A program made the position numbers and the translations under genes. From NCBI GenBank assembly GCA_017523725.1, contig JAFWVY010000067.1, positions 1 to 64,000 of the forward strand: a stretch of DNA of 64,000 nucleotides, written 5' to 3'. The stretch comes from Bacteroidales bacterium. Its GTDB lineage: Bacteria > Bacteroidota > Bacteroidia > Bacteroidales > UBA4181. Within the stretch, counting starts at the first letter, position 1. Each line of letters opens with the position of its first letter. Shown in pieces: positions 1-64,000 of the stretch. The notes beneath the pieces are model-generated. The model was not told the origin of the DNA, did not search any database, and worked only from the letters and a program-made list of their open reading frames with translations.

Positions 1-112
1 CCGGATTCCTGCAAAGCATTTCGCAGCATGCTGCATGTGGTTGTTTTACCATTGGTTCCTGTGACAACGATGATTTCCATACCACGCGATACCACTTCGA
101 GAATTCTCTTAC

Positions 113-113
<1 letters not shown>
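1..113 (-). pseudogene. Mur-ligase ATP-binding domain fragment (foreign end sequence)
   Basis: Reading the minus strand from about 113 down to 3 gives one open frame with the ATP-binding loop GTNGKTTT (36-59), preceded by the hydrophobic strand EIIVVT. This is the hallmark of Mur ligases and most resembles the MurT / lipid II isoglutaminyl synthase type, though MurE cannot be excluded. The frame runs off the window edge on one side and collides head-on with valS at about 107-113 on the other. MurT is typical of Gram-positive bacteria, and this stretch looks less GC-rich than the rest. It is therefore probably not part of this genome but a chimeric contig end. The family call rests on a short motif only. 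Confidence 0.7.
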
Positions 114-1252
<1,139 letters not shown>

Positions 1253-1263
1253 ACCGCCATACC

Positions 1264-2568
1264 ATGAGACACCGTATCATTTATTCTATTGGACTAATTT
1301 GCAGCCTCTTATTGGTTTCTTGCAGCAGCCGCCAACGTTATGTCATCACGGACTACGGCGCCGTCGGTGACAGTCTGACCATGAACACCCAGGCCATCCA
1401 GCAGCTGATAGACGACTGCGCCCAGAAAGGGGGCGGCATCGTGGTGGTGCCCCGCGGCACGTTCCTGACAGGAGCCCTTTTCTTTAAACAAGGGGTCGAT
1501 CTGTACCTCGAGGAAGGGGGCAAGTTGCAGGGATCCGTCCGGCAGGAGGATTATCCGAACATCGACACACGATGGGAAGGTATCGAACGCAAATGGACTT
1601 CCGCGCTCATCAACTTCATCGGCGTGAAAGGCTGCATCGTCAGCGGCGAAGGCACCATCGACGGCAGCGGCGACATCTGGCTGGCCAACAGCAATGAAGC
1701 GAAACGGCAGAGAGAAGCGTTGCTGGACTCGTTGCAGCAGGCCTATCCCGACTCGACCATCACGCTCCCGTCCATCCCTTATGTGGGCCGGCCGCGTCTG
1801 ATCTGCTTCCAGGAGTGCTCCGATGTCATCATCCGCGACATCCGGCTGCACAACCAGGCTGTCTGGTGTCTGCACATCCTTTATTCCAAAAATGTGCTGG
1901 CATCCAATCTGCATATTTCGGCCGACCACAACATCCCCAGTTCTGACGGCATCGACATTGATTCCAGTGCAGATGTCGTCGTTGAGAAATGCACCATCGA
2001 TGTCAACGACGACTGCATCTCCATCAAGGCAGGCAAGGACAGCGACGGCCTCCGCGTGAACCGTCCGAGTGAACGTATTACCGTGAGGGACTGCTTCTTC
2101 GGATACGGGCACGGCGGTGTGGCCATGGGCAGCGAAACTTCCGGCAGCATCCGCAACGTGGAAATCGTAGATTGCATCGCCGATGCCGGCAACTGGGCGC
2201 CGATCCGTTTCAAGACCCAGCCCAGCCGCAGCGGCGTCGTCGAAGACATCGTATTCCGCAATATCGAAATCCGGGATGCACGCCAGGCCTTTGAAATGAA
2301 CATGGAATGGCGCATGGTCAATCCACTGCCGCCGGCCGAAGTGCTGCCGGTCTTCCGGAACATCCGACTCATCGGCGTCCACGGCAAGGCCAACGCCACC
2401 GGCAGTTTGCACGGACTTGATGACAGCCCCATTCAGAATGTCGTATTCGAAGACTGCCACATACAGGCTTACAGCGACCTGCAAGTTTCAAACGTCACCG
2501 GGCTCCAGCGGGAAGGACTGCACGTCGAGTTGATGGAACGGCCAGCCCGGAATATTTCAAGACCCTGA
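1264..2568 (+). CDS. GH28-family polygalacturonase-like lipoprotein
   Basis: A 434-residue protein with a lipoprotein signal (hydrophobic segment ending LLLVSC, Cys at about residue 20), so probably anchored in the outer membrane or periplasm. The mature N-terminus ITDYGAVGD followed by a Gly-rich IVVVPRGTFLTG strand is the classic opening of the right-handed beta-helix of GH28. The middle has repeated beta-helix rungs, including the DGIDIDSS and NDDCISIKAG segments (catalytic Asp region) and YGHGGVAMGSETSG (catalytic His region). Family knowledge: GH28 enzymes hydrolyse galacturonic-acid linkages in pectin or rhamnogalacturonan. It sits 12 bases before a CE12-type esterase, which supports pectin as substrate. 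Exact linkage specificity cannot be read from sequence. Confidence 0.9.
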   Translation: MRHRIIYSIGLICSLLLVSCSSRQRYVITDYGAVGDSLTMNTQAIQQLIDDCAQKGGGIVVVPRGTFLTGALFFKQGVDLYLEEGGKLQGSVRQEDYPNIDTRWEGIERKWTSALINFIGVKGCIVSGEGTIDGSGDIWLANSNEAKRQREALLDSLQQAYPDSTITLPSIPYVGRPRLICFQECSDVIIRDIRLHNQAVWCLHILYSKNVLASNLHISADHNIPSSDGIDIDSSADVVVEKCTIDVNDDCISIKAGKDSDGLRVNRPSERITVRDCFFGYGHGGVAMGSETSGSIRNVEIVDCIADAGNWAPIRFKTQPSRSGVVEDIVFRNIEIRDARQAFEMNMEWRMVNPLPPAEVLPVFRNIRLIGVHGKANATGSLHGLDDSPIQNVVFEDCHIQAYSDLQVSNVTGLQREGLHVELMERPARNISRP

Positions 2569-2580
2569 ATACACCGGAAT

Positions 2581-3909
2581 ATGAATAGCAAATCACTCAT
2601 CGGAAAAATACTCGCCATCTGCTGTCTTATGACCGCAGGCCAGGCGGCAGCCCAGCAAGACAGCTGGAAATTCGATTTCGGCAACGGTAAAGCCGAAAAG
2701 GGTTACATCCAGGTAACCTCTGCCGATGTGTACGGCGCCGGCAAGAGCTACGGATTCGACATCGGTTCCAAAGTACAGGACGTCAACCGCGGCGGCAACA
2801 AATTGCTCGGCGATTTCTGCACGGCTGGACAACCGTTTTTCTTCTCGGTGGACCTGCCGGAAGGCAACTACACGGTCAAGGTGATCATGGGGGATGCCAA
2901 GGATGCGACGGTGACCACTGTCCGGGCCGAATCGCGACGCCTGGCGGTGGAACGCGCCGCGACGACCGCCGGCAAGTACGCCACTTATACCTTCAATGTC
3001 AACATCCGCAACACGGTCATCCGCGACAACGAAACGGTCCGGCTCAAATCGCGCGAATACGGCAAACTTAACTGGGACGACAAGCTCACCCTGGAGTTCA
3101 ACGATGCCCGGCCCTGCATCAACGCCATTGAAATTACCCGGAACGACAAGGTCGTCACGGTGTTCCTGGCCGGCGACTCGACCGTCGTGGATCAGGACAA
3201 CGAACCATGGTGCGGCTGGGGGCAGATGATTCCCCGTTTCTTTGACGAACACATCGTGTTTGCCAATTATGCGGAATCGGGCGAGACTCTCGCTTCGTTC
3301 GAAGGTGAACGGCGGCTGGCCAAGCTCATGACCAAAATCAAAGCCGGCGATTACCTGTTCATCGAATTCGGGCACAACGACCAGAAGAACAATAATATAA
3401 CGGCATATAGGAACAACCTGGTCAAGTTTATCGAAACCGCCCGCGGCGTGGGGGCACACCCGGTGCTGGTCACGCCGATGAACCGGCGCACTTTCGATGC
3501 CGAACGCAAGGTCACCAACTCGCTGGCCGGCTACACCGACACGGTACAAGCCGTCGGCGCCCGCTACAATGTGCCGGTCATCGAACTCAACGCCAGAAGC
3601 AAAGTGCTGTATGAAGCCCTTGAAGCACAAGGAACTGACTTCTCAAAGAACGCATTTGTGCACTATGCTGCCAATACGTTTCCGGGACAGACCTCCGCGT
3701 TGGCCGACAACACTCATTTCAACCCTTACGGCGGCTACCAGCTGGCCAAATGTGTCATCGAAGAGATGAAACGTCTGAATCTCGAAGACTTTACGTCGCA
3801 CATCCGGCCAGACTACACCGCCTACGACCCGGCACAGCCGGATCCGTTCAACGATTTTAAAATCCCGCCTTCGCCGACCATTTCGCTGGTGAAACCCGAA
3901 GGCGACTGA
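2581..3909 (+). CDS. Secreted CE12-type rhamnogalacturonan acetylesterase with N-terminal beta domain
   Basis: A 442-residue protein with a cleavable signal peptide (about residues 1-25, ending AAAQQ). Residues ~28-185 form a beta-rich domain resembling a galactose-binding carbohydrate module. Residues ~190-430 are an SGNH hydrolase: the nucleophile block FLAGDST (Ser200), block III FGHND (Asn266), and block V DNTHFN (Asp376, His379). The combination and wording of these blocks match the rhamnogalacturonan acetylesterase family CE12, which removes acetyl groups from galacturonic acid in pectin. It is co-directional with the GH28 gene 12 bases upstream, a plausible two-gene pectin unit. A second, shorter CE12 protein without the N-terminal domain lies at 49189-49944. 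Confidence 0.9.
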   Translation: MNSKSLIGKILAICCLMTAGQAAAQQDSWKFDFGNGKAEKGYIQVTSADVYGAGKSYGFDIGSKVQDVNRGGNKLLGDFCTAGQPFFFSVDLPEGNYTVKVIMGDAKDATVTTVRAESRRLAVERAATTAGKYATYTFNVNIRNTVIRDNETVRLKSREYGKLNWDDKLTLEFNDARPCINAIEITRNDKVVTVFLAGDSTVVDQDNEPWCGWGQMIPRFFDEHIVFANYAESGETLASFEGERRLAKLMTKIKAGDYLFIEFGHNDQKNNNITAYRNNLVKFIETARGVGAHPVLVTPMNRRTFDAERKVTNSLAGYTDTVQAVGARYNVPVIELNARSKVLYEALEAQGTDFSKNAFVHYAANTFPGQTSALADNTHFNPYGGYQLAKCVIEEMKRLNLEDFTSHIRPDYTAYDPAQPDPFNDFKIPPSPTISLVKPEGD

Positions 3910-3925
3910 CCGTAATTTTTTAAAC

Positions 3926-4816
3926 ATGAAGACCGCATTTGTTTTTCCCGGGCAAGGCGCCCAGTTCCCCGGCATGGGGCAGCAGCTTTACGAGGATTTC
4001 CCGCTGGGACGGGATTTGTTCGAGCAGGCCAACGACCTGCTGGGATTCCGTATCACCGATGTCATGTTCAGCGGGACGGCCGAAGATCTGAAACAGACCC
4101 GGGTCACCCAACCGGCTGTCTTTCTGCATTCCGTCATCCTCGCAGCCCTGTTGGGCGACCGCTTCAGACCGGATATGGCCGCCGGACACTCCCTGGGAGA
4201 GTTTTCCGCTCTGACCGCCGCCGGTGCCCTGTCTTTCGAAGACGGGCTGCGTCTGGTCTCCGCCAGGGCCGTTGCCATGCAGAAAGCCTGCGAAATGCAG
4301 CCCTCGACGATGGCCGTCGTGCTCGGACTGCCCGATGAAACGGTCGAAAATGTATGTCAGGAAATTACCGGCGTGGTGCCTGCCAATTACAACTGTCCGG
4401 GACAGTTGGTCATATCCGGGACAGAGGCGGCGGTGGACGAAGCCTGCATCCGCCTCAAGGAAGCCGGCGCCAAACGGGCCATGCGCCTGCAGGTGGGCGG
4501 CGCATTCCACTCACCGCTGATGCTGCCGGCACGGGAGGAACTGGAAGAGGCCATCGACCGGACGGCCTTCAACTGGCCACGTTGTCCAATATACCAGAAC
4601 GTGGATGCACAGCCGACACAGGATCCCGACTTGATCAAGCGGAACCTCAAGGCCCAGCTGACCGCTCCCGTGCGCTGGACACAGTCCGTCCGCAACATGG
4701 TGCAGGACGGTGCCATGCAGTTCACTGAACTGGGACCGGGTAAGGTCCTGCAGGGATTGATTCAGAAAATCGCACCCGAGACGACGGTGTCGGGATTCAA
4801 CAATATTGAAATATAA
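3926..4816 (+). CDS. fabD: Malonyl-CoA:ACP transacylase
   Basis: FabD transfers malonyl from CoA to acyl carrier protein, supplying the elongation unit of fatty acid synthesis. The 296-residue protein has all the landmarks: N-terminal FPGQGAQ, active-site GHSLGE (Ser89), and the catalytic His in GAFHSPLM (His195). Length is normal for the family. It starts 16 bases after the esterase gene and ends 12 bases before thrA, all on the same strand. Co-transcription is possible but would be functionally mixed. No internal promoter was recognised. Confidence 0.97.
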   Translation: MKTAFVFPGQGAQFPGMGQQLYEDFPLGRDLFEQANDLLGFRITDVMFSGTAEDLKQTRVTQPAVFLHSVILAALLGDRFRPDMAAGHSLGEFSALTAAGALSFEDGLRLVSARAVAMQKACEMQPSTMAVVLGLPDETVENVCQEITGVVPANYNCPGQLVISGTEAAVDEACIRLKEAGAKRAMRLQVGGAFHSPLMLPAREELEEAIDRTAFNWPRCPIYQNVDAQPTQDPDLIKRNLKAQLTAPVRWTQSVRNMVQDGAMQFTELGPGKVLQGLIQKIAPETTVSGFNNIEI

Positions 4817-4828
4817 ACTTTTAACGAC

Positions 4829-7261
4829 ATGCAAGTAATCATATTCGGCGGCGCTTCGCTGGGTACGCCAGAGGCCATCCGCCTGGTCCGTCAGAACATT
4901 GTTTCACGCAAGGAGAAATGCGTGGTGGTGGTATCGGCTTTCGAGGACATGACACAACGGCTCATGCAACTGGCCGACATGGCTGTCTGCCACAACGACG
5001 ACTACAAGGTCCGACTGGCGAAAATCCAGGAGGAACACGAGGAAATCATCGACGAATTGGTGCCTGCAGACCGCTGCCAGGTAGTCAAACGTCAGGTGAA
5101 GGACATTTTCGTCACCTGTGCACAACTGCTGGAAGGCGCCTATCTGCTGCAGGCGATGCCTCGGCAGGCCCGGATCAGACTCTGCGGCGCCGGCCCCATC
5201 CTTTCGGCGACGATCCTGTCACATGTCATTCCCGGCACACAATACGTGGATGCCTGCGACCTTATCCGTACCGGCTGTGAAAGGAAACAAGCCTTCGTCC
5301 TGAAGGAAGAAACACAGGCGCAGATCCGTGCCCGGCTGCAGACGTTGACTGCAACAGCCATCGTGGCGGGCGGCATCGGCCGGAACGAGGACGGCAGCCT
5401 TGCTGTTCTGGGACGGAAAGGGACCGACTGCACCGCTGCGCATATTGCCGCCGCCCTGCAGGCCGACGTGCTGGAACTCTGGATCAACACCGACGGCTTC
5501 ATGACAGCCGATCCGGAAATCGTACAGCGGACCATGCCCATCCCTTCCATGTCGTACAACGAAGCCTTCGAACTGTCGCATTTCGGCGCATCGCTTATCT
5601 ATGCGCCGTCGCTGCAGCCTGTTTATCTGGCGCATATCCCCATCCATATCCGGAACACCTTCAATCCGGAGGCCGAAGGCACATGGATCGGCCGGGATGC
5701 CAGCAGCAGCGAGACGGCCCGCATCAAAGGCGTATCCTCCATTCCGAACGTAACGATGGTCACGGTCCAGAGTCCTGCCATCGTCGGTGTATCCGGCTCG
5801 TCCAAACGTCTGTTTGACGCCCTCGCACGCGTGTCGGTCAATGTCATCCTGATTACCCAGGCTTCATCGGAATTCTCCATCACGTTCGCCATCCAACCGG
5901 AAGACACCGACCGGGCGGTCCGGGCCATCCGCGAGGAATTTGCGGCAGAAGCGGCCGGAGGATACGACTTCCATGTCACTACGGAAAGCGACCTGTCCAT
6001 TATCGCCGTGGTGGGGGAACAGATGAAAAACATGCCCGGCGTGGCTGCCACCCTCTTCAAGGCACTGGCCCGCAACGGCATCAGCGCCGTCGCCGTGGCC
6101 CAGGGCTCGTCGGAACTCAACATTTCCATCGCCATCCGGAAAGATGCCCTGCGCAAAGCGCTCAATGTCATCCACGAGGACTTCTTCATTACCATGGGAT
6201 TCAAGACATTGCATCTTTTCCAGGTAGGTACGGGCACCGTCGGCAACAGCCTGCTCAAACAGATTGGCAGCCAACGGGACATCCTGATGGAACGTCATAA
6301 ACTGAAAATCAACATCATCGGTGTAGCCAACATCGACAAAATGCTGTTCGATCTGAAAGGCATCCCGGGCGAGAGCTACGACAAGGAAATCGAGCAGCGC
6401 GGCGAGCCCATCGATCTCGACAAGTTCGTAGAACGCATCAAAGCGCTGAACCTCCGAAACAGTGTATTCGTCGACTGTACGGCCAGTCCGGTCATCGCCT
6501 CCAAATACGAGACTCTGCTCGACAATTTCATCTCCGTTGTCACACCGAACAAGATTGCCTGCTCATCAGCTTACAGCCGGTACGAGAATCTGAAACGGAT
6601 GGCCAAGGAACGTGGTGTACGTTTCCTGTACGAAACAAACGTTGGTGCGGGTCTGCCTATCATCAACACCATGAATGACCTGATTCTCAGTGGTGACAAG
6701 ATTCTGCGCATCGAGGCGGTACTGTCCGGGACGCTCAATTTCATTTTCAACACCATCAGCAGCGAAATCCCGCTGAGTCAGACCATCCGGCTGGCCAAGG
6801 AACAGGGTTATTCCGAGCCGGATCCGCGCATCGACCTCAGCGGCACCGATGTTGTACGCAAGATTCTGATCCTGTCGCGCGAAGCCGGATGCGCTCTTGA
6901 GAAAGAGGATATCGTGGTCAACAAATTCCTGCCCGATGACTGCTTCGAAGGTACGTTGGACGATTTCTGGAAGAAAGTACCGGCCTACGATGCCCAGTTC
7001 GAGCAGGAACGACGCAAAATCGAGCAGGAGCACAAACGCTGGCGCTTCGTTGCCGTCTTCGAGAACGGCCAGGCTTCGGTGGGGCTGCGTACAGTGGACC
7101 AGTGCCATCCGGCCTACAATCTGGAAGGGAGCAACAACATCATCCTCATTACGACTGAACGGTACAAGGAATTGCCCATGGTCATCAAAGGCTATGGCGC
7201 CGGAGCGGAAGTGACGGCGGCCGGCGTCTTCGCAGACGTTATCCGCGTGGCCAATCTGTAA
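4829..7261 (+). CDS. thrA: Aspartokinase (degenerate)-homoserine dehydrogenase fusion
   Basis: An 810-residue ThrA-type fusion: kinase-like domain (1-290), paired ACT regulatory domains (about 310-455), homoserine dehydrogenase (about 461-810). The dehydrogenase half looks intact, with the NAD(P) loop GTGTVG (467-472), the segment NVGAGLP and the DLSGTD substrate and catalytic region. The kinase half does not. The ATP-site Lys of the usual KFGGTS motif is Ile (IIFGGAS, residues 4-10), the usual FGERLS block reads CGAGPILS (119-126), and LGRGGSD reads LGRKGTD (194-200). Homoserine dehydrogenase activity is likely; aspartokinase activity is doubtful. The pathway is threonine/methionine synthesis from aspartate semialdehyde. 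Confidence 0.9.
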   Translation: MQVIIFGGASLGTPEAIRLVRQNIVSRKEKCVVVVSAFEDMTQRLMQLADMAVCHNDDYKVRLAKIQEEHEEIIDELVPADRCQVVKRQVKDIFVTCAQLLEGAYLLQAMPRQARIRLCGAGPILSATILSHVIPGTQYVDACDLIRTGCERKQAFVLKEETQAQIRARLQTLTATAIVAGGIGRNEDGSLAVLGRKGTDCTAAHIAAALQADVLELWINTDGFMTADPEIVQRTMPIPSMSYNEAFELSHFGASLIYAPSLQPVYLAHIPIHIRNTFNPEAEGTWIGRDASSSETARIKGVSSIPNVTMVTVQSPAIVGVSGSSKRLFDALARVSVNVILITQASSEFSITFAIQPEDTDRAVRAIREEFAAEAAGGYDFHVTTESDLSIIAVVGEQMKNMPGVAATLFKALARNGISAVAVAQGSSELNISIAIRKDALRKALNVIHEDFFITMGFKTLHLFQVGTGTVGNSLLKQIGSQRDILMERHKLKINIIGVANIDKMLFDLKGIPGESYDKEIEQRGEPIDLDKFVERIKALNLRNSVFVDCTASPVIASKYETLLDNFISVVTPNKIACSSAYSRYENLKRMAKERGVRFLYETNVGAGLPIINTMNDLILSGDKILRIEAVLSGTLNFIFNTISSEIPLSQTIRLAKEQGYSEPDPRIDLSGTDVVRKILILSREAGCALEKEDIVVNKFLPDDCFEGTLDDFWKKVPAYDAQFEQERRKIEQEHKRWRFVAVFENGQASVGLRTVDQCHPAYNLEGSNNIILITTERYKELPMVIKGYGAGAEVTAAGVFADVIRVANL

Positions 7262-7295
7262 ACCGGCAGCCGTGGAGCGACGCCGCATACGCCCG

Positions 7296-10200
7296 ATGGA
7301 GATGCCGGCCCTGCTGGGCATGGTGCTCTGTCTTGCATGCTCCGTCATCCATGCCGCACCGCGGAAAGATGCACTGGCCGACCTGCTGCAGACGGAACTG
7401 CAACGGGAAATGACGGCGTGGCAAGCCACCGCTTCCCCGCCCTACTTTGTCAGTTTCCGCGTAGATGACCAACAGACCTGGTATCTGGAGGCCTCCTTCG
7501 GAGCCGTTTCCGAACATCAGGACCGGCATTACCGGATTTTCACCCCGATGGTCCGCGTCGGCGACTGGCAGTTCGACAACTACCATCCATCGGACAATGG
7601 ACCGGAGGATGCAGAAACCACCTATCTTCCACTTGAAGACGAACCGGATGCCGTCCGGCAGGTCGTCTGGCTGTCGGCAGACGCTGCCTACCGTGCGGCT
7701 GTTTCTCGTCTGGCCGCCGTCTCGGCCGATGCCGCCGTGCGTGTCCGGAATAACAGAGAATCAGCCGACTATACCGAAAGTCCTCCGGTGCAGTATATCG
7801 AATCACCCGCTGATGCACCGTTTTCGGCACGCGATGTGGAAAAATGGCTGCAACGGCTCTGCCGCTACAGTGCCATAGGGAAAGATTTTCCGGAGTTGTT
7901 GCGATGTGACGCCTCGCTGTCGGTCAGATACGTGCGCAAATACTATGTGTCGAGCGAGGGCAGTGTCATCGTGCAGAACCAGCCCTATGCCACGCTGAGC
8001 TGCGACTTGACGGCCAGGGCCGATGACGGTATGCAACTGCCGCTTTTCGTACAATGGTTCGCCTTCCGCCCCAACCGGCTGCCTGATGACAAAACGGTGA
8101 CAGACGCCATCAAGGACCTTGTACGCCGGCTGCAGCAACTGCAGAAAGCACCCGTGGCTGAACCATATTCCGGTCCGGCCCTGATGTCCGCCGACGCAGC
8201 CGGTGTTTTCTTTCACGAAATCTTCGGACACCGGGTGGAAGGTCAGCGCCTCAAAGACGAAAACGATGCGCAGACCTTTCGGCACATGCTCGGCGAAAGC
8301 GTCCTGCCCGCCGACATTTCCGTCACAATGAAACCACGGACCCGGCAGTTCGGCTCACAAGACCTGAATGGCTATTATCTGTATGACGATGAAGGTATGC
8401 CGGCAGATGAGGTGGATATCGTCCGGAATGGCATCCTGCGACGTTTCCTGATGTCGCGCACCCCCGTCCCTGGCATATCGGGCTCCAACGGGCATGGCCG
8501 CGCCGCCGCCGGCTACAATCCGGTCACCCGGCAGTCCAACCTGTTTGTCACATCCGACAGAGGTCTCGGCGAAAACGACCTGCGGCGGATGCTGATTGAA
8601 GAAATCAAGGCACAGGGAAAACCCTACGGCTATTTTTTCACAAAAGTCACCGGAGGTTATACGCAAACCAGCCGTTATTCCCCGAATGCATTCAATATCA
8701 GTCCTCTCGAGGTCTTCCGCATCTATCCTGACGGACGGCCTGACGAATTGGTACGCGGCGTGGATCTGATCGGGACTCCGCTTGCCATGCTGTCACAGAT
8801 AGCGGCGGCCGGCGGGACTCCGCAAGTCTTTACAGGCATGTGCGGTGCCGAATCAGGCTATGTGCCGGTCACCTGCGTCGCCCCGATGCTTTTCGTCAAA
8901 CGGATTGAGACCCAAAAACATGCCGTTGAGCAGGAACTGCCGCCGCTGCTGAAAGCACCGCAACCGGCTGACAAGAACAGAATCAATCTTCCGGAAGACG
9001 AACGGCTGCTGCAGGCGATGCAGGACGAACTGCGCCGCAACTGCGACAGTCTGGCGCTGACGAATGCCGAACGGCCGTTCCTGATACAATACACCCTGCA
9101 ACGTGGTACCGTATGGCGGACCCAGTCCACCCTCGGCAGCCCACTTTATGCAATGGAGCAACCCGTGCAAAGCACATCGGTCAAGACGCTTCTGGGTGAC
9201 TACCAGCGTACGAGCGCCGACAACGCCCTGCGCGCCAATGTCGGCGGGATATCGCCGCCGGCCGTTCTCGAGGCCGATTACGACGGCCTCCGACGGCAAT
9301 TCTGGCTCAAGACCGATGCCGCCTATAAAGAAGCCATCCTGCAGTGGCAAACCAAGCAGACACTGCTGCAGCAGATGCAGTTACCCGAAGAAGAGCTGGC
9401 TATTCCCGACCTGTTGCCCGTCGACAGCGTCACAAAACGAACCGTCCTTCCGGCGTACCGGGCCGACCTGGCCGCATGGAGCGCAAAAATGCAGCGCATA
9501 TCGCGCGTTTTCCGCCGATATCCGCAAATCCACTCTTCATACGCCGGCATGGAAGTCTATGCCGGAACATACTATACAGCCACCAGCGAAGGCGTCCTGC
9601 TGCAACAGCCTTCCCAACTGGCCGTCGCTTCGGTCACAGCGGCCGCCCGGACCGCCGACGGACTGAGCATATCAGACCGGCTCACCTACTACGGCCGCAC
9701 ACCGGCAGATTTCCCGCCGGAGGAGGTCATGGCAGCGGATGCCGCACAGATGGCCGGACAACTGCTTCGGACCAGCGAAGCCGGACGCATGGAGGAAAAT
9801 TATACGGGCCCCGTGCTGATGGAAGGCATGGCAGCCGCCAAGTATCTGGCACAAGGCATGTTCCTTTCGCAGGGACAAGGACTGATTACGTACAGGCCTT
9901 CCATCAGACAAACCGCCACCGCCCTGTCCGCCACCACGGAAGACCGCCTGCAGCACCGGGTCATGCCTACCGATCTGTCTGTTATCGCCATGCCGTATCT
10001 GACCCGGTACGAAGGACAGCTGCTGTGGGGCAGCTATTCGGTGGACGCCGACGGCATAGCACCAGATTCGACGTTGGTACTCATCGAAAACGGTATGCTG
10101 CGGCACCTGTTGGCGGGCAGAACGCCCACCGCAGCCGTCAGGCAAGCCACCGGACATCTCCGGTACGTGTACAATCCACAGAATATCAGCACACGGGTTC

Positions 10201-10595
10201 TGCCAGGCGTCCTGCTCTGCCGGTCTGACGCCGGCCTGACGACCGATTCGCTGAAAAACATGCTGCTGACAGCTGCCCGGGAAGAAGGATACCGCTACGG
10301 ATACATCGTCCGGACGATTCCGGGAGGCCGGACAGAACTGCTGTACAGGACAGACGTGACGGACGGCAGCGAAACACTGGTCCGCGCCGGCGTATTGTCC
10401 GACGTTACGTTCAAAGACTTGAAGAATATCCTGGGTGTGACAGAAACAATGGCAGCGCACAACATGCTGTGGAGCGATACCCCCGTCTCGTTCATCTGTC
10501 CGGAAGGCGTACTGTTCGGAGAACTGAACATTACAAAGGAAAATATGCGCAAAGCCGGACAGCCGCCGGCCATTCCCGGACCGCTGGATCAATAG
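7296..10595 (+). CDS. Secreted tandem TldD/PmbA-like metalloprotease (active plus inactive half)
   Basis: About 1,099 residues from the ATG at 7296, which gives a clean signal peptide (LLGMVLCLACSVIHA). A GTG at 7272 in the same frame is less likely. The first half carries the TldD zinc motif HEIFGH (residues 307-312) and the downstream TldD signature GMCGAESG. The second half (about 545 onward) repeats the architecture: EPYSGPALM in half one versus ENYTGPVLM in half two, and matching NGxLR and YGY segments. However, HEIFGH is replaced by a sequence without His or Glu. Family knowledge: TldD (catalytic) and TldE/PmbA (inactive) form a heterodimer that trims unfolded or modified peptides. Here both roles appear to be joined in one exported chain. 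Its stop overlaps the convergent rhomboid gene by 7 bases. Confidence 0.85.
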   Translation: MEMPALLGMVLCLACSVIHAAPRKDALADLLQTELQREMTAWQATASPPYFVSFRVDDQQTWYLEASFGAVSEHQDRHYRIFTPMVRVGDWQFDNYHPSDNGPEDAETTYLPLEDEPDAVRQVVWLSADAAYRAAVSRLAAVSADAAVRVRNNRESADYTESPPVQYIESPADAPFSARDVEKWLQRLCRYSAIGKDFPELLRCDASLSVRYVRKYYVSSEGSVIVQNQPYATLSCDLTARADDGMQLPLFVQWFAFRPNRLPDDKTVTDAIKDLVRRLQQLQKAPVAEPYSGPALMSADAAGVFFHEIFGHRVEGQRLKDENDAQTFRHMLGESVLPADISVTMKPRTRQFGSQDLNGYYLYDDEGMPADEVDIVRNGILRRFLMSRTPVPGISGSNGHGRAAAGYNPVTRQSNLFVTSDRGLGENDLRRMLIEEIKAQGKPYGYFFTKVTGGYTQTSRYSPNAFNISPLEVFRIYPDGRPDELVRGVDLIGTPLAMLSQIAAAGGTPQVFTGMCGAESGYVPVTCVAPMLFVKRIETQKHAVEQELPPLLKAPQPADKNRINLPEDERLLQAMQDELRRNCDSLALTNAERPFLIQYTLQRGTVWRTQSTLGSPLYAMEQPVQSTSVKTLLGDYQRTSADNALRANVGGISPPAVLEADYDGLRRQFWLKTDAAYKEAILQWQTKQTLLQQMQLPEEELAIPDLLPVDSVTKRTVLPAYRADLAAWSAKMQRISRVFRRYPQIHSSYAGMEVYAGTYYTATSEGVLLQQPSQLAVASVTAAARTADGLSISDRLTYYGRTPADFPPEEVMAADAAQMAGQLLRTSEAGRMEENYTGPVLMEGMAAAKYLAQGMFLSQGQGLITYRPSIRQTATALSATTEDRLQHRVMPTDLSVIAMPYLTRYEGQLLWGSYSVDADGIAPDSTLVLIENGMLRHLLAGRTPTAAVRQATGHLRYVYNPQNISTRVLPGVLLCRSDAGLTTDSLKNMLLTAAREEGYRYGYIVRTIPGGRTELLYRTDVTDGSETLVRAGVLSDVTFKDLKNILGVTETMAAHNMLWSDTPVSFICPEGVLFGELNITKENMRKAGQPPAIPGPLDQ

Positions 10596-11386
10596 AAACG
10601 GCTTCGGTCACGCTGCCAATACCGGATAAGCAGAAAGCCGAACAGCATCCCACCCACATGGGCGATATGCGCCACGGAACTGCCGGGTTGCGCGATCCCC
10701 AACACCAATTCCACCGCACCGTATATCATTACAAACCACTTGGCCCGCATCGGGATGGGCGGGAAAAGCAACATCAGTTCGGCATTGGGGAACAGCATGC
10801 CGAAGGCAAGCAACAGACCGAAGACGGCGCCGGAAGCCCCCACCGTCGGGATATTCACCTGATATTGCACATACTCCTGCAACTGCCTCACGGCCTGCGT
10901 CGCCATGGAAGTATCATTCGGTGTGGAGGCCCACAGGTTATAGAAATCGTACACTGCACGAGACGGATGATGCACATGGGCTTCGATGAACGCATAATAA
11001 GTATCTGGCGTCGGGGTATTGGCAAAAGCTTTAAGGTCAACCAACATGCCGTGCAGGATGGCATATTGGACCGCCGTATGAAGTAACGCCGCACCGATAC
11101 CGGTCACCAGATAATAGACCAGAAAACGCCGGCCTCCCCACACATATTCCAACGTCACGCCGAACATCCACAGCGCAAACATGTTGAACAGCAGATGCGT
11201 CAGGGAGCCGTGCATGAACATGTACGTCAGGAACTGATAGGGTTTGAAGTGCGGAGATGCGAAGAAATGCAGGCCGAAAATGGAGGTCAGGTCGATACCG
11301 GATGCCTCCATAAGCAACATGGCTACATAGAATATCCCGTTGATAATCAACAGGTGTTTAACAACTGGTGTCAGCGGCCGGTTCAT
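10589..11386 (-). CDS. Rhomboid-family intramembrane serine protease
   Basis: A 265-residue polytopic membrane protein. It has the rhomboid landmarks HLLFN (His64-xxx-Asn68) in the second helix, GASG with the nucleophile Ser186, and the catalytic His243 in AHVGG. A ~70-residue soluble segment (about 112-181) is inserted between membrane helices before the active-site helix, which is longer than usual. The start chosen at 11386 overlaps the mutL stop in an ATGA arrangement, so translation is probably coupled. An in-frame start 21 bases upstream also exists. Family role: cleavage of membrane-protein substrates within the bilayer; substrate unknown. Confidence 0.92.
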   Translation of the reverse strand: MNRPLTPVVKHLLIINGIFYVAMLLMEASGIDLTSIFGLHFFASPHFKPYQFLTYMFMHGSLTHLLFNMFALWMFGVTLEYVWGGRRFLVYYLVTGIGAALLHTAVQYAILHGMLVDLKAFANTPTPDTYYAFIEAHVHHPSRAVYDFYNLWASTPNDTSMATQAVRQLQEYVQYQVNIPTVGASGAVFGLLLAFGMLFPNAELMLLFPPIPMRAKWFVMIYGAVELVLGIAQPGSSVAHIAHVGGMLFGFLLIRYWQRDRSRFY

Positions 11387-13224
11387 GTGCGGGAGATATT
11401 GAACCACTGTTCGATGTCATCGGACAGCAGGATATGGATGATTTTCTGACCGGACGGCGTCGTATTGGGCGTACTGCAAGTGAGCAGTTCCTCCACCAGA
11501 TGCTGCAGATCCACCGGTGACGTATCGCGCCCGTACGACAAAGCCATAAGGCGTGCCAGGATGCGCGCCAGACATTCCCGGGGTTCCAGCACCTCGTCCT
11601 GCAACAGACGGTACTCGTCCAGAAGCGATTCCAGAATCCGCAGGGCATTGCAGCGGCCGTCGAAATCCGCCGGCTGACCGAGCACTTTCACCTCGCAGGT
11701 CTCATCATCAAATGCCAGATGGTAGCCCATATTGGACAGATGATCTTTCAGAGAAACGCATAATTCGTAATCGGAGACCGAGAGTTCCAAAGTTTCCGGG
11801 AAGATGCACTGCTGTGACGAAACCGATCCGGCATGCCATGCATTCAGGTAGTACTCATAGAGAATCCGCTCATAGGCCCGTTTCCGGTCCACAAACATCA
11901 ACCCCTGACGGACGGATGTGACAATAAAACGGCCCTGACATGCAATCACATTCGTTCCGGCAGCTCCCTCCGGCACAGCTTCCGAGATTTTCGCTTCCAT
12001 ACCTGGCAGCAGGGGCGCCTCGGTCCGCAAGGGTTCCGGAGCCGGTGCTTCCTGTTCGAACGCTGCATGCAACTGACCCCAAGGCAGCGTAATGTTCTGA
12101 CCGGCATGTACACCACCGGCCGGACCGGATGTATACCGCGGCCGGACACCCATCTCGGGCAACTGCACGCCAACCGGACGCAAAGCCGCATCCACAATAT
12201 GTTCCGATTCGAAATCAATGGGCGGAAGGATATTGAACTTGCCGAGTGCCTCCTTGATGCATGCGCAGAGAATCTGGAAAACTGCCTGCTCGTTTTCGAA
12301 CTTAACGTCCACCTTGGTCGGATGGATGTTGATGTCGATAGTATCTGGATCCACATCGATCCAAATGAAATAGACCGGCAGACTGTTGGGCGGGATAAGT
12401 TGCGCAAAAGCCTGCAGCACGGCCTTGTGCAGCAATGAATGACGGATATATCGGCCATTGGCGAAAAAATACTGCTCGCCCGGCGATTTTCTGGCATATT
12501 CCGGACGCGCAACATAGCCCGAAATCCGGGCCAGCGTCGTATCTGCCGAGATACCGATCAACTGCTTCTGCATCGCCTGCCCGAAAATATGTACAATCCG
12601 ACGGAGCCGGTTGGACGCCGTCAGACGGAAAATCTCCGTCTTGTTGTGATAGAGCGTAAATGCCGTCTCCGGACGGGTCAGGGCGATACGCCGGAATTCG
12701 GTGAGGCAGTGGCCAAGTTCTGTTGCATCCGATTTGAGGAACTTGCGCCGAACCGGAATATTGTAGAACAGATTCCTGATGGAGAAATCGCTGCCGGCCG
12801 CACATGCCACTGGTTCCTGACTGACAGGGCCGTCGCCCGCCAACCGCACTTCGGTGCCCATCTCATCCTCAGGGCGCCGCGTCCGGAGTACCACCTCCGA
12901 CACTGACGCTATCGAAGCCAGCGCCTCTCCCCGGAATCCCAGTGAATGAATGGCATACAAATCGTGCACGTCCCTGATCTTGGACGTGGCATGACGCAGG
13001 AAAGCCCGGCGTGCATCCGCCGGAGACATGCCTATGCCGTCGTCTATGACCTGGATCTGGGTTTTGCCGGCATCTTTGAGGTAAATCTGAATCGACGTAC
13101 TCCGGGCATCGATGGCGTTTTCCACCAACTCCTTGAGTACGGAAGCCGGCCGCTGCACCACCTCCCCGGCCGCAATCTGCGAAGCAACGGCATCGGAAAG
13201 TTGAACTATGCAGTCGGGAGTCAC
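11383..13224 (-). CDS. mutL: DNA mismatch repair protein MutL
   Basis: A 613-residue MutL, the ATPase that connects MutS mismatch recognition to strand incision. The GHKL ATPase motifs are all present near the N-terminus: ELVENAIDA, DDGIGM and GFRGEALASI. The C-terminal dimerisation domain is present, but where MutL endonucleases carry DQHAxxE the sequence reads DRKRAYER, so the His is missing. Other C-terminal segments follow the Bacteroidota pattern (CSTPNTTPSGQ). The gene starts within the last 4 bases of the upstream 115-residue gene and ends overlapping the rhomboid start, so the three are almost certainly co-translated. Confidence 0.97.
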   Translation of the reverse strand: MTPDCIVQLSDAVASQIAAGEVVQRPASVLKELVENAIDARSTSIQIYLKDAGKTQIQVIDDGIGMSPADARRAFLRHATSKIRDVHDLYAIHSLGFRGEALASIASVSEVVLRTRRPEDEMGTEVRLAGDGPVSQEPVACAAGSDFSIRNLFYNIPVRRKFLKSDATELGHCLTEFRRIALTRPETAFTLYHNKTEIFRLTASNRLRRIVHIFGQAMQKQLIGISADTTLARISGYVARPEYARKSPGEQYFFANGRYIRHSLLHKAVLQAFAQLIPPNSLPVYFIWIDVDPDTIDINIHPTKVDVKFENEQAVFQILCACIKEALGKFNILPPIDFESEHIVDAALRPVGVQLPEMGVRPRYTSGPAGGVHAGQNITLPWGQLHAAFEQEAPAPEPLRTEAPLLPGMEAKISEAVPEGAAGTNVIACQGRFIVTSVRQGLMFVDRKRAYERILYEYYLNAWHAGSVSSQQCIFPETLELSVSDYELCVSLKDHLSNMGYHLAFDDETCEVKVLGQPADFDGRCNALRILESLLDEYRLLQDEVLEPRECLARILARLMALSYGRDTSPVDLQHLVEELLTCSTPNTTPSGQKIIHILLSDDIEQWFNISRT

Positions 13225-13568
13225 CGTTTTTTCAGCATAGATACCAGCGTCAGCAGCATCATGATGCCGAACATGATGTACAGCACCGTCTTATCGCCGA
13301 TATACATGTAAATGAGTAACGTCAGGATACCCATGGTCAGCACCAGCCGCATGGAAGAATTACGTTTCAGACGCGAGGAGCGGCGGGATTTCTGCTGCGC
13401 CTCGCGGAGGAAACCGGGTTGCAGACCATGACCGGCCACCTGGCGGCCTTCCTTTTCGGCCTGGGCGGCGGCAATCATATTGTTGAGACGCTCCTTGCGC
13501 TCGTCGTAATAGCGAGGCTGGTAATTGAACTGGCGCGGGCGGGGCGCATTGAAGTTGAAGATACCCAT
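13221..13568 (-). CDS. Small conserved membrane protein upstream of mutL
   Basis: A 115-residue protein of unknown function. Residues 1-70 are polar and Arg/Lys/Gln-rich (probably cytoplasmic, with a helical RLNNMIAAAQAEKEGR stretch). Two hydrophobic helices follow at about 74-90 and 93-109, ending in KKR. There is no signal peptide, so it is likely an inner-membrane hairpin protein. It overlaps mutL by 4 bases and follows the DUF5723 gene by 18 bases. The position suggests operon membership, but nothing in the sequence links it to mismatch repair. Confidence 0.75.
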   Translation of the reverse strand: MGIFNFNAPRPRQFNYQPRYYDERKERLNNMIAAAQAEKEGRQVAGHGLQPGFLREAQQKSRRSSRLKRNSSMRLVLTMGILTLLIYMYIGDKTVLYIMFGIMMLLTLVSMLKKR

Positions 13569-13586
13569 GACTTTCCGTCCGATTAA

Positions 13587-14984
13587 TTAATTTCGCCTGC
13601 CGACGGACAGCGTATAACCGATGTAGAAATTCGCGCCGTAGAACTCGTCCTGCAGCAGGCCGAGCAAGTCGTCGGACCCGATGAAGAGACCGCCCAGGTT
13701 GACACCGATACCGACCAGTACCTTCTCATAACGGTTGGAATAGGTGAACGGAACCGCAAGCATGAAGGGACCGGTCTCGATGCGCGGCATAAGGTTCAAC
13801 AGCGTACCGGTCGGCGATGCCGTCTTCATCTCGTCGGACACCGGCAGAACGGCATTGGCGCCCAAAGACAGCACGCTGCCGACATGCCAGTCGAAGGACA
13901 GGTACACCGTGGTGGGTAGCTGCATCTTGTATTCGCCGGTGTGTTCCGTCACTTCGCCGGAACCCATGAAATCGTCCTTGAGTTTCGAAAGAATATCGTC
14001 CATTTCCGGATCTTCACCGAAATCCTCATCGGTATTGTAAACCACAGGGTGGGTGACGTTCACGTCATACAGATAGAGATCCTCTTTGTATTTGATGGTC
14101 CCGATATCCTGTACGGCCGCACCGAGTTTGAACATATAGCGGTCGTGGCCGTCGCGGTGGTATTCGTAAGACAGTCCGGCATCGGCACCGAAACCGCCCC
14201 CGAATTCCTTGCCTCCGAAGAACGTATTGAAATCCACGTCCTTGAAAGCTTCTTCGAAATCTTTTTTGTAATATACCGCCGTTCCCGCAGCGCGGTTGAT
14301 CGTGATAAGCGAATTCTCGCGGTCCCACGCCGCATCCATGTCATCGACCAAGCCCCGGGCCGTATAGAGACCCGTCAGGTACTTCAGGGAGAAGCCCAGG
14401 TCGATGCGGTGGCGGGGAGCCGTGAGCAGCCGCCGGGCAAACGACAGTTTCACCTCGGAGAAAATGTCGCCGTAAAGCTTGAAATCACCGAAAGCCGAAT
14501 TGAAAAGGCTTGACACGTTTTCATCGTCCGGGTTCACCCCGTCCATAAAACCGGCAATCAGACTTTCTCCGATGTCGTGCGCCAGAACATTTCCCCGCAG
14601 GCGCACCCCGAACCCATAGGCCGCGCGCGGCGTTGCCACAATAAGGTTCAACAGGCTGGCATCCAGCGTAAAGTCCAGTTTCTTGGGCATTCCGTCGTCT
14701 TTGTATGAGACCAGATTCTTCATGTCGTTGTCTTTCGCCCCTTCCAGTAAATCCTTCATGGACGAAATCCGGACGGCATCGTTTCTCACATTCACATCCA
14801 ACGACAGAATGTCCAGCTGGAACGTCGACGTGGAAGCCATCATGGCGGCCGGGTTCTTCTCGGCGGCAAAAATGCTCATGCCACGGCTGTTCGCAAAGGC
14901 AAACTTCTCCTGCGCGGAAAGAATGCAGGAAAAACTCATCAAGGCGAGACAGCACAGAACCTGCGGGAAAATGCGGCGTATCAT
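13587..14984 (-). CDS. DUF5723-like outer-membrane beta-barrel protein
   Basis: A 465-residue protein with a signal peptide (cleavage likely after CILSAQ). The mature sequence begins FAFANSRGMSIFAAEKNPA and then alternates short aromatic/Gly-rich strands such as YGFGVRLRGNV and FIGYTLSVGRRN. It ends in an aromatic-poor but strand-like C-terminus. This pattern fits the DUF5723 family of Bacteroidota outer-membrane proteins, related to PorV/FadL-like barrels; function is unknown. It lies 9 bases after the lipoprotein gene and 18 bases before the small membrane protein, within the mutL operon. Confidence 0.7.
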   Translation of the reverse strand: MIRRIFPQVLCCLALMSFSCILSAQEKFAFANSRGMSIFAAEKNPAAMMASTSTFQLDILSLDVNVRNDAVRISSMKDLLEGAKDNDMKNLVSYKDDGMPKKLDFTLDASLLNLIVATPRAAYGFGVRLRGNVLAHDIGESLIAGFMDGVNPDDENVSSLFNSAFGDFKLYGDIFSEVKLSFARRLLTAPRHRIDLGFSLKYLTGLYTARGLVDDMDAAWDRENSLITINRAAGTAVYYKKDFEEAFKDVDFNTFFGGKEFGGGFGADAGLSYEYHRDGHDRYMFKLGAAVQDIGTIKYKEDLYLYDVNVTHPVVYNTDEDFGEDPEMDDILSKLKDDFMGSGEVTEHTGEYKMQLPTTVYLSFDWHVGSVLSLGANAVLPVSDEMKTASPTGTLLNLMPRIETGPFMLAVPFTYSNRYEKVLVGIGVNLGGLFIGSDDLLGLLQDEFYGANFYIGYTLSVGRRN

Positions 14985-14993
14985 CCGTCAGAT

Positions 14994-15608
14994 TTATTTG
15001 ATTTTCTTGATAAGGCTGAAGGTCACATCGCCGTCGATATCCAGTGTAACCGGCATATTGATGCTCGTCACGCCTGATTTCCGGATACCAAGAATCGAGA
15101 TGACATAATCTCCAGAAAGCCAACCTGCGACAATGCTTTCAGTGATACCCTCAGCGACCTGGAACTTGACAGACGATGAAGCAGGGATCGACGTTGCAGT
15201 TGCAAAGATTTTAACACTTCCCGGACGTTCAATCTGGATGGACATTTCCGTGAAATAGTCGGAAAACTTGACCTTGCTGTCCTTGGCTTCGATCTCGATA
15301 TCCTTCAGGGCAATCTCGGACAGCTGTGACAGCGACACGCCATGTTTCGAAGCGAGTTGGGCCAGTGACTGCGTGGACGAGGTTGCCAGCAGATCTGCCG
15401 CTATCTTATATTTGGTCGAAGTAATGGTGGGATCCACAATCTGAGCATATTGCAGTGTCAGGGGCAGATTGTCAACGATATCCACGTCTTTCAGAGTAAG
15501 CGATGTGAGGTCATCGATTTCATCAATGATTCTTCCACCGTCATCGCACGCATTGAGCGCAAAAATAACCGCCAAAGTGGCGAACAGAATTTTAAACAGA
15601 TTTTTCAT
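14994..15608 (-). CDS. Hypothetical lipoprotein, first gene of the mutL operon
   Basis: A 204-residue protein with a type II signal (hydrophobic core then FALNAC, Cys21). The mature part starts with an acidic, flexible stretch (DDGGRIIDEIDD) and continues as beta-rich sequence without recognisable motifs. Nothing identifies its function. It is followed 9 bases later by the DUF5723 barrel gene, so the two may work together in the outer membrane (inference from adjacency and shared export). The ~45 bases upstream hold no convincing TAnnTTTG element. Confidence 0.75.
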   Translation of the reverse strand: MKNLFKILFATLAVIFALNACDDGGRIIDEIDDLTSLTLKDVDIVDNLPLTLQYAQIVDPTITSTKYKIAADLLATSSTQSLAQLASKHGVSLSQLSEIALKDIEIEAKDSKVKFSDYFTEMSIQIERPGSVKIFATATSIPASSSVKFQVAEGITESIVAGWLSGDYVISILGIRKSGVTSINMPVTLDIDGDVTFSLIKKIK

Positions 15609-15653
15609 TTTGGTTATGATTTAAAATGTTAAACTAATTTATCTATCAGTAAT

Positions 15654-16847
15654 TTACTTCAACAATTCAAGGCCGGCAGCCATGAACGGCGCCGTCCCCT
15701 TCGGGTCGTTGCTGACCATGGGAACGCCTGTATAATACGCATACGAACCGTCCCGGTACTCATCGCCGTTTTTACCCAAACCGCATGTGCCGCTGATATA
15801 ATACACATTGAGAATGCCGCTGCCATCGGGATAATACCACTTGGTCAGCAGCCGCACAGCACAGTCATAGGCTTCGTGCGCAATGTCGCGGTACGAGGCC
15901 GGCAGGTATCCCATCCGGGCGCCTTTGGCCAGACTGTATATGAACAGCTGGCTCGACGACATCTCCAGGTAGTTGCCTTCCCGGTCCGCCTGGTCCGTCA
16001 CCTGATACCAAAGTCTGTATTCAGGAGACTGCTGTGCCAATACAGCCGCGGATACCTCCTGCAGCACCTCGATGAGTTTCGCACGCGAAGGATGATCGGC
16101 CGGCAGATAGTCCAGCACGTCCACGATACCAGCCATGAACCAGCCCACGGCACGGCCCCATACGGTGGCAGAGCATCCGGTTTCGGGATTGCTCCACGCC
16201 TCGGACTTCGTGCTGTCCCATCCGTGGAACAGCAAACCGGTCTTCGGGTCACGGGCCTTCTCGTAGAGCAGCAGTATCTGCGCCGCCGCTTCGTCGAACC
16301 ACTGCGGTGCATCGTATTTCGCAGCGTACATAGCCATGAAAGGACACGCCATGTAGGCCGTTTCTATCCACATCTGATTGGGACAGGTTTTACGATACCA
16401 GAATCCGCCCTCGCTGTTGCGCGGCTGCGTGGACAGCTGCTCGACGAATTTTGCGATGGCACGCTCATAGCGGGCTTCCTTCGTAATTTCGTACATGGCG
16501 AACAGGTTCCGCGCCGGCTGGATGCGCTCGAGGTTGTATTCTTCGATTTTATAACCCCAGATGGCGGAATCACTCACAAAAAAGTCCATGTAGTCCACAA
16601 ACATGTCGCGGTATTTCTGCTCATGCGTCTGCTGGTACAGATCTTCGTAATTGCGGGCCAGAAACGCCGTGGAATACGACCAGTTGTCGTTATAGTGCGT
16701 CAAGGACGAATCACACTGCTGCATATAGGCGTCCGCCTCCAGTTTCACCCACTTCAAAGCATCCTCACGGGGCTGATAGCCAGTATGACAGCCCATCATT
16801 CCCGAAAGCAGCCCGACACACAGCGTCAATAGAAAAAACTTTTTCAT
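15654..16847 (-). CDS. GH105-type unsaturated rhamnogalacturonyl hydrolase, lipoprotein
   Basis: A 397-residue protein starting at 16847, where a lipoprotein signal begins (MKKFFLL ... MMGCHTG). The open frame extends to 17093, but the upstream part lacks coding character. The body is an (alpha/alpha)6 barrel of the YteR/GH105 type: repeated helical segments and Trp/Tyr-rich motifs such as WGYKIEEYN, MWIETAYMACPF and GWDSTKSEAWSN. It also has the catalytic-Asp neighbourhood found in these enzymes and WGRAVGWFM. GH105 removes the unsaturated uronic acid left by pectin or rhamnogalacturonan lyases, in line with the GH28 and CE12 genes elsewhere in the window. It has its own promoter element at 16868-16875. 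Confidence 0.88.
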   Translation of the reverse strand: MKKFFLLTLCVGLLSGMMGCHTGYQPREDALKWVKLEADAYMQQCDSSLTHYNDNWSYSTAFLARNYEDLYQQTHEQKYRDMFVDYMDFFVSDSAIWGYKIEEYNLERIQPARNLFAMYEITKEARYERAIAKFVEQLSTQPRNSEGGFWYRKTCPNQMWIETAYMACPFMAMYAAKYDAPQWFDEAAAQILLLYEKARDPKTGLLFHGWDSTKSEAWSNPETGCSATVWGRAVGWFMAGIVDVLDYLPADHPSRAKLIEVLQEVSAAVLAQQSPEYRLWYQVTDQADREGNYLEMSSSQLFIYSLAKGARMGYLPASYRDIAHEAYDCAVRLLTKWYYPDGSGILNVYYISGTCGLGKNGDEYRDGSYAYYTGVPMVSNDPKGTAPFMAAGLELLK

Positions 16848-16867
16848 ATACGTTTCGCCTAACCGGG

Positions 16868-16875
16868 CAAAAATA
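16868..16875 (-). promoter_or_regulatory. TAnnTTTG -7 promoter element for the GH105 gene
   Basis: On the minus strand this reads TATTTTTG, an exact match to the Bacteroidota -7 consensus TAnnTTTG, 20 bases upstream of the GH105 start codon. No clear TTTG -33 box is visible at the expected distance. It would give a very short leader and separates GH105 from prfB. Confidence 0.6.
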
Positions 16876-16942
16876 CAAAAAAAAGTCACAGAACAGCGTA
16901 TTATAATCAGAAAGTTGACTCCACGATGCGCCGGACCGGCAA

Positions 16943-18029
16943 TTAGCCGCCGTATTCCATCAGATAGGCCTTGATGAAGGCATGGATATCGCCGTCCAGC
17001 ACATCCTCCACGGCCGACGTCTCCAGCTGCGTGCGCAGGTCTTTCACCATCTTGTACGGATGCAGCACATAGTTCCGTATCTGGGATCCCCATTCGATTT
17101 TCTTCTTCTGACCTTCGATTTCGGCCTGTTTCTCACGTCTTTTCTGCAGTTCCATCTCGTACAGATGAGACTTCAGCAACCGCATGGCGTTCTCCTTGTT
17201 GGTCAGCTGAGAACGCGACTCCTGGTTCTCTATGACAATGCCCGTCGGCAGATGGCGCAACCGGACAGCCGTCTCGACTTTGTTCACGTTCTGGCCGCCC
17301 GCCCCGCTCGACCGGTAGGTCTCCCACACGATATCCGCCGGGTTTACCACGATTTCGATGCTGTCGTCCACAAGGGGCGCAACGAAGACCGACGCAAAAG
17401 AGGTGTGACGCTTGTGATTGGCATCGAAAGGCGACAGCCGCACCAGCCGGTGCACCCCTGTCTCTGACTTCAGATAGCCGTAAGCGTAGGCACCTTCTAT
17501 CTGCAGGGTGGCCGACTTGATGCCGGCATCGTCTGCCGGCTGGAGATCCATCTCATGTACCGTGAATCCGTTGCGTTCCGCATATCGAATATACATGCGC
17601 AACAGCATTTCGGCCCAATCCTGGCTTTCCGTACCGCCGGCGCCGGGGTTGATCTTGAGCACAGCGCCCAACGCATCTTCCTCGTGCCGCAGCATATTCT
17701 TGAATTCCAATTGTTCCACGGCCTGGAGCGTGGCGGCATAGTGCGCATCGATGTCCTCCTCGGAGGCTTCGCCTTCCTTGTAGAAATCGTACATCACCCC
17801 CAGGTCGTCCACCGTGGTGCTCATGGCGTTGTACGCCGTAATCCAGGCCGACAGCGCTGCGTTCTTCTTCAGCTGCTGCTCGGCCGCTTTGGGATCATCC
17901 CAGAAACCGGGCGCTTCCGTCCTGGCTTCTTCTTCTTTCAGCAGTTCTGTCTTCCGGTCGATGTCAAAGATACCTCCTCAACGCATCCCGGCGTTCCGAC
18001 ATCTCCTTTACCTGTTCCGATGTAATCAT
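16943..18029 (-). CDS. prfB: Peptide chain release factor 2, with programmed +1 frameshift
   Basis: RF2 releases the finished peptide at UGA and UAA codons. The coding region is in two frames. Codons 1-21 run from the ATG at 18029 to CTT at 17967-17969, directly followed by an in-frame TGA (17964-17966). After a +1 shift the frame continues from GAC at 17963-17965 to the stop at 16943, giving 361 residues in total. The main frame contains SPF (stop-codon recognition, RLSPFDAN) and GGQ ([10 protein letters not shown], hydrolysis of peptidyl-tRNA). Length and motif order are normal for RF2. Annotating only the 293-residue ATG-initiated frame would miss the N-terminal coiled-coil domain. Confidence 0.95.
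17963..17978 (-). promoter_or_regulatory. prfB programmed +1 frameshift signal
   Basis: On the minus strand the order is AGGAGG (17973-17978), TAT, CTT (17967-17969), TGA, C. The internal Shine-Dalgarno-like AGGAGG lies 3 bases before the CTT slippery codon, the spacing known to stimulate the +1 shift. Slow termination at the UGA when RF2 is scarce lets the ribosome slip, so RF2 controls its own synthesis. All classic elements are intact. Confidence 0.95.
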
Positions 18030-18046
18030 GTCGTTAGAAATTTGAA

Positions 18047-18054
18047 CAAAGATA
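18047..18054 (-). promoter_or_regulatory. TAnnTTTG -7 promoter element for prfB
   Basis: The minus strand reads TATCTTTG, an exact TAnnTTTG match, 17 bases before the prfB start codon. It lies immediately beyond the tsf terminator hairpin, so prfB is transcribed separately from the ribosomal-protein genes. Confidence 0.6.
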
Positions 18055-18056
18055 AC

Positions 18057-18090
18057 AAAAAAAAAGCGACCCTCCACAGATCGCTTTTTT
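18057..18090 (-). terminator. Rho-independent terminator after tsf
   Basis: Minus strand: AAAAAAGCGA (18081-18090), a short loop, TCGC and a run of T (18057-18068). The A-rich and T-rich flanks make the stem extendable in both directions. It ends the rplM-rpsI-rpsB-tsf transcript just before the prfB promoter. Confidence 0.8.
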
Positions 18091-18106
18091 CCAGTGTATG
18101 ACGTAT

Positions 18107-18946
18107 TTAGATAGCCAGTGCATAGCGTGCAAAACCCGTTACCTGCAGGTCTTTGTCAGCGCTTTCGATATACTGGCGGACATTCATTTTACCGTCCTTG
18201 ATGAACTCCTGGTTGAGCAGCGTGCTTTCCTTGAAGAATTTCTCAAGCTTGCCTTCGGCGATACGCTCGATGATGGCGGCCGGCTTGTTGGCGTTCTTCG
18301 GATCGTTCTTCGTCTGGTCAACGGCAATCTCACGTTCTTTTGCGACCACGTCGGCCGGCACGAGCGCCTTGTCAACGGCAATCGGGTTCATGGCGGCCAC
18401 CTGCATGGCGACGTCCTTGCCTACCTGAATATCGGCCAGCGGTTTGCTGAAACCGACTACGCAAGCCAGCCGGTTGCCCGGATGCACATAAGCGACGACC
18501 TGTTCCGCAGAAATCTTCTGATAGAACGAAAGTTCAATCTTCTCGCCGATGGCGGCCATGCGGTCGTTGACTCCTTCCGCCACAGTGATTCCGCCCATCC
18601 GGAGCGCGAGCAAAGCCTCCAGGTCGGCCGGATTCTGCTGCAGGGCCAGATCAACGATGTCCTGCGTAAAGCGGACGAAATCGGCATTCTGCGCCACGAA
18701 ATCGGTTTCGCAGTTCAAGACGGCCACGACGCCGGTCTTGCCATCGGCAGAGACCTTGGCCAGCACACATCCTTCGGAGGCGGTACGGTCCGCCCGTTTG
18801 TTGGCGATCAACTGTCCTTTCTTACGGATAATCTCGATGGCTTTTTCCTGATCGCCATCAGCTTCGACCAACGCCTTCTTGCAATCCATCATGCCGGCAC
18901 CGGTCAATTTTCTCAATTTTGCTACATCAGCTGCTGTTACTGCCAT
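18107..18946 (-). CDS. tsf: Translation elongation factor Ts
   Basis: EF-Ts is the nucleotide exchange factor that regenerates EF-Tu-GTP. The 279-residue protein has the conserved N-terminal UBA-like segment KLRKLTGAGMMDCKKAL followed by NKRADRTASEG and the core motif CETDFVAQN. Length is within the family range. It follows rpsB by 88 bases on the same strand and ends 17 bases before its terminator, the usual rpsB-tsf pairing. Confidence 0.97.
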   Translation of the reverse strand: MAVTAADVAKLRKLTGAGMMDCKKALVEADGDQEKAIEIIRKKGQLIANKRADRTASEGCVLAKVSADGKTGVVAVLNCETDFVAQNADFVRFTQDIVDLALQQNPADLEALLALRMGGITVAEGVNDRMAAIGEKIELSFYQKISAEQVVAYVHPGNRLACVVGFSKPLADIQVGKDVAMQVAAMNPIAVDKALVPADVVAKEREIAVDQTKNDPKNANKPAAIIERIAEGKLEKFFKESTLLNQEFIKDGKMNVRQYIESADKDLQVTGFARYALAI

Positions 18947-19034
18947 ATGTCAATGTTTTTTTATTTTATATACAAACGGAGGGTATGCCCTTTCGCGGAC
19001 ACGCCCCCCGGAAATCTGGCAAAAAGATACGGGA

Positions 19035-19889
19035 TTACTGACCCCGTCTGCCGCCGTTCAGCGTGTTTCTGCGACCGCGGCGTGCAGGCCGGTCGCCTCT
19101 CTCGGACTTAGCCGGGGCATCGTCTTCGTCATCGTCCTCTTCGTCTTTGTTGCGACGGGGTTTCGCGGCGGCGACAGTCTCCTCATCGTCCAGATGTTCA
19201 GCCTTCCGTTCGCTGAGTCCTTCCCGGATCGCCTCGATCATCACATCGAGAATCAAGGAAATGGAATTGGTGGCGTCGTCGTTGGCCGGAATCGGGAAGT
19301 CAATCTCGTTCGGATCGGAATTGGTGTCCACCATGCCGAAAACCGGAATGTCGAGTCTGCGGGCTTCTCTCACGGCGATGTTTTCCTTCAGGATGTCGAT
19401 GACAAACAGCGCAGCGGGAAGACGGGACAGATCCTTGATGCTGCCCAGGTTCTTCTCCAGCTTGGCACGCTGGCGGTTCATCTGCAGTTTCTCGCGTTTC
19501 GACAACGTGTCGAATGTACCGTCACCCACCATCTTGTCGAGCGTCGACATCTTCTTGACCGCCTTGCGGATGGTCGGGAAGTTGGTCAGCATACCGCCCG
19601 GCCAGCGCTCGGTCACGTACGGCATCTCTATCGATTGTATTTTCTCGGCTACAACGTCTTTGGCCTGTTTCTTCGTAGCGACGAACAGGATCTTGCGACC
19701 CGACTTGGCAATCTGTTTAATGGCGCTGGCAGCTTCTTCCAGCTTGGCCTGCGTCTTCTTCAGGTCAATGATGTGGATTCCGTTGCGCTCCATGAAGATA
19801 TAGGGCGCCATGTGCGGATTCCATTTTCTTTTCAAATGCCCGAAATGCACACCGGCATCCAGCAATTGTTCAATGGTAACTTGTGTCAT
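19035..19889 (-). CDS. rpsB: 30S ribosomal protein S2
   Basis: A 284-residue S2 with the conserved opening LLDAGVHFGHLKRKWNPHM and the typical FVATKKQAKD, WPGGMLTNF and DTNSDP segments. The last ~55 residues form an unusual, highly charged tail: an Asp/Glu run followed by an Arg/Gly-rich end (RPARRGRRN), absent from short S2 proteins. It is probably disordered and RNA- or protein-interacting (inference). It sits between rpsI and tsf; the 108-base gap upstream shows no convincing promoter or leader structure. Confidence 0.97.
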   Translation of the reverse strand: MTQVTIEQLLDAGVHFGHLKRKWNPHMAPYIFMERNGIHIIDLKKTQAKLEEAASAIKQIAKSGRKILFVATKKQAKDVVAEKIQSIEMPYVTERWPGGMLTNFPTIRKAVKKMSTLDKMVGDGTFDTLSKREKLQMNRQRAKLEKNLGSIKDLSRLPAALFVIDILKENIAVREARRLDIPVFGMVDTNSDPNEIDFPIPANDDATNSISLILDVMIEAIREGLSERKAEHLDDEETVAAAKPRRNKDEEDDDEDDAPAKSERGDRPARRGRRNTLNGGRRGQ

Positions 19890-19997
19890 GAAATATTAGG
19901 TTGATGTTTACATTCTGATTTGGCAACCGTCCAGTAGGCCTTCGGCATCTGCACGGTTTAGATACTAAACAAACTCAGGCACGCAAGGTTCGGCAGA

Positions 19998-20384
19998 CTA
20001 ACGCTTGCTGAACTGGAATCTTTTACGTGCTTTCGGTTGACCTGGTTTCTTGCGTTCGACCTCACGCGGATCGCGCGTCATGAATCCGGCGGATTTCAGT
20101 TTGGGTTTGTTCTCCGGGTCCAGTTTGACCATCGCCCTCGAGATACCGAGCCGCAGCGCTTCCGACTGTCCCTTGATGCCGCCGCCGCAGATGGTGGCAA
20201 TCACATCGTACCGGCCGGCTGCTTCAAGCAGGTTGAAAGGCTGGTCCACCACATACTGCAGTGTATCTATAGGAAAATACTCCTTGTAATCCCTGTCGTT
20301 CACCGTAATTTTTCCGGAACCTTCCTTCAGGTAGACACGGGCTACGGACGCTTTCCGTCTTCCAATGGCATTGATGATTTCCAT
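19998..20384 (-). CDS. rpsI: 30S ribosomal protein S9
   Basis: A 128-residue S9 beginning with the family signature [15 protein letters not shown] and ending in [11 protein letters not shown], the positively charged tail that reaches the ribosomal P site. It starts 5 bases after the rplM stop, the standard rplM-rpsI pair. Confidence 0.97.
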
Positions 20385-20389
20385 ATATG

Positions 20390-20839
20390 TTATTTGTTGA
20401 TTTCGACTACTTTGGGTTGCTGTGCCTCATGGGGATGCGTGGCGCCGGCATAAACATGCAGGTTTCTGTAAAGCGTGTCGCCCAGACGATTCTTCGGCAA
20501 CATGCCCCGCACGGCCTTTTCGATGACGGCCACCGGGTTCTTCTTCATCAAATCCTGCGCGACAGTCACGCGCTGACCGCCGGGATATCCCGTGTGGCGG
20601 ACATATTCCTTTTCGGACCATTTGTCACCCGTGAAAACAACCTTTTCCGCATTGATGACAATCACATTATCCCCGCAATCGGCATGGGGAGTGTACAGCG
20701 GTTTGTGCTTGCCGCGCAACATCATCGCGACCTGTGTACACAGACGTCCGACAACCTGATTCTGGGCATCAACGACCACCCATTCTTTGTTAGCAGTTTC
20801 CTTATTGGCCGAAACTGTCTTATAGCTCAGTGTGTCCAC
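20390..20839 (-). CDS. rplM: 50S ribosomal protein L13
   Basis: An L13 of 149 residues. The start is set at a GTG (20837-20839), giving [13 protein letters not shown], which matches where L13 of this phylum begins. A TTG-started reading 24 bases longer (to 20863) has no support. Core motifs include [25 protein letters not shown] and [16 protein letters not shown]. It is the first gene of the rplM-rpsI-rpsB-tsf run, with a promoter element at 20900-20907. Confidence 0.95.
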
Positions 20840-20899
20840 TTTTACTATCCTTTTAATTAACAACTAAATACGTTTCTTTTTCGAGAAAAATACGAAGTG

Positions 20900-20907
20900 C
20901 AAAAGTA
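20900..20907 (-). promoter_or_regulatory. TAnnTTTG -7 promoter element for rplM
   Basis: The minus strand reads TACTTTTG, an exact -7 match, about 60 bases upstream of the rplM GTG. The -33 region, around 20922-20928, reads GTTTA, close to the TTTG consensus. The region is AT-rich, as expected for a strong ribosomal promoter. Confidence 0.6.
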
Positions 20908-21019
20908 CAATTAATTTTCATATAAACTATTTCCCGTAAAATTTATTTGCGGTTTTTCCTTTTTTTTTCGAGTGCACCCGACGAAGCCTGCCGCCCAACG
21001 CATGAACCCGTTTTTTTCG

Positions 21020-21027
21020 TATTTTTG
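21020..21027 (+). promoter_or_regulatory. TAnnTTTG -7 promoter element for the DUF6057 operon
   Basis: The plus strand reads TATTTTTG, an exact -7 match. Transcription would start near 21034, leaving a leader of about 20 bases before the ATG at 21053. This argues for that ATG and against the upstream in-frame GTG at 20972, which lies before the promoter. Confidence 0.6.
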
Positions 21028-21052
21028 TAAGATAAACCCTCAGCCCAAAGCC

Positions 21053-22822
21053 ATGCCTTCCGATCCAAACAGCCGATGCCGCCGCACATGCCTCCGGAAT
21101 ATGCCTGCGCCACCGGCCGGCACGGCTTTGTTTTTCTTTGCGGCATGGATATATATGGCGGTTTACTGGGGCGACCTGCTGTATCGCATGCAAGCCAGTT
21201 CCCTTTTCCTGACCGACGGCGGTTTCCTGTCGGACATGCTGCATCGGCCGGCAGGACCGCTGCGCTATGCCGGAAGTTTTCTGACAGCATGCTGTTTCCG
21301 GCCGGTTCTGGGTGCCGGTCTGTTTGCGGGCTGCCTGACACTGACCGCGCTCATTGCTGGACGTCTGTTCCGGCCGGCGCGGGCATGGAGCTGGCTGATC
21401 TTCGCACCGGCAGCGGCCGTTATTTGGCTGCAACCGGCCGTCAACTACGCCATCTACCGGTTCTTCGACACCACGTTGCTGTTCTCGCTTCCCTTGGGAC
21501 TGACCGCCATGATGCTGCTTTATGCCCTCATGGCACGTCTGCTGCGCGGTCGTCTCGCCGGACTGCTGCCGGTTGTGGCCGTCGCGGGATATTTCATGAT
21601 AGGCAGTCTGTTTTTCGGCACCATACTGCTACTGATAGTCCACAGTTTCCGGGAACGTCATCGGACAGGCCTGTGCCTGGGTTGTGCCGTCCTGACGACG
21701 CTGCTGCCCTTCGCCGCCTACCGGTTCGTCTTCAGCGATGCACTCGCTGTCTGCTACACCGCACCGATGCCGCTCCGCACCGCATATCCGCTGTTGTTCG
21801 CAGACAGTCTGCTGCCGGTCGGCCTGATTCTGCTGCTGGCCATACTGCCTTCCGGAAAACAGGATAGACGCCATGCAAACCTGTACGCCCTCGCCGGACT
21901 TGCCGTCCTTCTGACGGTCACCGGCGCTACGGCCTACCGCGATGCGAACTTCCGGACGGAACTGCGGGCATACCGGTTGCTGGAGCGTCACGATTTCGAA
22001 GGCCTCCGCAGCACGACGAAGGGGCTGACGCAACCCACCCATGCCCTGCTGGCCTGCAAGGCTATCGCGGCCGACTATACCGGAAGGCTCACCGGAGACT
22101 TCTTCGACGGGTTCGGTCTGCCCGTGCCGCCGCGCACGCACCACGCCGTCACGGAAACAGACGCCTTCAACAAAGAATTCTCACTGTACAGCGGTCTGGT
22201 CAACAACTGTTATCACTGGGCCATGGAGGACATGGCCTATGAAAGGCCCACCCTGCAGCTGCTGCAGCTGCTCTCCCAGTGCGCGCTGCTCAACCGGGAA
22301 TATCCGCTGGCCCGCAAATACGCCGGTGTGTTTCGGCGCACGCTGTTCCACCGCAGCTGGGCTCAGCGTCTCGAACGGTGGGCCGACGCACCGGAATCAT
22401 TCTTTGCTGACAAAGTGTACGGACGCATCGCAGAGGCCATGCCCCGCGAGGATATGCTGGCCAACAACAATCTGACGCCTACCGTCTATTATCTGATGTT
22501 GCAGCAGGGAACGGCCACGGAACTTTCCAGATCCCTGACCGCCGCCCTCTACCTGAACCGGCCCGATCTTTTCCTGCCTGCCGTCCAGTGGGCGGAACAC
22601 TTTACAGATCCGGTCCGCAGCAAGCACCTGCAGGAAGCCGTCGCCATCTTCGACCTGACCGACAGCACCGACCTGTCACAATCTCTCAAGGTTGATGCCC
22701 AGATAAGTGCGCGGGCAAAGGATTTTCTGAAGGCATGGCAGACGATGCCGGAACAGCAGGACGCATTGCGCCGGCAGTTCGGCGATACCTATTATTATTA
22801 CCTCTTCACCATCAACCGATGA
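21053..22822 (+). CDS. DUF6057-type membrane protein, copy A
   Basis: A 589-residue protein from the ATG at 21053; an in-frame GTG at 20972 lies upstream of the promoter. The N-terminal ~300 residues contain about nine hydrophobic membrane helices. One short conserved loop, LFLTDGGFLSDMLHRPAGPLRY, is mirrored in copy B. After the last helix comes YRDANFRTELRAYRLLE and a ~280-residue soluble, helical, repeat-like domain (TPR-like packing is possible, not proven). The layout matches Bacteroidota proteins annotated DUF6057; function is unknown. Its stop overlaps the start of the CxxCH propeller lipoprotein (ATGA), indicating coupled translation. Confidence 0.75.
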   Translation: MPSDPNSRCRRTCLRNMPAPPAGTALFFFAAWIYMAVYWGDLLYRMQASSLFLTDGGFLSDMLHRPAGPLRYAGSFLTACCFRPVLGAGLFAGCLTLTALIAGRLFRPARAWSWLIFAPAAAVIWLQPAVNYAIYRFFDTTLLFSLPLGLTAMMLLYALMARLLRGRLAGLLPVVAVAGYFMIGSLFFGTILLLIVHSFRERHRTGLCLGCAVLTTLLPFAAYRFVFSDALAVCYTAPMPLRTAYPLLFADSLLPVGLILLLAILPSGKQDRRHANLYALAGLAVLLTVTGATAYRDANFRTELRAYRLLERHDFEGLRSTTKGLTQPTHALLACKAIAADYTGRLTGDFFDGFGLPVPPRTHHAVTETDAFNKEFSLYSGLVNNCYHWAMEDMAYERPTLQLLQLLSQCALLNREYPLARKYAGVFRRTLFHRSWAQRLERWADAPESFFADKVYGRIAEAMPREDMLANNNLTPTVYYLMLQQGTATELSRSLTAALYLNRPDLFLPAVQWAEHFTDPVRSKHLQEAVAIFDLTDSTDLSQSLKVDAQISARAKDFLKAWQTMPEQQDALRRQFGDTYYYYLFTINR

Positions 22823-24300
22823 TACGCCGCCTGCTTTTCCTGATGATGACTGTCGCGGTCTGCGCCTGCGGCAAGGCCCCGGACGCCGGCATTCCATCCG
22901 GGCAGACACCGGCGATCGCACCGGACTATACCGATGTGACCATACCATACAATATAGCACCCCTGCGATTCCGTATCATGGAAGGAGGCAACCGGTTCCA
23001 GGCCGTGTTCCGGGCTGGCGGAGAAAGCATCACATGTCGCAGCCGCAGCGGTGACATCCGCATCCCGCGCCGGGCCTGGAAGAAGTTGCTTGAAGCCCAC
23101 CGGGACGAAGACCTCCTCATCGAAATCAGCGTCAAACAAAACGGACGGTGGAACGTCCGCCCGGCCATCCGTAACCACATCGCCGCCGATCCGATCGATA
23201 CCTATCTGACTTACAGGCTGCTCGAACCAGGCTATGTCAGCTATGGCAACATGGTTATCCAGGAACGGAACCTGGAAAACTTCCGGACACGCACGCTGGT
23301 CTCCAACCGGCGCGAACTGGCTGCCGGCACCGACTGCTGCATCAATTGCCACACGCCAAGGAACCACGATGGTTCCTTCACTCTGTTCCAAGTGCGCGGT
23401 CCGTTGGGAGGCGCCGTACTTTCGACACCAGACGGTGCAACCCGGCTGAATATGAAAACTGATTCCACTTTCGCTGCGACCGTTTATCCGGCGTGGCATC
23501 CGACACTTCCGCGCATCGTGTTTTCAATCAATAATATAGGACAACTTTTCCATACCGCCGACGTCCAGAAGATCGAAGTATTCGACTCCCGTTCGGATCT
23601 GGTAATCTACGACATGGATACAAAGACGCTGTCGCCCGTCTGCCGCACGGACGATGCCCTGGAGACATTCCCTGTATGGTCTCCTGACGGGAAGTTCCTG
23701 TATTACTGTTCGGCCGCCATGCCTGCCGCCGACTCGACCGGCGAAGTATCCGTCATCCGGGACTACCGGCACATCCACTACGACCTGATACGCAGACCCT
23801 ACGATGCAGCGACCGGCACCTTCGGCACCGTAGAGATCATGGTCAGAGCCTCCTCGTCGGAACTCAGTGTCACGTTCCCGAGAATCTCTCCCGACGGCCG
23901 CTTTCTGCTGTTCTGTCTGTCCGAATACGGCACATTTTCCATCTGGCACCGGAATACGGATCTCTATCTCATTGATTTCGAAACGCAGGCACTGCGTCCT
24001 CTGGAAAAAGCCAACAGCCGGGAAACGGAGAGTTATCACACTTGGTCGTCGAACGGACGCTGGATCGTATTCAGCAGCCGGCGTGACGACGGCAACTATA
24101 CCCGTCCGTACATCGTCTACATGGACAAAGACGGACACGACCACAAACCTTTCGTGCTTCCGCAACGCCGGCCGGATTTTTACGACCGGCTGCTCAAGTC
24201 TTTCAATATTCCGGAATTCATGATTACGCCGGCCAGCCGCACATGGCGGCAATACGATGACATCATCCGCACGCCGGCCACCCAGATAACTTATCAATAA
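22819..24300 (+). CDS. TolB/PD40-like beta-propeller lipoprotein with CxxCH haem motif, copy A
   Basis: A 493-residue lipoprotein (signal MIRRLLFLMM ... VCACGK). After ~170 residues of beta-rich N-terminal domain comes a single CINCH motif (bases 23338-23352, Cys174-Cys177-His178), the covalent haem c attachment signature. The rest is a beta-propeller with PD40-type blades, seen as FPVWSPDGKFLYYCS, FPRISPDGRFLLFCL and YHTWSSNGRWIVFSS. It is probably a periplasmic or surface redox or sensor protein; the role is unknown. It is translationally coupled to the DUF6057 gene upstream and has a paralogue in copy B, where CINCH is also conserved. Confidence 0.8.
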   Translation: MIRRLLFLMMTVAVCACGKAPDAGIPSGQTPAIAPDYTDVTIPYNIAPLRFRIMEGGNRFQAVFRAGGESITCRSRSGDIRIPRRAWKKLLEAHRDEDLLIEISVKQNGRWNVRPAIRNHIAADPIDTYLTYRLLEPGYVSYGNMVIQERNLENFRTRTLVSNRRELAAGTDCCINCHTPRNHDGSFTLFQVRGPLGGAVLSTPDGATRLNMKTDSTFAATVYPAWHPTLPRIVFSINNIGQLFHTADVQKIEVFDSRSDLVIYDMDTKTLSPVCRTDDALETFPVWSPDGKFLYYCSAAMPAADSTGEVSVIRDYRHIHYDLIRRPYDAATGTFGTVEIMVRASSSELSVTFPRISPDGRFLLFCLSEYGTFSIWHRNTDLYLIDFETQALRPLEKANSRETESYHTWSSNGRWIVFSSRRDDGNYTRPYIVYMDKDGHDHKPFVLPQRRPDFYDRLLKSFNIPEFMITPASRTWRQYDDIIRTPATQITYQ

Positions 24301-24307
24301 AGACATC

Positions 24308-26128
24308 ATGCGAACATCATCTCCAACGTCAGAATCTGCTCCGATCCGCCATCTGCTGCCGGTATGCCGCACGGTCATGGCCACCGGCATCCTGCTTTTC
24401 TGGGCTTGGTACAATGCCGATGTCATTTTCAAGACCCAGTCCCATACACTGTTTCTGCTGGACGGAGATTTCTTCCGCGACATGCTCGCGCAACCGGCCG
24501 GACTGCTGCGGTACGTCAGCCGCTTTTTTACGCACTGCGGCTACTTTCCGCTACTGGGAGGCCTTCTGCTGGCGCTGTTATGGCTGGGAGTCGAAACGCT
24601 GCAGGCACGGGCCCTGCACCTGCCCGACTGGCTGAGACCGGTTTCCTGCCTGATCCCTGCGGTCCTGACAGCCGCCCAGACCTATGCCGGATACTATATT
24701 TATACATCTTATGACGGTTCTCTGCTGTTCGGTCTGCCGCTGGGTCTGGCGGTCATGTACACGCAGATTATTCTGCTCCGCAAACTGACAATTCAACGGG
24801 GCGGGCTCTGGACCGGACTGCTGCTGACCACCCTGACCTATGGTCTGGCGGGCAGTTTCGGGTGGATAGGCGGTCTGGTCGCAGCGATATACGCCTGGTG
24901 CAAACTCCCGGCCCGCCGGGCTGTCCTTTGGACGGCCGCCGCCCTGCTGGCGGCCGTGGTGCTGCCCCTCGCCGCATATCGGTTCGTATGGTACGCACCG
25001 TTGCACGTATGCCGCTATGCGCCGCTGCCGGACAGCAGCACACCTGAAGCCGTCGCGGCCCTGGCTGTCGCCGCGGTCTGCACCGCCCTGCTGGCCGCCG
25101 CCGTCCGGATCAAACCACAGAAGGACCTGTACCGCCTGGCACTGCCCGCCCTTGTGCTGGGCATGGCGCTGTGCTTTCTCTTTTCCTTCCGCGATACAAA
25201 CTTCCGGGCCGAATTACGCATGCAGCGTTTGTTGGCAGAGGGAGCCTTCGACGAAATTATCCGGCGGGCCGACCGGCTGCCGCAACCTTCGCGCGCCGTC
25301 ACTGCCTACCGGGCCATCGCCCTGGACTACAACGGGCAACTGGGCAACGCACTGTTCCGTATCCCCTACACCTACACCGCCATTCCCGCAAAAGGCAAAG
25401 TGCCGGCGGAAGTGGTTCACGAACGGGAATTCAGTTTGTACGCTTCCTGTATCAACAACTGTTACATGGTAACCATGACGCAAGTAGTCAACTACGGACT
25501 GCGGCCGGCTGACCTGCAATTCTATGCGCTCTGTGCACTGTTCAACGGCGAGGACAACCTGGCCGTAAAGAATCTCAGCACCCTGGGCAAAACGATATTC
25601 TACCGCAAATGGGCGGCAGAACATGCGGCCTATCTGAGTCAGTCGGAGGATTTTCTGTCCCATCCCGTTTACGGCCGCATCGCATCTGCCATGTCCGACG
25701 AGAATCAATTGACCAACGGCAATGCAAATGTCATCGAGTTCTATCTCCGGCTGAAACAAGGTGAACGGCTGCTGTTCGAACGCCATCTGATGGACTGCCT
25801 CTATCTCAAGAACCTGGATGCATTCTGGGCCCGGGCACCGCGTATTCCCGACCTGTTCGACGAGATTCCCGTCCACATCCAGGAAGCGCTCGCCCTCATC
25901 GGAATAGTGGATGGCGAGGACATCTCCGCCTATCACATTTCGCCGGCCATCTACCAGCGGGTCGAGAGTTTCATTGCACAGACCGGATCTTTCGGCAATA
26001 ATTTCGAAGCGGCCCGCACTGCGCTGGAAAGCACCTACGGCAATATGTACGGCTATTATTACTTCTTCCGCAGCCTGCTCGACACGGAATCGGAGCAACC
26101 CGAGCCAGGCGAATCCTCCGTAAACTGA
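24308..26128 (+). CDS. DUF6057-type membrane protein, copy B
   Basis: A 606-residue paralogue of the protein at 21053-22822. The same landmarks recur in the same order: LFLLDGDFFRDMLAQPAGLLRY after the first helix, about nine membrane helices to residue ~300, FRDTNFRAELRMQRLL, then EFSLYASCINNCY and YGRIASAM in the soluble half. The two copies are clearly homologous but well diverged, so the duplication is old. It begins 7 bases after copy A of the propeller gene and ends 1 base before copy B of it, making a four-gene operon A1-A2-B1-B2. Confidence 0.75.
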   Translation: MRTSSPTSESAPIRHLLPVCRTVMATGILLFWAWYNADVIFKTQSHTLFLLDGDFFRDMLAQPAGLLRYVSRFFTHCGYFPLLGGLLLALLWLGVETLQARALHLPDWLRPVSCLIPAVLTAAQTYAGYYIYTSYDGSLLFGLPLGLAVMYTQIILLRKLTIQRGGLWTGLLLTTLTYGLAGSFGWIGGLVAAIYAWCKLPARRAVLWTAAALLAAVVLPLAAYRFVWYAPLHVCRYAPLPDSSTPEAVAALAVAAVCTALLAAAVRIKPQKDLYRLALPALVLGMALCFLFSFRDTNFRAELRMQRLLAEGAFDEIIRRADRLPQPSRAVTAYRAIALDYNGQLGNALFRIPYTYTAIPAKGKVPAEVVHEREFSLYASCINNCYMVTMTQVVNYGLRPADLQFYALCALFNGEDNLAVKNLSTLGKTIFYRKWAAEHAAYLSQSEDFLSHPVYGRIASAMSDENQLTNGNANVIEFYLRLKQGERLLFERHLMDCLYLKNLDAFWARAPRIPDLFDEIPVHIQEALALIGIVDGEDISAYHISPAIYQRVESFIAQTGSFGNNFEAARTALESTYGNMYGYYYFFRSLLDTESEQPEPGESSVN

Positions 26129-26129
26129 C

Positions 26130-27647
26130 ATGACCATGAAACATCATATTCTGTCCCGCATCTGCGTCTGCTGTCTTCTGCTGCTCACCTCACTGACCGC
26201 ATGCCAACAGGAGGCCCGGCAGACCACTGCCGTCAACCGGCTGCCCGCCATCATGCCGGATTATACCGGCACCGTCCTGCCGCCGAACATCGCCCCCGTC
26301 AATTTCCGTGTCCTGGAACCGGGCAGTCACTTTTTCATCCGCATCACAGGCGCACAGGGCCAACCCATCCTGATCAGAAGCCGCAAACCGGACATCCGTA
26401 TCCCGGAAAAGCCCTGGCGTGCATTACTGGAGGCCAACCGCGGCGGCAGCATCGACATCAGCGTGTTTGTGAAAAACGGCAACCAATGGCACCGGTACGC
26501 CGTCATCTCCAATGACATTGCCGAGGAAGAAATCGACAGTTATCTGTCTTACAGATTGATAGAACCAAGTTATGTCAATTACAGCATTCTGGGCATCTAC
26601 CAGCGCTGTCTGGAGAATTACAAGGAGACTCCTATCTATACCACCACGCGGCAGGATGATCTCCGCAACCGGCACTGCATCAACTGTCACACTTTCCAGA
26701 ACCACAGCACCGACGAAATGTTCTTCCATGTACGCGGCGGACTGGGAGGTACCATATTCGTCCATGACGGCCAGATCGAAAAAGTCAACACAAAAACCGA
26801 CTCCACCCTCTCCGCCTGTGTCTATCCTTCGTATCACCCGTTTCTGCCCAAAATCGCCTTCTCGACCAACGAAACGCGACAGACCTTCCATTCCAGGGAC
26901 ATCCAGAAGGTCGAAGTGGTTGATTTCGCTTCCGACCTGGTCATGTACGACATTGAAAAGCACGAAATCCGCCCGATTCTCTGCCATACCTCCCAGTTCG
27001 AGACTTTCCCGACCTGGGCACCGGACGGCCGCTCGCTCTATTTCTGCTGTGCACAATCGGTTCTGCCGGACTCCATCTCCGATCAAGACGATTACCTGGC
27101 ATACCATTATCAGGACATCTATTACGACCTGCTCCGGATTGCCTACGACCCGGAAACCGATACGTTTGGCGCTGTCGATACGGTGCTCAACATGTCCTCC
27201 CGGAAAAGCAGCATTTCGTTCCCACGCGTATCCCCCGACGGAAAATACATCCTGCTCTGCATCTCCGATTGTGGAAATTTCTCGATCTGGCACAAGCAGA
27301 GCGACTTGTACCTGCTCAATCTGGAGGACGGACAGTTGCAGGCATTATGGAACGTGAACAGTCCGGAAACGGAAAGCTTCCATAGCTGGTCCTCGGACGG
27401 CCGGTGGTTCGTATTCAGCACGCGCCGTGAGGATGGCAATTACACCCGGCCCTATTTCTCGTATTTCGACCGTTCCGGACAGGCGCACAAGCCTTTTGCG
27501 CTTCCGCAGAAAAAACCGGCACAGACGGTCGGACGTTTCAAATCCTACAATCTGCCGGAACTTATGACCGAACCGGTCGGCATATCGCAACGCACGTTCG
27601 ACGGTGTCATCACAGGTCCGGCCATGCCGGCTGCCTATCGGCCCTGA
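26130..27647 (+). CDS. TolB/PD40-like beta-propeller lipoprotein with CxxCH haem motif, copy B
   Basis: A 505-residue lipoprotein (503 if the ATG at 26136 is used) with signal LLLLTSLTAC. It shares with copy A the mature start LPAIMPDYTGTVLP, the pairing RKPDIRIPEKPW, the single CINCH motif (bases 26676-26690, Cys183-Cys186-His187), and the propeller blades FPTWAPDGRSLYFC, FPRVSPDGKYILLC and FHSWSSDGRWFVFS. Conservation of CINCH in both diverged copies supports real haem attachment. It ends overlapping by 13 bases the convergent beta-helix lipoprotein gene. Confidence 0.8.
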   Translation: MTMKHHILSRICVCCLLLLTSLTACQQEARQTTAVNRLPAIMPDYTGTVLPPNIAPVNFRVLEPGSHFFIRITGAQGQPILIRSRKPDIRIPEKPWRALLEANRGGSIDISVFVKNGNQWHRYAVISNDIAEEEIDSYLSYRLIEPSYVNYSILGIYQRCLENYKETPIYTTTRQDDLRNRHCINCHTFQNHSTDEMFFHVRGGLGGTIFVHDGQIEKVNTKTDSTLSACVYPSYHPFLPKIAFSTNETRQTFHSRDIQKVEVVDFASDLVMYDIEKHEIRPILCHTSQFETFPTWAPDGRSLYFCCAQSVLPDSISDQDDYLAYHYQDIYYDLLRIAYDPETDTFGAVDTVLNMSSRKSSISFPRVSPDGKYILLCISDCGNFSIWHKQSDLYLLNLEDGQLQALWNVNSPETESFHSWSSDGRWFVFSTRREDGNYTRPYFSYFDRSGQAHKPFALPQKKPAQTVGRFKSYNLPELMTEPVGISQRTFDGVITGPAMPAAYRP

Positions 27648-29026
27648 TATTCGTATGCACCAATATCCGGGGCATTGTCCGCCAACCGGTTGTATCCCGC
27701 CAGATCGTATGGCAGGACGGCCGCAACAGCCGGATCTCCGGCATCCAGACAAACCGACAGGGAATCCGGGGTGAAGTTTTCCGCCGCTGCACCGGCAAAC
27801 GGGCTGACGGCAGAGACAAGGGTTGCACGGAAACGGCCGTCAGAAACCGGCAACTGTGTACGGATAAAACAGTGATCGAACAGCACATCGTCCGCAGAAA
27901 GCGGATCTTCGCCAAAGTCCAGTTCTTCCGACCACGTGCCATAAATCAAGGTATTGTAGAAAGCATACCGCGGTTCCGGAGCCGACGGTGCAGCTTGTCC
28001 CGGACGGAGCGAAACGACCGGTTTCCCGTGCCGGACCATATAACGTGAATAATTGCCGGCCAGCGTGCAGTGACGCAGCGCGCAGCTGCCACCGGTGCAG
28101 GCCAGTGTCGCGAAACCGCAATTGGCCACCAGGGTGTTGTCGGCCTCCAGTCTCGCAGATGTGTTCAAGATACCGGCATATGACATGTTCAGAACCCGGC
28201 AGGAAACCAACTTTACAGCCGCCGTCGTCCCGCCGGGCATCTCGGGGGCTGTCACTTGGAGACCATTGGTTCCATTCCGTATCTCCGTATGTTCCAATAT
28301 GTAATCATTCCCGGAGCCGGCCAGCAACAGGCTGCCCCATTGTCCGGGATAGCTCCGATAGTCTTTTTCCAGCCGATTGCCGGAGATGCGCACCGGTTCC
28401 TCGGGTGTACCCATGCTCCTGAGCGAATGCAGGACGCGCAGATCCGCGCCGCGGGGTAGATATACCGACACCCCGGGACCGATATCCAGGTCGTCCACCG
28501 TCAGCGTACCGGACAACAGATAGGGTTTCGCCCCGCACCATTCGGCCGTCACAAGCCGGCTTTCGCACACAAGGTGCACATCCTGCACAAAAGCCGTGAA
28601 CACTATATCCCGGGGTTGTCCGTTGGTGACAAAGACTGCGGTAGCATGCAGCGGCACCGGCCGGTCCTCATTCTGTCGAGCCGCCGTCAGCGATACAAAA
28701 AGGGCCAGGCTGTCACGCGCTTCCACCGTCAGCGCCAACGGTTCGTCCGAAGTCACCGCCATGCCGTCCGCCATGACAGTGTAACCCGCGTCGAGCAACG
28801 TCCCCGCGTATAACTCGGTCTCCAGCCGCCGATGATGCGGATTGAACAGCATCAGTCGGTAAGTCGCGGATGGAAGAGTCGAAAAAACAGTGTCCAAACA
28901 GACCGTATCGGACGGAAATTGCAGCTGGGAAGCAGGATCACGGTCGTAGTCGAGCGCATCCCGGCAGCCAGTCCAGAACGGCAGAAGTGCCAGCAGCACC
29001 CCGATATATGACAGATATCTCCGCAT
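27635..29026 (-). CDS. Beta-helix (choice-of-anchor Q-like) lipoprotein
   Basis: A 463-residue lipoprotein (signal ending LLPFWTGC). The N-terminal ~170 residues are an Ig-like beta region. From about residue 175 on, short repeated rungs (GTLTVDDLDIGPGVSVYL, ILEHTEIRNGTNGL, VKLVSCRVLNMSYAG, NTLVANCG) form a right-handed parallel beta-helix. The C-terminus LADNAPDIGAYEYQGR matches the closing motif of choice-of-anchor Q proteins. Surface adhesion or structural roles are plausible, but none is demonstrable. Its ATG overlaps the apbE stop by one base (TGATG), so it is translated with apbE. Confidence 0.75.
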   Translation of the reverse strand: MRRYLSYIGVLLALLPFWTGCRDALDYDRDPASQLQFPSDTVCLDTVFSTLPSATYRLMLFNPHHRRLETELYAGTLLDAGYTVMADGMAVTSDEPLALTVEARDSLALFVSLTAARQNEDRPVPLHATAVFVTNGQPRDIVFTAFVQDVHLVCESRLVTAEWCGAKPYLLSGTLTVDDLDIGPGVSVYLPRGADLRVLHSLRSMGTPEEPVRISGNRLEKDYRSYPGQWGSLLLAGSGNDYILEHTEIRNGTNGLQVTAPEMPGGTTAAVKLVSCRVLNMSYAGILNTSARLEADNTLVANCGFATLACTGGSCALRHCTLAGNYSRYMVRHGKPVVSLRPGQAAPSAPEPRYAFYNTLIYGTWSEELDFGEDPLSADDVLFDHCFIRTQLPVSDGRFRATLVSAVSPFAGAAAENFTPDSLSVCLDAGDPAVAAVLPYDLAGYNRLADNAPDIGAYEYQGR

Positions 29027-30051
29027 CAGTGCAAAACCATTTCCGTGAATCCGGATGTCATGTAGACCTTATTCCCTGAACGCCCGCCATAGATAAGCAG
29101 TGCATCCAGTTCCGGACGGGATGCCAGCAACCGCCGGGCACCCGCATAACCCGATGCCATGCAGGCTGTGGCCCAGGCATCGGCCATCATGGCATTGTCT
29201 GTCACGATGGTTACGCTCAAGAGGCTGTCCTGCGTCGGACAGCCGGTCTTCGGATTGATGGTATGTGCATAGCGGATGCCGTCCACTTCGAAGAACTGTC
29301 TGTAATTGCCGGATGTGGCCATGGATTTTCCATCAAGCTGGATGATAGTCTGAAGGCTGTCTCCGGGCATGGCGCGGTCAACCGGGCTGTCGATGCCAAT
29401 CCGCCAGATCCGTCCCGCCTCGCTGCGGCCCGAAGTCCGGACCTCACCGCCGATTTCCACCATATAGTCCTGGCAACCAGCCTCTTCGAACAGGCGTGCG
29501 ACCACATCCACGGCGAAACCTTTGGCAATGGCACTCATATCCAGCATGACGCCGGGCACCTCCTTAACGATGGTATCCGCCGAAAGATGCACCTTGTCCA
29601 TACCGACCATCTGCAGCAAGCTGTCAACAGACGCCTGCGGCACCTGGCGGTGCGGCGCACCCGCAAACCCGAATCCCCATGCATTGACCAGCGGTGTCAC
29701 CGTGATGTCGAAAAAACCATCCGATGCATCATGGACGATGCGCGCAGCACGGAAAACCTGGCGGAACATCGAATCAGTCCGGGCTGACTGACCGGAGTTG
29801 ATCATGGATATGACGGAAGAAGGACGGAACGTAGAAAGCGAAGATTCCAGCAGGTCGAGCGACGCAGCCACCCGTTCGGGCCACGACTGCGCCCCGGCAC
29901 GGTCCACCTGTGCGGCTATGCTGTACGTCGTACCAAGCGCCATGCCGGAAAAACGTACATATACAGGCCTGGGCCGACATCCGGCCAGCAGGAGCAAGCC
30001 GGCCGCCAGCAGCAGGATGGTCACCATCCGTCGATATTCAAGGGTTCTCAT
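29026..30051 (-). CDS. apbE: FAD:protein FMN transferase lipoprotein
   Basis: ApbE covalently attaches FMN to Thr/Ser of exported redox proteins such as Rnf and Nqr subunits. The 341-residue protein starts at 30051, where a lipoprotein signal begins (TILLLAAGLLLLAGC); the open frame extends to 30213 without coding support. Family landmarks are FSGMALGTTYSI, DMSAIAKGFAVD (FAD and Mg site), VEIGGEVR and YAHTINPKTGCP. It is coupled to the beta-helix lipoprotein and convergent with the CxxCH propeller operon. No obvious ApbE target motif was noted in the neighbours, and the substrate may be encoded elsewhere. Confidence 0.93.
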   Translation of the reverse strand: MRTLEYRRMVTILLLAAGLLLLAGCRPRPVYVRFSGMALGTTYSIAAQVDRAGAQSWPERVAASLDLLESSLSTFRPSSVISMINSGQSARTDSMFRQVFRAARIVHDASDGFFDITVTPLVNAWGFGFAGAPHRQVPQASVDSLLQMVGMDKVHLSADTIVKEVPGVMLDMSAIAKGFAVDVVARLFEEAGCQDYMVEIGGEVRTSGRSEAGRIWRIGIDSPVDRAMPGDSLQTIIQLDGKSMATSGNYRQFFEVDGIRYAHTINPKTGCPTQDSLLSVTIVTDNAMMADAWATACMASGYAGARRLLASRPELDALLIYGGRSGNKVYMTSGFTEMVLH

Positions 30052-30147
30052 TGCGATGCGAAAATAACATTTTCGGCGCAATCCCGCAAACCGGCAGGCG
30101 CCGGAGGCAGACAGGCAGAAGCGTTCGACAAAGCCCCGGATAACACG

Positions 30148-30179
30148 AACCCCGGAAGTCTTGTCTGACTTTCGGGGTT
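30148..30179. terminator. Strong hairpin between the GH43-like gene and apbE
   Basis: A 13-bp stem, AACCCCGGAAGTC (30148-30160) with GACTTTCGGGGTT (30167-30179), one G-T pair and a 6-base loop. No T-run follows on either strand, so it is not a textbook intrinsic terminator. It could still stop or stabilise the transcript of the GH43-like gene that ends at 30223. Confidence 0.5.
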
Positions 30180-30222
30180 CATCGGCTGCAGGCTCTCCGG
30201 GTGCCCGCGGCAATTTACGGCG

Positions 30223-31761
30223 CTACTTGGCCGACAACAATTTCTTCAGGACGCTTTCCTTGACAGTAAAGGCCGTACCATGACGGATGCCTTCGGGGAA
30301 GGACACCTGGTCCGACACATCATCCCAATGCGTCATGTCGCTCGAACGCACCGCCCCGTATTTTTTCTCGGTGTACTTGTCAAAATACACGTAGACGAAT
30401 TCACCGATCTGCAGCGGCGACGGACCTTCAGCCCAGTAGTCACCCGTAATGACCGTCAGTTCGTCAATCGAGAAGCGGTTCATGCGCGGCGAAGGCGCAA
30501 TCATGATGTTCTTGGCATCGGCATCCTCGTTCTTCATGAACATGTAATAAGATTCGCCCTTGCGGATGAAAGAGGCATCGATGACCGAATAGTACGGATC
30601 AAAGAAAACCTTGGTTTCGGAAATGCTCAGGAAATCACGGGTTGTCACGTAATAGAGAATCTGGTCGTACGGATTCTGTTCCAGCGGCAGCAACATTTCA
30701 CCGGACGTTGCGCTGGCAGAGCCGTCGTCCCAGCCGCCCCAGCCGCCCATCATGCCGCCCATCATGCCACCCATCATGCCGCCCATCATCTGACCCATCA
30801 TCTGGCCGCCCATCTGGCCGCCCATCTGACCGCCCATCTGACCGCCCATCTGACCACGGTTGAACTGCTGGTTGCCTTGCTGATTACCTTGACGGTTGCC
30901 TTGCTGGTTACCCTGTTGGTTGCCTTGCTGGTTACCTTGCTGGTTACCCTGTTGGTTGCCCTGACGGTTGCCCTGCTGGTTGCCCTGTTGGTTATTCCCC
31001 TGCATATTCCGGCCCATCGCCTGACGGTTTGCACGCGCTCCCTGCAGATTACCAGACTGTTGTGCACGATCTTGACGGACCGTTCCGCCACCTTGTGCCC
31101 GGCCTGCACCTTGCATACCACCCGGCATACCGCCCTGCATACCACCTGGCATGCCGCCCGGCATACCGCCTGGCATACCGCCGCCAGGGAAACCACCGGG
31201 AGGACCCATCATACCCATTTCATTCTGTTCTTCCTCCTCTGCGGAAGAATCGGGAGCATGCGAAATCAGTCCGCGTTGTTTCAGCGCTGCGGTACCTGTC
31301 GGACCTTCGACATAACCGGCCGGTTTTTTGACCGACGCAGCCCAGACGATATAGAACTGCTGTTCCGTAGTACTGTAGAAGACCTCGGGAGCCCAAGTAT
31401 TGTTGATGTTCGGCTCAAAGCCCATCACAGGCAGATATTCCTGCTCGGACCAGTTAATCAGGTCGGTGGAGGATGCATGGGCAATGCCGTTGCCGTTCCA
31501 TCCCGGTGTCCAGACCATGTGGTACACACCGTCCGGTCCGCGGGCGATACTCGGGTCACGCATCAGTTTTTCCTTGCCGACTTCGGGGGTCAGAAACACC
31601 TTGCCATTCTGTACCGATTCCCATTTCAGGCCGTCACGGCTGTATGCGAAGTGCAGTCCGTCGCCATTGCCTTCGAAATACGAAAACAGATAAACGTCAG
31701 ACTCCTCCCCGCAGGCACAGAGTAACAGGCACAGACAGCACCATGCTAAAATTTTTTTCAT
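30223..31761 (-). CDS. GH43-like five-bladed propeller glycosidase lipoprotein with giant low-complexity insert
   Basis: A 512-residue lipoprotein (signal LCLLLCACG). Residues 20-165 and 355-505 together read as one GH43-type propeller. They hold the candidate catalytic base in MRDPSI (Asp69), WAPEVFY, the transition-state Asp in IDASFIRKGESYYMF (Asp396), and the general acid Glu in YWAEGPSPL (Glu445). Between them, residues ~172-352 are a low-complexity insert: an acidic EEEEQNE linker, Gly-Gly-Met-Pro repeats, Asn-Gln-Gln-Gly repeats (~256-299), then Gly-Gln-Met-Gly and Met-Met-Gly-Gly repeats. In relatives this position is a short loop before the YYVTTRDF strand. Family role: arabinosidase/xylosidase-type hydrolysis; the specific substrate is unknown. 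Confidence 0.8.
   Translation of the reverse strand: MKKILAWCCLCLLLCACGEESDVYLFSYFEGNGDGLHFAYSRDGLKWESVQNGKVFLTPEVGKEKLMRDPSIARGPDGVYHMVWTPGWNGNGIAHASSTDLINWSEQEYLPVMGFEPNINNTWAPEVFYSTTEQQFYIVWAASVKKPAGYVEGPTGTAALKQRGLISHAPDSSAEEEEQNEMGMMGPPGGFPGGGMPGGMPGGMPGGMQGGMPGGMQGAGRAQGGGTVRQDRAQQSGNLQGARANRQAMGRNMQGNNQQGNQQGNRQGNQQGNQQGNQQGNQQGNQQGNRQGNQQGNQQFNRGQMGGQMGGQMGGQMGGQMMGQMMGGMMGGMMGGMMGGWGGWDDGSASATSGEMLLPLEQNPYDQILYYVTTRDFLSISETKVFFDPYYSVIDASFIRKGESYYMFMKNEDADAKNIMIAPSPRMNRFSIDELTVITGDYWAEGPSPLQIGEFVYVYFDKYTEKKYGAVRSSDMTHWDDVSDQVSFPEGIRHGTAFTVKESVLKKLLSAK
30742..31200 (-). repeat. In-frame 12-bp tandem repeats (GGMP, NQQG, GGQM, GGMM units)
   Basis: Coding tandem repeats inside the GH43-like gene. 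Four-residue units: GGMP/GGMQ around 31099-31200, NQQG/NRQG around 30864-30996, GGQM then GGMM around 30742-30858. The 12-base DNA periodicity (for example repeats of ttgctggttacc) is nearly exact within each block. Such repeats can change length by slippage without shifting frame. Because the array is so repetitive, its length in this assembly should be treated with caution. Confidence 0.9.
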
Positions 31762-31857
31762 GTCTGTATGATGAACTAATTAATGTTAGACGTTGTTTCC
31801 TATGACATAAACCGCTGCGAAAGGTTTAAACCCGGCAGAAACGGCGTTCTATCTTGA

Positions 31858-31865
31858 CAAAGGTA
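31858..31865 (-). promoter_or_regulatory. TAnnTTTG -7 promoter element for the GH43-like gene
   Basis: The minus strand reads TACCTTTG, an exact -7 match, giving a leader of roughly 90 bases before the ATG at 31761. It abuts the terminator of the upstream phosphotransferase operon (31867-31896). Confidence 0.6.
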
Positions 31866-31866
31866 G

Positions 31867-31896
31867 AAAAAAGCCGGACGACTGACGCCTGTCCGG
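31867..31896 (-). terminator. Rho-independent terminator of the rsfS-ftsH-cdsA-psd-phosphotransferase operon
   Basis: Minus strand: CCGGAC (31891-31896), an 11-base loop, GTCCGG (31874-31879), then CTTTTTT (31867-31873). A perfect 6-bp GC stem followed by a T-run is a standard intrinsic terminator, 17 bases after the phosphotransferase stop. Confidence 0.85.
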
Positions 31897-31912
31897 GACG
31901 AATTAACATTTT

Positions 31913-32941
31913 TTAATGAGGCGGTATTATCGCAGAAGGATCCATTTCCGAAAGAAAACGCCAGACGCGCTCGAGTTCGGGCAGCCTCACCTCCAGTTCT
32001 GCATGCTGTCCAAGCCATCGCAGCGTGCGCAGTGCCGGCGGAATACTCTGGATGAACAGAGGCTTTCTCTCGTACAATCCCCTGAAACCGTACGCACCCA
32101 TCGCCTGCATCAGACGTATCCGGACAAAACCATAGAAAGTCCGCATAAACGCCTCCGCGTCCCATCCGCGGCTTTCCAGCCGTTCACAATAATACCGGAG
32201 CAGCCGTTCGCGGAATTCCGGCGACAAATCCGTCTTGGATTCAAACAGCAAGGATGCGACGTCGTATGCCAGCGGCCCGGACCTGCCCCCCTGATAATCG
32301 ATGCCATATACCGCACCGTCCGGCATGACCATCACGTTGCGCGACTGGAAATCGCGATACATGAAACAGGTGCGTCCGGCCTGAGAAAGCCAGGCACAGA
32401 ATGTATCGAAGTCATCCTCAAGCAACTGCTCGTCGAACGGCACACGCAACAGCTTGAGGAAATGGTATTTGAAGTAATTCAGGTCCCACATCATGGACCT
32501 GGTGTCAAAAGCCGGCCGCGGATAACAATAGGAAAAATCGAAGTCCAAGACTCCTTCGGTCTGAAAACGGAGCAACATGTCAAGCACCCGGCGGTACACC
32601 GTCTCGGCTTCGCCCTCCGGCAGCCCCTTGTTCTGCAAGAACATCAGCAAGGTCGTATCCCCCAGATCCTGTTGCAGATAGCATCGTTTGTCGTCAGAAA
32701 CAGCATACAATGCCGGCACCGGAAGATGCCGGCTTCCGAAATGGCGCGTCATGTAAAGGAAAGCCTCATTCTCCCGCACGTCTCCGTTGAACGTACCGAT
32801 CAGCGTTCCTCCCGACGGCGCGGGCATTCGGAAATAACGGCGGTAAGAACCCGAACCCGGCAAAGCGGTTATATCCGTGGGCGGTGTTCCGAAATGCGCA
32901 GCGTAAAGCCGTGCGACTTCCTGTCCTGCAGTATCATTCAT
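31913..32941 (-). CDS. Aminoglycoside-phosphotransferase-fold kinase (small-molecule or sugar kinase)
   Basis: A 342-residue protein of the APH / choline-kinase fold, started at 32941 (MNDTAGQE). Visible motifs: LPGSGSYRRYFR in the nucleotide-binding sheet, the catalytic loop FMYRDFQSRNVMV (Asp, Asn) and IDYQGGRSGPLAYDVASLL (Mg-binding Asp). This architecture resembles the AmgK-like anomeric sugar kinases more than resistance enzymes; the substrate is not evident. It overlaps psd by 8 bases and is the last gene of the rsfS-ftsH-cdsA-psd operon, ahead of a strong terminator. A link to lipid or envelope precursors is only an inference from position. Confidence 0.82.
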   Translation of the reverse strand: MNDTAGQEVARLYAAHFGTPPTDITALPGSGSYRRYFRMPAPSGGTLIGTFNGDVRENEAFLYMTRHFGSRHLPVPALYAVSDDKRCYLQQDLGDTTLLMFLQNKGLPEGEAETVYRRVLDMLLRFQTEGVLDFDFSYCYPRPAFDTRSMMWDLNYFKYHFLKLLRVPFDEQLLEDDFDTFCAWLSQAGRTCFMYRDFQSRNVMVMPDGAVYGIDYQGGRSGPLAYDVASLLFESKTDLSPEFRERLLRYYCERLESRGWDAEAFMRTFYGFVRIRLMQAMGAYGFRGLYERKPLFIQSIPPALRTLRWLGQHAELEVRLPELERVWRFLSEMDPSAIIPPH

Positions 32942-33620
32942 CAGTTCCGGAATTTTCGGAACCGGTCGCGGACGGAAGCATCGCAATGACCGTATTGTTG
33001 CCTCGGACGGTATCCTCCAGATCTACTTGGATATCTGCATCCAAAGGCAGGAAAAGATCCACGCGGGAACCGAACTTGATGAAACCCATGTCCTCTCCCT
33101 GTATCGCGGTGTCGCCTACCTTTGCATAGCAGACGATGCGACGAGCCATGGCGCCTGCGATCTGACGCATCAGGATCTGCGTGCCGGACACGGTCTCTAT
33201 CACGACCGAATTGCGCTCGTTGCGGTGCGAAGACTTCGGCAGATGGGCGATCTTGTGCGAACCGTCGCTGTGGTTGACATACAGGACCGTTCCACCGATG
33301 GGATAGCGGTTGACATGCACATTGAGCGGTGACATGAAAATCGATACCTGGATACAATCCCTGCGAAGATATTCCGACTCGTATGTCTGCTCCACCACGA
33401 CAATTTTGCCATCGGCAGGTGCATAAATCACATTTTCAGCCGGTTCCACATTACGCACAGGATTCCTGAAGAACCACAGAAAAGCGAGCAGGCAAAGAGC
33501 CGCCACCACCAGCAGAATGCTGAAAACACCTTTGATGCCCATCAGGAAACCGATGCAAAGCACCAGGATGATGATTGCCGTGTTGCGCAGAAACGCCAGA
33601 CCTTCTCTATGTATCTTCAT
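32934..33620 (-). CDS. psd: Phosphatidylserine decarboxylase
   Basis: Psd converts phosphatidylserine to phosphatidylethanolamine at the inner membrane. The 228-residue, short-form protein has an N-terminal membrane hairpin (about residues 12-50). It also has FMSPLNVHVNRYP and, near the C-terminus, the FGSR self-cleavage site (Gly184-Ser185) that generates the pyruvoyl cofactor. It lies 4 bases downstream of cdsA, which makes the CDP-diacylglycerol precursor, so the two steps of phospholipid synthesis are encoded side by side. Confidence 0.95.
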   Translation of the reverse strand: MKIHREGLAFLRNTAIIILVLCIGFLMGIKGVFSILLVVAALCLLAFLWFFRNPVRNVEPAENVIYAPADGKIVVVEQTYESEYLRRDCIQVSIFMSPLNVHVNRYPIGGTVLYVNHSDGSHKIAHLPKSSHRNERNSVVIETVSGTQILMRQIAGAMARRIVCYAKVGDTAIQGEDMGFIKFGSRVDLFLPLDADIQVDLEDTVRGNNTVIAMLPSATGSENSGTDE

Positions 33621-33624
33621 GATA

Positions 33625-34425
33625 TCAACAGATCATCAAATATAACCATACCATCGGAAACGAAACCAGCACCGCGTCAAACCGGTCGAGCATGCCGCCA
33701 TGACCGGGCATGAAATGACCGGAGTCTTTCAGCCCGAGATAACGCTTCAGCATTGATTCGAACAAATCTCCGAACACGCCGAATACCACGACCAGCACTG
33801 CTGTAATCAGCCAGCCCGACAGCGGAAGCGTTTTCAGCCAGTGCGACAGCAGCAGTGACAGCAACAGGGCGCAGACCGCGCCTCCCCAGAAGCCTTCCCA
33901 AGATTTCAAAGGAGAGATTCTCGGCATCAGCCGATGTTTTCCAAATGTGATGCCGATAAGATAGGCGCCTGAATCGTTCATCCATGTCAGCAGGAAAAAA
34001 CCAGGCAGCAGCCTCTGGCCGTCGGGCATCGTCGCCAGATGCATCATCATGGCAAATGGAACGGCAATGTAGGCTACACCCCACCAGATCACAGCCAGTC
34101 TCCGAAGCGGGTCCGCACCGGAAGAAAAGAGTTCCAGCGCCATCAGCGCCAGCATGACCGGGACAAGGCCGGCGAACCATAACGGGCCTGCCTGACCATA
34201 CAGGAAAAAACAAGTTATGCCCAGCAGATACACACCCGGCAGCATCGCCAGCCATTTCCATTTCAGGGAAGTCTGCAGCCAGACACTATAAAACTCCCGA
34301 AGTACACCCAGCGCCAGCAGAAAGAGCACTGCACAGGCAGACTCCGGACGCCAGCAGACAGCGCCGAGGAGCACAGCAACGAAAAGCAGGCCCGACCATG
34401 TTCTGGGAAGCAGTGTCTTATCCAT
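33625..34425 (-). CDS. cdsA: Phosphatidate cytidylyltransferase (CDP-diglyceride synthase)
   Basis: CdsA makes CDP-diacylglycerol from phosphatidate and CTP at the inner membrane. The 266-residue protein has about eight hydrophobic helices and, in the C-terminal half, the segments SPLKSWEGFWGG, FGDLFESMLKRYLGLKDSG and GMLDRFDA that form the family active-site signature. It follows ftsH by 17 bases and precedes psd by 4 bases. Confidence 0.96.
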   Translation of the reverse strand: MDKTLLPRTWSGLLFVAVLLGAVCWRPESACAVLFLLALGVLREFYSVWLQTSLKWKWLAMLPGVYLLGITCFFLYGQAGPLWFAGLVPVMLALMALELFSSGADPLRRLAVIWWGVAYIAVPFAMMMHLATMPDGQRLLPGFFLLTWMNDSGAYLIGITFGKHRLMPRISPLKSWEGFWGGAVCALLLSLLLSHWLKTLPLSGWLITAVLVVVFGVFGDLFESMLKRYLGLKDSGHFMPGHGGMLDRFDAVLVSFPMVWLYLMIC

Positions 34426-34442
34426 GCCGTCGTACGTATAGT

Positions 34443-36458
34443 TTAAGAGATGCCGGCATCCGACGGCGTATCGCCGGACCGGTCCTCTCCGGAGAATGTC
34501 TCCGGTTGGTTGCCAAACGGACGCGGCCCGAAAACACGTTCCACGTCCTCCGTGAAAATAACTTCTTTGTCCAACAGTTGCAGCGCCAGCTTCTCCAGAC
34601 CTTCCCGGTGTGTTTTCAGGATCTCCGTGGCACGTTCGTAGGCCCGGTCGATCAATTCATGCGCTTCGCGGTCGATGGCCTCCGCCGTCTGTTCGCTATA
34701 AGGCTTTGTAAAAGCATATTCCGACTGTCCTGTCGAATCAAAGAAACTGACATTGCCAAGCTGCTTGCTCATGCCGAAATAAGTGATCATGGCGTACGCC
34801 TGCTTGGTCACACGCTCAAGATCGTTCAATGCACCGGTCGAGACCTCGCCAAACACCAGTTCTTCCGCAGCCCGGCCACCCAATGTGGCCGCCATCTCGT
34901 CCTGCATCTGCTCTGTCGTCGTAATCTGTCTCTCTTCCGGCAGATACCAGGCCGCCCCCAAGGCTTTCCCCCGGGGGATGATGGTCACCTTGACCAACGG
35001 ATTGGCATGCTCCAGCATCCAGCTGACCGTCGCATGTCCAGCCTCGTGGAAAGCGATGGTTCTTTTTTCGGCATCGGAAATAATCTTGTTGCGCCGCTCC
35101 AGACCACCGACGATCCGGTCGATGGCATCCAGAAAGTCCTGTTTCTCCACCACTTTCTTGTCCTTTCTGGCCGCAATCAGCGCCGCCTCGTTGCAGACAT
35201 TGGCGATATCGGCACCCGAGAACCCGGGAGTCTGCTTGGCCAGGAAATCAAGGTCCATCGACTTGTCGTACTTGACAGGCCGCAGGTGCACGCCGAAAAT
35301 GGCCTTGCGCTCCGCCAGGTCCGGCAGTTCCACGTTGATCTGCCGGTCGAAACGGCCGGCGCGCAGGAGTGCTTTGTCCAGAATGTCCGCGCGGTTGGTG
35401 GCCGCCAGGATGATGACGCCCGCATTGGAAGCGAAACCATCCATCTCCGTCAGCAACTGATTCAAGGTATTCTCCCGTTCATCGTTGGCGCCGAAATTCG
35501 GATTCTTGCCGCGGGCACGGCCGATGGCATCTATTTCATCGATAAACACGATGCACGGAGCCTTTTCCTTGGCTTGCTTGAACAAGTCGCGCACCCGCGA
35601 TGCCCCGACACCGACGAACATCTCAACAAAATCAGACCCTGACAGGGAGAAAAAAGGCACATTCGCTTCGCCGGCCACAGCTTTGGCCAACAACGTCTTG
35701 CCGGTCCCCGGAGGTCCGACCAGCAAGGCCCCTTTCGGAATCTTGCCGCCCAAGTCCGTATATTTTTTCGGATTTTTCAGGAACTCAACGATTTCACGGA
35801 TTTCCACCTTGGCTTCTTCCAGACCGGCCACATCCTTGAAGTCCACCTTGACCGCAGAATCCCGGTCGAAGACCTGCGCCCGCGACTTGCCGACGTTGAA
35901 CACGCCGCCGTTGTTGCGACCGCCGCCGGCAAACATGCGCGAGAAAAAGAAGATGACAAGGAAGAAAAATGCCAGCGGCAGCAGCAGCCCCATCACCTGG
36001 TTCATCACATGTCCGCGGTCGTTGTCATATTCCGGAAAAACCTGCTCGTCTTTCGGCAGATCCGCCTGCACTTCCTTCACGGCCGTCTCGAACATCTCGA
36101 GGGAGCCGATCTGGAAACAGAACTGGGGTTTCCCCTGCGACGGCGGAATCTCACGGCCGGAGAAATATTTCTTATAGCGGTCCCCGGAAATCCGGTCCTC
36201 CCGGATGGTCACCTCCACCTTCTTCTCCTTGACCACGACAATCTTCTCGACGTCCCCGGGCTGAAGCATCTCATAGAGGAACGTCCGCATGTTGATTTCC
36301 TTCACCCCGGCAGTAGGGTTGAGGATTACAATGACAAAGAACACGAACAGCAGGGCGAGATAAACCCATACCACCGAGGCTAACCTGCGCGGCGCCCGGC
36401 CTTGCGGTTTACGTTCGCGCATCCGGTCTCTTTCATCGTATTGGTCATTCATTGCCAT
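34443..36458 (-). CDS. ftsH: ATP-dependent zinc metalloprotease FtsH
   Basis: A 671-residue membrane-anchored AAA+ protease that degrades damaged or regulatory membrane and cytosolic proteins. Two transmembrane helices (about 29-47 and 153-172) flank a periplasmic domain. The Walker A loop is GPPGTGKT (248-255), Walker B is FIDEIDA, and the SRH segment includes ATNRADILD. The zinc site is HEAGH near residue 470. The C-terminus is a flexible charged tail. It is 11 bases downstream of rsfS and first of the group ftsH-cdsA-psd. Confidence 0.98.
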
Positions 36459-36469
36459 TTATCTGTACT

Positions 36470-36850
36470 TTAATTCTGTAAATCGCCGTTTTCGCCGTAA
36501 CGCGACAGCGTCCCGTCGGCCCAGAGCGACTCCAGTCGGTAGTACGCGCGGACGGCAGGCTGGAAAACATGTACCACCACATCGCCGTAATCCAGCAGAA
36601 TCCACTGGCTGTTTTCCCGGCCCTGCACCGACCATGCGTGCAAGCCGTTTTTTTCGCGGAGTCCGCGTTCGATGCCGTCGGCTATGGCGTTTACCTGGGT
36701 GGTGGAATCGCCGCTGCAAATGACGAATGCAGCGCAGAAAGCCCCGTCAATGGTCGAAAGATCTATCGACACGATGTCCTTTCCTTTCTTTTCCGCGATT
36801 TCCGCGATGACAGCCCGAATAAGGTCTGACACTGTGCTGTTCGTTTCCAA
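36470..36850 (-). CDS. rsfS: Ribosomal silencing factor RsfS
   Basis: RsfS binds ribosomal protein L14 and blocks subunit joining when nutrients are limited. The 126-residue protein has the family core DGAFCAAFVICSGDSTTQVNAIA, WILLDYGDVVVHVF and YRLESLWADG. Normal length. It heads the operon with ftsH and is divergent from birA. No exact TAnnTTTG element was found on its side of the 90-base shared region. Confidence 0.95.
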   Translation of the reverse strand: METNSTVSDLIRAVIAEIAEKKGKDIVSIDLSTIDGAFCAAFVICSGDSTTQVNAIADGIERGLREKNGLHAWSVQGRENSQWILLDYGDVVVHVFQPAVRAYYRLESLWADGTLSRYGENGDLQN

Positions 36851-36875
36851 GCGATGCTGTTTAAGATACTTTCCT

Positions 36876-36883
36876 TATTTTTG
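36876..36883 (+). promoter_or_regulatory. TAnnTTTG -7 promoter element for birA
   Basis: The plus strand reads TATTTTTG, an exact -7 match, in the rsfS/birA divergent region. Transcription would start about 50 bases before the birA ATG at 36941. Confidence 0.5.
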
Positions 36884-36940
36884 CGAAGCGTTTGCGCTAC
36901 AAATATCGTACAAAAAAACGACTCCCGCAAACAGGTTGCC

Positions 36941-37738
36941 ATGATTCCGGTTTTTTCACTCCCGCCTGTCATCACGCTTGGTCCGGTGCCCTCGACCAAC
37001 GCCTACGCGCTGCATCTGCCGGACCTCCCGGCACTGCCCGAATTCACGGTCTGGCAGACACATTGTCAGACAGCGGGACGCGGACAAGGTGACAACCGGT
37101 GGGAAAGCGAACCGGGACAGAACATCACCTGCAGCATCCTGCTCCATCCCGGGTTCCTGCCCGCCCGGAACCAGTTCGAACTGTCGCAGACCATAGCCCT
37201 GGCCGTCTGCCGGATGCTGGGAACCTTCACGGCAGACGTGACGGTCAAATGGCCCAATGACATCTACGTGGGACAGCGGAAAATCGCCGGCATCCTGATC
37301 GAAAACAGGCTGATGGAGAAACGCATCGTTTCGTCCGTCGTCGGCATCGGCATGAACATCAACCAACAACGGTTTCTGAGTGATGCCCCCAACCCTGTCT
37401 CACTGTCACAGCTCACCGGCAAGACCTACGACCTGACAGACATGACGCTGCGGCTGCAGCAACACATCGCCGACGGCTGTCTGCAACTGCGGCGGCGCTA
37501 TGCAGAAGGCTCCGACGGGAAGGCCCTGCAGGCAGAATATCTGCGTCATCTGTACCGTTTCGGCACATGGCATCCCTACCTGGCGGACGGCTGCGTTTTC
37601 GAAGGCCGTATCGCGGGCGTCACGCCGGAAGGCTACCTGCAGGTGGCACTGCGCGACGGGACCATCCGACAATTTGACCTGAAAGAAATACGTTTTCTGC
37701 CATCGCAGCCGATGGCACGCGATTTGACTTCCCACTGA
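36941..37738 (+). CDS. birA: Biotin--[acetyl-CoA-carboxylase] ligase
   Basis: BirA attaches biotin to the carrier subunit of acetyl-CoA carboxylase and other carboxylases. The start is set at the ATG at 36941 (MIPVFSLPPV); a longer open frame from 36854 would begin before the promoter. The 265-residue protein is the catalytic type without an N-terminal DNA-binding domain. It shows the biotin loop GRGQGDNRW in place of the usual GRGRxGR, and KWPNDIYVGQRKIAGILIEN. It ends 18 bases before the next gene. Confidence 0.95.
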   Translation: MIPVFSLPPVITLGPVPSTNAYALHLPDLPALPEFTVWQTHCQTAGRGQGDNRWESEPGQNITCSILLHPGFLPARNQFELSQTIALAVCRMLGTFTADVTVKWPNDIYVGQRKIAGILIENRLMEKRIVSSVVGIGMNINQQRFLSDAPNPVSLSQLTGKTYDLTDMTLRLQQHIADGCLQLRRRYAEGSDGKALQAEYLRHLYRFGTWHPYLADGCVFEGRIAGVTPEGYLQVALRDGTIRQFDLKEIRFLPSQPMARDLTSH

Positions 37739-37756
37739 CACTTGTTGCAACATACC

Positions 37757-38488
37757 ATGCCGAAGAAAGAAAACAGCCTCGTTCAACTCAACGAATTCCT
37801 GCAGTCGCTGCCCAAGCATTTCCAGGTGCTGGAAACGCCGGTGGACGTGGACGTACAACTGGCTTATTACCAGCAGGCACGTACACAGGAGAAACCGGGG
37901 GCACCTCCCGACGGAAAACAATTGGAGCAATATGAGGAAGCATTGCGCTCCGGACAGACCGACACCGAGGAGAAGAAACGGCTCCTGATTACGCTGGCTT
38001 CGGTCGGCACGCCGGAAGCCTACCGTATTATCGAACGGTATGCGGCGAAGCCCGACGAAGGGCTGGAAGCATGGAGCATCATGGCGTTGCACGAAAGCAA
38101 GATGGTGCTGGAATCCTCGCTGCTTGATGAGAATCAAGTCTATATCTCCACCGGATTGGGCGGGAAGGACGACATGCTGCGGTATTTCGCCGTCATCCTG
38201 CATAAGCAGGGGCCGCTGGAAGATTTCCAGAAGAAAGTACTCGACGGAGAAGTCCGGGACGCCGTCAACGCAGCGGAAGGTGTCACCGAACGCATTGCAC
38301 ATTACGGCGGATTCTCGACGGTACAGCTGCTGATACCTGTCCGCAACGATCTGACGCACGTGCTCATCTCGGCCATCCAGGAAAGCAACGCCTACGGGGA
38401 TTTCCTTGAGACAGACATGCTCATAACCAACATGAAAATCCTGAGCAACAAGGAGATCATGCAGCTCATCGCCCAGAAAAACGGCTAA
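37757..38488 (+). CDS. Conserved helical protein of unknown function
   Basis: A 243-residue soluble protein without signal peptide or membrane segments. It is rich in Glu, Lys and Leu with regular amphipathic helices. The stretch KKRLLITLASVGTPEAYRIIERYAAKPDEGLEAWSIMALHES reads like two HEAT-type repeats, which suggests a protein-interaction scaffold (inference). The ATG at 37757 is preferred over a TTG at 37742. It follows birA co-directionally and overlaps the convergent rsmG stop by 4 bases. I do not recognise a named family. Confidence 0.7.
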   Translation: MPKKENSLVQLNEFLQSLPKHFQVLETPVDVDVQLAYYQQARTQEKPGAPPDGKQLEQYEEALRSGQTDTEEKKRLLITLASVGTPEAYRIIERYAAKPDEGLEAWSIMALHESKMVLESSLLDENQVYISTGLGGKDDMLRYFAVILHKQGPLEDFQKKVLDGEVRDAVNAAEGVTERIAHYGGFSTVQLLIPVRNDLTHVLISAIQESNAYGDFLETDMLITNMKILSNKEIMQLIAQKNG

Positions 38489-39117
38489 CGCCGGGACGCG
38501 ACATACACCACCTTCTTTTCGAGAAAATAAGGATCCGGCAGGAAGTCAGACAGCACGGACACACAGACCTTGCGTGTGGCCGGGACACCGGCCAGTTCGG
38601 CCGTCAGATCCCCGCCTTTCAGACAATACAGGCCACCGGCATCGGCCGGCGAGGTGACTGCCATCTTGTCATCGGTCCAGCGAAGCAGTTGCTGCAGCGT
38701 GGCAACCGCACGGCTCACGGCATATTGGAAGGCATGACGGGGCAGTGTCTCCGCGCGTCCGTGGAAAAAATCCACATTGGGCAGCCCCAGCTGCCGCACG
38801 ACATCTTCCGCCACTTTCAGTTTCTTGCCGATGGAATCGCACAGCACGAACCGGACCTGCGGGCAGCAGACGGCCAGCGGGATACCCGGGAAGCCGCCGC
38901 CGGTGCCGACATCAAGCACCCGGGAACCGGGAACGAAACGGACCACGCGCAACAGACTCAGCGAATGCATCACATGGTGCAGGCAGAAATCATCCGTGTC
39001 CTTGCGGGATATGACATTGAATTTGGCGTTCCATTCCAGATACAGCGGCTGCAACGCAGCCAGCAAGGCCAGCCGGTCCTCCGGCAGTTCCGGGAAAACG
39101 GCCCGTATCGCTTCCAT
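38485..39117 (-). CDS. rsmG: 16S rRNA (guanine-N7) methyltransferase
   Basis: RsmG (GidB) methylates G527 of 16S rRNA. The 210-residue protein has the SAM-binding motif VLDVGTGGGFPGIPLAV, the preceding NVISRKD segment and the downstream SRAVATLQQLLRW. The start at 39117 (MEAIRAVF) sits 1 base from the stop of the GT2 gene upstream; the frame is open to 39153 but that part overlaps GT2. Its stop overlaps the convergent gene by 4 bases. Confidence 0.95.
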   Translation of the reverse strand: MEAIRAVFPELPEDRLALLAALQPLYLEWNAKFNVISRKDTDDFCLHHVMHSLSLLRVVRFVPGSRVLDVGTGGGFPGIPLAVCCPQVRFVLCDSIGKKLKVAEDVVRQLGLPNVDFFHGRAETLPRHAFQYAVSRAVATLQQLLRWTDDKMAVTSPADAGGLYCLKGGDLTAELAGVPATRKVCVSVLSDFLPDPYFLEKKVVYVASRR

Positions 39118-39118
39118 T

Positions 39119-40270
39119 TTAATAATTGTATTTGGGACGCCGGAACGAGGCAAAAAACTGCGACACCCAGAGTGCCAAAAGAATCAGCGGATAGACCAAG
39201 ACATCGTAAAGCGGTATCTTCCACCACATGCGCCTCACAGCCAGCAAACGCAGCAACGGCACAAGCACGGCCATCTGCACCGCAAAACGAAGCAGCAGGC
39301 CTCCCGCCACATACATCCACAGGTCGCCGCGCAACAACAGCCACACCGTCAACGTGTAAAACAGCAACCGCGTAATCAGTTCAAGCGCCCAGACAAAATG
39401 GACGAAGAATCCGTAATACCGCTGCGCCACCTGTTGCTTGCGACGAAGGCGCACCCATTCCTTCCACGTGGTGACAGGCTCTTCCTCCATGAAGGATTCC
39501 GGCAGCAGCATCAGGGCCGTGTCGCGGCTGTGCGCAGCTTCCGGAATATAGAGCGGCGTATTGCCGACCGGCACGTGGGCGACATGCATGAAGCCATTGT
39601 GCTCATAGAATATGGGACGCCGGTAGCCGATATTGCCGCCATAGCCCATGTAAGGCCGGCAGGTCTGGGCCATGCCGAATCCCATGACCGTATGGAAGAA
39701 CCGGTCATAGCGGATTATGCTGTTGAGGAAGCCCTCGTGCTCCGTATATCTGCAGTATCCCAGCACGAAATCCGTCCTGCGGGTGAACGCCTGCTGCATG
39801 GACGACAGCCAGCGCGGCCCGGAAGGCCGGCAATGGGCCTCGGTGAAGAGCAACAAGTCGTATTTGGCGGCCTTGACGCCGATGGTCTGTGCAAAGTAGG
39901 CCGAGTTGACAAAGGCAGGTTCGCCCTTGATCTCTGAATAACGGAGGAACGGGCACTGCTGCTGGAGTACCAGGATGACCGACGACGTATCATCTTTCGA
40001 GGCATTGTCCACGACGATAATCTCGAACTCGGGATAGTCCTGTCCGATCAGCAACGGCAGATACTCGGACAACTTTTCCGCCTCGTTGTGGACGTAAACA
40101 ATGACAGAGACCGGCGGACGGTCGGACGGAGCGGACATTTTCTGCTGACGGCGGCGGATGCGGAGCACCGGGAGAAAAATGAGCAGATAATATATCAATT
40201 GTATTATCCCGCACCCTGCCCAGGCGATAACCAGAATGCGCAAAAAAATGTCTGTTCCGAGCAAGTTCAT
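39119..40270 (-). CDS. Membrane glycosyltransferase family 2
   Basis: A 383-residue protein: one N-terminal membrane helix (about 8-32), a cytosolic GT-A domain and two or three C-terminal membrane helices. GT2 landmarks: VSVIVYVHNEAEKL at the domain start, EIIVVDNASKDDT (nucleotide-sugar binding Asp), LLLFTEAHCRPS in place of the DxD motif, and an acidic cluster MEEEPVTTWKEW before the last helices. It probably adds a sugar to a lipid-linked or surface glycan; specificity is unknown. Start at the ATG at 40270; it abuts rsmG by 1 base. Confidence 0.9.
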   Translation of the reverse strand: MNLLGTDIFLRILVIAWAGCGIIQLIYYLLIFLPVLRIRRRQQKMSAPSDRPPVSVIVYVHNEAEKLSEYLPLLIGQDYPEFEIIVVDNASKDDTSSVILVLQQQCPFLRYSEIKGEPAFVNSAYFAQTIGVKAAKYDLLLFTEAHCRPSGPRWLSSMQQAFTRRTDFVLGYCRYTEHEGFLNSIIRYDRFFHTVMGFGMAQTCRPYMGYGGNIGYRRPIFYEHNGFMHVAHVPVGNTPLYIPEAAHSRDTALMLLPESFMEEEPVTTWKEWVRLRRKQQVAQRYYGFFVHFVWALELITRLLFYTLTVWLLLRGDLWMYVAGGLLLRFAVQMAVLVPLLRLLAVRRMWWKIPLYDVLVYPLILLALWVSQFFASFRRPKYNY

Positions 40271-40586
40271 GCACTGTTTTTTTGGACACCCCAAAAGTCA
40301 CAAAAAAAGATGAAATCCGGGCTGTTTTTCGGAAAAAGTTATACACATTCTGACGTCGCTTCAAGGGTCTTCGTTCAAACTTCTTATTCTCAAAAAGATA
40401 AATGTAAATAATTGATTTATAGGTATATATCGATAAGTTTCTGAATATAAAGCCTCTAAAAAAAAGTTAAAAAAAGTGGTCAGATTTCTTTTTTTTATCA
40501 GAAAAAATATCCGAATTTGGTCGAACAAAATTGAGAGAAAAATCACCCTTGATTATCTGAACATTTACAAAATTTAGCAGCTCACA
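40271..40586. other. AT-rich dnaA upstream region with one DnaA box
   Basis: A 316-base gap, clearly richer in A and T than the rest of the window, especially 40370-40585. It contains one perfect DnaA box, TTATACACA (40339-40347), and long A- and T-tracts. I see no further perfect DnaA boxes, no TAnnTTTG element and no ORF. It could be a replication origin or a dnaA autoregulatory region; a single box is weak evidence for oriC. Confidence 0.5.
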
Positions 40587-42008
40587 ATGCACCATAAAGT
40601 TTGGGAAAATTGCCTTCGGGTCTTCAAAGACAACCTGGACAAGAGCGTATACACGTACTTCTTCGGGCGGATCAAACCGATCAGCGTGAAAGGGCATGTC
40701 CTGACTATCGAGGTTCCGAGCCAGTTCTATTACGACTACTTGGAGGCGCATTACAGCGAGCTGCTGAAGATGGCCTTGCAAAGGGAACTCGGCGCGGAAG
40801 CCTGTCTGGAATACCGGATTCCCATCAACCCGGACAACCAGCGGACGAAAAACCACGCCATCACGCTGCCTCCCACCGGACAGGAAGCCTATACCAACCG
40901 GAGCATCGATGTTTTCCCGCAGGACAACGCGCCGCAGGACTACAGTCCGTTTGGCGTCCCCGGCACACTGCGCCGGCTGAACATCGACCCGCAACTCAAT
41001 CCGGCCTACTCCTTCAGCAATTTCATCGAAGGAGACTGCAACCGACTGGGACGCGCCGCCGGACTGAGCATCGCCGAAAAACCCGGAAACAACACGTTCA
41101 ATCCGTTGTTCATCCACAGCAAGCCCGGCTTGGGAAAGACACACCTGGCGCAGGCCATCGGCATCCAGATCAAGGAATGGCATCCCGAAAAGACAGTTCT
41201 TTATGTCAATGCCAGCACATTCCAGGATCAGTTCCAAACTGCGAAGATCAAGAACGAACTCATCCAGTTCATCCACTTCTACCAGCTCATCGATGTCCTG
41301 ATCATCGATGACATGGAGCATCTGGCCAATAAGGTGAAAACCCAGAAGATGTTCTTCGACATCTTCAATTACCTGCAGCAGAGCAACAAACAGATTATCA
41401 TGACCTCCGACAAGGCACCGGCTGAACTCGAAGGCATGGAAGACCGGTTGCTCTCGCGTTTCAGATGGGGTTTGAACGTCGAGCTGGATACGCCCGACTA
41501 CGAGACCCGACTCAAGGTACTGCGGCAGAAAGCCTACAAAGAAGGCATCGCACTGTCGGACGAGGTATTCGATTACGTGGCAAGCAATGTGACCGGCAAC
41601 TTCCGCGAACTGGAAGGCGCCATCATCTCGCTCATCGCCAATGCCACGCTCGTGAAACAGGACATCACGCCCGAGTTCACGAAATCGGTTCTGGAACGTC
41701 TGAACCGCAATCGGAAACAGGAAATTTCAATCGACTACATCAAGCGGGTTGTCTGTTCCTACTACAATCTGTCGGAAGAGCAACTGCTGGCCAAGACACG
41801 CAAGCGCGAAATCGTACAGGCACGCTACCTGTCCATGTATTTCGCCAAGATGTTCACCAAATGTTCGCTGACGGGTATCGGCACACAGATCGGGAAAAAA
41901 GACCATGCCACGGTCCTGTACGCCTGCAAGACGGTGAACAACCTGATGGCCACCGATAAGCAATTCCGGATGCAGGCGGAGGAAATCGAAAAGAAAATCA
42001 AGCATTGA
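40587..42008 (+). CDS. dnaA: Chromosomal replication initiator protein DnaA
   Basis: A 473-residue DnaA, which melts the origin and recruits the replicative helicase. Domain I (about 1-85) starts MHHKVWENCLRVFKDNLD, a variable linker follows, then AAA+ domain III with Walker A PGLGKTHLA and Walker B VLIIDDME. C-terminal domain IV carries the DNA-recognition helix region TGIGTQIGKKDHATVLYACKTV. All key residues are present. The next gene continues directly in the same frame after the TGA (42006-42008). Confidence 0.98.
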   Translation: MHHKVWENCLRVFKDNLDKSVYTYFFGRIKPISVKGHVLTIEVPSQFYYDYLEAHYSELLKMALQRELGAEACLEYRIPINPDNQRTKNHAITLPPTGQEAYTNRSIDVFPQDNAPQDYSPFGVPGTLRRLNIDPQLNPAYSFSNFIEGDCNRLGRAAGLSIAEKPGNNTFNPLFIHSKPGLGKTHLAQAIGIQIKEWHPEKTVLYVNASTFQDQFQTAKIKNELIQFIHFYQLIDVLIIDDMEHLANKVKTQKMFFDIFNYLQQSNKQIIMTSDKAPAELEGMEDRLLSRFRWGLNVELDTPDYETRLKVLRQKAYKEGIALSDEVFDYVASNVTGNFRELEGAIISLIANATLVKQDITPEFTKSVLERLNRNRKQEISIDYIKRVVCSYYNLSEEQLLAKTRKREIVQARYLSMYFAKMFTKCSLTGIGTQIGKKDHATVLYACKTVNNLMATDKQFRMQAEEIEKKIKH

Positions 42009-42011
42009 GTC

Positions 42012-42629
42012 ATCGGACAAGAAGACACATACCTGACGATCGGAGAAGCTTCCCAGGGTCTTTACAAGGAAAAGGGCAGCAGATTCCTTTCGTTTGCCTA
42101 TCCGGTGTCATCTGAGGACGAAGTAAAAGTCCGCGTTGACGCGCTGCGCAAGACGTATTTCGATGCGAAACATCATTGTTTTGCCTATCGCATCGGTCAT
42201 GCGCAGGAAAGGACCCGGGCTTTTGACGACGGAGAACCGGCGCACAGTGCAGGTCATCCGATTCTCGGCCAGATTGTGGCGCATGGACTGACCGACACGC
42301 TGGTGGTAGTGGTGCGGTATTTCGGCGGCATCCTGCTGGGGGTCGGACGGCTTATGCAGGCGTACCGGACCGCCGCGCAGGACGCGCTGGACAAGGCTCC
42401 GGCCGTGCAGACCGTGGAGAAAACGACCTGCGTGCTGCAATTCGTCTATGCGGCGACCGGTGCCGTGAACCGGGTGCTCAGGACGTACGCGGCGGAAACA
42501 TCGGACTACCGCAACGACAGCGTCTGCAGCGTCACCGTAAAAATCCGGACGGGCCTTGCCGATGCCATGCTGAAAGAACTCGGCGCATTGCGTGATGTGC
42601 GGGTGACACTGCCTGAAAAGACCGTGTAG
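42012..42629 (+). CDS. IMPACT / YigZ family protein without a standard start codon
   Basis: A protein of about 205 residues of the YigZ/IMPACT family; function in bacteria is unclear, with a ribosomal-protein-S5-like fold and links to translation. Homology-like sequence begins right after the dnaA stop: [21 protein letters not shown], then [23 protein letters not shown] and [16 protein letters not shown]. These are the family core. No ATG, GTG or TTG precedes the conserved N-terminus. The first GTG (42105) would delete about 30 conserved residues. The coordinates use the ATC at 42012 as a provisional start; a CTG at 42033 is another choice. It shares frame with dnaA. Confidence 0.8.
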
Positions 42630-42660
42630 ACCGAAGAAATGGAATCTAATCTATAAGGAT

Positions 42661-43569
42661 ATGGTATACAAAAGTCTGGTTTCAATCAGCGACTACGGCC
42701 GGGAAGACTATCTGGACATTCTCGACAAGGCCGAGTCGTTCGAACAGAATCCCAACCGCAGGCTGTTGGAAGGCAAGGTCGTTGCCACACTGTTCTTCGA
42801 GCCGTCAACCCGTACGCGGCTCAGTTTCGAAACGGCTGTAAACCGTCTGGGGGGGCGGGTCATCGGATTCGCCGACGCCTCATGCTCCAGTGTCACCAAA
42901 GGGGAATGTCTCAAGGACACCATCCGCATCGTCGGCAACTACGCAGACCTGATTATCATGCGGCATCCGCTGGAGGGAGCTGCCAGATACGCCTCCGAGA
43001 TTTCCACCGTGCCCATCATCAACGCCGGCGACGGCGCCAACCAGCACCCTTCCCAGACTCTGCTCGACCTCTATTCCATCCGCAAGACCCAGGGACGGCT
43101 CGATCACCTCAACATCATGATGATCGGCGATCTCAAATATGGAAGGACCGTGCATTCGCTGCTGATGGCCATGTCCCATTTCAATCCGACATTCCAGTTC
43201 GTGGCGCCGGACGCTCTGCGCCTGCCCAAAGAATACGTGCGATTCCTCTCCGAAAAAGGGATTCCGTTCCAGGAATACACCGACTACATGCCGTACATCG
43301 AGCAGGCCGACATCATCTATATGACGCGCGTCCAGAAAGAAAGGTTCCTGGATCCGATCGAATACGAACGGAACAAGAACGCGTACGTGCTGACCAATGA
43401 AGCGCTGCAGCATACCAAGGATACGGTCAAGGTACTGCATCCCCTGCCGCGCATCAACGAAATCCCGCTCGATGTGGATGACAATCCCAAAGCGTACTAC
43501 TTCACCCAGGCCCGCAACGGACTTTATGTCCGCCAGGCCATCATCGCCAAAGTACTCCAGTTGTTGTAG
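42661..43569 (+). CDS. pyrB: Aspartate carbamoyltransferase catalytic chain
   Basis: PyrB makes carbamoyl-aspartate from carbamoyl phosphate and aspartate, the committed step of pyrimidine synthesis. The 302-residue protein has [12 protein letters not shown] (carbamoyl-phosphate site, 46-57), the HPLEGAA and [14 protein letters not shown] segments and HPLPRINEI near the C-terminus. It lies 17 bases before pyrI, forming the two-subunit enzyme. Confidence 0.98.
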
Positions 43570-43586
43570 CCTTCATCTTTCCAACC

Positions 43587-44054
43587 ATGACCAGAGATAT
43601 CAAGAACGAGAAAATGATCGTCAGTGCGTTGAAAAACGGCACGGTCATCGACCATATCCCCCCGCGGAACCTTTTCAAAGTCATCGCGCTGCTCGACCTG
43701 GACCAGTGCACGTCCCAGATGACCTTCGGCACGAACCTGAACAGCAAGCTGCTCGGGAAAAAGGCCATCATCAAGATAGCCGACCTTTTCCTGGAAGAGA
43801 AGGATATTGACAAAATCGCCATGATCGCTCCGACCGCCAAACTGAACATCATCAAGGATTATCAGGTGGTTGAAAAAAGGGCGCTCTGCATTCCGGACGT
43901 TGTCAAAGGTATTGTTAAATGCCTGAACCCCAAGTGTATAACAAACAACGAAGAAGTGCCCACCGTTTTCGAAGTCGTCGAGCGCCATCCGCTCACACTC
44001 CGGTGCCACTACTGCGAAAAAACCGTCGGGCAGGAAGACATCGTGCTGCGCTGA
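43587..44054 (+). CDS. pyrI: Aspartate carbamoyltransferase regulatory chain
   Basis: PyrI confers CTP/ATP allosteric control on PyrB. The 155-residue protein has the nucleotide-binding N-domain (NGTVIDHIPPRNLFKVIALL) and the C-terminal zinc site with four Cys: CLNPKC (two) and CHYC (two). It is complete and adjacent to pyrB, so the enzyme here is probably the regulated dodecamer. It ends flush with the convergent tsaB stop, with no spacer. Confidence 0.98.
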   Translation: MTRDIKNEKMIVSALKNGTVIDHIPPRNLFKVIALLDLDQCTSQMTFGTNLNSKLLGKKAIIKIADLFLEEKDIDKIAMIAPTAKLNIIKDYQVVEKRALCIPDVVKGIVKCLNPKCITNNEEVPTVFEVVERHPLTLRCHYCEKTVGQEDIVLR

Positions 44055-44744
44055 TCACCATTTCTTCCGGGGCGTGGTAGCCATGAATTCCTTAAGATAG
44101 AAAGGTGTGAAATAGGCGACATCGCACCAACGGCGTTCCTGTAACGCCCGGGCCGACAGTGTAGCCATCGCGGCCGCCGAGGCACGGATGCCGTCATAGA
44201 ACCGGGCGGTGTCCGGCGTGAGAATGCCTGCACACTTCATCGCACCGGGACCGAAAAAAGCAACGGGTCCTGCCGCCAGTGCCTCGCTGAAAGAATCCGC
44301 CGTCACGATTTCGGCATGCACCTCCGAACAAGGCGTACCTTCCCTGTCATACAGCGCAGTGTACACTTCCATCCGGCGCGCATCGATCATCGGTGCCAGC
44401 CGCCAGTCCGGGCCGACATCGCCGGCATGCGCGGCCAGAAACGCCTGCACCAGCACCTCGGCCGTTGATACGGCAAGCAGCGGGACTCCGGCGCCATAGC
44501 ATAATCCTTTGGCCGTCGACACACCGATGCGCAGACCGGTATAAGAACCCGGTCCCATGCTGACCGATACCGCATCCAGATCCGATACCGCCAGGCCGGC
44601 CTCCGACAGCAGTTCGCCGGCGCAGACCGTCAGCATGGTGGCATGGCTGTGTCCTTCCGCGCTTTCTTTCAGCGCCTTCACTTCGTTCCCTTCCGAAAGG
44701 GACACCGAACAGACATCCGCTGTGGTTTCAATGTTGAGTATCAT
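44055..44744 (-). CDS. tsaB: tRNA t6A modification protein TsaB
   Basis: TsaB is the scaffold partner of TsaD in making threonylcarbamoyl-adenosine at position 37 of ANN-decoding tRNAs. The 229-residue ASKHA-fold protein starts ILNIETTADVCSVSL, with VSMGPGSYTGLRIGVSTAKGL and MIDARRMEVYTALY. Length is normal. Its start overlaps the stop of the DUF2723 gene (ATGA), so the two are translated together. Confidence 0.95.
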   Translation of the reverse strand: MILNIETTADVCSVSLSEGNEVKALKESAEGHSHATMLTVCAGELLSEAGLAVSDLDAVSVSMGPGSYTGLRIGVSTAKGLCYGAGVPLLAVSTAEVLVQAFLAAHAGDVGPDWRLAPMIDARRMEVYTALYDREGTPCSEVHAEIVTADSFSEALAAGPVAFFGPGAMKCAGILTPDTARFYDGIRASAAAMATLSARALQERRWCDVAYFTPFYLKEFMATTPRKKW

Positions 44745-47700
44745 CGGCCGTTAGTTTTCGGGCGGCTGCCATACCAGTCGGCAATCATTCTTTCGAGCGT
44801 CGGACCATACTTGCCGGACAATTCCGTCCGGTTGAATTCCTCTGCCTGCTCGACCATCGAATTGAGCTGGATGATGCGGGCCCGTTTTTCTTCCGACAGC
44901 AGCGACGAAAAACGTTTGGGGAAACTTTGCAGGTAATTGTACTCCTCCACGGCCCGGTTGGCCAGTATTTCCATCCAATGGTCGCCCGACGTGACATCGC
45001 CGGCCTCATAGTAACGCGAGACGATATTGCGCGAATAGATATCCAGCGGCACCGTCGCGTCCGGAATGACCTCCATGCAGCGGTCCAGCACCTCCAGTGC
45101 TTTTTCGTACTTTCCCTCACGCGAAAGCATCTCGGCCAGGTTCATGAACAAATGGCGGCAGGTGATGCCCAGCGTTCGCGTACACGTTTCATCCAGATAG
45201 ACTTTCGGATTATCGACATTTTCCCAGCGGAAGACATGCATCAGCCGGTCGTACATCAGGTCGGTGTCCATCATGCCGATCCAGTCCTTCTTGACCGTAT
45301 CCTGCACGGGCACGAAACGGTATGCGAAACCGTCCAGCCGCATGTAGGCATCGAGGTTCAGCCGATGGGAGGCCGGAACCGAATACGCGAAATATACCGG
45401 GCGTGTCCAGTTGTTGGTTGCCAGCATGTCAAGCGTCATCATGGCACTCTTCAGCAGGATGTTGTCGCCGTATTCCAGGTTGCCTGCAAGACGCCATTTC
45501 ACCTCCGGTACAATGTCGGCCGTATCCTTGGGCGGGACGGTGCCGTTCGCAGCCACCTTGCTCCGGTTCACCGGCAGCGAAAGGAACCGCGCCGGCAGAT
45601 AATCCAGCGTCTCGGCATACTGCGGAAGCGTCTTGGTACGCTTGTCATCGCTCGCCAGGAAATCGACAGCCTCCCTGACGCTGACATATTCTCCATCGAA
45701 CAGGTCGAAGATATACGCCATCGTCCGGTTCTCATACAGGTATTTCTCGCGTGCGATGGAAATCGGCAACGGATCGGACTCATAGGCTTTCCGGCGCATC
45801 TGGTCGATGTACCAGTCCGCCGAAAGGAAACTCAGGTTGGCCACCCGCACGTCAGTGCGCACCCCTTCGGTCTCCTGCGCATACCAGAGCGGATAGGTGT
45901 CGTTGTCGCCATACGTAAAGATGATGGCATTTTCATCGCACGACATCAGGTAGTTGTAGCCAAGATCGCGGGCGACATAACGTCCCGAGCGGTCATGGTC
46001 GTCCCAGTTCTGCGCCGCCATACGGACTGGGACGCAGAGCAGCAGTACCAGCACCGTCGCGGCCGTCCAACCGACGGTCTGCATCCGCCGGGGCAGGGAC
46101 TCCGCCAACGCCTGTACTCCCAGTCCTATCCAGATGGCAAAGGCATAGAACGAACCGGCATACGCATAGTCACGTTCCCGCGGCTCATTGGGAGACTGGT
46201 TCAGATACAACACTATCGCGATGCCTGTCATAAAGAACAGCGCGAAAACCACCCAGAAATCATGATTCGACTTACGATATTGGAAAAACAGACCCAGCAG
46301 ACCCAGCAGAAGCGGCAGCATGAAATACGTATTGCGGCCTTTGTTGCGCATACTGTCAGGTATATCCTGCGGTCCCAGCCTGATCTCGTCCAGCACCGGA
46401 ATACCCGTAATCCAGTTGCCTTTAAGCACATTCCCGTCACCTGGCGTATCGTTCTGACGGCCGGAGAAATTCCACATAAAATAGCGGAAATACATGAAGT
46501 TCAACTGATAACGCAGCAGGAACCTCAAATCTTCGACCATAGTGGGCCGTTTAACCGTACCGACTGTACCGTCCGACTGTGTCACCCGGACAGACCGCCC
46601 GGAAAGCGGCCCCACCCACTCTTCGTAAAAAGCGGAATGACGTTCGCTGTGCATGCGCGGGAACCATGCGATGAACCGTTTGTCGTAGTTATACGACTGT
46701 TTCCGGCCGATCTCCTCATACGAATTCTCCCCCTTGGCGTAGATCTTCCGGCCATCTTTCATGGACAAGACCGGCGCATTGTAATACGCCCCGCGCAGCA
46801 GCGGCCGGTCGCCGTACTGCTCGCGGTTGAGATACGACTGCAGATTCATGATATTCTGCGGATCGTTGAGATCCATCGGCAATTCAGCGGCGGAACGGAT
46901 GACAATCACCGCATACGAGGAATATCCGATCAGGATGACCGTGACACAGAGCAGGATGGTATTCCACAGCACCTTGCCGTGCTTCAGTGTGTAATGGAGA
47001 CCCCAGACCAGCCCGCCGACAAGCAGGATGGCATAGGCCAGCACCCCCGAAGAGAACGGCAGATGCAGCGTATTCACGAAAAAGAGGTCGGCACTGATGG
47101 CCAGCTGCACCACCCCGGGAATGATGCCGTACAGGATGCCGGCCAGAATCAGCGCGGAGACACACAACGTCTTGAGCACGCCGCTCCGCGTCACCCGGCA
47201 GGTCTTGAAATAGTACACAAAGACGATGGCCGGTATGGCCAGCAGGTTCAGCAGATGCACGCCGATGGAAAGGCCCATCAGATAGGCTATCAGGATCAGC
47301 CAGCGGTTGGCCAGCCGTTCCCCGGCTTCGTCCTCCCATTTCAGGATAGCCCAGAAAACCAAGGCCGTAAAGAGCGACGAACAGGCATAGACCTCGCCTT
47401 CCACCGCCGAGAACCAGAAGGTGTCAGAGAAGGTATAGGCCAGGGCGCCCACGACGCCGGAACCCACAATACGGAGAAACTGTGCCGGTTCACAGACCTC
47501 CGGCACATCGGCGATTTTCCGTGCCAGGTGTGTGATGCTCAGGTACAGCAGCCAGATGGTCGCCGCACTGCACAGCGCAGAAAAGATATTGATGCAGACC
47601 GGTACTTTGGATACGTCCCCACCGGCAAAAAAAGTGAACATACGGCCCAGCAACATGAAGAAAGGCGCTCCCGGCGGGTGTCCCACCTCAAGCCGGAAGG

Positions 47701-47824
47701 CCGTGGAGATGAACTCGCCGCAGTCCCAGAAACTCACCGACGGCTCAATAGTCATGACATACACGACGGCCGAGACGAGGAACACCATGTATCCAACCAG
47801 CCGGTTCCAGAATTTAAACTGCAT
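44741..47824 (-). CDS. DUF2723 polytopic membrane protein (GT-C-like)
   Basis: A 1,027-residue protein: the first ~240 residues are the DUF2723 domain (SFWDCGEFISTAFRLEVGHPPGAPFF), with more helices to about residue 600. An extended periplasmic soluble part follows, ending in a TPR-like pair (MLSREGKYEKALEVLDRCMEVIPD). DUF2723 proteins resemble GT-C protein O-mannosyltransferases, and the conserved DCGEF near the N-terminus fits the acidic catalytic loop of that class. A role in protein O-glycosylation is a family-based inference. It is 23 bases downstream of the ManD-like gene and coupled to tsaB. Confidence 0.88.
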   Translation of the reverse strand: MQFKFWNRLVGYMVFLVSAVVYVMTIEPSVSFWDCGEFISTAFRLEVGHPPGAPFFMLLGRMFTFFAGGDVSKVPVCINIFSALCSAATIWLLYLSITHLARKIADVPEVCEPAQFLRIVGSGVVGALAYTFSDTFWFSAVEGEVYACSSLFTALVFWAILKWEDEAGERLANRWLILIAYLMGLSIGVHLLNLLAIPAIVFVYYFKTCRVTRSGVLKTLCVSALILAGILYGIIPGVVQLAISADLFFVNTLHLPFSSGVLAYAILLVGGLVWGLHYTLKHGKVLWNTILLCVTVILIGYSSYAVIVIRSAAELPMDLNDPQNIMNLQSYLNREQYGDRPLLRGAYYNAPVLSMKDGRKIYAKGENSYEEIGRKQSYNYDKRFIAWFPRMHSERHSAFYEEWVGPLSGRSVRVTQSDGTVGTVKRPTMVEDLRFLLRYQLNFMYFRYFMWNFSGRQNDTPGDGNVLKGNWITGIPVLDEIRLGPQDIPDSMRNKGRNTYFMLPLLLGLLGLFFQYRKSNHDFWVVFALFFMTGIAIVLYLNQSPNEPRERDYAYAGSFYAFAIWIGLGVQALAESLPRRMQTVGWTAATVLVLLLCVPVRMAAQNWDDHDRSGRYVARDLGYNYLMSCDENAIIFTYGDNDTYPLWYAQETEGVRTDVRVANLSFLSADWYIDQMRRKAYESDPLPISIAREKYLYENRTMAYIFDLFDGEYVSVREAVDFLASDDKRTKTLPQYAETLDYLPARFLSLPVNRSKVAANGTVPPKDTADIVPEVKWRLAGNLEYGDNILLKSAMMTLDMLATNNWTRPVYFAYSVPASHRLNLDAYMRLDGFAYRFVPVQDTVKKDWIGMMDTDLMYDRLMHVFRWENVDNPKVYLDETCTRTLGITCRHLFMNLAEMLSREGKYEKALEVLDRCMEVIPDATVPLDIYSRNIVSRYYEAGDVTSGDHWMEILANRAVEEYNYLQSFPKRFSSLLSEEKRARIIQLNSMVEQAEEFNRTELSGKYGPTLERMIADWYGSRPKTNGR

Positions 47825-47847
47825 ATATCTTTTTGTTATTTATATCA

Positions 47848-49062
47848 TTACCAATTCCACATGGTGCCGTCCGTCTTGCGGTTGACCGGCAGATAAGCAC
47901 GCTGGTACGGATACTTCGCGGCCAGTTTCTCATCGAAATCCACCCCGAATCCGACCGCATCGCCCGGATACATGTATCCGTCCGCATAATGGTAGGCATG
48001 CGGGAAGACTTCGTCCACCAGCGGCTCGTGCGGCATATGTTCCTGAATGCCGAAATTGTGGACCGCCGTGTCGAAATGCAGGGCCGCGCCCATGGTCACC
48101 GGCGAGAGGTCGGTCGCCCCGTGGAAGCCCGTCTTCACCATGTACATCTCAGCGAAATGCGCCGTCTTCAGGACGGGCGTGATGCCGCCGCCGTGCACGA
48201 TGGTCATGCGGATGTAGTCGATCAGCTGCTCCGAAATCAACTGCTGACAGTCGTAAATGGTGTTGAACACTTCGCCGACCGCCAGCGGCGTGGTGGTATG
48301 ACGGCGGATGAGCCTGAAATTCTCCTGCAGTTCGGCCTGTACCAAATCCTCAAGCCAGAACAGATGGAACGGCTCGAGTTCCTTGCCCAGCCGGGCGGCC
48401 TCGATGGGGGTCAGCCGGTGATGGCCGTCGTGCAGCAACAGCAGGTCCTCCCCGAAGCGGTCGCGGACCGCCTGGAAGAGCCTGGGCATGAAAGCCAGAT
48501 ATTTCTCCGTCGACCAGCAGGCGCTTTCATCGGGCAGACCCGCCCGGATGGCCGGTTCGTATTTGGTACCGGCCGGCGCCACACCGTAGGTATGGTCGAT
48601 CCCGGGAATACCCGACTGCACCCGGATGGCCCGGTAGCCAAGCTCGCGGTAACGCCCGACTTCCTCCAGTGTATGCGGCAGGTCTGTGCCGTTCGCATGG
48701 CAATACACCAACACGCGGTCGCGTGTCCGGCCGCCCAGGAGGTTGTACAGAGGTTGTCCGGCGCATTTCGCACGGATATCCCACAGCGCCATGTCAATGG
48801 CGGCGATGGCACTCATCGTCACAGGTCCCCGGCGCCAGTACGCACCGCGGTACAGATACTGCCAGATGTCCTCGGTGTCATATGGATTCCTGCCGATGAT
48901 GCAAGGCAGGATATAATCTTCCAAATACGACACGACCGCTTTCTCGCGGCCGTTCAGCGTGGCATCGCCCAATCCGTACACACCCTCGTCGGTGTACACC
49001 TTCAAAGTGACGAAATTGCGTCCCGGCGAGCAGACGAACACCTTGGCATCCGTAATCTTCAT
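47848..49062 (-). CDS. Mannonate dehydratase-type enolase superfamily enzyme (ManD/RspA-like)
   Basis: A 404-residue enolase-superfamily enzyme closely following the ManD pattern. It has the start [49 protein letters not shown], catalytic DGHH (metal Asp and His base), metal Glu in WLEDL, and metal Glu in VGEVFN. ManD dehydrates D-mannonate to 2-keto-3-deoxygluconate, the glucuronate branch of hexuronate use. The family also includes very slow or gluconate-specific members, so the substrate is not certain. The start at 49062 was chosen by the conserved N-terminus; a longer open frame to 49968 is antisense sequence. It is divergent from the CE12 gene and has its own promoter at 49089-49096. 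Confidence 0.88.
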
Positions 49063-49088
49063 ATGCTTGTTTTTATGGAAATATCTGG

Positions 49089-49096
49089 CAAAGATA
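49089..49096 (-). promoter_or_regulatory. TAnnTTTG -7 promoter element for the ManD-like gene
   Basis: The minus strand reads TATCTTTG, an exact -7 match, 27 bases before the start codon at 49062. Its -33 region would fall on or next to the palindrome at 49115-49136. Confidence 0.6.
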
Positions 49097-49114
49097 GCCA
49101 TTTTTCCCGTACGG

Positions 49115-49136
49115 CGCCTCGCACGCGCGCGAGGCG
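49115..49136. promoter_or_regulatory. Perfect 8-bp palindrome between divergent promoters (possible operator)
   Basis: CGCCTCGC (49115-49122), 6-base spacer, GCGAGGCG (49129-49136). It lies between the divergent -7 elements and directly touches the TTTG -33 box of the plus-strand promoter. That position fits an operator controlling both the ManD-like gene and the CE12/glycosidase genes. Operator function is inferred; no regulator gene is adjacent. Confidence 0.5.
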
Positions 49137-49168
49137 TTTGACAATGTCGTTTTTTACGCTTAAATTTG
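49137..49168 (+). promoter_or_regulatory. Complete Bacteroidota promoter for the CE12/glycosidase operon
   Basis: -33 box TTTG (49137-49140) and -7 box TAAATTTG (49161-49168) are separated by 20 bases, exactly the Bacteroides-type consensus. Transcription would start near 49175, shortly before the ATG at 49189. This is the clearest promoter in the window. Confidence 0.8.
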
Positions 49169-49188
49169 GCCAACCAAAACATGCAACC

Positions 49189-49944
49189 ATGAAGAAACTC
49201 CCCATGCTGCTTTGCATCGGCCTGCTGTGCTGCGCCATGCTTCCTACTGCCGCCAAAACCACCATTTTCTGCATCGGCGACTCCACAATGGCCACGAAAA
49301 CCGAAAATGACAACCCGCTCGAACGAGGCTGGGGCCAGATGCTGCAACTGTATTTCGACAGCGACTACGTCGTGGTGGACAACCACGCCAAAAACGGCCG
49401 GAGTACCAAGAGTTTCATCGACCAGGGTCTGTGGCAGGCCGTTTACGACAAAATTCAGCCCGGCGACTACGTCTTCATACAATTCGGGCACAACGATGAA
49501 AAATCGGAAGCGACCGCCGCACACAACGGTTACCGCAACTATCTGACACGCTATGTACAGGAAGTGAGACAGAAAGGAGGCCGTCCTGTGCTTCTCACCC
49601 CGATCGTCCGCCGCCGTTTCGACGAAAACGGCGAGTTCTACGACAGTCACGGCGAATACCCGGATGTCGTGCGGGCACTGGCCAAAGAACTGAAGGTGCC
49701 GCTCATCGACATGCAGGCAAAGACAGAGAAACTGCTGCGCACCATGGGCGAGGAAGATTCGAAGAAGATATTCCTTTTCGTGGCTCCGGGCGTACTGACC
49801 CGCTATCCCAACGGTGTGGAAGACAACACGCATCTGTGCGATTTCGGTGCCATCCGTATCGCAGGTCTGGCCGTGGACGGCATCCGTTCGGCCAAGCTGC
49901 CCATCCGCAAATATCTGAAACCCGGAATGCTTAAAATAGATTAA
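49189..49944 (+). CDS. Secreted CE12-type rhamnogalacturonan acetylesterase, single domain
   Basis: A 251-residue protein with a signal peptide ([19 protein letters not shown]). SGNH blocks follow: [10 protein letters not shown] (nucleophile Ser), FGHNDEK, and [10 protein letters not shown] with Asp/His near the C-terminus. It is about 190 residues shorter than the CE12 protein at 2581-3909 because it has no N-terminal carbohydrate-binding-like domain. It likely removes acetyl groups from rhamnogalacturonan. The frame is open far upstream, but only the part from 49189 has the signal peptide and follows the promoter. It is first in an operon with the glycosidase 11 bases downstream. Confidence 0.9.
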
Positions 49945-49955
49945 TCCCCCCGACC

Positions 49956-52106
49956 ATGCACAAGACAATCCTCTGCTGCATCGCCATCTGCCTGGCGACC
50001 GCCGCCTGCGGACGGCAGGACAAAGGCAACGACCAGCCCATCGACCGCCACGCCCTCGTCACGCGGCACAACGTCCACGTCACCGCCATGGACACCCTGG
50101 CCTCCCTTTCCGTAGGCAACGGCGAGTTCGCCTATACCGTCGATGCCACCGGCGTACAGTCCTTCCCGGAATTCTATTCCAAAGGCATTCCACTGGGCAC
50201 CCAGTCCCAGTGGGGATGGCACAGTTTCCCTAATCCCGAGAACTATCAGTTCAGCGAATCGCTGCGTGAATATCCGTTCCACGGAAGCCTCCGCAGCTAC
50301 GCCATACAGCCCAAGTTCCCACCCAGGAACGTTGCAGCAGTCAACTATGTCCGCAGCAATCCACACCGGTTGCACCTGGGCAATATCGGGTTCGAAATGT
50401 ATCTGCCCGACGGCCGCCGCGTCACCCCCGGTGACGTCAAGGACATCGACCAGACGCTCGATCTCTGGACGGGCGAGATCACAAGCCGTTTCCGCATCGG
50501 GAACGAGCCCGTCTATGTCTCCACGGTCTGTCATCAGGAGCAGGATGCCATTGCCGTAAAGGTTACTTCCAAATTATTGAGTACCGGACAATTGAAGATT
50601 AATTTCCGGTTCCCCTACCCGACGGGAGCCCATGCCGACGACGCTTCAGACTGGAACAGTCCGGATTTGCATACATCGCAAATCGTCAGGGCAGACAGCC
50701 ATCAGGGTGTCATCCAGCACACGCTGGACACCACCACCTACTACGTGTCGTGCTTCTGGGATGCCAACGCCACGCTGCAGGAAACGGCACCGCACTACTT
50801 TGTGCTTGCACCCGAGAACACGGAAACCATCGCTTTCACCTGCCGGTTTACCGCCCGCAACACCGGCCGCGACCTGACCTATGGCGCCGCCAGGAAAAGC
50901 AGTGCCGACAAATGGCAGGCCTACTGGACAGAAGGCGGAGCCGTCGATTTCAGCGGCAGTACCGACCCGCGTGCCGCGGAGCTGGAACGCCGCGTCGTTC
51001 TGTCGCAGTACCTGATGGCCATCCAATGCGCCGGGTCCATGCCTCCACAGGAGACAGGCCTGACCTATAACAGCTGGTATGGCAAATTCCATCTGGAAAT
51101 GCACTGGTGGCATGCGGCCCACTTCGCACTCTGGGGACACATAGAGCAACTGGAGAAGAGTCTGGGATGGTACAACCGCGTAGCCTGGCGCGCGCGCCAG
51201 ACCGCCAGGCGGCAGGGTTACGACGGCCTGCGCTGGCAGAAAATGACCGATCCGGCCGGTGAAGACGCACCGTCTTCGGTCGGTTCATTCCTCATCTGGC
51301 AGCAACCGCATTACATCTATTTTGCCGAGCTGTGCTACCGGGCTCATCCCGATGACGAAACCCTTGAAAAATACAAGGACCTGCTGTTCGAGACAGCCGA
51401 GTTCATGGCATCCTTCGCCGAAGCCGGCTACGACTCCATCAACGATCGCTATCTGCTGGGACCGGGCCTGATTCCCGCACAGGAATGCTACGACAACTCC
51501 ACGACCTTCAATCCGCCCTTCGAACTGGCATACTGGCGCTGGGGCCTTTCCACCGCCCAGAAATGGAAAGAGCGGCTGGAGCTTCCGCGCGATGAACGGT
51601 GGGACCGCATCCTTGCCAAACTGTCCGCGCTGCCGGTCAAGGACGGCGTCTACATGGGTGCCGAGAGCATCCCCGAAGGCTACACGCGGCGCACGCACGT
51701 CCACGACCATCCGGCCGTGTTCGGCGCACTGGGCTATCTGCCACAGCAGGGCAACGTGGATATCGAAACCATGAACAAGACCTTCGACCTCATCTGGGAC
51801 ATCTGGCAATGGGCCGATACCTGGGGATGGGACTTCCCGCTCACGGCCATGACCGCCACCCGTCTGGGACGGCCGGACAAGGCCATCGACGCCCTGTTCC
51901 TCAATCCGGCCACCAACACCTATCTGGTTAACGGCCACAACTTTCAAGACAAGAGACTCCGGCTGTACCTGCCAGGTAACGGCAGCCTGCTGACCGCCGT
52001 CGCGATGATGTGCGGCGGTTATGACGGCTGCACCGAAGAAATGCCGGGCATTCCGAAAGACGGCACCTGGAAAGTCCGGGCAGAAGGGTTGCAACCCATG
52101 CCGTAA
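49956..52106 (+). CDS. Six-hairpin (alpha/alpha)6 glycosidase-like lipoprotein
   Basis: A 716-residue lipoprotein (signal [11 protein letters not shown]). The first ~320 residues are a beta-sandwich domain starting [16 protein letters not shown]. The rest is an (alpha/alpha)6 barrel with [42 protein letters not shown] and [18 protein letters not shown]. The two-domain layout and the [10 protein letters not shown] segment are like GH65/GH95-related inverting glycosidases or phosphorylases. The exact family and substrate are not recognisable by eye. Context with CE12 and a ManD-like enzyme suggests a pectic or rhamnogalacturonan side chain. Confidence 0.75.
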
Positions 52107-52120
52107 ACGGGATTCCGCCG

Positions 52121-52810
52121 TTATTCTGCCACGGGCGTCGTTCCCGTCAAAAGCGGAGAAGGCGACTGACCTGGTTTCGACGTATAGACAATCACATAGT
52201 TGTTGAGCAGTTCATAATGCAGCGAGAACTGCTCCTGTCGGTCGCGCTTGGAAACTGTTCCGGTGACATAGCCGCTGCCCGAAGAGGAGACCTCGAACGG
52301 CTCGACCAGAATATGCTCCTGGAAATTGAGTTCCTGCTTGTCGCAGATTTTGTACATCGCCTCCTTGGCGCACCAGTGGATATAAAGATGGATGCGTTTC
52401 ATGCCCTTCCGGGGCGTAATATACTCGGACGGCGCAATGAATTTCGAAGCCACACGCTCAATGCGGTGCGACATGTATTCCAGATCGATGCCCACACGCT
52501 GGGTGCTGCTGAGCAGAATGGACGTATAGCGGTTTGAATGGGAGATGCTGATGTTCTGCGAGCCGTCCACCAGGAACGGTTTCCGCATTTCATTGTAAAC
52601 GATGCGTGCTTCAGGCGTCGTCATAGTCTGAAGCAACGCCCTGACGCTCAACAATTCCACCTTCCGGGCCTCGTTCTTGAAATGGCCGATCCATCGGAGG
52701 TCGTCATCGTCCAACGCCACCAGCCGGGACAACGTATCGTAATCCTCGGTGATATGCCACAAGCCCATCAGGCAGTCTGTATTGACCCGTGTAGTCCGGA
52801 GCAAACCCAT
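52121..52810 (-). CDS. 4'-phosphopantetheinyl transferase
   Basis: A 229-residue Sfp-type PPTase, which activates acyl carrier proteins with the CoA-derived arm. Motifs: NISISHSN (first conserved block), VGIDLEYM (Mg-binding Asp) and IHWCAKEAMYKI (the W-x-x-KEA block). The start at 52810 (MGLLRTT) replaces a longer open frame that runs through gldD. Located 10 bases after gldD in the ssb-gldD-PPTase run. Confidence 0.92.
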   Translation of the reverse strand: MGLLRTTRVNTDCLMGLWHITEDYDTLSRLVALDDDDLRWIGHFKNEARKVELLSVRALLQTMTTPEARIVYNEMRKPFLVDGSQNISISHSNRYTSILLSSTQRVGIDLEYMSHRIERVASKFIAPSEYITPRKGMKRIHLYIHWCAKEAMYKICDKQELNFQEHILVEPFEVSSSGSGYVTGTVSKRDRQEQFSLHYELLNNYVIVYTSKPGQSPSPLLTGTTPVAE

Positions 52811-52820
52811 TCGGTAATCT

Positions 52821-53477
52821 TTATCTGCGCAAAGGTAACACTTTATCCCCTGATTGTTTCTCATGGCCCGGTTCTTTCCACGAAACTGTCTCCATGAGAT
52901 GGCCGATATCCTGCCGGAGGAAGCGGATGACAGGCTCCAGCGAGTCCCGCCGGGCCGGCTGCCTGAAATAAAGTGCACCACGCAGGAAATGGTTCAGACT
53001 GTCGGTCAAAAAGAACTGAACGGCCGATGCAGCATCGCCGCCGATGTCATACAAGGCACCGAAAATCCGCCGTTCTGGAAAGGACATCGCAGACACCTGC
53101 ACATCGGAAGGGTCGCGGGCCGTCCGCTGCACCATGCGCTGCGCATCGCGCAGATAACGGTCCAGGTTGTCATCCACCGGCTTGTAGGTCATATACAACG
53201 TGGCACCGTAATCCGGAAAAACGAGGTTGAAACCACCCTCGGACGCCATGGCCTCCGGCTGTTCCAACTGTGCATACACCGGCACTTCCAGGCAGAACGG
53301 CCGGCCTGCCGACAGCGTGTCGTAACGGTGCTCCGGCAGGTCGATACGAACATAGCCCCGGGGTTTGGGTTCTTCCACCCGGTTACATGCCATCATGCCG
53401 GTCACGACAGCCAACAGCAATCCCGACCGGCATGACCTGCAGACGCTCCGGATACGGAGCAAGGTGCCGGGAAACAT
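52821..53477 (-). CDS. gldD: GldD-like gliding motility lipoprotein
   Basis: A 218-residue lipoprotein (signal LLLAVVTGMMAC, Cys near residue 31) matching GldD. The mature start has PKPRGYVRIDLPEHRYD, then LVFPDYGATLYMTYKP, and IFGALYDIGGDAASAVQFFLTD. GldD is part of the type IX secretion/gliding gene set in Bacteroidota, and exists in non-gliding species too. Its ATG overlaps the ssb stop by one base (TGATG). The usual neighbour gldE is not present between ssb and gldD here. Confidence 0.85.
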   Translation of the reverse strand: MFPGTLLRIRSVCRSCRSGLLLAVVTGMMACNRVEEPKPRGYVRIDLPEHRYDTLSAGRPFCLEVPVYAQLEQPEAMASEGGFNLVFPDYGATLYMTYKPVDDNLDRYLRDAQRMVQRTARDPSDVQVSAMSFPERRIFGALYDIGGDAASAVQFFLTDSLNHFLRGALYFRQPARRDSLEPVIRFLRQDIGHLMETVSWKEPGHEKQSGDKVLPLRR

Positions 53478-53932
53478 CAGAAGGGCAGATCGTCGGGCTC
53501 TTCCGGAAGCGATATCGGAGCGGTATTCTGCGGAGTTGCTGCAGCCGGCTGCGGCTGATTGTATCCGCCAACGGGCGGCTGAACGCCACCAGGCTGCGGT
53601 CCGTCGCCTTTCTTGTCCAGCAGACGGATGACATCGCATTCGATGTCCGTCGTATAACGTTTGTTACCAGAAGCATCGTCCCACGAGCGATACCTGATAC
53701 GACCCTCCAGATAGAGCATGGAGCCTTTCCTGACAAAGCGTTCCGCAATGTCCGCCGCATTGCGCCACAGCACAATGTTGTGCCACTCCGTCTGTTCGGA
53801 GCGGACTCCATCCCTGTTTTTGAATGTTTCGCTGGTAGCTAATGTAAACGAGGCTTTCTTCGCCCCAGCATCGAAGGCACGAATGTCGGGGTCACGACCG
53901 ACACGTCCGATTAAAATGACTTTATTTACCAT
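53477..53932 (-). CDS. ssb: Single-stranded DNA-binding protein
   Basis: A 151-residue SSB: OB-fold (about 1-105) with VNKVILIGRVGRDPDIRAF and WHNIVLW, then a Pro/Gln/Gly-rich linker, ending in the acidic tip DDLPF that recruits repair and replication partners. First gene of the ssb-gldD-PPTase run. A weak -7-like TACCTTTA lies on the minus strand at 53956-53963, one mismatch from consensus. Confidence 0.97.
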   Translation of the reverse strand: MVNKVILIGRVGRDPDIRAFDAGAKKASFTLATSETFKNRDGVRSEQTEWHNIVLWRNAADIAERFVRKGSMLYLEGRIRYRSWDDASGNKRYTTDIECDVIRLLDKKGDGPQPGGVQPPVGGYNQPQPAAATPQNTAPISLPEEPDDLPF

Positions 53933-54032
53933 AATTTTGTTTTTTTATACGAGGGTAAAGGTACGATATTTTTTTCATGGAAAACAGGTTTTACAAAATT
54001 ATTAGCGAAATAATTCTATAAAATCTGCAACA

Positions 54033-54044
54033 GTCAGATCTGAC
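54033..54044. repeat. 12-bp perfect palindrome downstream of dnaJ
   Basis: GTCAGATCTGAC, a loopless 6+6 palindrome, starts 6 bases beyond the dnaJ stop. An AT-only inverted repeat (AATTATT / AATAATT, 53997-54015) follows. Either might help end the grpE-dnaJ transcript, but neither has a GC stem plus T-run. Confidence 0.35.
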
Positions 54045-54049
54045 CAGAC

Positions 54050-55207
54050 TTACGACTGAAAGAACTGGCGCATCCGCTCGAAGAAATTCTTGTCTTCCTT
54101 GGTAGGCGACGGACGGAAGGCGTCCGACTCGTTCAGTTTCTCAAGGGTTTTCTTTTCGTCGCGCGAAACTGACTTCGGCACCCAGACGTTGACATCGACC
54201 AGCAGATCGCCTTTTCCATAGCCGTTGACATCCGGAATTCCCTTGCCCCTGAGACGCAGAATCTTGCCCGGCTGCGTGCCAGGTTCGATTTTAATCTTGA
54301 CCTTGCCGTCCAACGTCGGAATCTCTACCGTCGTACCCAGCGTGGCATCCGGGAAACTCAGGAACAAGGCGTACACCAGGTCATTGCCGTCGCGGACCAG
54401 GTCGGCATGCGGGATTTCCTCAATCTGCACCAACAGGTCGCCGTTGATGCCGCCGCGCCGGGCTGCATTGCCCTTGCCGCTGACCGACAGTTGCATGTCT
54501 TGCGTGACGCCGGCCGGAATGTTGACCGAAATGACCTCCTGGTCGAGCACCACACCTTCGCCGCCACAGTGCGTACACTTCTTGTCGATGATACGGCCCT
54601 CTCCGCCGCAGGCGCTGCACACGGCCGTGGTCTGCATCCTGCCCAGAATCGTATTGGCGACCTGGGTCACATGTCCCGAACCGCCGCAGGTCTTACAGGT
54701 TGTATAGCCCGAGCCGTTCTCCGCGCCGGTGCCGTGACAATGCGAACATGCCACGTATTTCTTGACCTTCAGTTTCTTCTCACACCCGTGTGCAATCTCT
54801 TCGAGTGTCAACTTGACTTTCACGCGCAGCGAGGTGCCATGCGCCTGACGCACGCCGCCGCCCCGGCTGCCGCCGAATCCACTGAACCCGCCGAACCCGC
54901 CGAATCCGCCGAAAATATCGCCGAATTGCGAGAAAATATCCTCCATAGACATGCCACCGCCGCTGAATCCGCCGGTGGAGCCACCCAGACCGGCATGGCC
55001 ATACTGGTCGTAGCGTGCCCGCTTCTGCTCATCGCTGAGCACTTCGTAGGCTTCGGCCGCCTCTTTGAACTTCTCTTCGGCCGCCTTGTCACCGGGATTC
55101 TTGTCCGGATGATACTGTATCGCCTTTTTACGGTACGCCTTCTTGATTTCCTCTGCGGTGGCGTTGCGCGGTACTTCGAGTACTTCGTAATAATCTCTCT
55201 TGTCCAT
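54050..55207 (-). CDS. dnaJ: Chaperone protein DnaJ
   Basis: A 385-residue type I DnaJ, the co-chaperone that delivers unfolded proteins to DnaK. J-domain with HPD ([10 protein letters not shown]), a Gly/Phe-rich linker ([14 protein letters not shown]) and four zinc repeats: [32 protein letters not shown]. Two C-terminal beta domains follow. Complete. It starts 4 bases after grpE. Confidence 0.98.
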
Positions 55208-55211
55208 ATGC

Positions 55212-55844
55212 TTATTCTCCTACGACCACCTTGGCAAAACGCAATACCTTGTCATGCAGCATATAACCCTTGGTCACGACATCGACCACACGGCCCCGTT
55301 GCGCAGCATCGGATGCCGGTATCTTGGTCAGCGCCTCGTGCCGGTCGGTGTCGAAAGGCTCGCCCACCGCAACGATCTCCTTGACGCCATTGCGTTGCAG
55401 AAAATCTTTCATCTTACTGTAAACCAGATTCATACCTTGCTGTATCGACACCATGTCATCCGTCGATTCCATGGCTTTCAACCCTCTCTCAAAGTCATCC
55501 ACGACAGCCAGGAAATCCTTCAGGACGTCTGCGCCGGCCGACTGGATAAGATCGGCTTTCTCACGGATTGTCCGCTTGCGGTAATTGTCGAATTCGGCCG
55601 ACAGCCGCAGGTACCGGTCGTTCAATTGCGCGATCTGCGCCTGCAACGCATCCACACGGCTCTCCTCTGCGGCCGCCTCTTCGGCTTTCGCAGTCTCCGC
55701 GGCCGATGCCTGTGCATCACCGGCCTCTTCCGGTTTGTCCTGTGCCGCCCCGGCAGCCTCCCGGACAGGTTCGTTCACAGCCTCGCGCTGTGCCTCATCA
55801 AGATTTTCGGACATATGCTGATGTTTGTTTTTCTTCTGTTTCAT
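55212..55844 (-). CDS. grpE: Nucleotide exchange factor GrpE
   Basis: GrpE releases ADP from DnaK. 210 residues: an acidic, Ala/Glu-rich low-complexity N-terminus (about 11-70), a long coiled-coil ([23 protein letters not shown]) and the C-terminal beta domain with HEALTKIPA. The start at 55844 is backed by a good Shine-Dalgarno (AAAGGAGG on the minus strand, ending 12 bases before it), rare in this phylum. A second ATG lies 30 bases downstream (55814). In an operon with dnaJ. Confidence 0.96.
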
Positions 55845-55907
55845 ATTGTTTCACAACCTCCTTTACTACTCTCGCCGGCGCGCTACAAAAACACTGCCAT
55901 CGTCGTT

Positions 55908-56561
55908 TTACGACAATTTGGCACGTCGCTGCCGCTGACAGAACTGACAGACGTCTGTCAGACCGCACATATCGCAGTGCGGTTTGCGTGCCAGACATAC
56001 GTAGCGCCCGTGAAGAATCAGCCAGTGATGCGCGACCGACCACAAATGCTCGGGAATATGCTGCGTGAGCTGACGCTCCGTTTCGACCGGTGTCCTGGCC
56101 TGACGGACCAGACCAATCCGGTGCGACACGCGGAACACATGGGTGTCCACAGGCATGGCCGGCCGGCCGAACGCCACCGCAATCATCACATTGGCCGTTT
56201 TGCGGCCAACACCGGGCAGACGCTGCAGTTCCTCCGCCGTATCAGGGATTTCACCGTGAAACGTCTCGCAGACCATGACCGCCATCCGCCACAAATGATC
56301 TGCCTTGCTGTTCGGATAGGAACAGGATGCGATATAAGGCAGGATGGTTTCGGGCGAAGCGGCCGCCATATCCCGGACGGTCGGAAACGCCTCGAACAGC
56401 GCGGGAGTCACCTGGTTCACCCTACGGTCGGTACATTGGGCAGACAGAATGACTGCCACCAGCAACTGGTAGGGATTGGCAAACTGCAATTCTGTCTGCG
56501 CAGCCGGCATGGTCTCGGAAAAATAGGCGATGACTTTTGCGTAACGTGTAGCCGTATTCAT
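55908..56561 (-). CDS. nth: Endonuclease III
   Basis: A base-excision-repair glycosylase/AP lyase for oxidised pyrimidines. The 217-residue protein has the helix-hairpin-helix LPGVGRKTANV with catalytic Lys, the catalytic Asp in MPVDTHVFRV, and the [4Fe-4S] Cys pattern C-x6-C-x2-C-x5-C at the C-terminus (CLARKPHCDMCGLTDVC). It starts 1 base after tilS ends. Confidence 0.97.
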   Translation of the reverse strand: MNTATRYAKVIAYFSETMPAAQTELQFANPYQLLVAVILSAQCTDRRVNQVTPALFEAFPTVRDMAAASPETILPYIASCSYPNSKADHLWRMAVMVCETFHGEIPDTAEELQRLPGVGRKTANVMIAVAFGRPAMPVDTHVFRVSHRIGLVRQARTPVETERQLTQHIPEHLWSVAHHWLILHGRYVCLARKPHCDMCGLTDVCQFCQRQRRAKLS

Positions 56562-56562
56562 C

Positions 56563-57891
56563 TCAGCATAAATTGATTTTCAATATGGTCCTGGTTCCCG
56601 GCGTGATACGGAAGCGGTCGTCGATGCGTTCACCCACGATCCACAGGATGTCCCCGCCACGGCACAGCAGCCATTTCCGGTTTTTCTCAGGAACCGGCAC
56701 CTTGCGGTTGACCCAATAGTCACTCAGTTTCTGGCTGCCTTTCATGCCCAGCGGACAGAACCGGTCGCCCGCCCGCCAATGGCGCAGTTCCAGCGGGAAT
56801 GACACCCGGTCGGCATCGAACTGAGCCACCTGCGGATCCTTGGTCAGCCGGTAGCCGGCGGCAGGCAGCCGCTCGATGCGAAGCCGGATGGGATGCTCCA
56901 GACATACCGTATCGGCATCGATGAAACAGCCTTCCTCTCCCCCTGTCCGCAACGGTTCGACCATCAAGGCCTGCCGGTCGCACCAGAGTCTGTAATACTT
57001 GTTGCTCAATTGTTTGCCAGAGAGATCCGGTCTTTGGATCAATTCTTCCAGATGCTGTATCTGCTGCGCCGAAAAGCCGAAAGGATGCAGCATTTCGTAC
57101 AGCAGGGTCCGTGGTGCCTGGGCCCGTCGCAACAGATCCGTGTCGATACAGACCGTATCACCTTCGCGTCGCATGCAACGGTCGGTTTCCGAAGCAATGT
57201 AAGCTGCATAGATCCGCTCGGTTTCCGAAAGCAACCCCATGGTGCGGCGCATACTGTCGCGATAGCCGGGGAAAATGCGCGCCATAGCCGGCAGCAGATG
57301 GTGCCGGATGTTGTTGCGCAGGTATTTGTCGGAGGCGTTCGAGGCATCCTCACGGTAGGTCACACCGTGCTGCTCCGCATAGGCGGCAATGCCGTCCCGG
57401 TCCGTGAAGAGCATCGGCCGGACCACCACCGCAGGGCCGTGCGCCATACCGGTCAGCCCGCGGATACCTGTACCGCGGCCCAGGTTGATGAAAAAAGTTT
57501 CGATGGCATCGTCACCATGGTGCGCCACCGCCACCCGCGTATAGCCGTTTTCCCGGCAAAGCCGTTCGAAGTAGGCATAGCGCAGTTCCCGTGCCGCCAT
57601 CTGGATGGATATCCGGTGTTCCTCGGCGTATTGCGCCGTATCGAACGCAATGCGGTGGAAAGTCATGCCGTAGGCGGCGGCTGTCTCACGCACGAGCAGT
57701 TCGTCCGCATCAGAGGCCTCGCCGCGCAGGCGGAAATTGCAATGCGCCACCGCCGTCTGGAAAGAAGTCCGGGAAAGGAGATGCAGCATCACCATCGAAT
57801 CGACACCACCGCTCACCGCCGCCAGGATCCGGTCGGATGGTGTCAGAAGCGCCGATTCCGAGATATACCGCTGAAACGCATCGAACAGCAT
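56563..57891 (-). CDS. tilS: tRNA(Ile)-lysidine synthase
   Basis: TilS converts C34 of the CAU-anticodon tRNA-Ile to lysidine, changing its reading from AUG to AUA. The 442-residue protein has the PP-loop AAVSGGVDSMVMLHLL, HHGDDAIETFFINLGRG and NNIRHHLLP. The C-terminal TilS domain is present (LRHWRAGDRFCPLGM, KLSDYWVNRKVP). Normal length. It lies between the DUF3467 gene (5-base gap) and nth (1-base gap). Confidence 0.96.
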   Translation of the reverse strand: MLFDAFQRYISESALLTPSDRILAAVSGGVDSMVMLHLLSRTSFQTAVAHCNFRLRGEASDADELLVRETAAAYGMTFHRIAFDTAQYAEEHRISIQMAARELRYAYFERLCRENGYTRVAVAHHGDDAIETFFINLGRGTGIRGLTGMAHGPAVVVRPMLFTDRDGIAAYAEQHGVTYREDASNASDKYLRNNIRHHLLPAMARIFPGYRDSMRRTMGLLSETERIYAAYIASETDRCMRREGDTVCIDTDLLRRAQAPRTLLYEMLHPFGFSAQQIQHLEELIQRPDLSGKQLSNKYYRLWCDRQALMVEPLRTGGEEGCFIDADTVCLEHPIRLRIERLPAAGYRLTKDPQVAQFDADRVSFPLELRHWRAGDRFCPLGMKGSQKLSDYWVNRKVPVPEKNRKWLLCRGGDILWIVGERIDDRFRITPGTRTILKINLC

Positions 57892-57896
57892 CGGTC

Positions 57897-58208
57897 TTAT
57901 GCCTGGGCAACCGGCCCGCCATGCGGCGGCATCGGCATACGGTTCATATCCAATTTGATGGGACCATAGGCGGCCTCATATTTGGCAATATTGTCCTGCA
58001 TGGCACGTAGCAGACGCTTGGCGTGCTCCGGAGCCAGGATGATGCGCGACATCACCGGGGCCTTCGGCATCCCGGGCATCATCCGGACGAAATCCAGGAT
58101 GAATTCGGAGGAGGAATGGGTAATGATGGCCAGATTCGCATAAGTTCCTTCGGCGACATTGTCCTTCAACTCAATGCTGAATCCCGTTTTTTTCTCGGCA
58201 TCTTCCAT
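57897..58208 (-). CDS. DUF3467 protein
   Basis: A 103-residue small soluble protein; the start at 58208 (MEDAEKKTG) fits the family, while the frame extends to 58262 without support. The core YANLAIITHSSSEFILDFVRMMPG and SRIILAPEHAKRLLRAMQDNI is the DUF3467 pattern. In Bacteroidota this gene is commonly next to rpoC, as here, but it sits beyond a terminator (58244-58286). Function is unknown. Confidence 0.88.
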   Translation of the reverse strand: MEDAEKKTGFSIELKDNVAEGTYANLAIITHSSSEFILDFVRMMPGMPKAPVMSRIILAPEHAKRLLRAMQDNIAKYEAAYGPIKLDMNRMPMPPHGGPVAQA

Positions 58209-58243
58209 GACAGTAGAATTTGGTTCACTTGCAAATGTATGAT

Positions 58244-58286
58244 AAAAAAGAAGGCGATTCACCGTCTCTCGACCGGAATCGCCCTC
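58244..58286 (-). terminator. Rho-independent terminator after rpoC
   Basis: Minus strand: GAGGGCGATTC (58276-58286), a 15-base loop, GAATCGCCTTC (58250-58260, one G-T pair), then TTTTTT. This ends the rpoBC transcript 30 bases after the rpoC stop. Confidence 0.85.
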
Positions 58287-58315
58287 TTTCTGTTATTCGG
58301 AAGTCAGAGAAAAGA

Positions 58316-61300
58316 CTACACGTCTTCCTCGTCGTACATTTCCTGCGCTTCGGCCTCTTTTCTAGCCAGCCGGTCGAAGTCCTCCTTCGAGCCGACCACC
58401 AGCCGCTGATAGTCGCGGAAACCCGTACCGGCCGGAATCATATGACCGACGATCACATTCTCCTTCAGGCCTTCCAGATAGTCTTCCTTGCCGCAGATAG
58501 CCGCTTCGTTCAGCACTTTGGTCGTTTCCTGGAACGATGCCGCCGAAATGAAGCTCTGTGTCTGCAGGGCAGCACGCGTGATACCCTGGAGAATCTGCAG
58601 GGACGTGGCCGCCACCGCATCGCGGGCTTCGGCCAGACGGCCGTCGCGCCGGCGGATGGCCGAGTTCTCGTCACGCAGCTGGCGTGCCGAGACAATCTGC
58701 CCCTCCTTCAAGGTAGAGTCGCCGCTTTCGGTAATCACCTTGTGACCGTAAATGGCATCGTTTGCCGCCATGAGGTCCCACTTGTCGACCACCTGGCCTT
58801 CGAGGAAGGTCGTATCGCCCGGATCGACCACCTGGACCTTGCGCATCATCTGACGTACGATAACTTCGCAGTGCTTGTTGTTGATCTTCACACCTTGCAG
58901 CCGGTACACCTTCTGAATTTCGTTGACGATATATTCCTGCACCTTGGTCGGGCCCTTGATGAGCAGGATGTCAGCCGGCGTAATGGCGCCGTCCGACAGC
59001 GGAGCACCGGCCTTGATATAGTCGTTCTCCTGCACCAGAATCTGTTTCGACAGCGGTACGAGATAACGTTTTTCCTCGCCCGAACGCGACTTCACGATGA
59101 TTTCGCGGCTGCCTCTCTTGATTTTGCCGAACGAAATCTCGCCGTCGATTTCGGAAACGATGGCCGGGTTGGACGGGTTGCGCGCCTCGAAGAGCTCCGT
59201 GACACGCGGCAGACCGCCCGTGATATCGCCCGTGGACTTCGCAATGGCTCTCGGGATCTTGACCAGCACATCGCCCGCCTTCACCTGCTGTTTGGCTTCC
59301 ACCTGGATGTGGGCGCCGACCGGCAGGTTGTACGAAGACAGGACGTTCTTCGAGCTGTCCAGAATCTTGATGACCGGGTTCTTGGCCTTGTCCTTCGATT
59401 CGATGACCACTTTCTCGCTGAAACCGGTCTGGTCGTCCATTTCCTCGCGGTAGGTCGAACCGGCCGTCAGACTCTCGTAAGCCACCGTACCGGCATATTC
59501 CGAAATCAAGACCGCGCTGAACGGGTCCCATTTGCAAATGGTCGTACCCTTGGTGATTTCCTGTCCGTCGGCCACGTAGATCGTGGAACCGTAAGGAATG
59601 TTGTGGGTGGTCAGAACAATGTCGGTGTTTTTGTCGACAATGCGCAGTTCCGCCACACGGCCTATCACCACATGTTCTACCTCGCCCTGTTCGTTGACAT
59701 GGTCAATGGTATGCAGTTCATCAATCTCGACCATACCATCGTAACGGGCGATCAATTTGTTGCTTTCCGTACTGACACCAGCTACAGCACCACCAACGTG
59801 GAACGTTCTAAGAGTCAGCTGAGTACCAGGTTCACCGATGGACTGTGCCGCGATGACGCCGACCGCCTCGCCGATCTTGACCATGCGGCCCGTCGCCAGG
59901 TTCTGGCCATAGCATTTGGCGCAGACGCCCTTGCGCGACTCGCAGGTGAGCACCGAACGGATTTCGACCTGTTCGATGGGCGATTCGTCGATGGCCTTGG
60001 CAATGTCGTCCGTGATCAGGTCACCAGCCGCCACCAGCAGTTCGCCGGTGAGCGGATGGACCACATCGTGCACCGCCGTGCGGCCGAGAATACGGTCGTA
60101 AAGCGATTCGACCACTTCGTCGTTGTTCTTCACGGCCGAAGTCACCAGACCGCGCAATGTGCCGCAGTCGTGCTCCGTGATGATGACATCCTGCGAGACA
60201 TCGACCAGACGACGCGTCAGGTAACCGGCATCAGCCGTTTTCAGAGCGGTATCGGCCAGACCCTTGCGGGCACCGTGCGTCGAGATGAAGTATTCGAGCA
60301 CCGACAGACCTTCCTTGAAGTTGGCCAGAATCGGGTTCTCGATAATGTCGTTGCCGGCGGAATCGGATTTCTGCGGTTTGGCCATCAGGCCTCGCATGCC
60401 AGCCAGCTGACGGATCTGCTCCTTGGAACCACGGGCGCCGGAGTCCAGCATCATGTAGATGGAGTTGAATCCCTGGTTGTCGGAAGAAAGCCGCTTCATC
60501 AGGATATTGGTCAGCTCCGTATTGGTATGTGTCCAGATGTCGATGATCTGGTTGTAACGTTCGTTGTTGGTGATAAGACCCATGTTGTAGTCGCCCATCA
60601 CCTTTTCGGCCTGCTCATAACCGGCGGCCACGAGCTGCTCTTTCTCTTCGGGCACCAGGACGTCGTGCAGGTTGAACGACAGACCGCCCAGGAACGCCAT
60701 ATGGTATCCCATGTTCTTGATGTCGTCGAGGAACTGCGCCGTACGGGCGATACCCGTTTTCTTCAGCACACGCGAGATAATGTCGCGCAACGACTTCTTG
60801 GTCAGCACTTCGTTGATATAGCCCACTTCCGGCGGCACGAGTTCGTTGAAAATCACACGCCCAACTGTGGTATCAATACGCTGAACAACGGGTTCTCCCG
60901 TATCGTACAGGGTCATGCGGACGTGGATGTTGGCGTGCAGGTCGACCTGCTTTTCGTTGAAGGCGATCTTCACTTCTTCGGGCGAATAGAAGAACAGCCC
61001 CTCGCCTTTCACCTTCTCGTCGGCCGTGCTCTCGCGCGGTTTGGTCATGTAGTACAGACCAAGCACCATGTCCTGCGACGGCACCGTCACAGGCGCGCCG
61101 TTGGCGGGATGCAGAATATTGTGCGAAGCCAGCATCAGCAGCTGTGCCTCCAGGATGGCGGCGTTGCCCAGCGGCAAATGCACAGCCATCTGGTCGCCGT
61201 CGAAGTCCGCGTTGAAAGCGGTACAGACAAGCGGGTGCAGCTGGATGGCCTTGCCTTCGACCAGTTTAGGCTGGAAGGCCTGGATACCGAGACGGTGCAG

Positions 61301-62620
61301 CGTAGGCGCACGGTTCAGCAGAACCGGATGGCCCTTCAGCACGTTCTCCAGGATATCCCAGATGACTGCGTCCTTGCGGTCGACAATCTTCTTGGCCGAT
61401 TTGACGGTCTTGACAATACCTCTCTCAATCAGTTTGCGGATGATGAACGGCTTGTAAAGTTCGGCCGCCATGTCCTTCGGAAGACCGCATTCGTGCAGTT
61501 TCAGTTCGGGACCCACGACGATGACCGAACGGGCCGAGTAGTCCACACGTTTACCCAACAAGTTCTGACGGAACCGGCCTTGTTTTCCTTTCAAGCTGTC
61601 GCTCAGGGATTTCAGCGGGCGGTTGGCATCCGTCTTCACGGCGTTCGATTTGCGCGAGTTGTCGAACAGAGAATCGACCGACTCCTGCAGCATACGCTTC
61701 TCATTGCGGAGAATGACTTCCGGCGCCTTGATCTCGATAAGCCGTTTCAGACGGTTGTTGCGGATGATGACCCGGCGGTAGAGATCGTTCAGGTCGGAGG
61801 TGGCGAAACGACCGCCGTCCAGCGGAACCAGCGGACGGAGTTCGGGCGGAATGACCGGGATGACCTTCAGAATCATCCATTCCGGCCGGTTGACTTCCTT
61901 GGCGGAACGGAACTCTTCCACGACCTGCAGGCGTTTCAGCGCCTCGGTCTTACGCTGCTGCGACGTCTCCGTATTGGCCTTGTTGCGCAGCGAATAGGAC
62001 AGTTCGTCCAGGTCGAGTTCGGCCAACAGGGTATAAAGCGCAGAAGCGCCCATGTCGGCGATGAACTTGTTCGGGTCGGAGTCGTCCAGCATCTGGTTTT
62101 CCTTCGGCAGGGTGTCGATGATGGCCAGATATTCCTCTTCGGTCAGGAAGTCGAGTTTCTGAATGCCGTCGGCCTCCTTGATACCGGGCTGGATGACCAC
62201 ATATTTCTCGTAATAAATGATGGAATCGAGTTTCTTGGTCGGGATGCCGAGCAGATAACCGATCTTGTTCGGCAGCGAACGGAAGTACCAGATGTGGGCC
62301 ACCGGAACGGTCAGCTGGATATGGCCGATACGTTCGCGGCGCACTTTCTTCTCGGTAACCTCCACACCGCAGCGGTCGCAGACGATACCCTTGTAACGGA
62401 TGCGTTTGTACTTGCCGCAATGGCACTCATAATCCTTTACAGGACCGAATATGCGCTCGCAGAACAGACCGTCCCGCTCGGGCTTGTACGTACGGTAGTT
62501 GATGGTTTCCGGCTTGAGCACCTCGCCGCTCGAACGATCCAGAATCGAATCGGGCGATTCCAGTCCGATGGTGATCTTGCTAAACGTCGTCTTGCTTTTT
62601 GTATCTTTTCTGAATGACAT
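58316..62620 (-). CDS. rpoC: RNA polymerase beta' subunit
   Basis: A 1,434-residue beta', the catalytic half of RNA polymerase. Zinc-1 near the N-terminus (CHCGKYKR ... CDRCGVEV), the catalytic magnesium motif [12 protein letters not shown], zinc-2 ([13 protein letters not shown]) and trigger-loop region sequence are all present. The length matches Bacteroidota beta'. It is preceded by rpoB with a 60-base spacer. A very long open frame on the opposite strand (58220-62617) is a codon-bias shadow. Confidence 0.99.
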
Positions 62621-62680
62621 AAGCGTCAGTTGAATAACAGGTTCTTTAATAAGACGGACACAGACGGTCCATCGGTACTA

Positions 62681-64000
62681 TTACAAGTTGACATTCAGGG
62701 CCAAACCACTCAGTTCGTGCAGCAACACGTTGAACGATTCCGGCACGCCGGGTGTCGGCATCGGGTCGCCCTTGACAATGGCCTCGTAGGTCTTGGCGCG
62801 GCCGACCACATCGTCCGATTTCACCGTCATGATTTCCTGCAGGATATTGGCGGCGCCGAAGGCCTCGAGCGCCCACACCTCCATTTCGCCGAAACGCTGG
62901 CCACCGAACTGGGCCTTTCCGCCCAGAGGCTGCTGCGTAATCAACGAATACGGACCGATGGAACGCGCGTGCATCTTGTCATCGACCATGTGACCCAGCT
63001 TGAGCATATAGATCACACCGACCGTTGCCGGCTGGTCGAAGCGGTCGCCGGTACCTCCGTCATACAGGTAGGTTCTGCCGTAGCGCGGCAGGCCGGCCTT
63101 GTCGGTCCAAGCATTGATGTCATCCATGCTGGCACCGTCGAAAATCGGCGTGGCAAACTTGACGCCCAGCTTGGCACCCGCCCAGCCGAGAACCGTCTCG
63201 TAAATCTGTCCGAGGTTCATACGCGAAGGCACGCCCAGCGGGTTCAGCACGATATCGACCGGTGTTCCGTCAGCCAGGAACGGCATATCCTCGACACGGG
63301 CGATCTTCGAGACAATACCCTTGTTACCGTGCCGGCCGGCCATCTTGTCACCGACCCTGATCTTGCGTTTCTTGGCGATGTACACCTTGGCCATCTGCAC
63401 GATACCCGAAGGCAGCTCGTCGCCGATGGTGACGTTGTATCTCTTGCGTTTGTAAACCGCATCGATTTCCTTGTAGCGGCTCATGAAGTGGTGAAGCAGT
63501 GCCCGGATGGTCTCGTTCTTGGCCTTGTCCGTCGTCCACCGGCCGGGATTCACATTGGTATAGTCGAGTTCCTGCAGCAGTTTCTGCGTGAACTTGGCGC
63601 CCTTCGGAATGAGTTCGCTGTTATAGTAATCCTTGACGCCCTGCGAGGTCTTGCCGCTGATGAGCGTCACCAGTTTGGCCACCAGTTTCGCTTTCAGTTC
63701 GCCGGTCTGCTGGGCAAAGTCATCGTCCAGTTTCTTCAGCTGGATCTTCTCGTTGGCCATGGTTTTCTTGTCCTTGACCATACGCGAGAAGAGTTTCTTG
63801 TCGACAACGACACCCGACAGAGAGGACGAAGCCTTCAGCGAAGCGTCCTTGACATCGCCGGCCTTGTCACCGAAGATGGCGCGCAGCAGTTTCTCCTCGG
63901 GCGACGGATCGGATTCGCCCTTGGGCGTAATCTTACCGATCAGGATGTCACCGGGTTCCACATGGGCACCGATGCGGATCAGACCGTTCTCGTCCAGGTT
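62681..64000 (-). CDS. rpoB: RNA polymerase beta subunit, C-terminal part (runs off the window)
   Basis: The last ~440 residues of the beta subunit; the frame is open to base 64000, so the gene continues beyond the edge. It includes [16 protein letters not shown] (catalytic-centre Lys/His segment), [34 protein letters not shown] and the C-terminal clamp part. Full-length would be about 1,270 residues. It is followed by rpoC. Confidence 0.98.

Follow-up and report, generated by a model that had tools for sequence, protein, structure and literature searches.

A tandemly duplicated gene pair for a DUF6057 membrane protein and a TolB-like propeller lipoprotein in a Bacteroidales genome

Two consecutive copies of a gene pair, each encoding a DUF6057 membrane protein and a TolB-like propeller lipoprotein, are present in a 64,000-nucleotide stretch of a Bacteroidales genome that we analysed as a whole (referred to below as the window). 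There is strong evidence that the two proteins make up a functional unit. Structural modelling assigns a GT-C fold to the membrane part of DUF6057, and we regard it as evenly poised whether the pair forms a two-subunit periplasmic envelope module, in which a GT-C-like enzyme would have a dedicated cofactor-bearing partner. The function of the pair has no published description. Our literature searches found no paper on DUF6057, nothing relevant on haem propellers, and no paper on a cofactor-bearing partner of a periplasmic glycosyltransferase. With these results DUF6057, so far without an assigned function, acquires a testable identity, and so does a CxxCH propeller of a type that had not been characterised. 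If both the haem and the GT-C activity were to prove true, a cofactor-bearing partner would be linked to a periplasmic glycosyltransferase.

The four genes occupy positions 21053–27647 of the window, all on the plus strand, in the order DUF6057–propeller–DUF6057–propeller (A1-A2-B1-B2, Table 1). The stop codon of A1 and the start codon of A2 share an ATGA at 22819–22822, which is a 4-base overlap, and the gaps are 7 bases between A2 and B1 and a single base between B1 and B2. This layout agrees exactly with the preliminary description of the locus. A1 and B1 score 218.9 and 241.8 bits with PF19529 (gathering cut-off 29.8) and hence both belong to DUF6057, whereas A2 and B2 match PD40 and contain exactly one CINCH each. 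Sequence identity is 31% over 589 columns between A1 and B1 and 44% over 481 columns between A2 and B2, and the duplication must therefore be old, with the membrane half drifting faster.

Table 1. Positions of the tandem genes and of their notable parts in the window
Feature	Position	Strand	Basis or remark
-7-like box TATTTTTG (Bacteroidota TAnnTTTG)	21020..21027	+	26 bases upstream of A1 ATG
A1, DUF6057 protein	21053-22822	+	PF19529, E 2e-64
A1, GT-C-like membrane part	~21071-21928	+	inferred from B1 model and alignment
A1, TPR-like domain	~21944-22813	+	inferred from B1 model and alignment
A1, first periplasmic loop (EL1)	21185..21301	+	GT-C acid position is Gln-Ala
A2, TolB-like propeller lipoprotein	22819-24300	+	PD40, E 4e-19
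A2, CINCH, residues 174-178	23338-23352	+	candidate c-haem site
B1, DUF6057 protein	24308-26128	+	PF19529, E 2.3e-71
B1, GT-C-like membrane part	24308-25180	+	AlphaFold (pLDDT 85.7), VIA-align, hhalign
B1, TPR-like domain	25196-26071	+	AlphaFold (pLDDT 85.7), VIA-align
B1, EL1	24431..24547	+	GT-C acid position is Gln-Ser
B2, TolB-like propeller lipoprotein	26130-27647	+	AlphaFold (pLDDT 92.7), TolB Z 25.8, PD40 E 6e-16
B2, CINCH, residues 183-187	26676-26690	+	candidate c-haem site

Of the promoter that had been proposed before A1, one -7-like box remains. The window contains 20 boxes of the TATTTTTG kind where 15.5 would be expected, which is near chance and makes the box weak support for a promoter. 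A search for TTTG-18/22-TANNTTTG near A1 returned no match, and the box has no -33 partner.

The tandem is flanked by divergent ribosomal-protein genes on one side and by a convergent lipoprotein gene on the other. Two genes downstream, on the opposite strand, lies a gene for a lipoprotein (29026–30213, minus strand) that was judged by eye, from its sequence, to be ApbE-like (flavin transferase). Also on the minus strand, a 512-residue lipoprotein (30223–31761) contains a long low-complexity insert in which QGN and MGGQ/MMGG are repeated. Elsewhere in the window, the minus-strand prfB gene (RF2) has the classical programmed +1 frameshift site AGGAGGTAT-CTT-TGA-C at 17963–17978, upstream of a 293-residue open reading frame (16943–17824), which places the full start of this gene near 18029.

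A survey of 295 genomes of the same order upheld the earlier view that the pair works as a unit and that its duplication is ancient; the rarity of co-occurrence that would have spoken against this view is clearly not what we see. DUF6057 was found in 36 of these genomes and the propeller profile in 38. They occur together in 34, so that only two of the DUF6057 genomes lack the propeller (Fisher p = 1e-37). At 62 of the 71 DUF6057 places a propeller gene stands directly beside the DUF6057 gene on the same strand, and in 53 of these 62 it is downstream. The remaining places comprise some unlinked genes and one divergent pair; three genomes (G402, G350 and G325) contain unlinked DUF6057 and propeller genes in equal numbers. 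The pair on contig C2 of genome G498 had gone unscored by the search but was found on reading the locus, which is thus no exception to adjacency. Spacing is tight: in 42 of 50 DUF6057–propeller neighbours the genes overlap or lie within 20 bases of each other, and 11 of the 50 have a 4-base overlap.

The two families also co-evolve. Trees of 44 propellers and of their 44 partner DUF6057 proteins contain the same groups, and the distance matrices of these 44 pairs correlate with a Mantel r of 0.714, whereas random pairings give at most 0.234. When partners were swapped only among paralogues within one genome, the mean r was 0.435 and the observed value was reached in none of 2000 trials. Since these within-genome shuffles never match the observed r, the pairing signal is separate from that of the species tree.

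Outside the order, the same pair was present in two full-length phylum-level matches. A scan of genome contigs with a single protein returned one locus only, on a contig of an acidobacterial MAG, where the pair has the same order and lies beside a TonB-dependent-receptor-like gene. Among 250 genomes of Terriglobia, the class of this MAG, the MAG genome alone has a full-length propeller, the others having generic PD40 proteins, which suggests that the acidobacterial pair is a transferred unit. The first tandem copies of two further loci (L039 and L041) group together in the tree and the second copies group likewise, separately, and this tandem must therefore be old too. In a genome of the same family (G563), a short contig with DUF6057–propeller–DUF6057 pieces falls on another branch. 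Tandem arrays thus occur in several lineages and arose several times. The short contig of G563 (C151, L191; 3147 bases) consists of one propeller gene between the two parts of one DUF6057 gene, which the contig ends cut in two, and it may represent either a tandem array that has collapsed or a small circle.

The preliminary description found no obvious counterpart for the pair. This no longer applies to the folds, as the membrane half of the pair is predicted to be a GT-C fold followed by a TPR-like periplasmic domain, and the propeller is TolB-like. The AlphaFold model of B1 was built with 44 homologues, and it contains two juxtamembrane helices of EL1 (residues 37–45 and 53–60) between TM1 and TM2. 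According to the positive-inside rule, DUF6057 has nine helices; its N-terminus is cytoplasmic, and both EL1 and the C-terminal domain are on the outer side. Among the best 50 rows of a VIA-align comparison, the membrane proteins aligning to residues 1–305 are GT-C enzymes: Pmt1 (Z 9.5, 258 residues, 5.9 Å), Pmt4 (9.1), STT3 (8.8) and PglB (7.9). At least six GT-C structures, from Pmt1-Pmt2, Pmt4, STT3, PglB and AglB, align with Z of 7.3–9.5 over 244–268 residues at 5.3–6.0 Å; Z scores of about 7–10 are modest for a helical protein and insufficient on their own for a GT-C call. Foldseek found nothing below 1e-3 with the DUF6057 model, and in a Pfam search the family stayed below every GT-C threshold. 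An hhalign comparison with a profile built from the PMT_2 proteins of related genomes gave a probability of 73.7 and an E-value of 2.9e-5 (for a single pairwise comparison with no database background) over 172 columns from the N-terminus, whereas reversed and unrelated controls gave at most 3.4. In this alignment, the EL1 ‘EQ’ of DUF6057 falls on the PMT_2 ‘DE’ and its ‘PGG’ on ‘PP’. The same test missed a true GT-C family, TMEM260 (probability 0.8). The C-terminal half of DUF6057 is TPR-like, with structural matches to TPR proteins, and the best conserved residues of the family are located in EL1 and in the TPR part. The window also encodes a TMEM260-like (PF11028) GT-C protein of 1027 residues (44741–47824, minus strand); the same genome has another at a different place, and a search of 31 genomes found one or more in each.

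In the AlphaFold model of B2, the N-terminal domain and the propeller are both TolB-like. The model superimposes on TolB with a Z of 25.8 (3.1 Å, 276 residues); TolB structures score 24–26 and the next class about 19. The propeller was rejected as TolB itself, because the A2/B2 pair scores 47.8 and 40.9 bits, far under the NCBIfam equivalog cut-off of 343.15 bits. Matches of the propeller to NirS and to a quinohaemoprotein dehydrogenase were judged to be generic propeller similarity. The lipid-bearing Cys25 is invariant and follows a signal helix. In Bacteroidota, the export signal of a lipoprotein is an acidic stretch that follows its lipid cysteine (PMC5080379). Two consecutive acids at this place are found in one of 47 propellers, compared to 8 of 14 SusD controls from the same loci. 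Because the surface-export signal is absent, the propeller probably faces the periplasm, where the TPR domain is also placed, and the ‘surface’ location given earlier finds no support.

We moderately favour a covalent haem on the CxNCH motif, in line with the single haem that the preliminary description had assigned to the propeller. Exactly one C[IMVL]NCH is present in all 58 propeller relatives outside the source genome (that of the window). A gene for a CcsA-family cytochrome c synthase is located on contig C8 of the source genome, and CcsA is found in all 34 pair-bearing genomes versus 238 of the 295 overall (p = 4e-4, uncorrected for kinship), as well as in three of three further pair-bearing genomes. 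In organisms with a CcsBA synthase, an exported protein with CxxCH normally receives haem. Against haem on the propeller counts another probable client of the CcsBA of the source genome, a neighbouring di-CxxCH protein. This protein, encoded directly before the CcsBA-like genes (L079, 3131–4867, plus strand), is likely a c-type cytochrome. Furthermore, the apo model of B2 puts CINCH in strand 182–190, in which Cys183 and Cys186 would face opposite sides; the usual setting of CxxCH is a helical turn. A search for solved structures that resemble the CxNCH segment by sequence found none. It is conceivable, if somewhat unlikely, that CxNCH, on this inner propeller strand, together with His200, His236, His388 and His418 forms a metal site or a disulphide and carries no haem. 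Such a site would suit the strand conformation and the several near-invariant histidines at or near equivalent blade positions, some of which are lost along with the cysteines in a third propeller of the source genome, but it is at odds with the usual haemylation of exported CxxCH proteins and with the synthase in every pair-bearing genome tested. This alternative concerns the cofactor only and fits both views of what the membrane protein does.

One copy has lost the motif altogether. The source genome contains a third DUF6057–propeller pair, unlinked to the tandem, on contig C7 and with the same gene order. In its propeller (L004, 6156–7667, minus strand), AVGGH replaces CxNCH, and it is the only Cys-less member seen. 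This protein differs at 17 of 75 otherwise conserved columns, including Cys183, Asn185, Cys186, His200 and His418; it also lacks Trp387 and His388, which belong to slightly less conserved columns, and keeps His187 and His236. The excess of losses among Cys and His columns has a post hoc p of about 0.01–0.02. From this comparison, the joint loss of both cysteines and of H200, H388 and H418 resembles what a single decaying site would leave.

The neighbourhood of the pair is variable. In 18 of 59 loci, SusC or SusD is encoded no more than three genes away, and two thirds of the loci, that of the window included, have neither nearby. In one locus, the genes immediately before the pair code for an ECF sigma factor, for FecR, for a CarbopepD_reg protein whose STN match stays below threshold, and for a GldM-C-like protein. 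FkbO/Hyg5-like genes (chorismatase-type fold with a RidA domain) stand beside the pair in five distant genomes (L039, L043, L055, L057 and L077); of two checked with Pfam, one is above the FkbO cut-off and one just below. Derivation of a substrate from the FkbO/Hyg5-like or from the GH/SusCD neighbours was rejected, as the neighbours are too variable. The module seems to be self-contained and often recruited to uptake loci. PADLOC returned no match and hence no sign of a defence system.

GT-C enzymes carry their catalytic acids at the start of EL1 (D55/E56 in 5ezm and D77/E78 in 6p25; PMC7801869). The first acid of this ‘DE’ pair is unconserved in DUF6057, and 33 of 44 proteins have at least one acid at positions 44 and 45. 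Since the catalytic acids are the weak point, we claim the GT-C fold for DUF6057 and not the activity. In the three copies of the source genome the position reads QA, QS and QQ, and an Asp eight residues further on is kept; with the acid absent from all three, an enzyme role in this genome is doubtful. The main rival reading takes up this loss, which extends to 11 of the 44 proteins: a dead GT-C-like fold would bind a lipid-linked glycan or act as a scaffold, while the propeller would sense redox state or a ligand and signal to uptake or regulatory systems. The SusC/SusD genes near 18 loci and the sigma factor–FecR locus fit such a non-enzymatic sensor. However, three quarters of the 44 proteins retain an acid, the regulatory gene set was seen in a single locus, and neither protein has a signalling domain. 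We hold the sensor to be rather unlikely, and more plausible in the source genome than family-wide. An electron-transfer device, in which the membrane protein would couple the haem propeller to the quinone pool, could account for the CxNCH motif and the multi-helix partner. It is very improbable, as DUF6057 resembles no Pfam quinone enzyme, its fold matches are GT-C, and its conservation peaks in EL1 and the TPR part.

In the envelope-module explanation that we prefer, DUF6057 would be an inner-membrane GT-C-fold protein of nine helices that exposes EL1 and its TPR-like domain to the periplasm. Its partner would be a TolB-like lipoprotein that faces the periplasm and has one cofactor site, centred on CxNCH and most likely occupied by a c-type haem. 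The two would bind each other, probably via the TPR domain. The ancestral activity was probably the transfer of a group, presumably a glycosyl, from a polyprenyl-linked donor to a periplasmic acceptor, and the propeller may present the acceptor or gate the enzyme by its redox state. The module would often serve SusC/SusD uptake loci. In a narrower form, the pair would be a redox- or haem-gated transferase of an unrecognised GT-C branch that has a TPR domain in the periplasm, depends on a haem-propeller lipoprotein as its obligate and co-evolving partner, and modifies periplasmic or uptake-related glycoconjugates in many Bacteroidota; in this full form we consider the proposal rather unlikely.

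As in the GT-C enzymes (PMT_2/ArnT, Pmt1/Pmt4, STT3/PglB), the first membrane helices of DUF6057 follow the same order and topology, EL1 has short periplasmic helices between TM1 and TM2, and the positions of the acid and of PGG/PP are in register. It differs from them in that the first EL1 acid is unconserved, the second is lost in the source genome, the helices number nine, and the sequences fall under the Pfam thresholds. The eukaryotic O-mannosyltransferases TMTC1-4 have a GT-C part of 11 helices with a strict DD motif and, after it, a non-cytosolic TPR domain (PMC7801869). This succession of a GT-C membrane part and a non-cytosolic TPR domain is also that of DUF6057, which has nine helices, no strict DD motif, and no sequence match to TMTC1-4 that we could see. 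To our knowledge, TMTC1-4 have no propeller partner. The propeller resembles TolB of the Tol-Pal system in its N-terminal domain and six-bladed PD40 propeller, but it is a lipoprotein with CxNCH, and its gene partner is DUF6057, not Pal or TolA. Finally, although it has six blades, lacks a separate cytochrome c domain and shows generic similarity only (1e2r, the cytochrome cd1 comparison, is among its Foldseek matches), the propeller lipoprotein resembles cytochrome cd1 nitrite reductase and other haem propellers in combining a propeller and a c-type haem motif in one chain.
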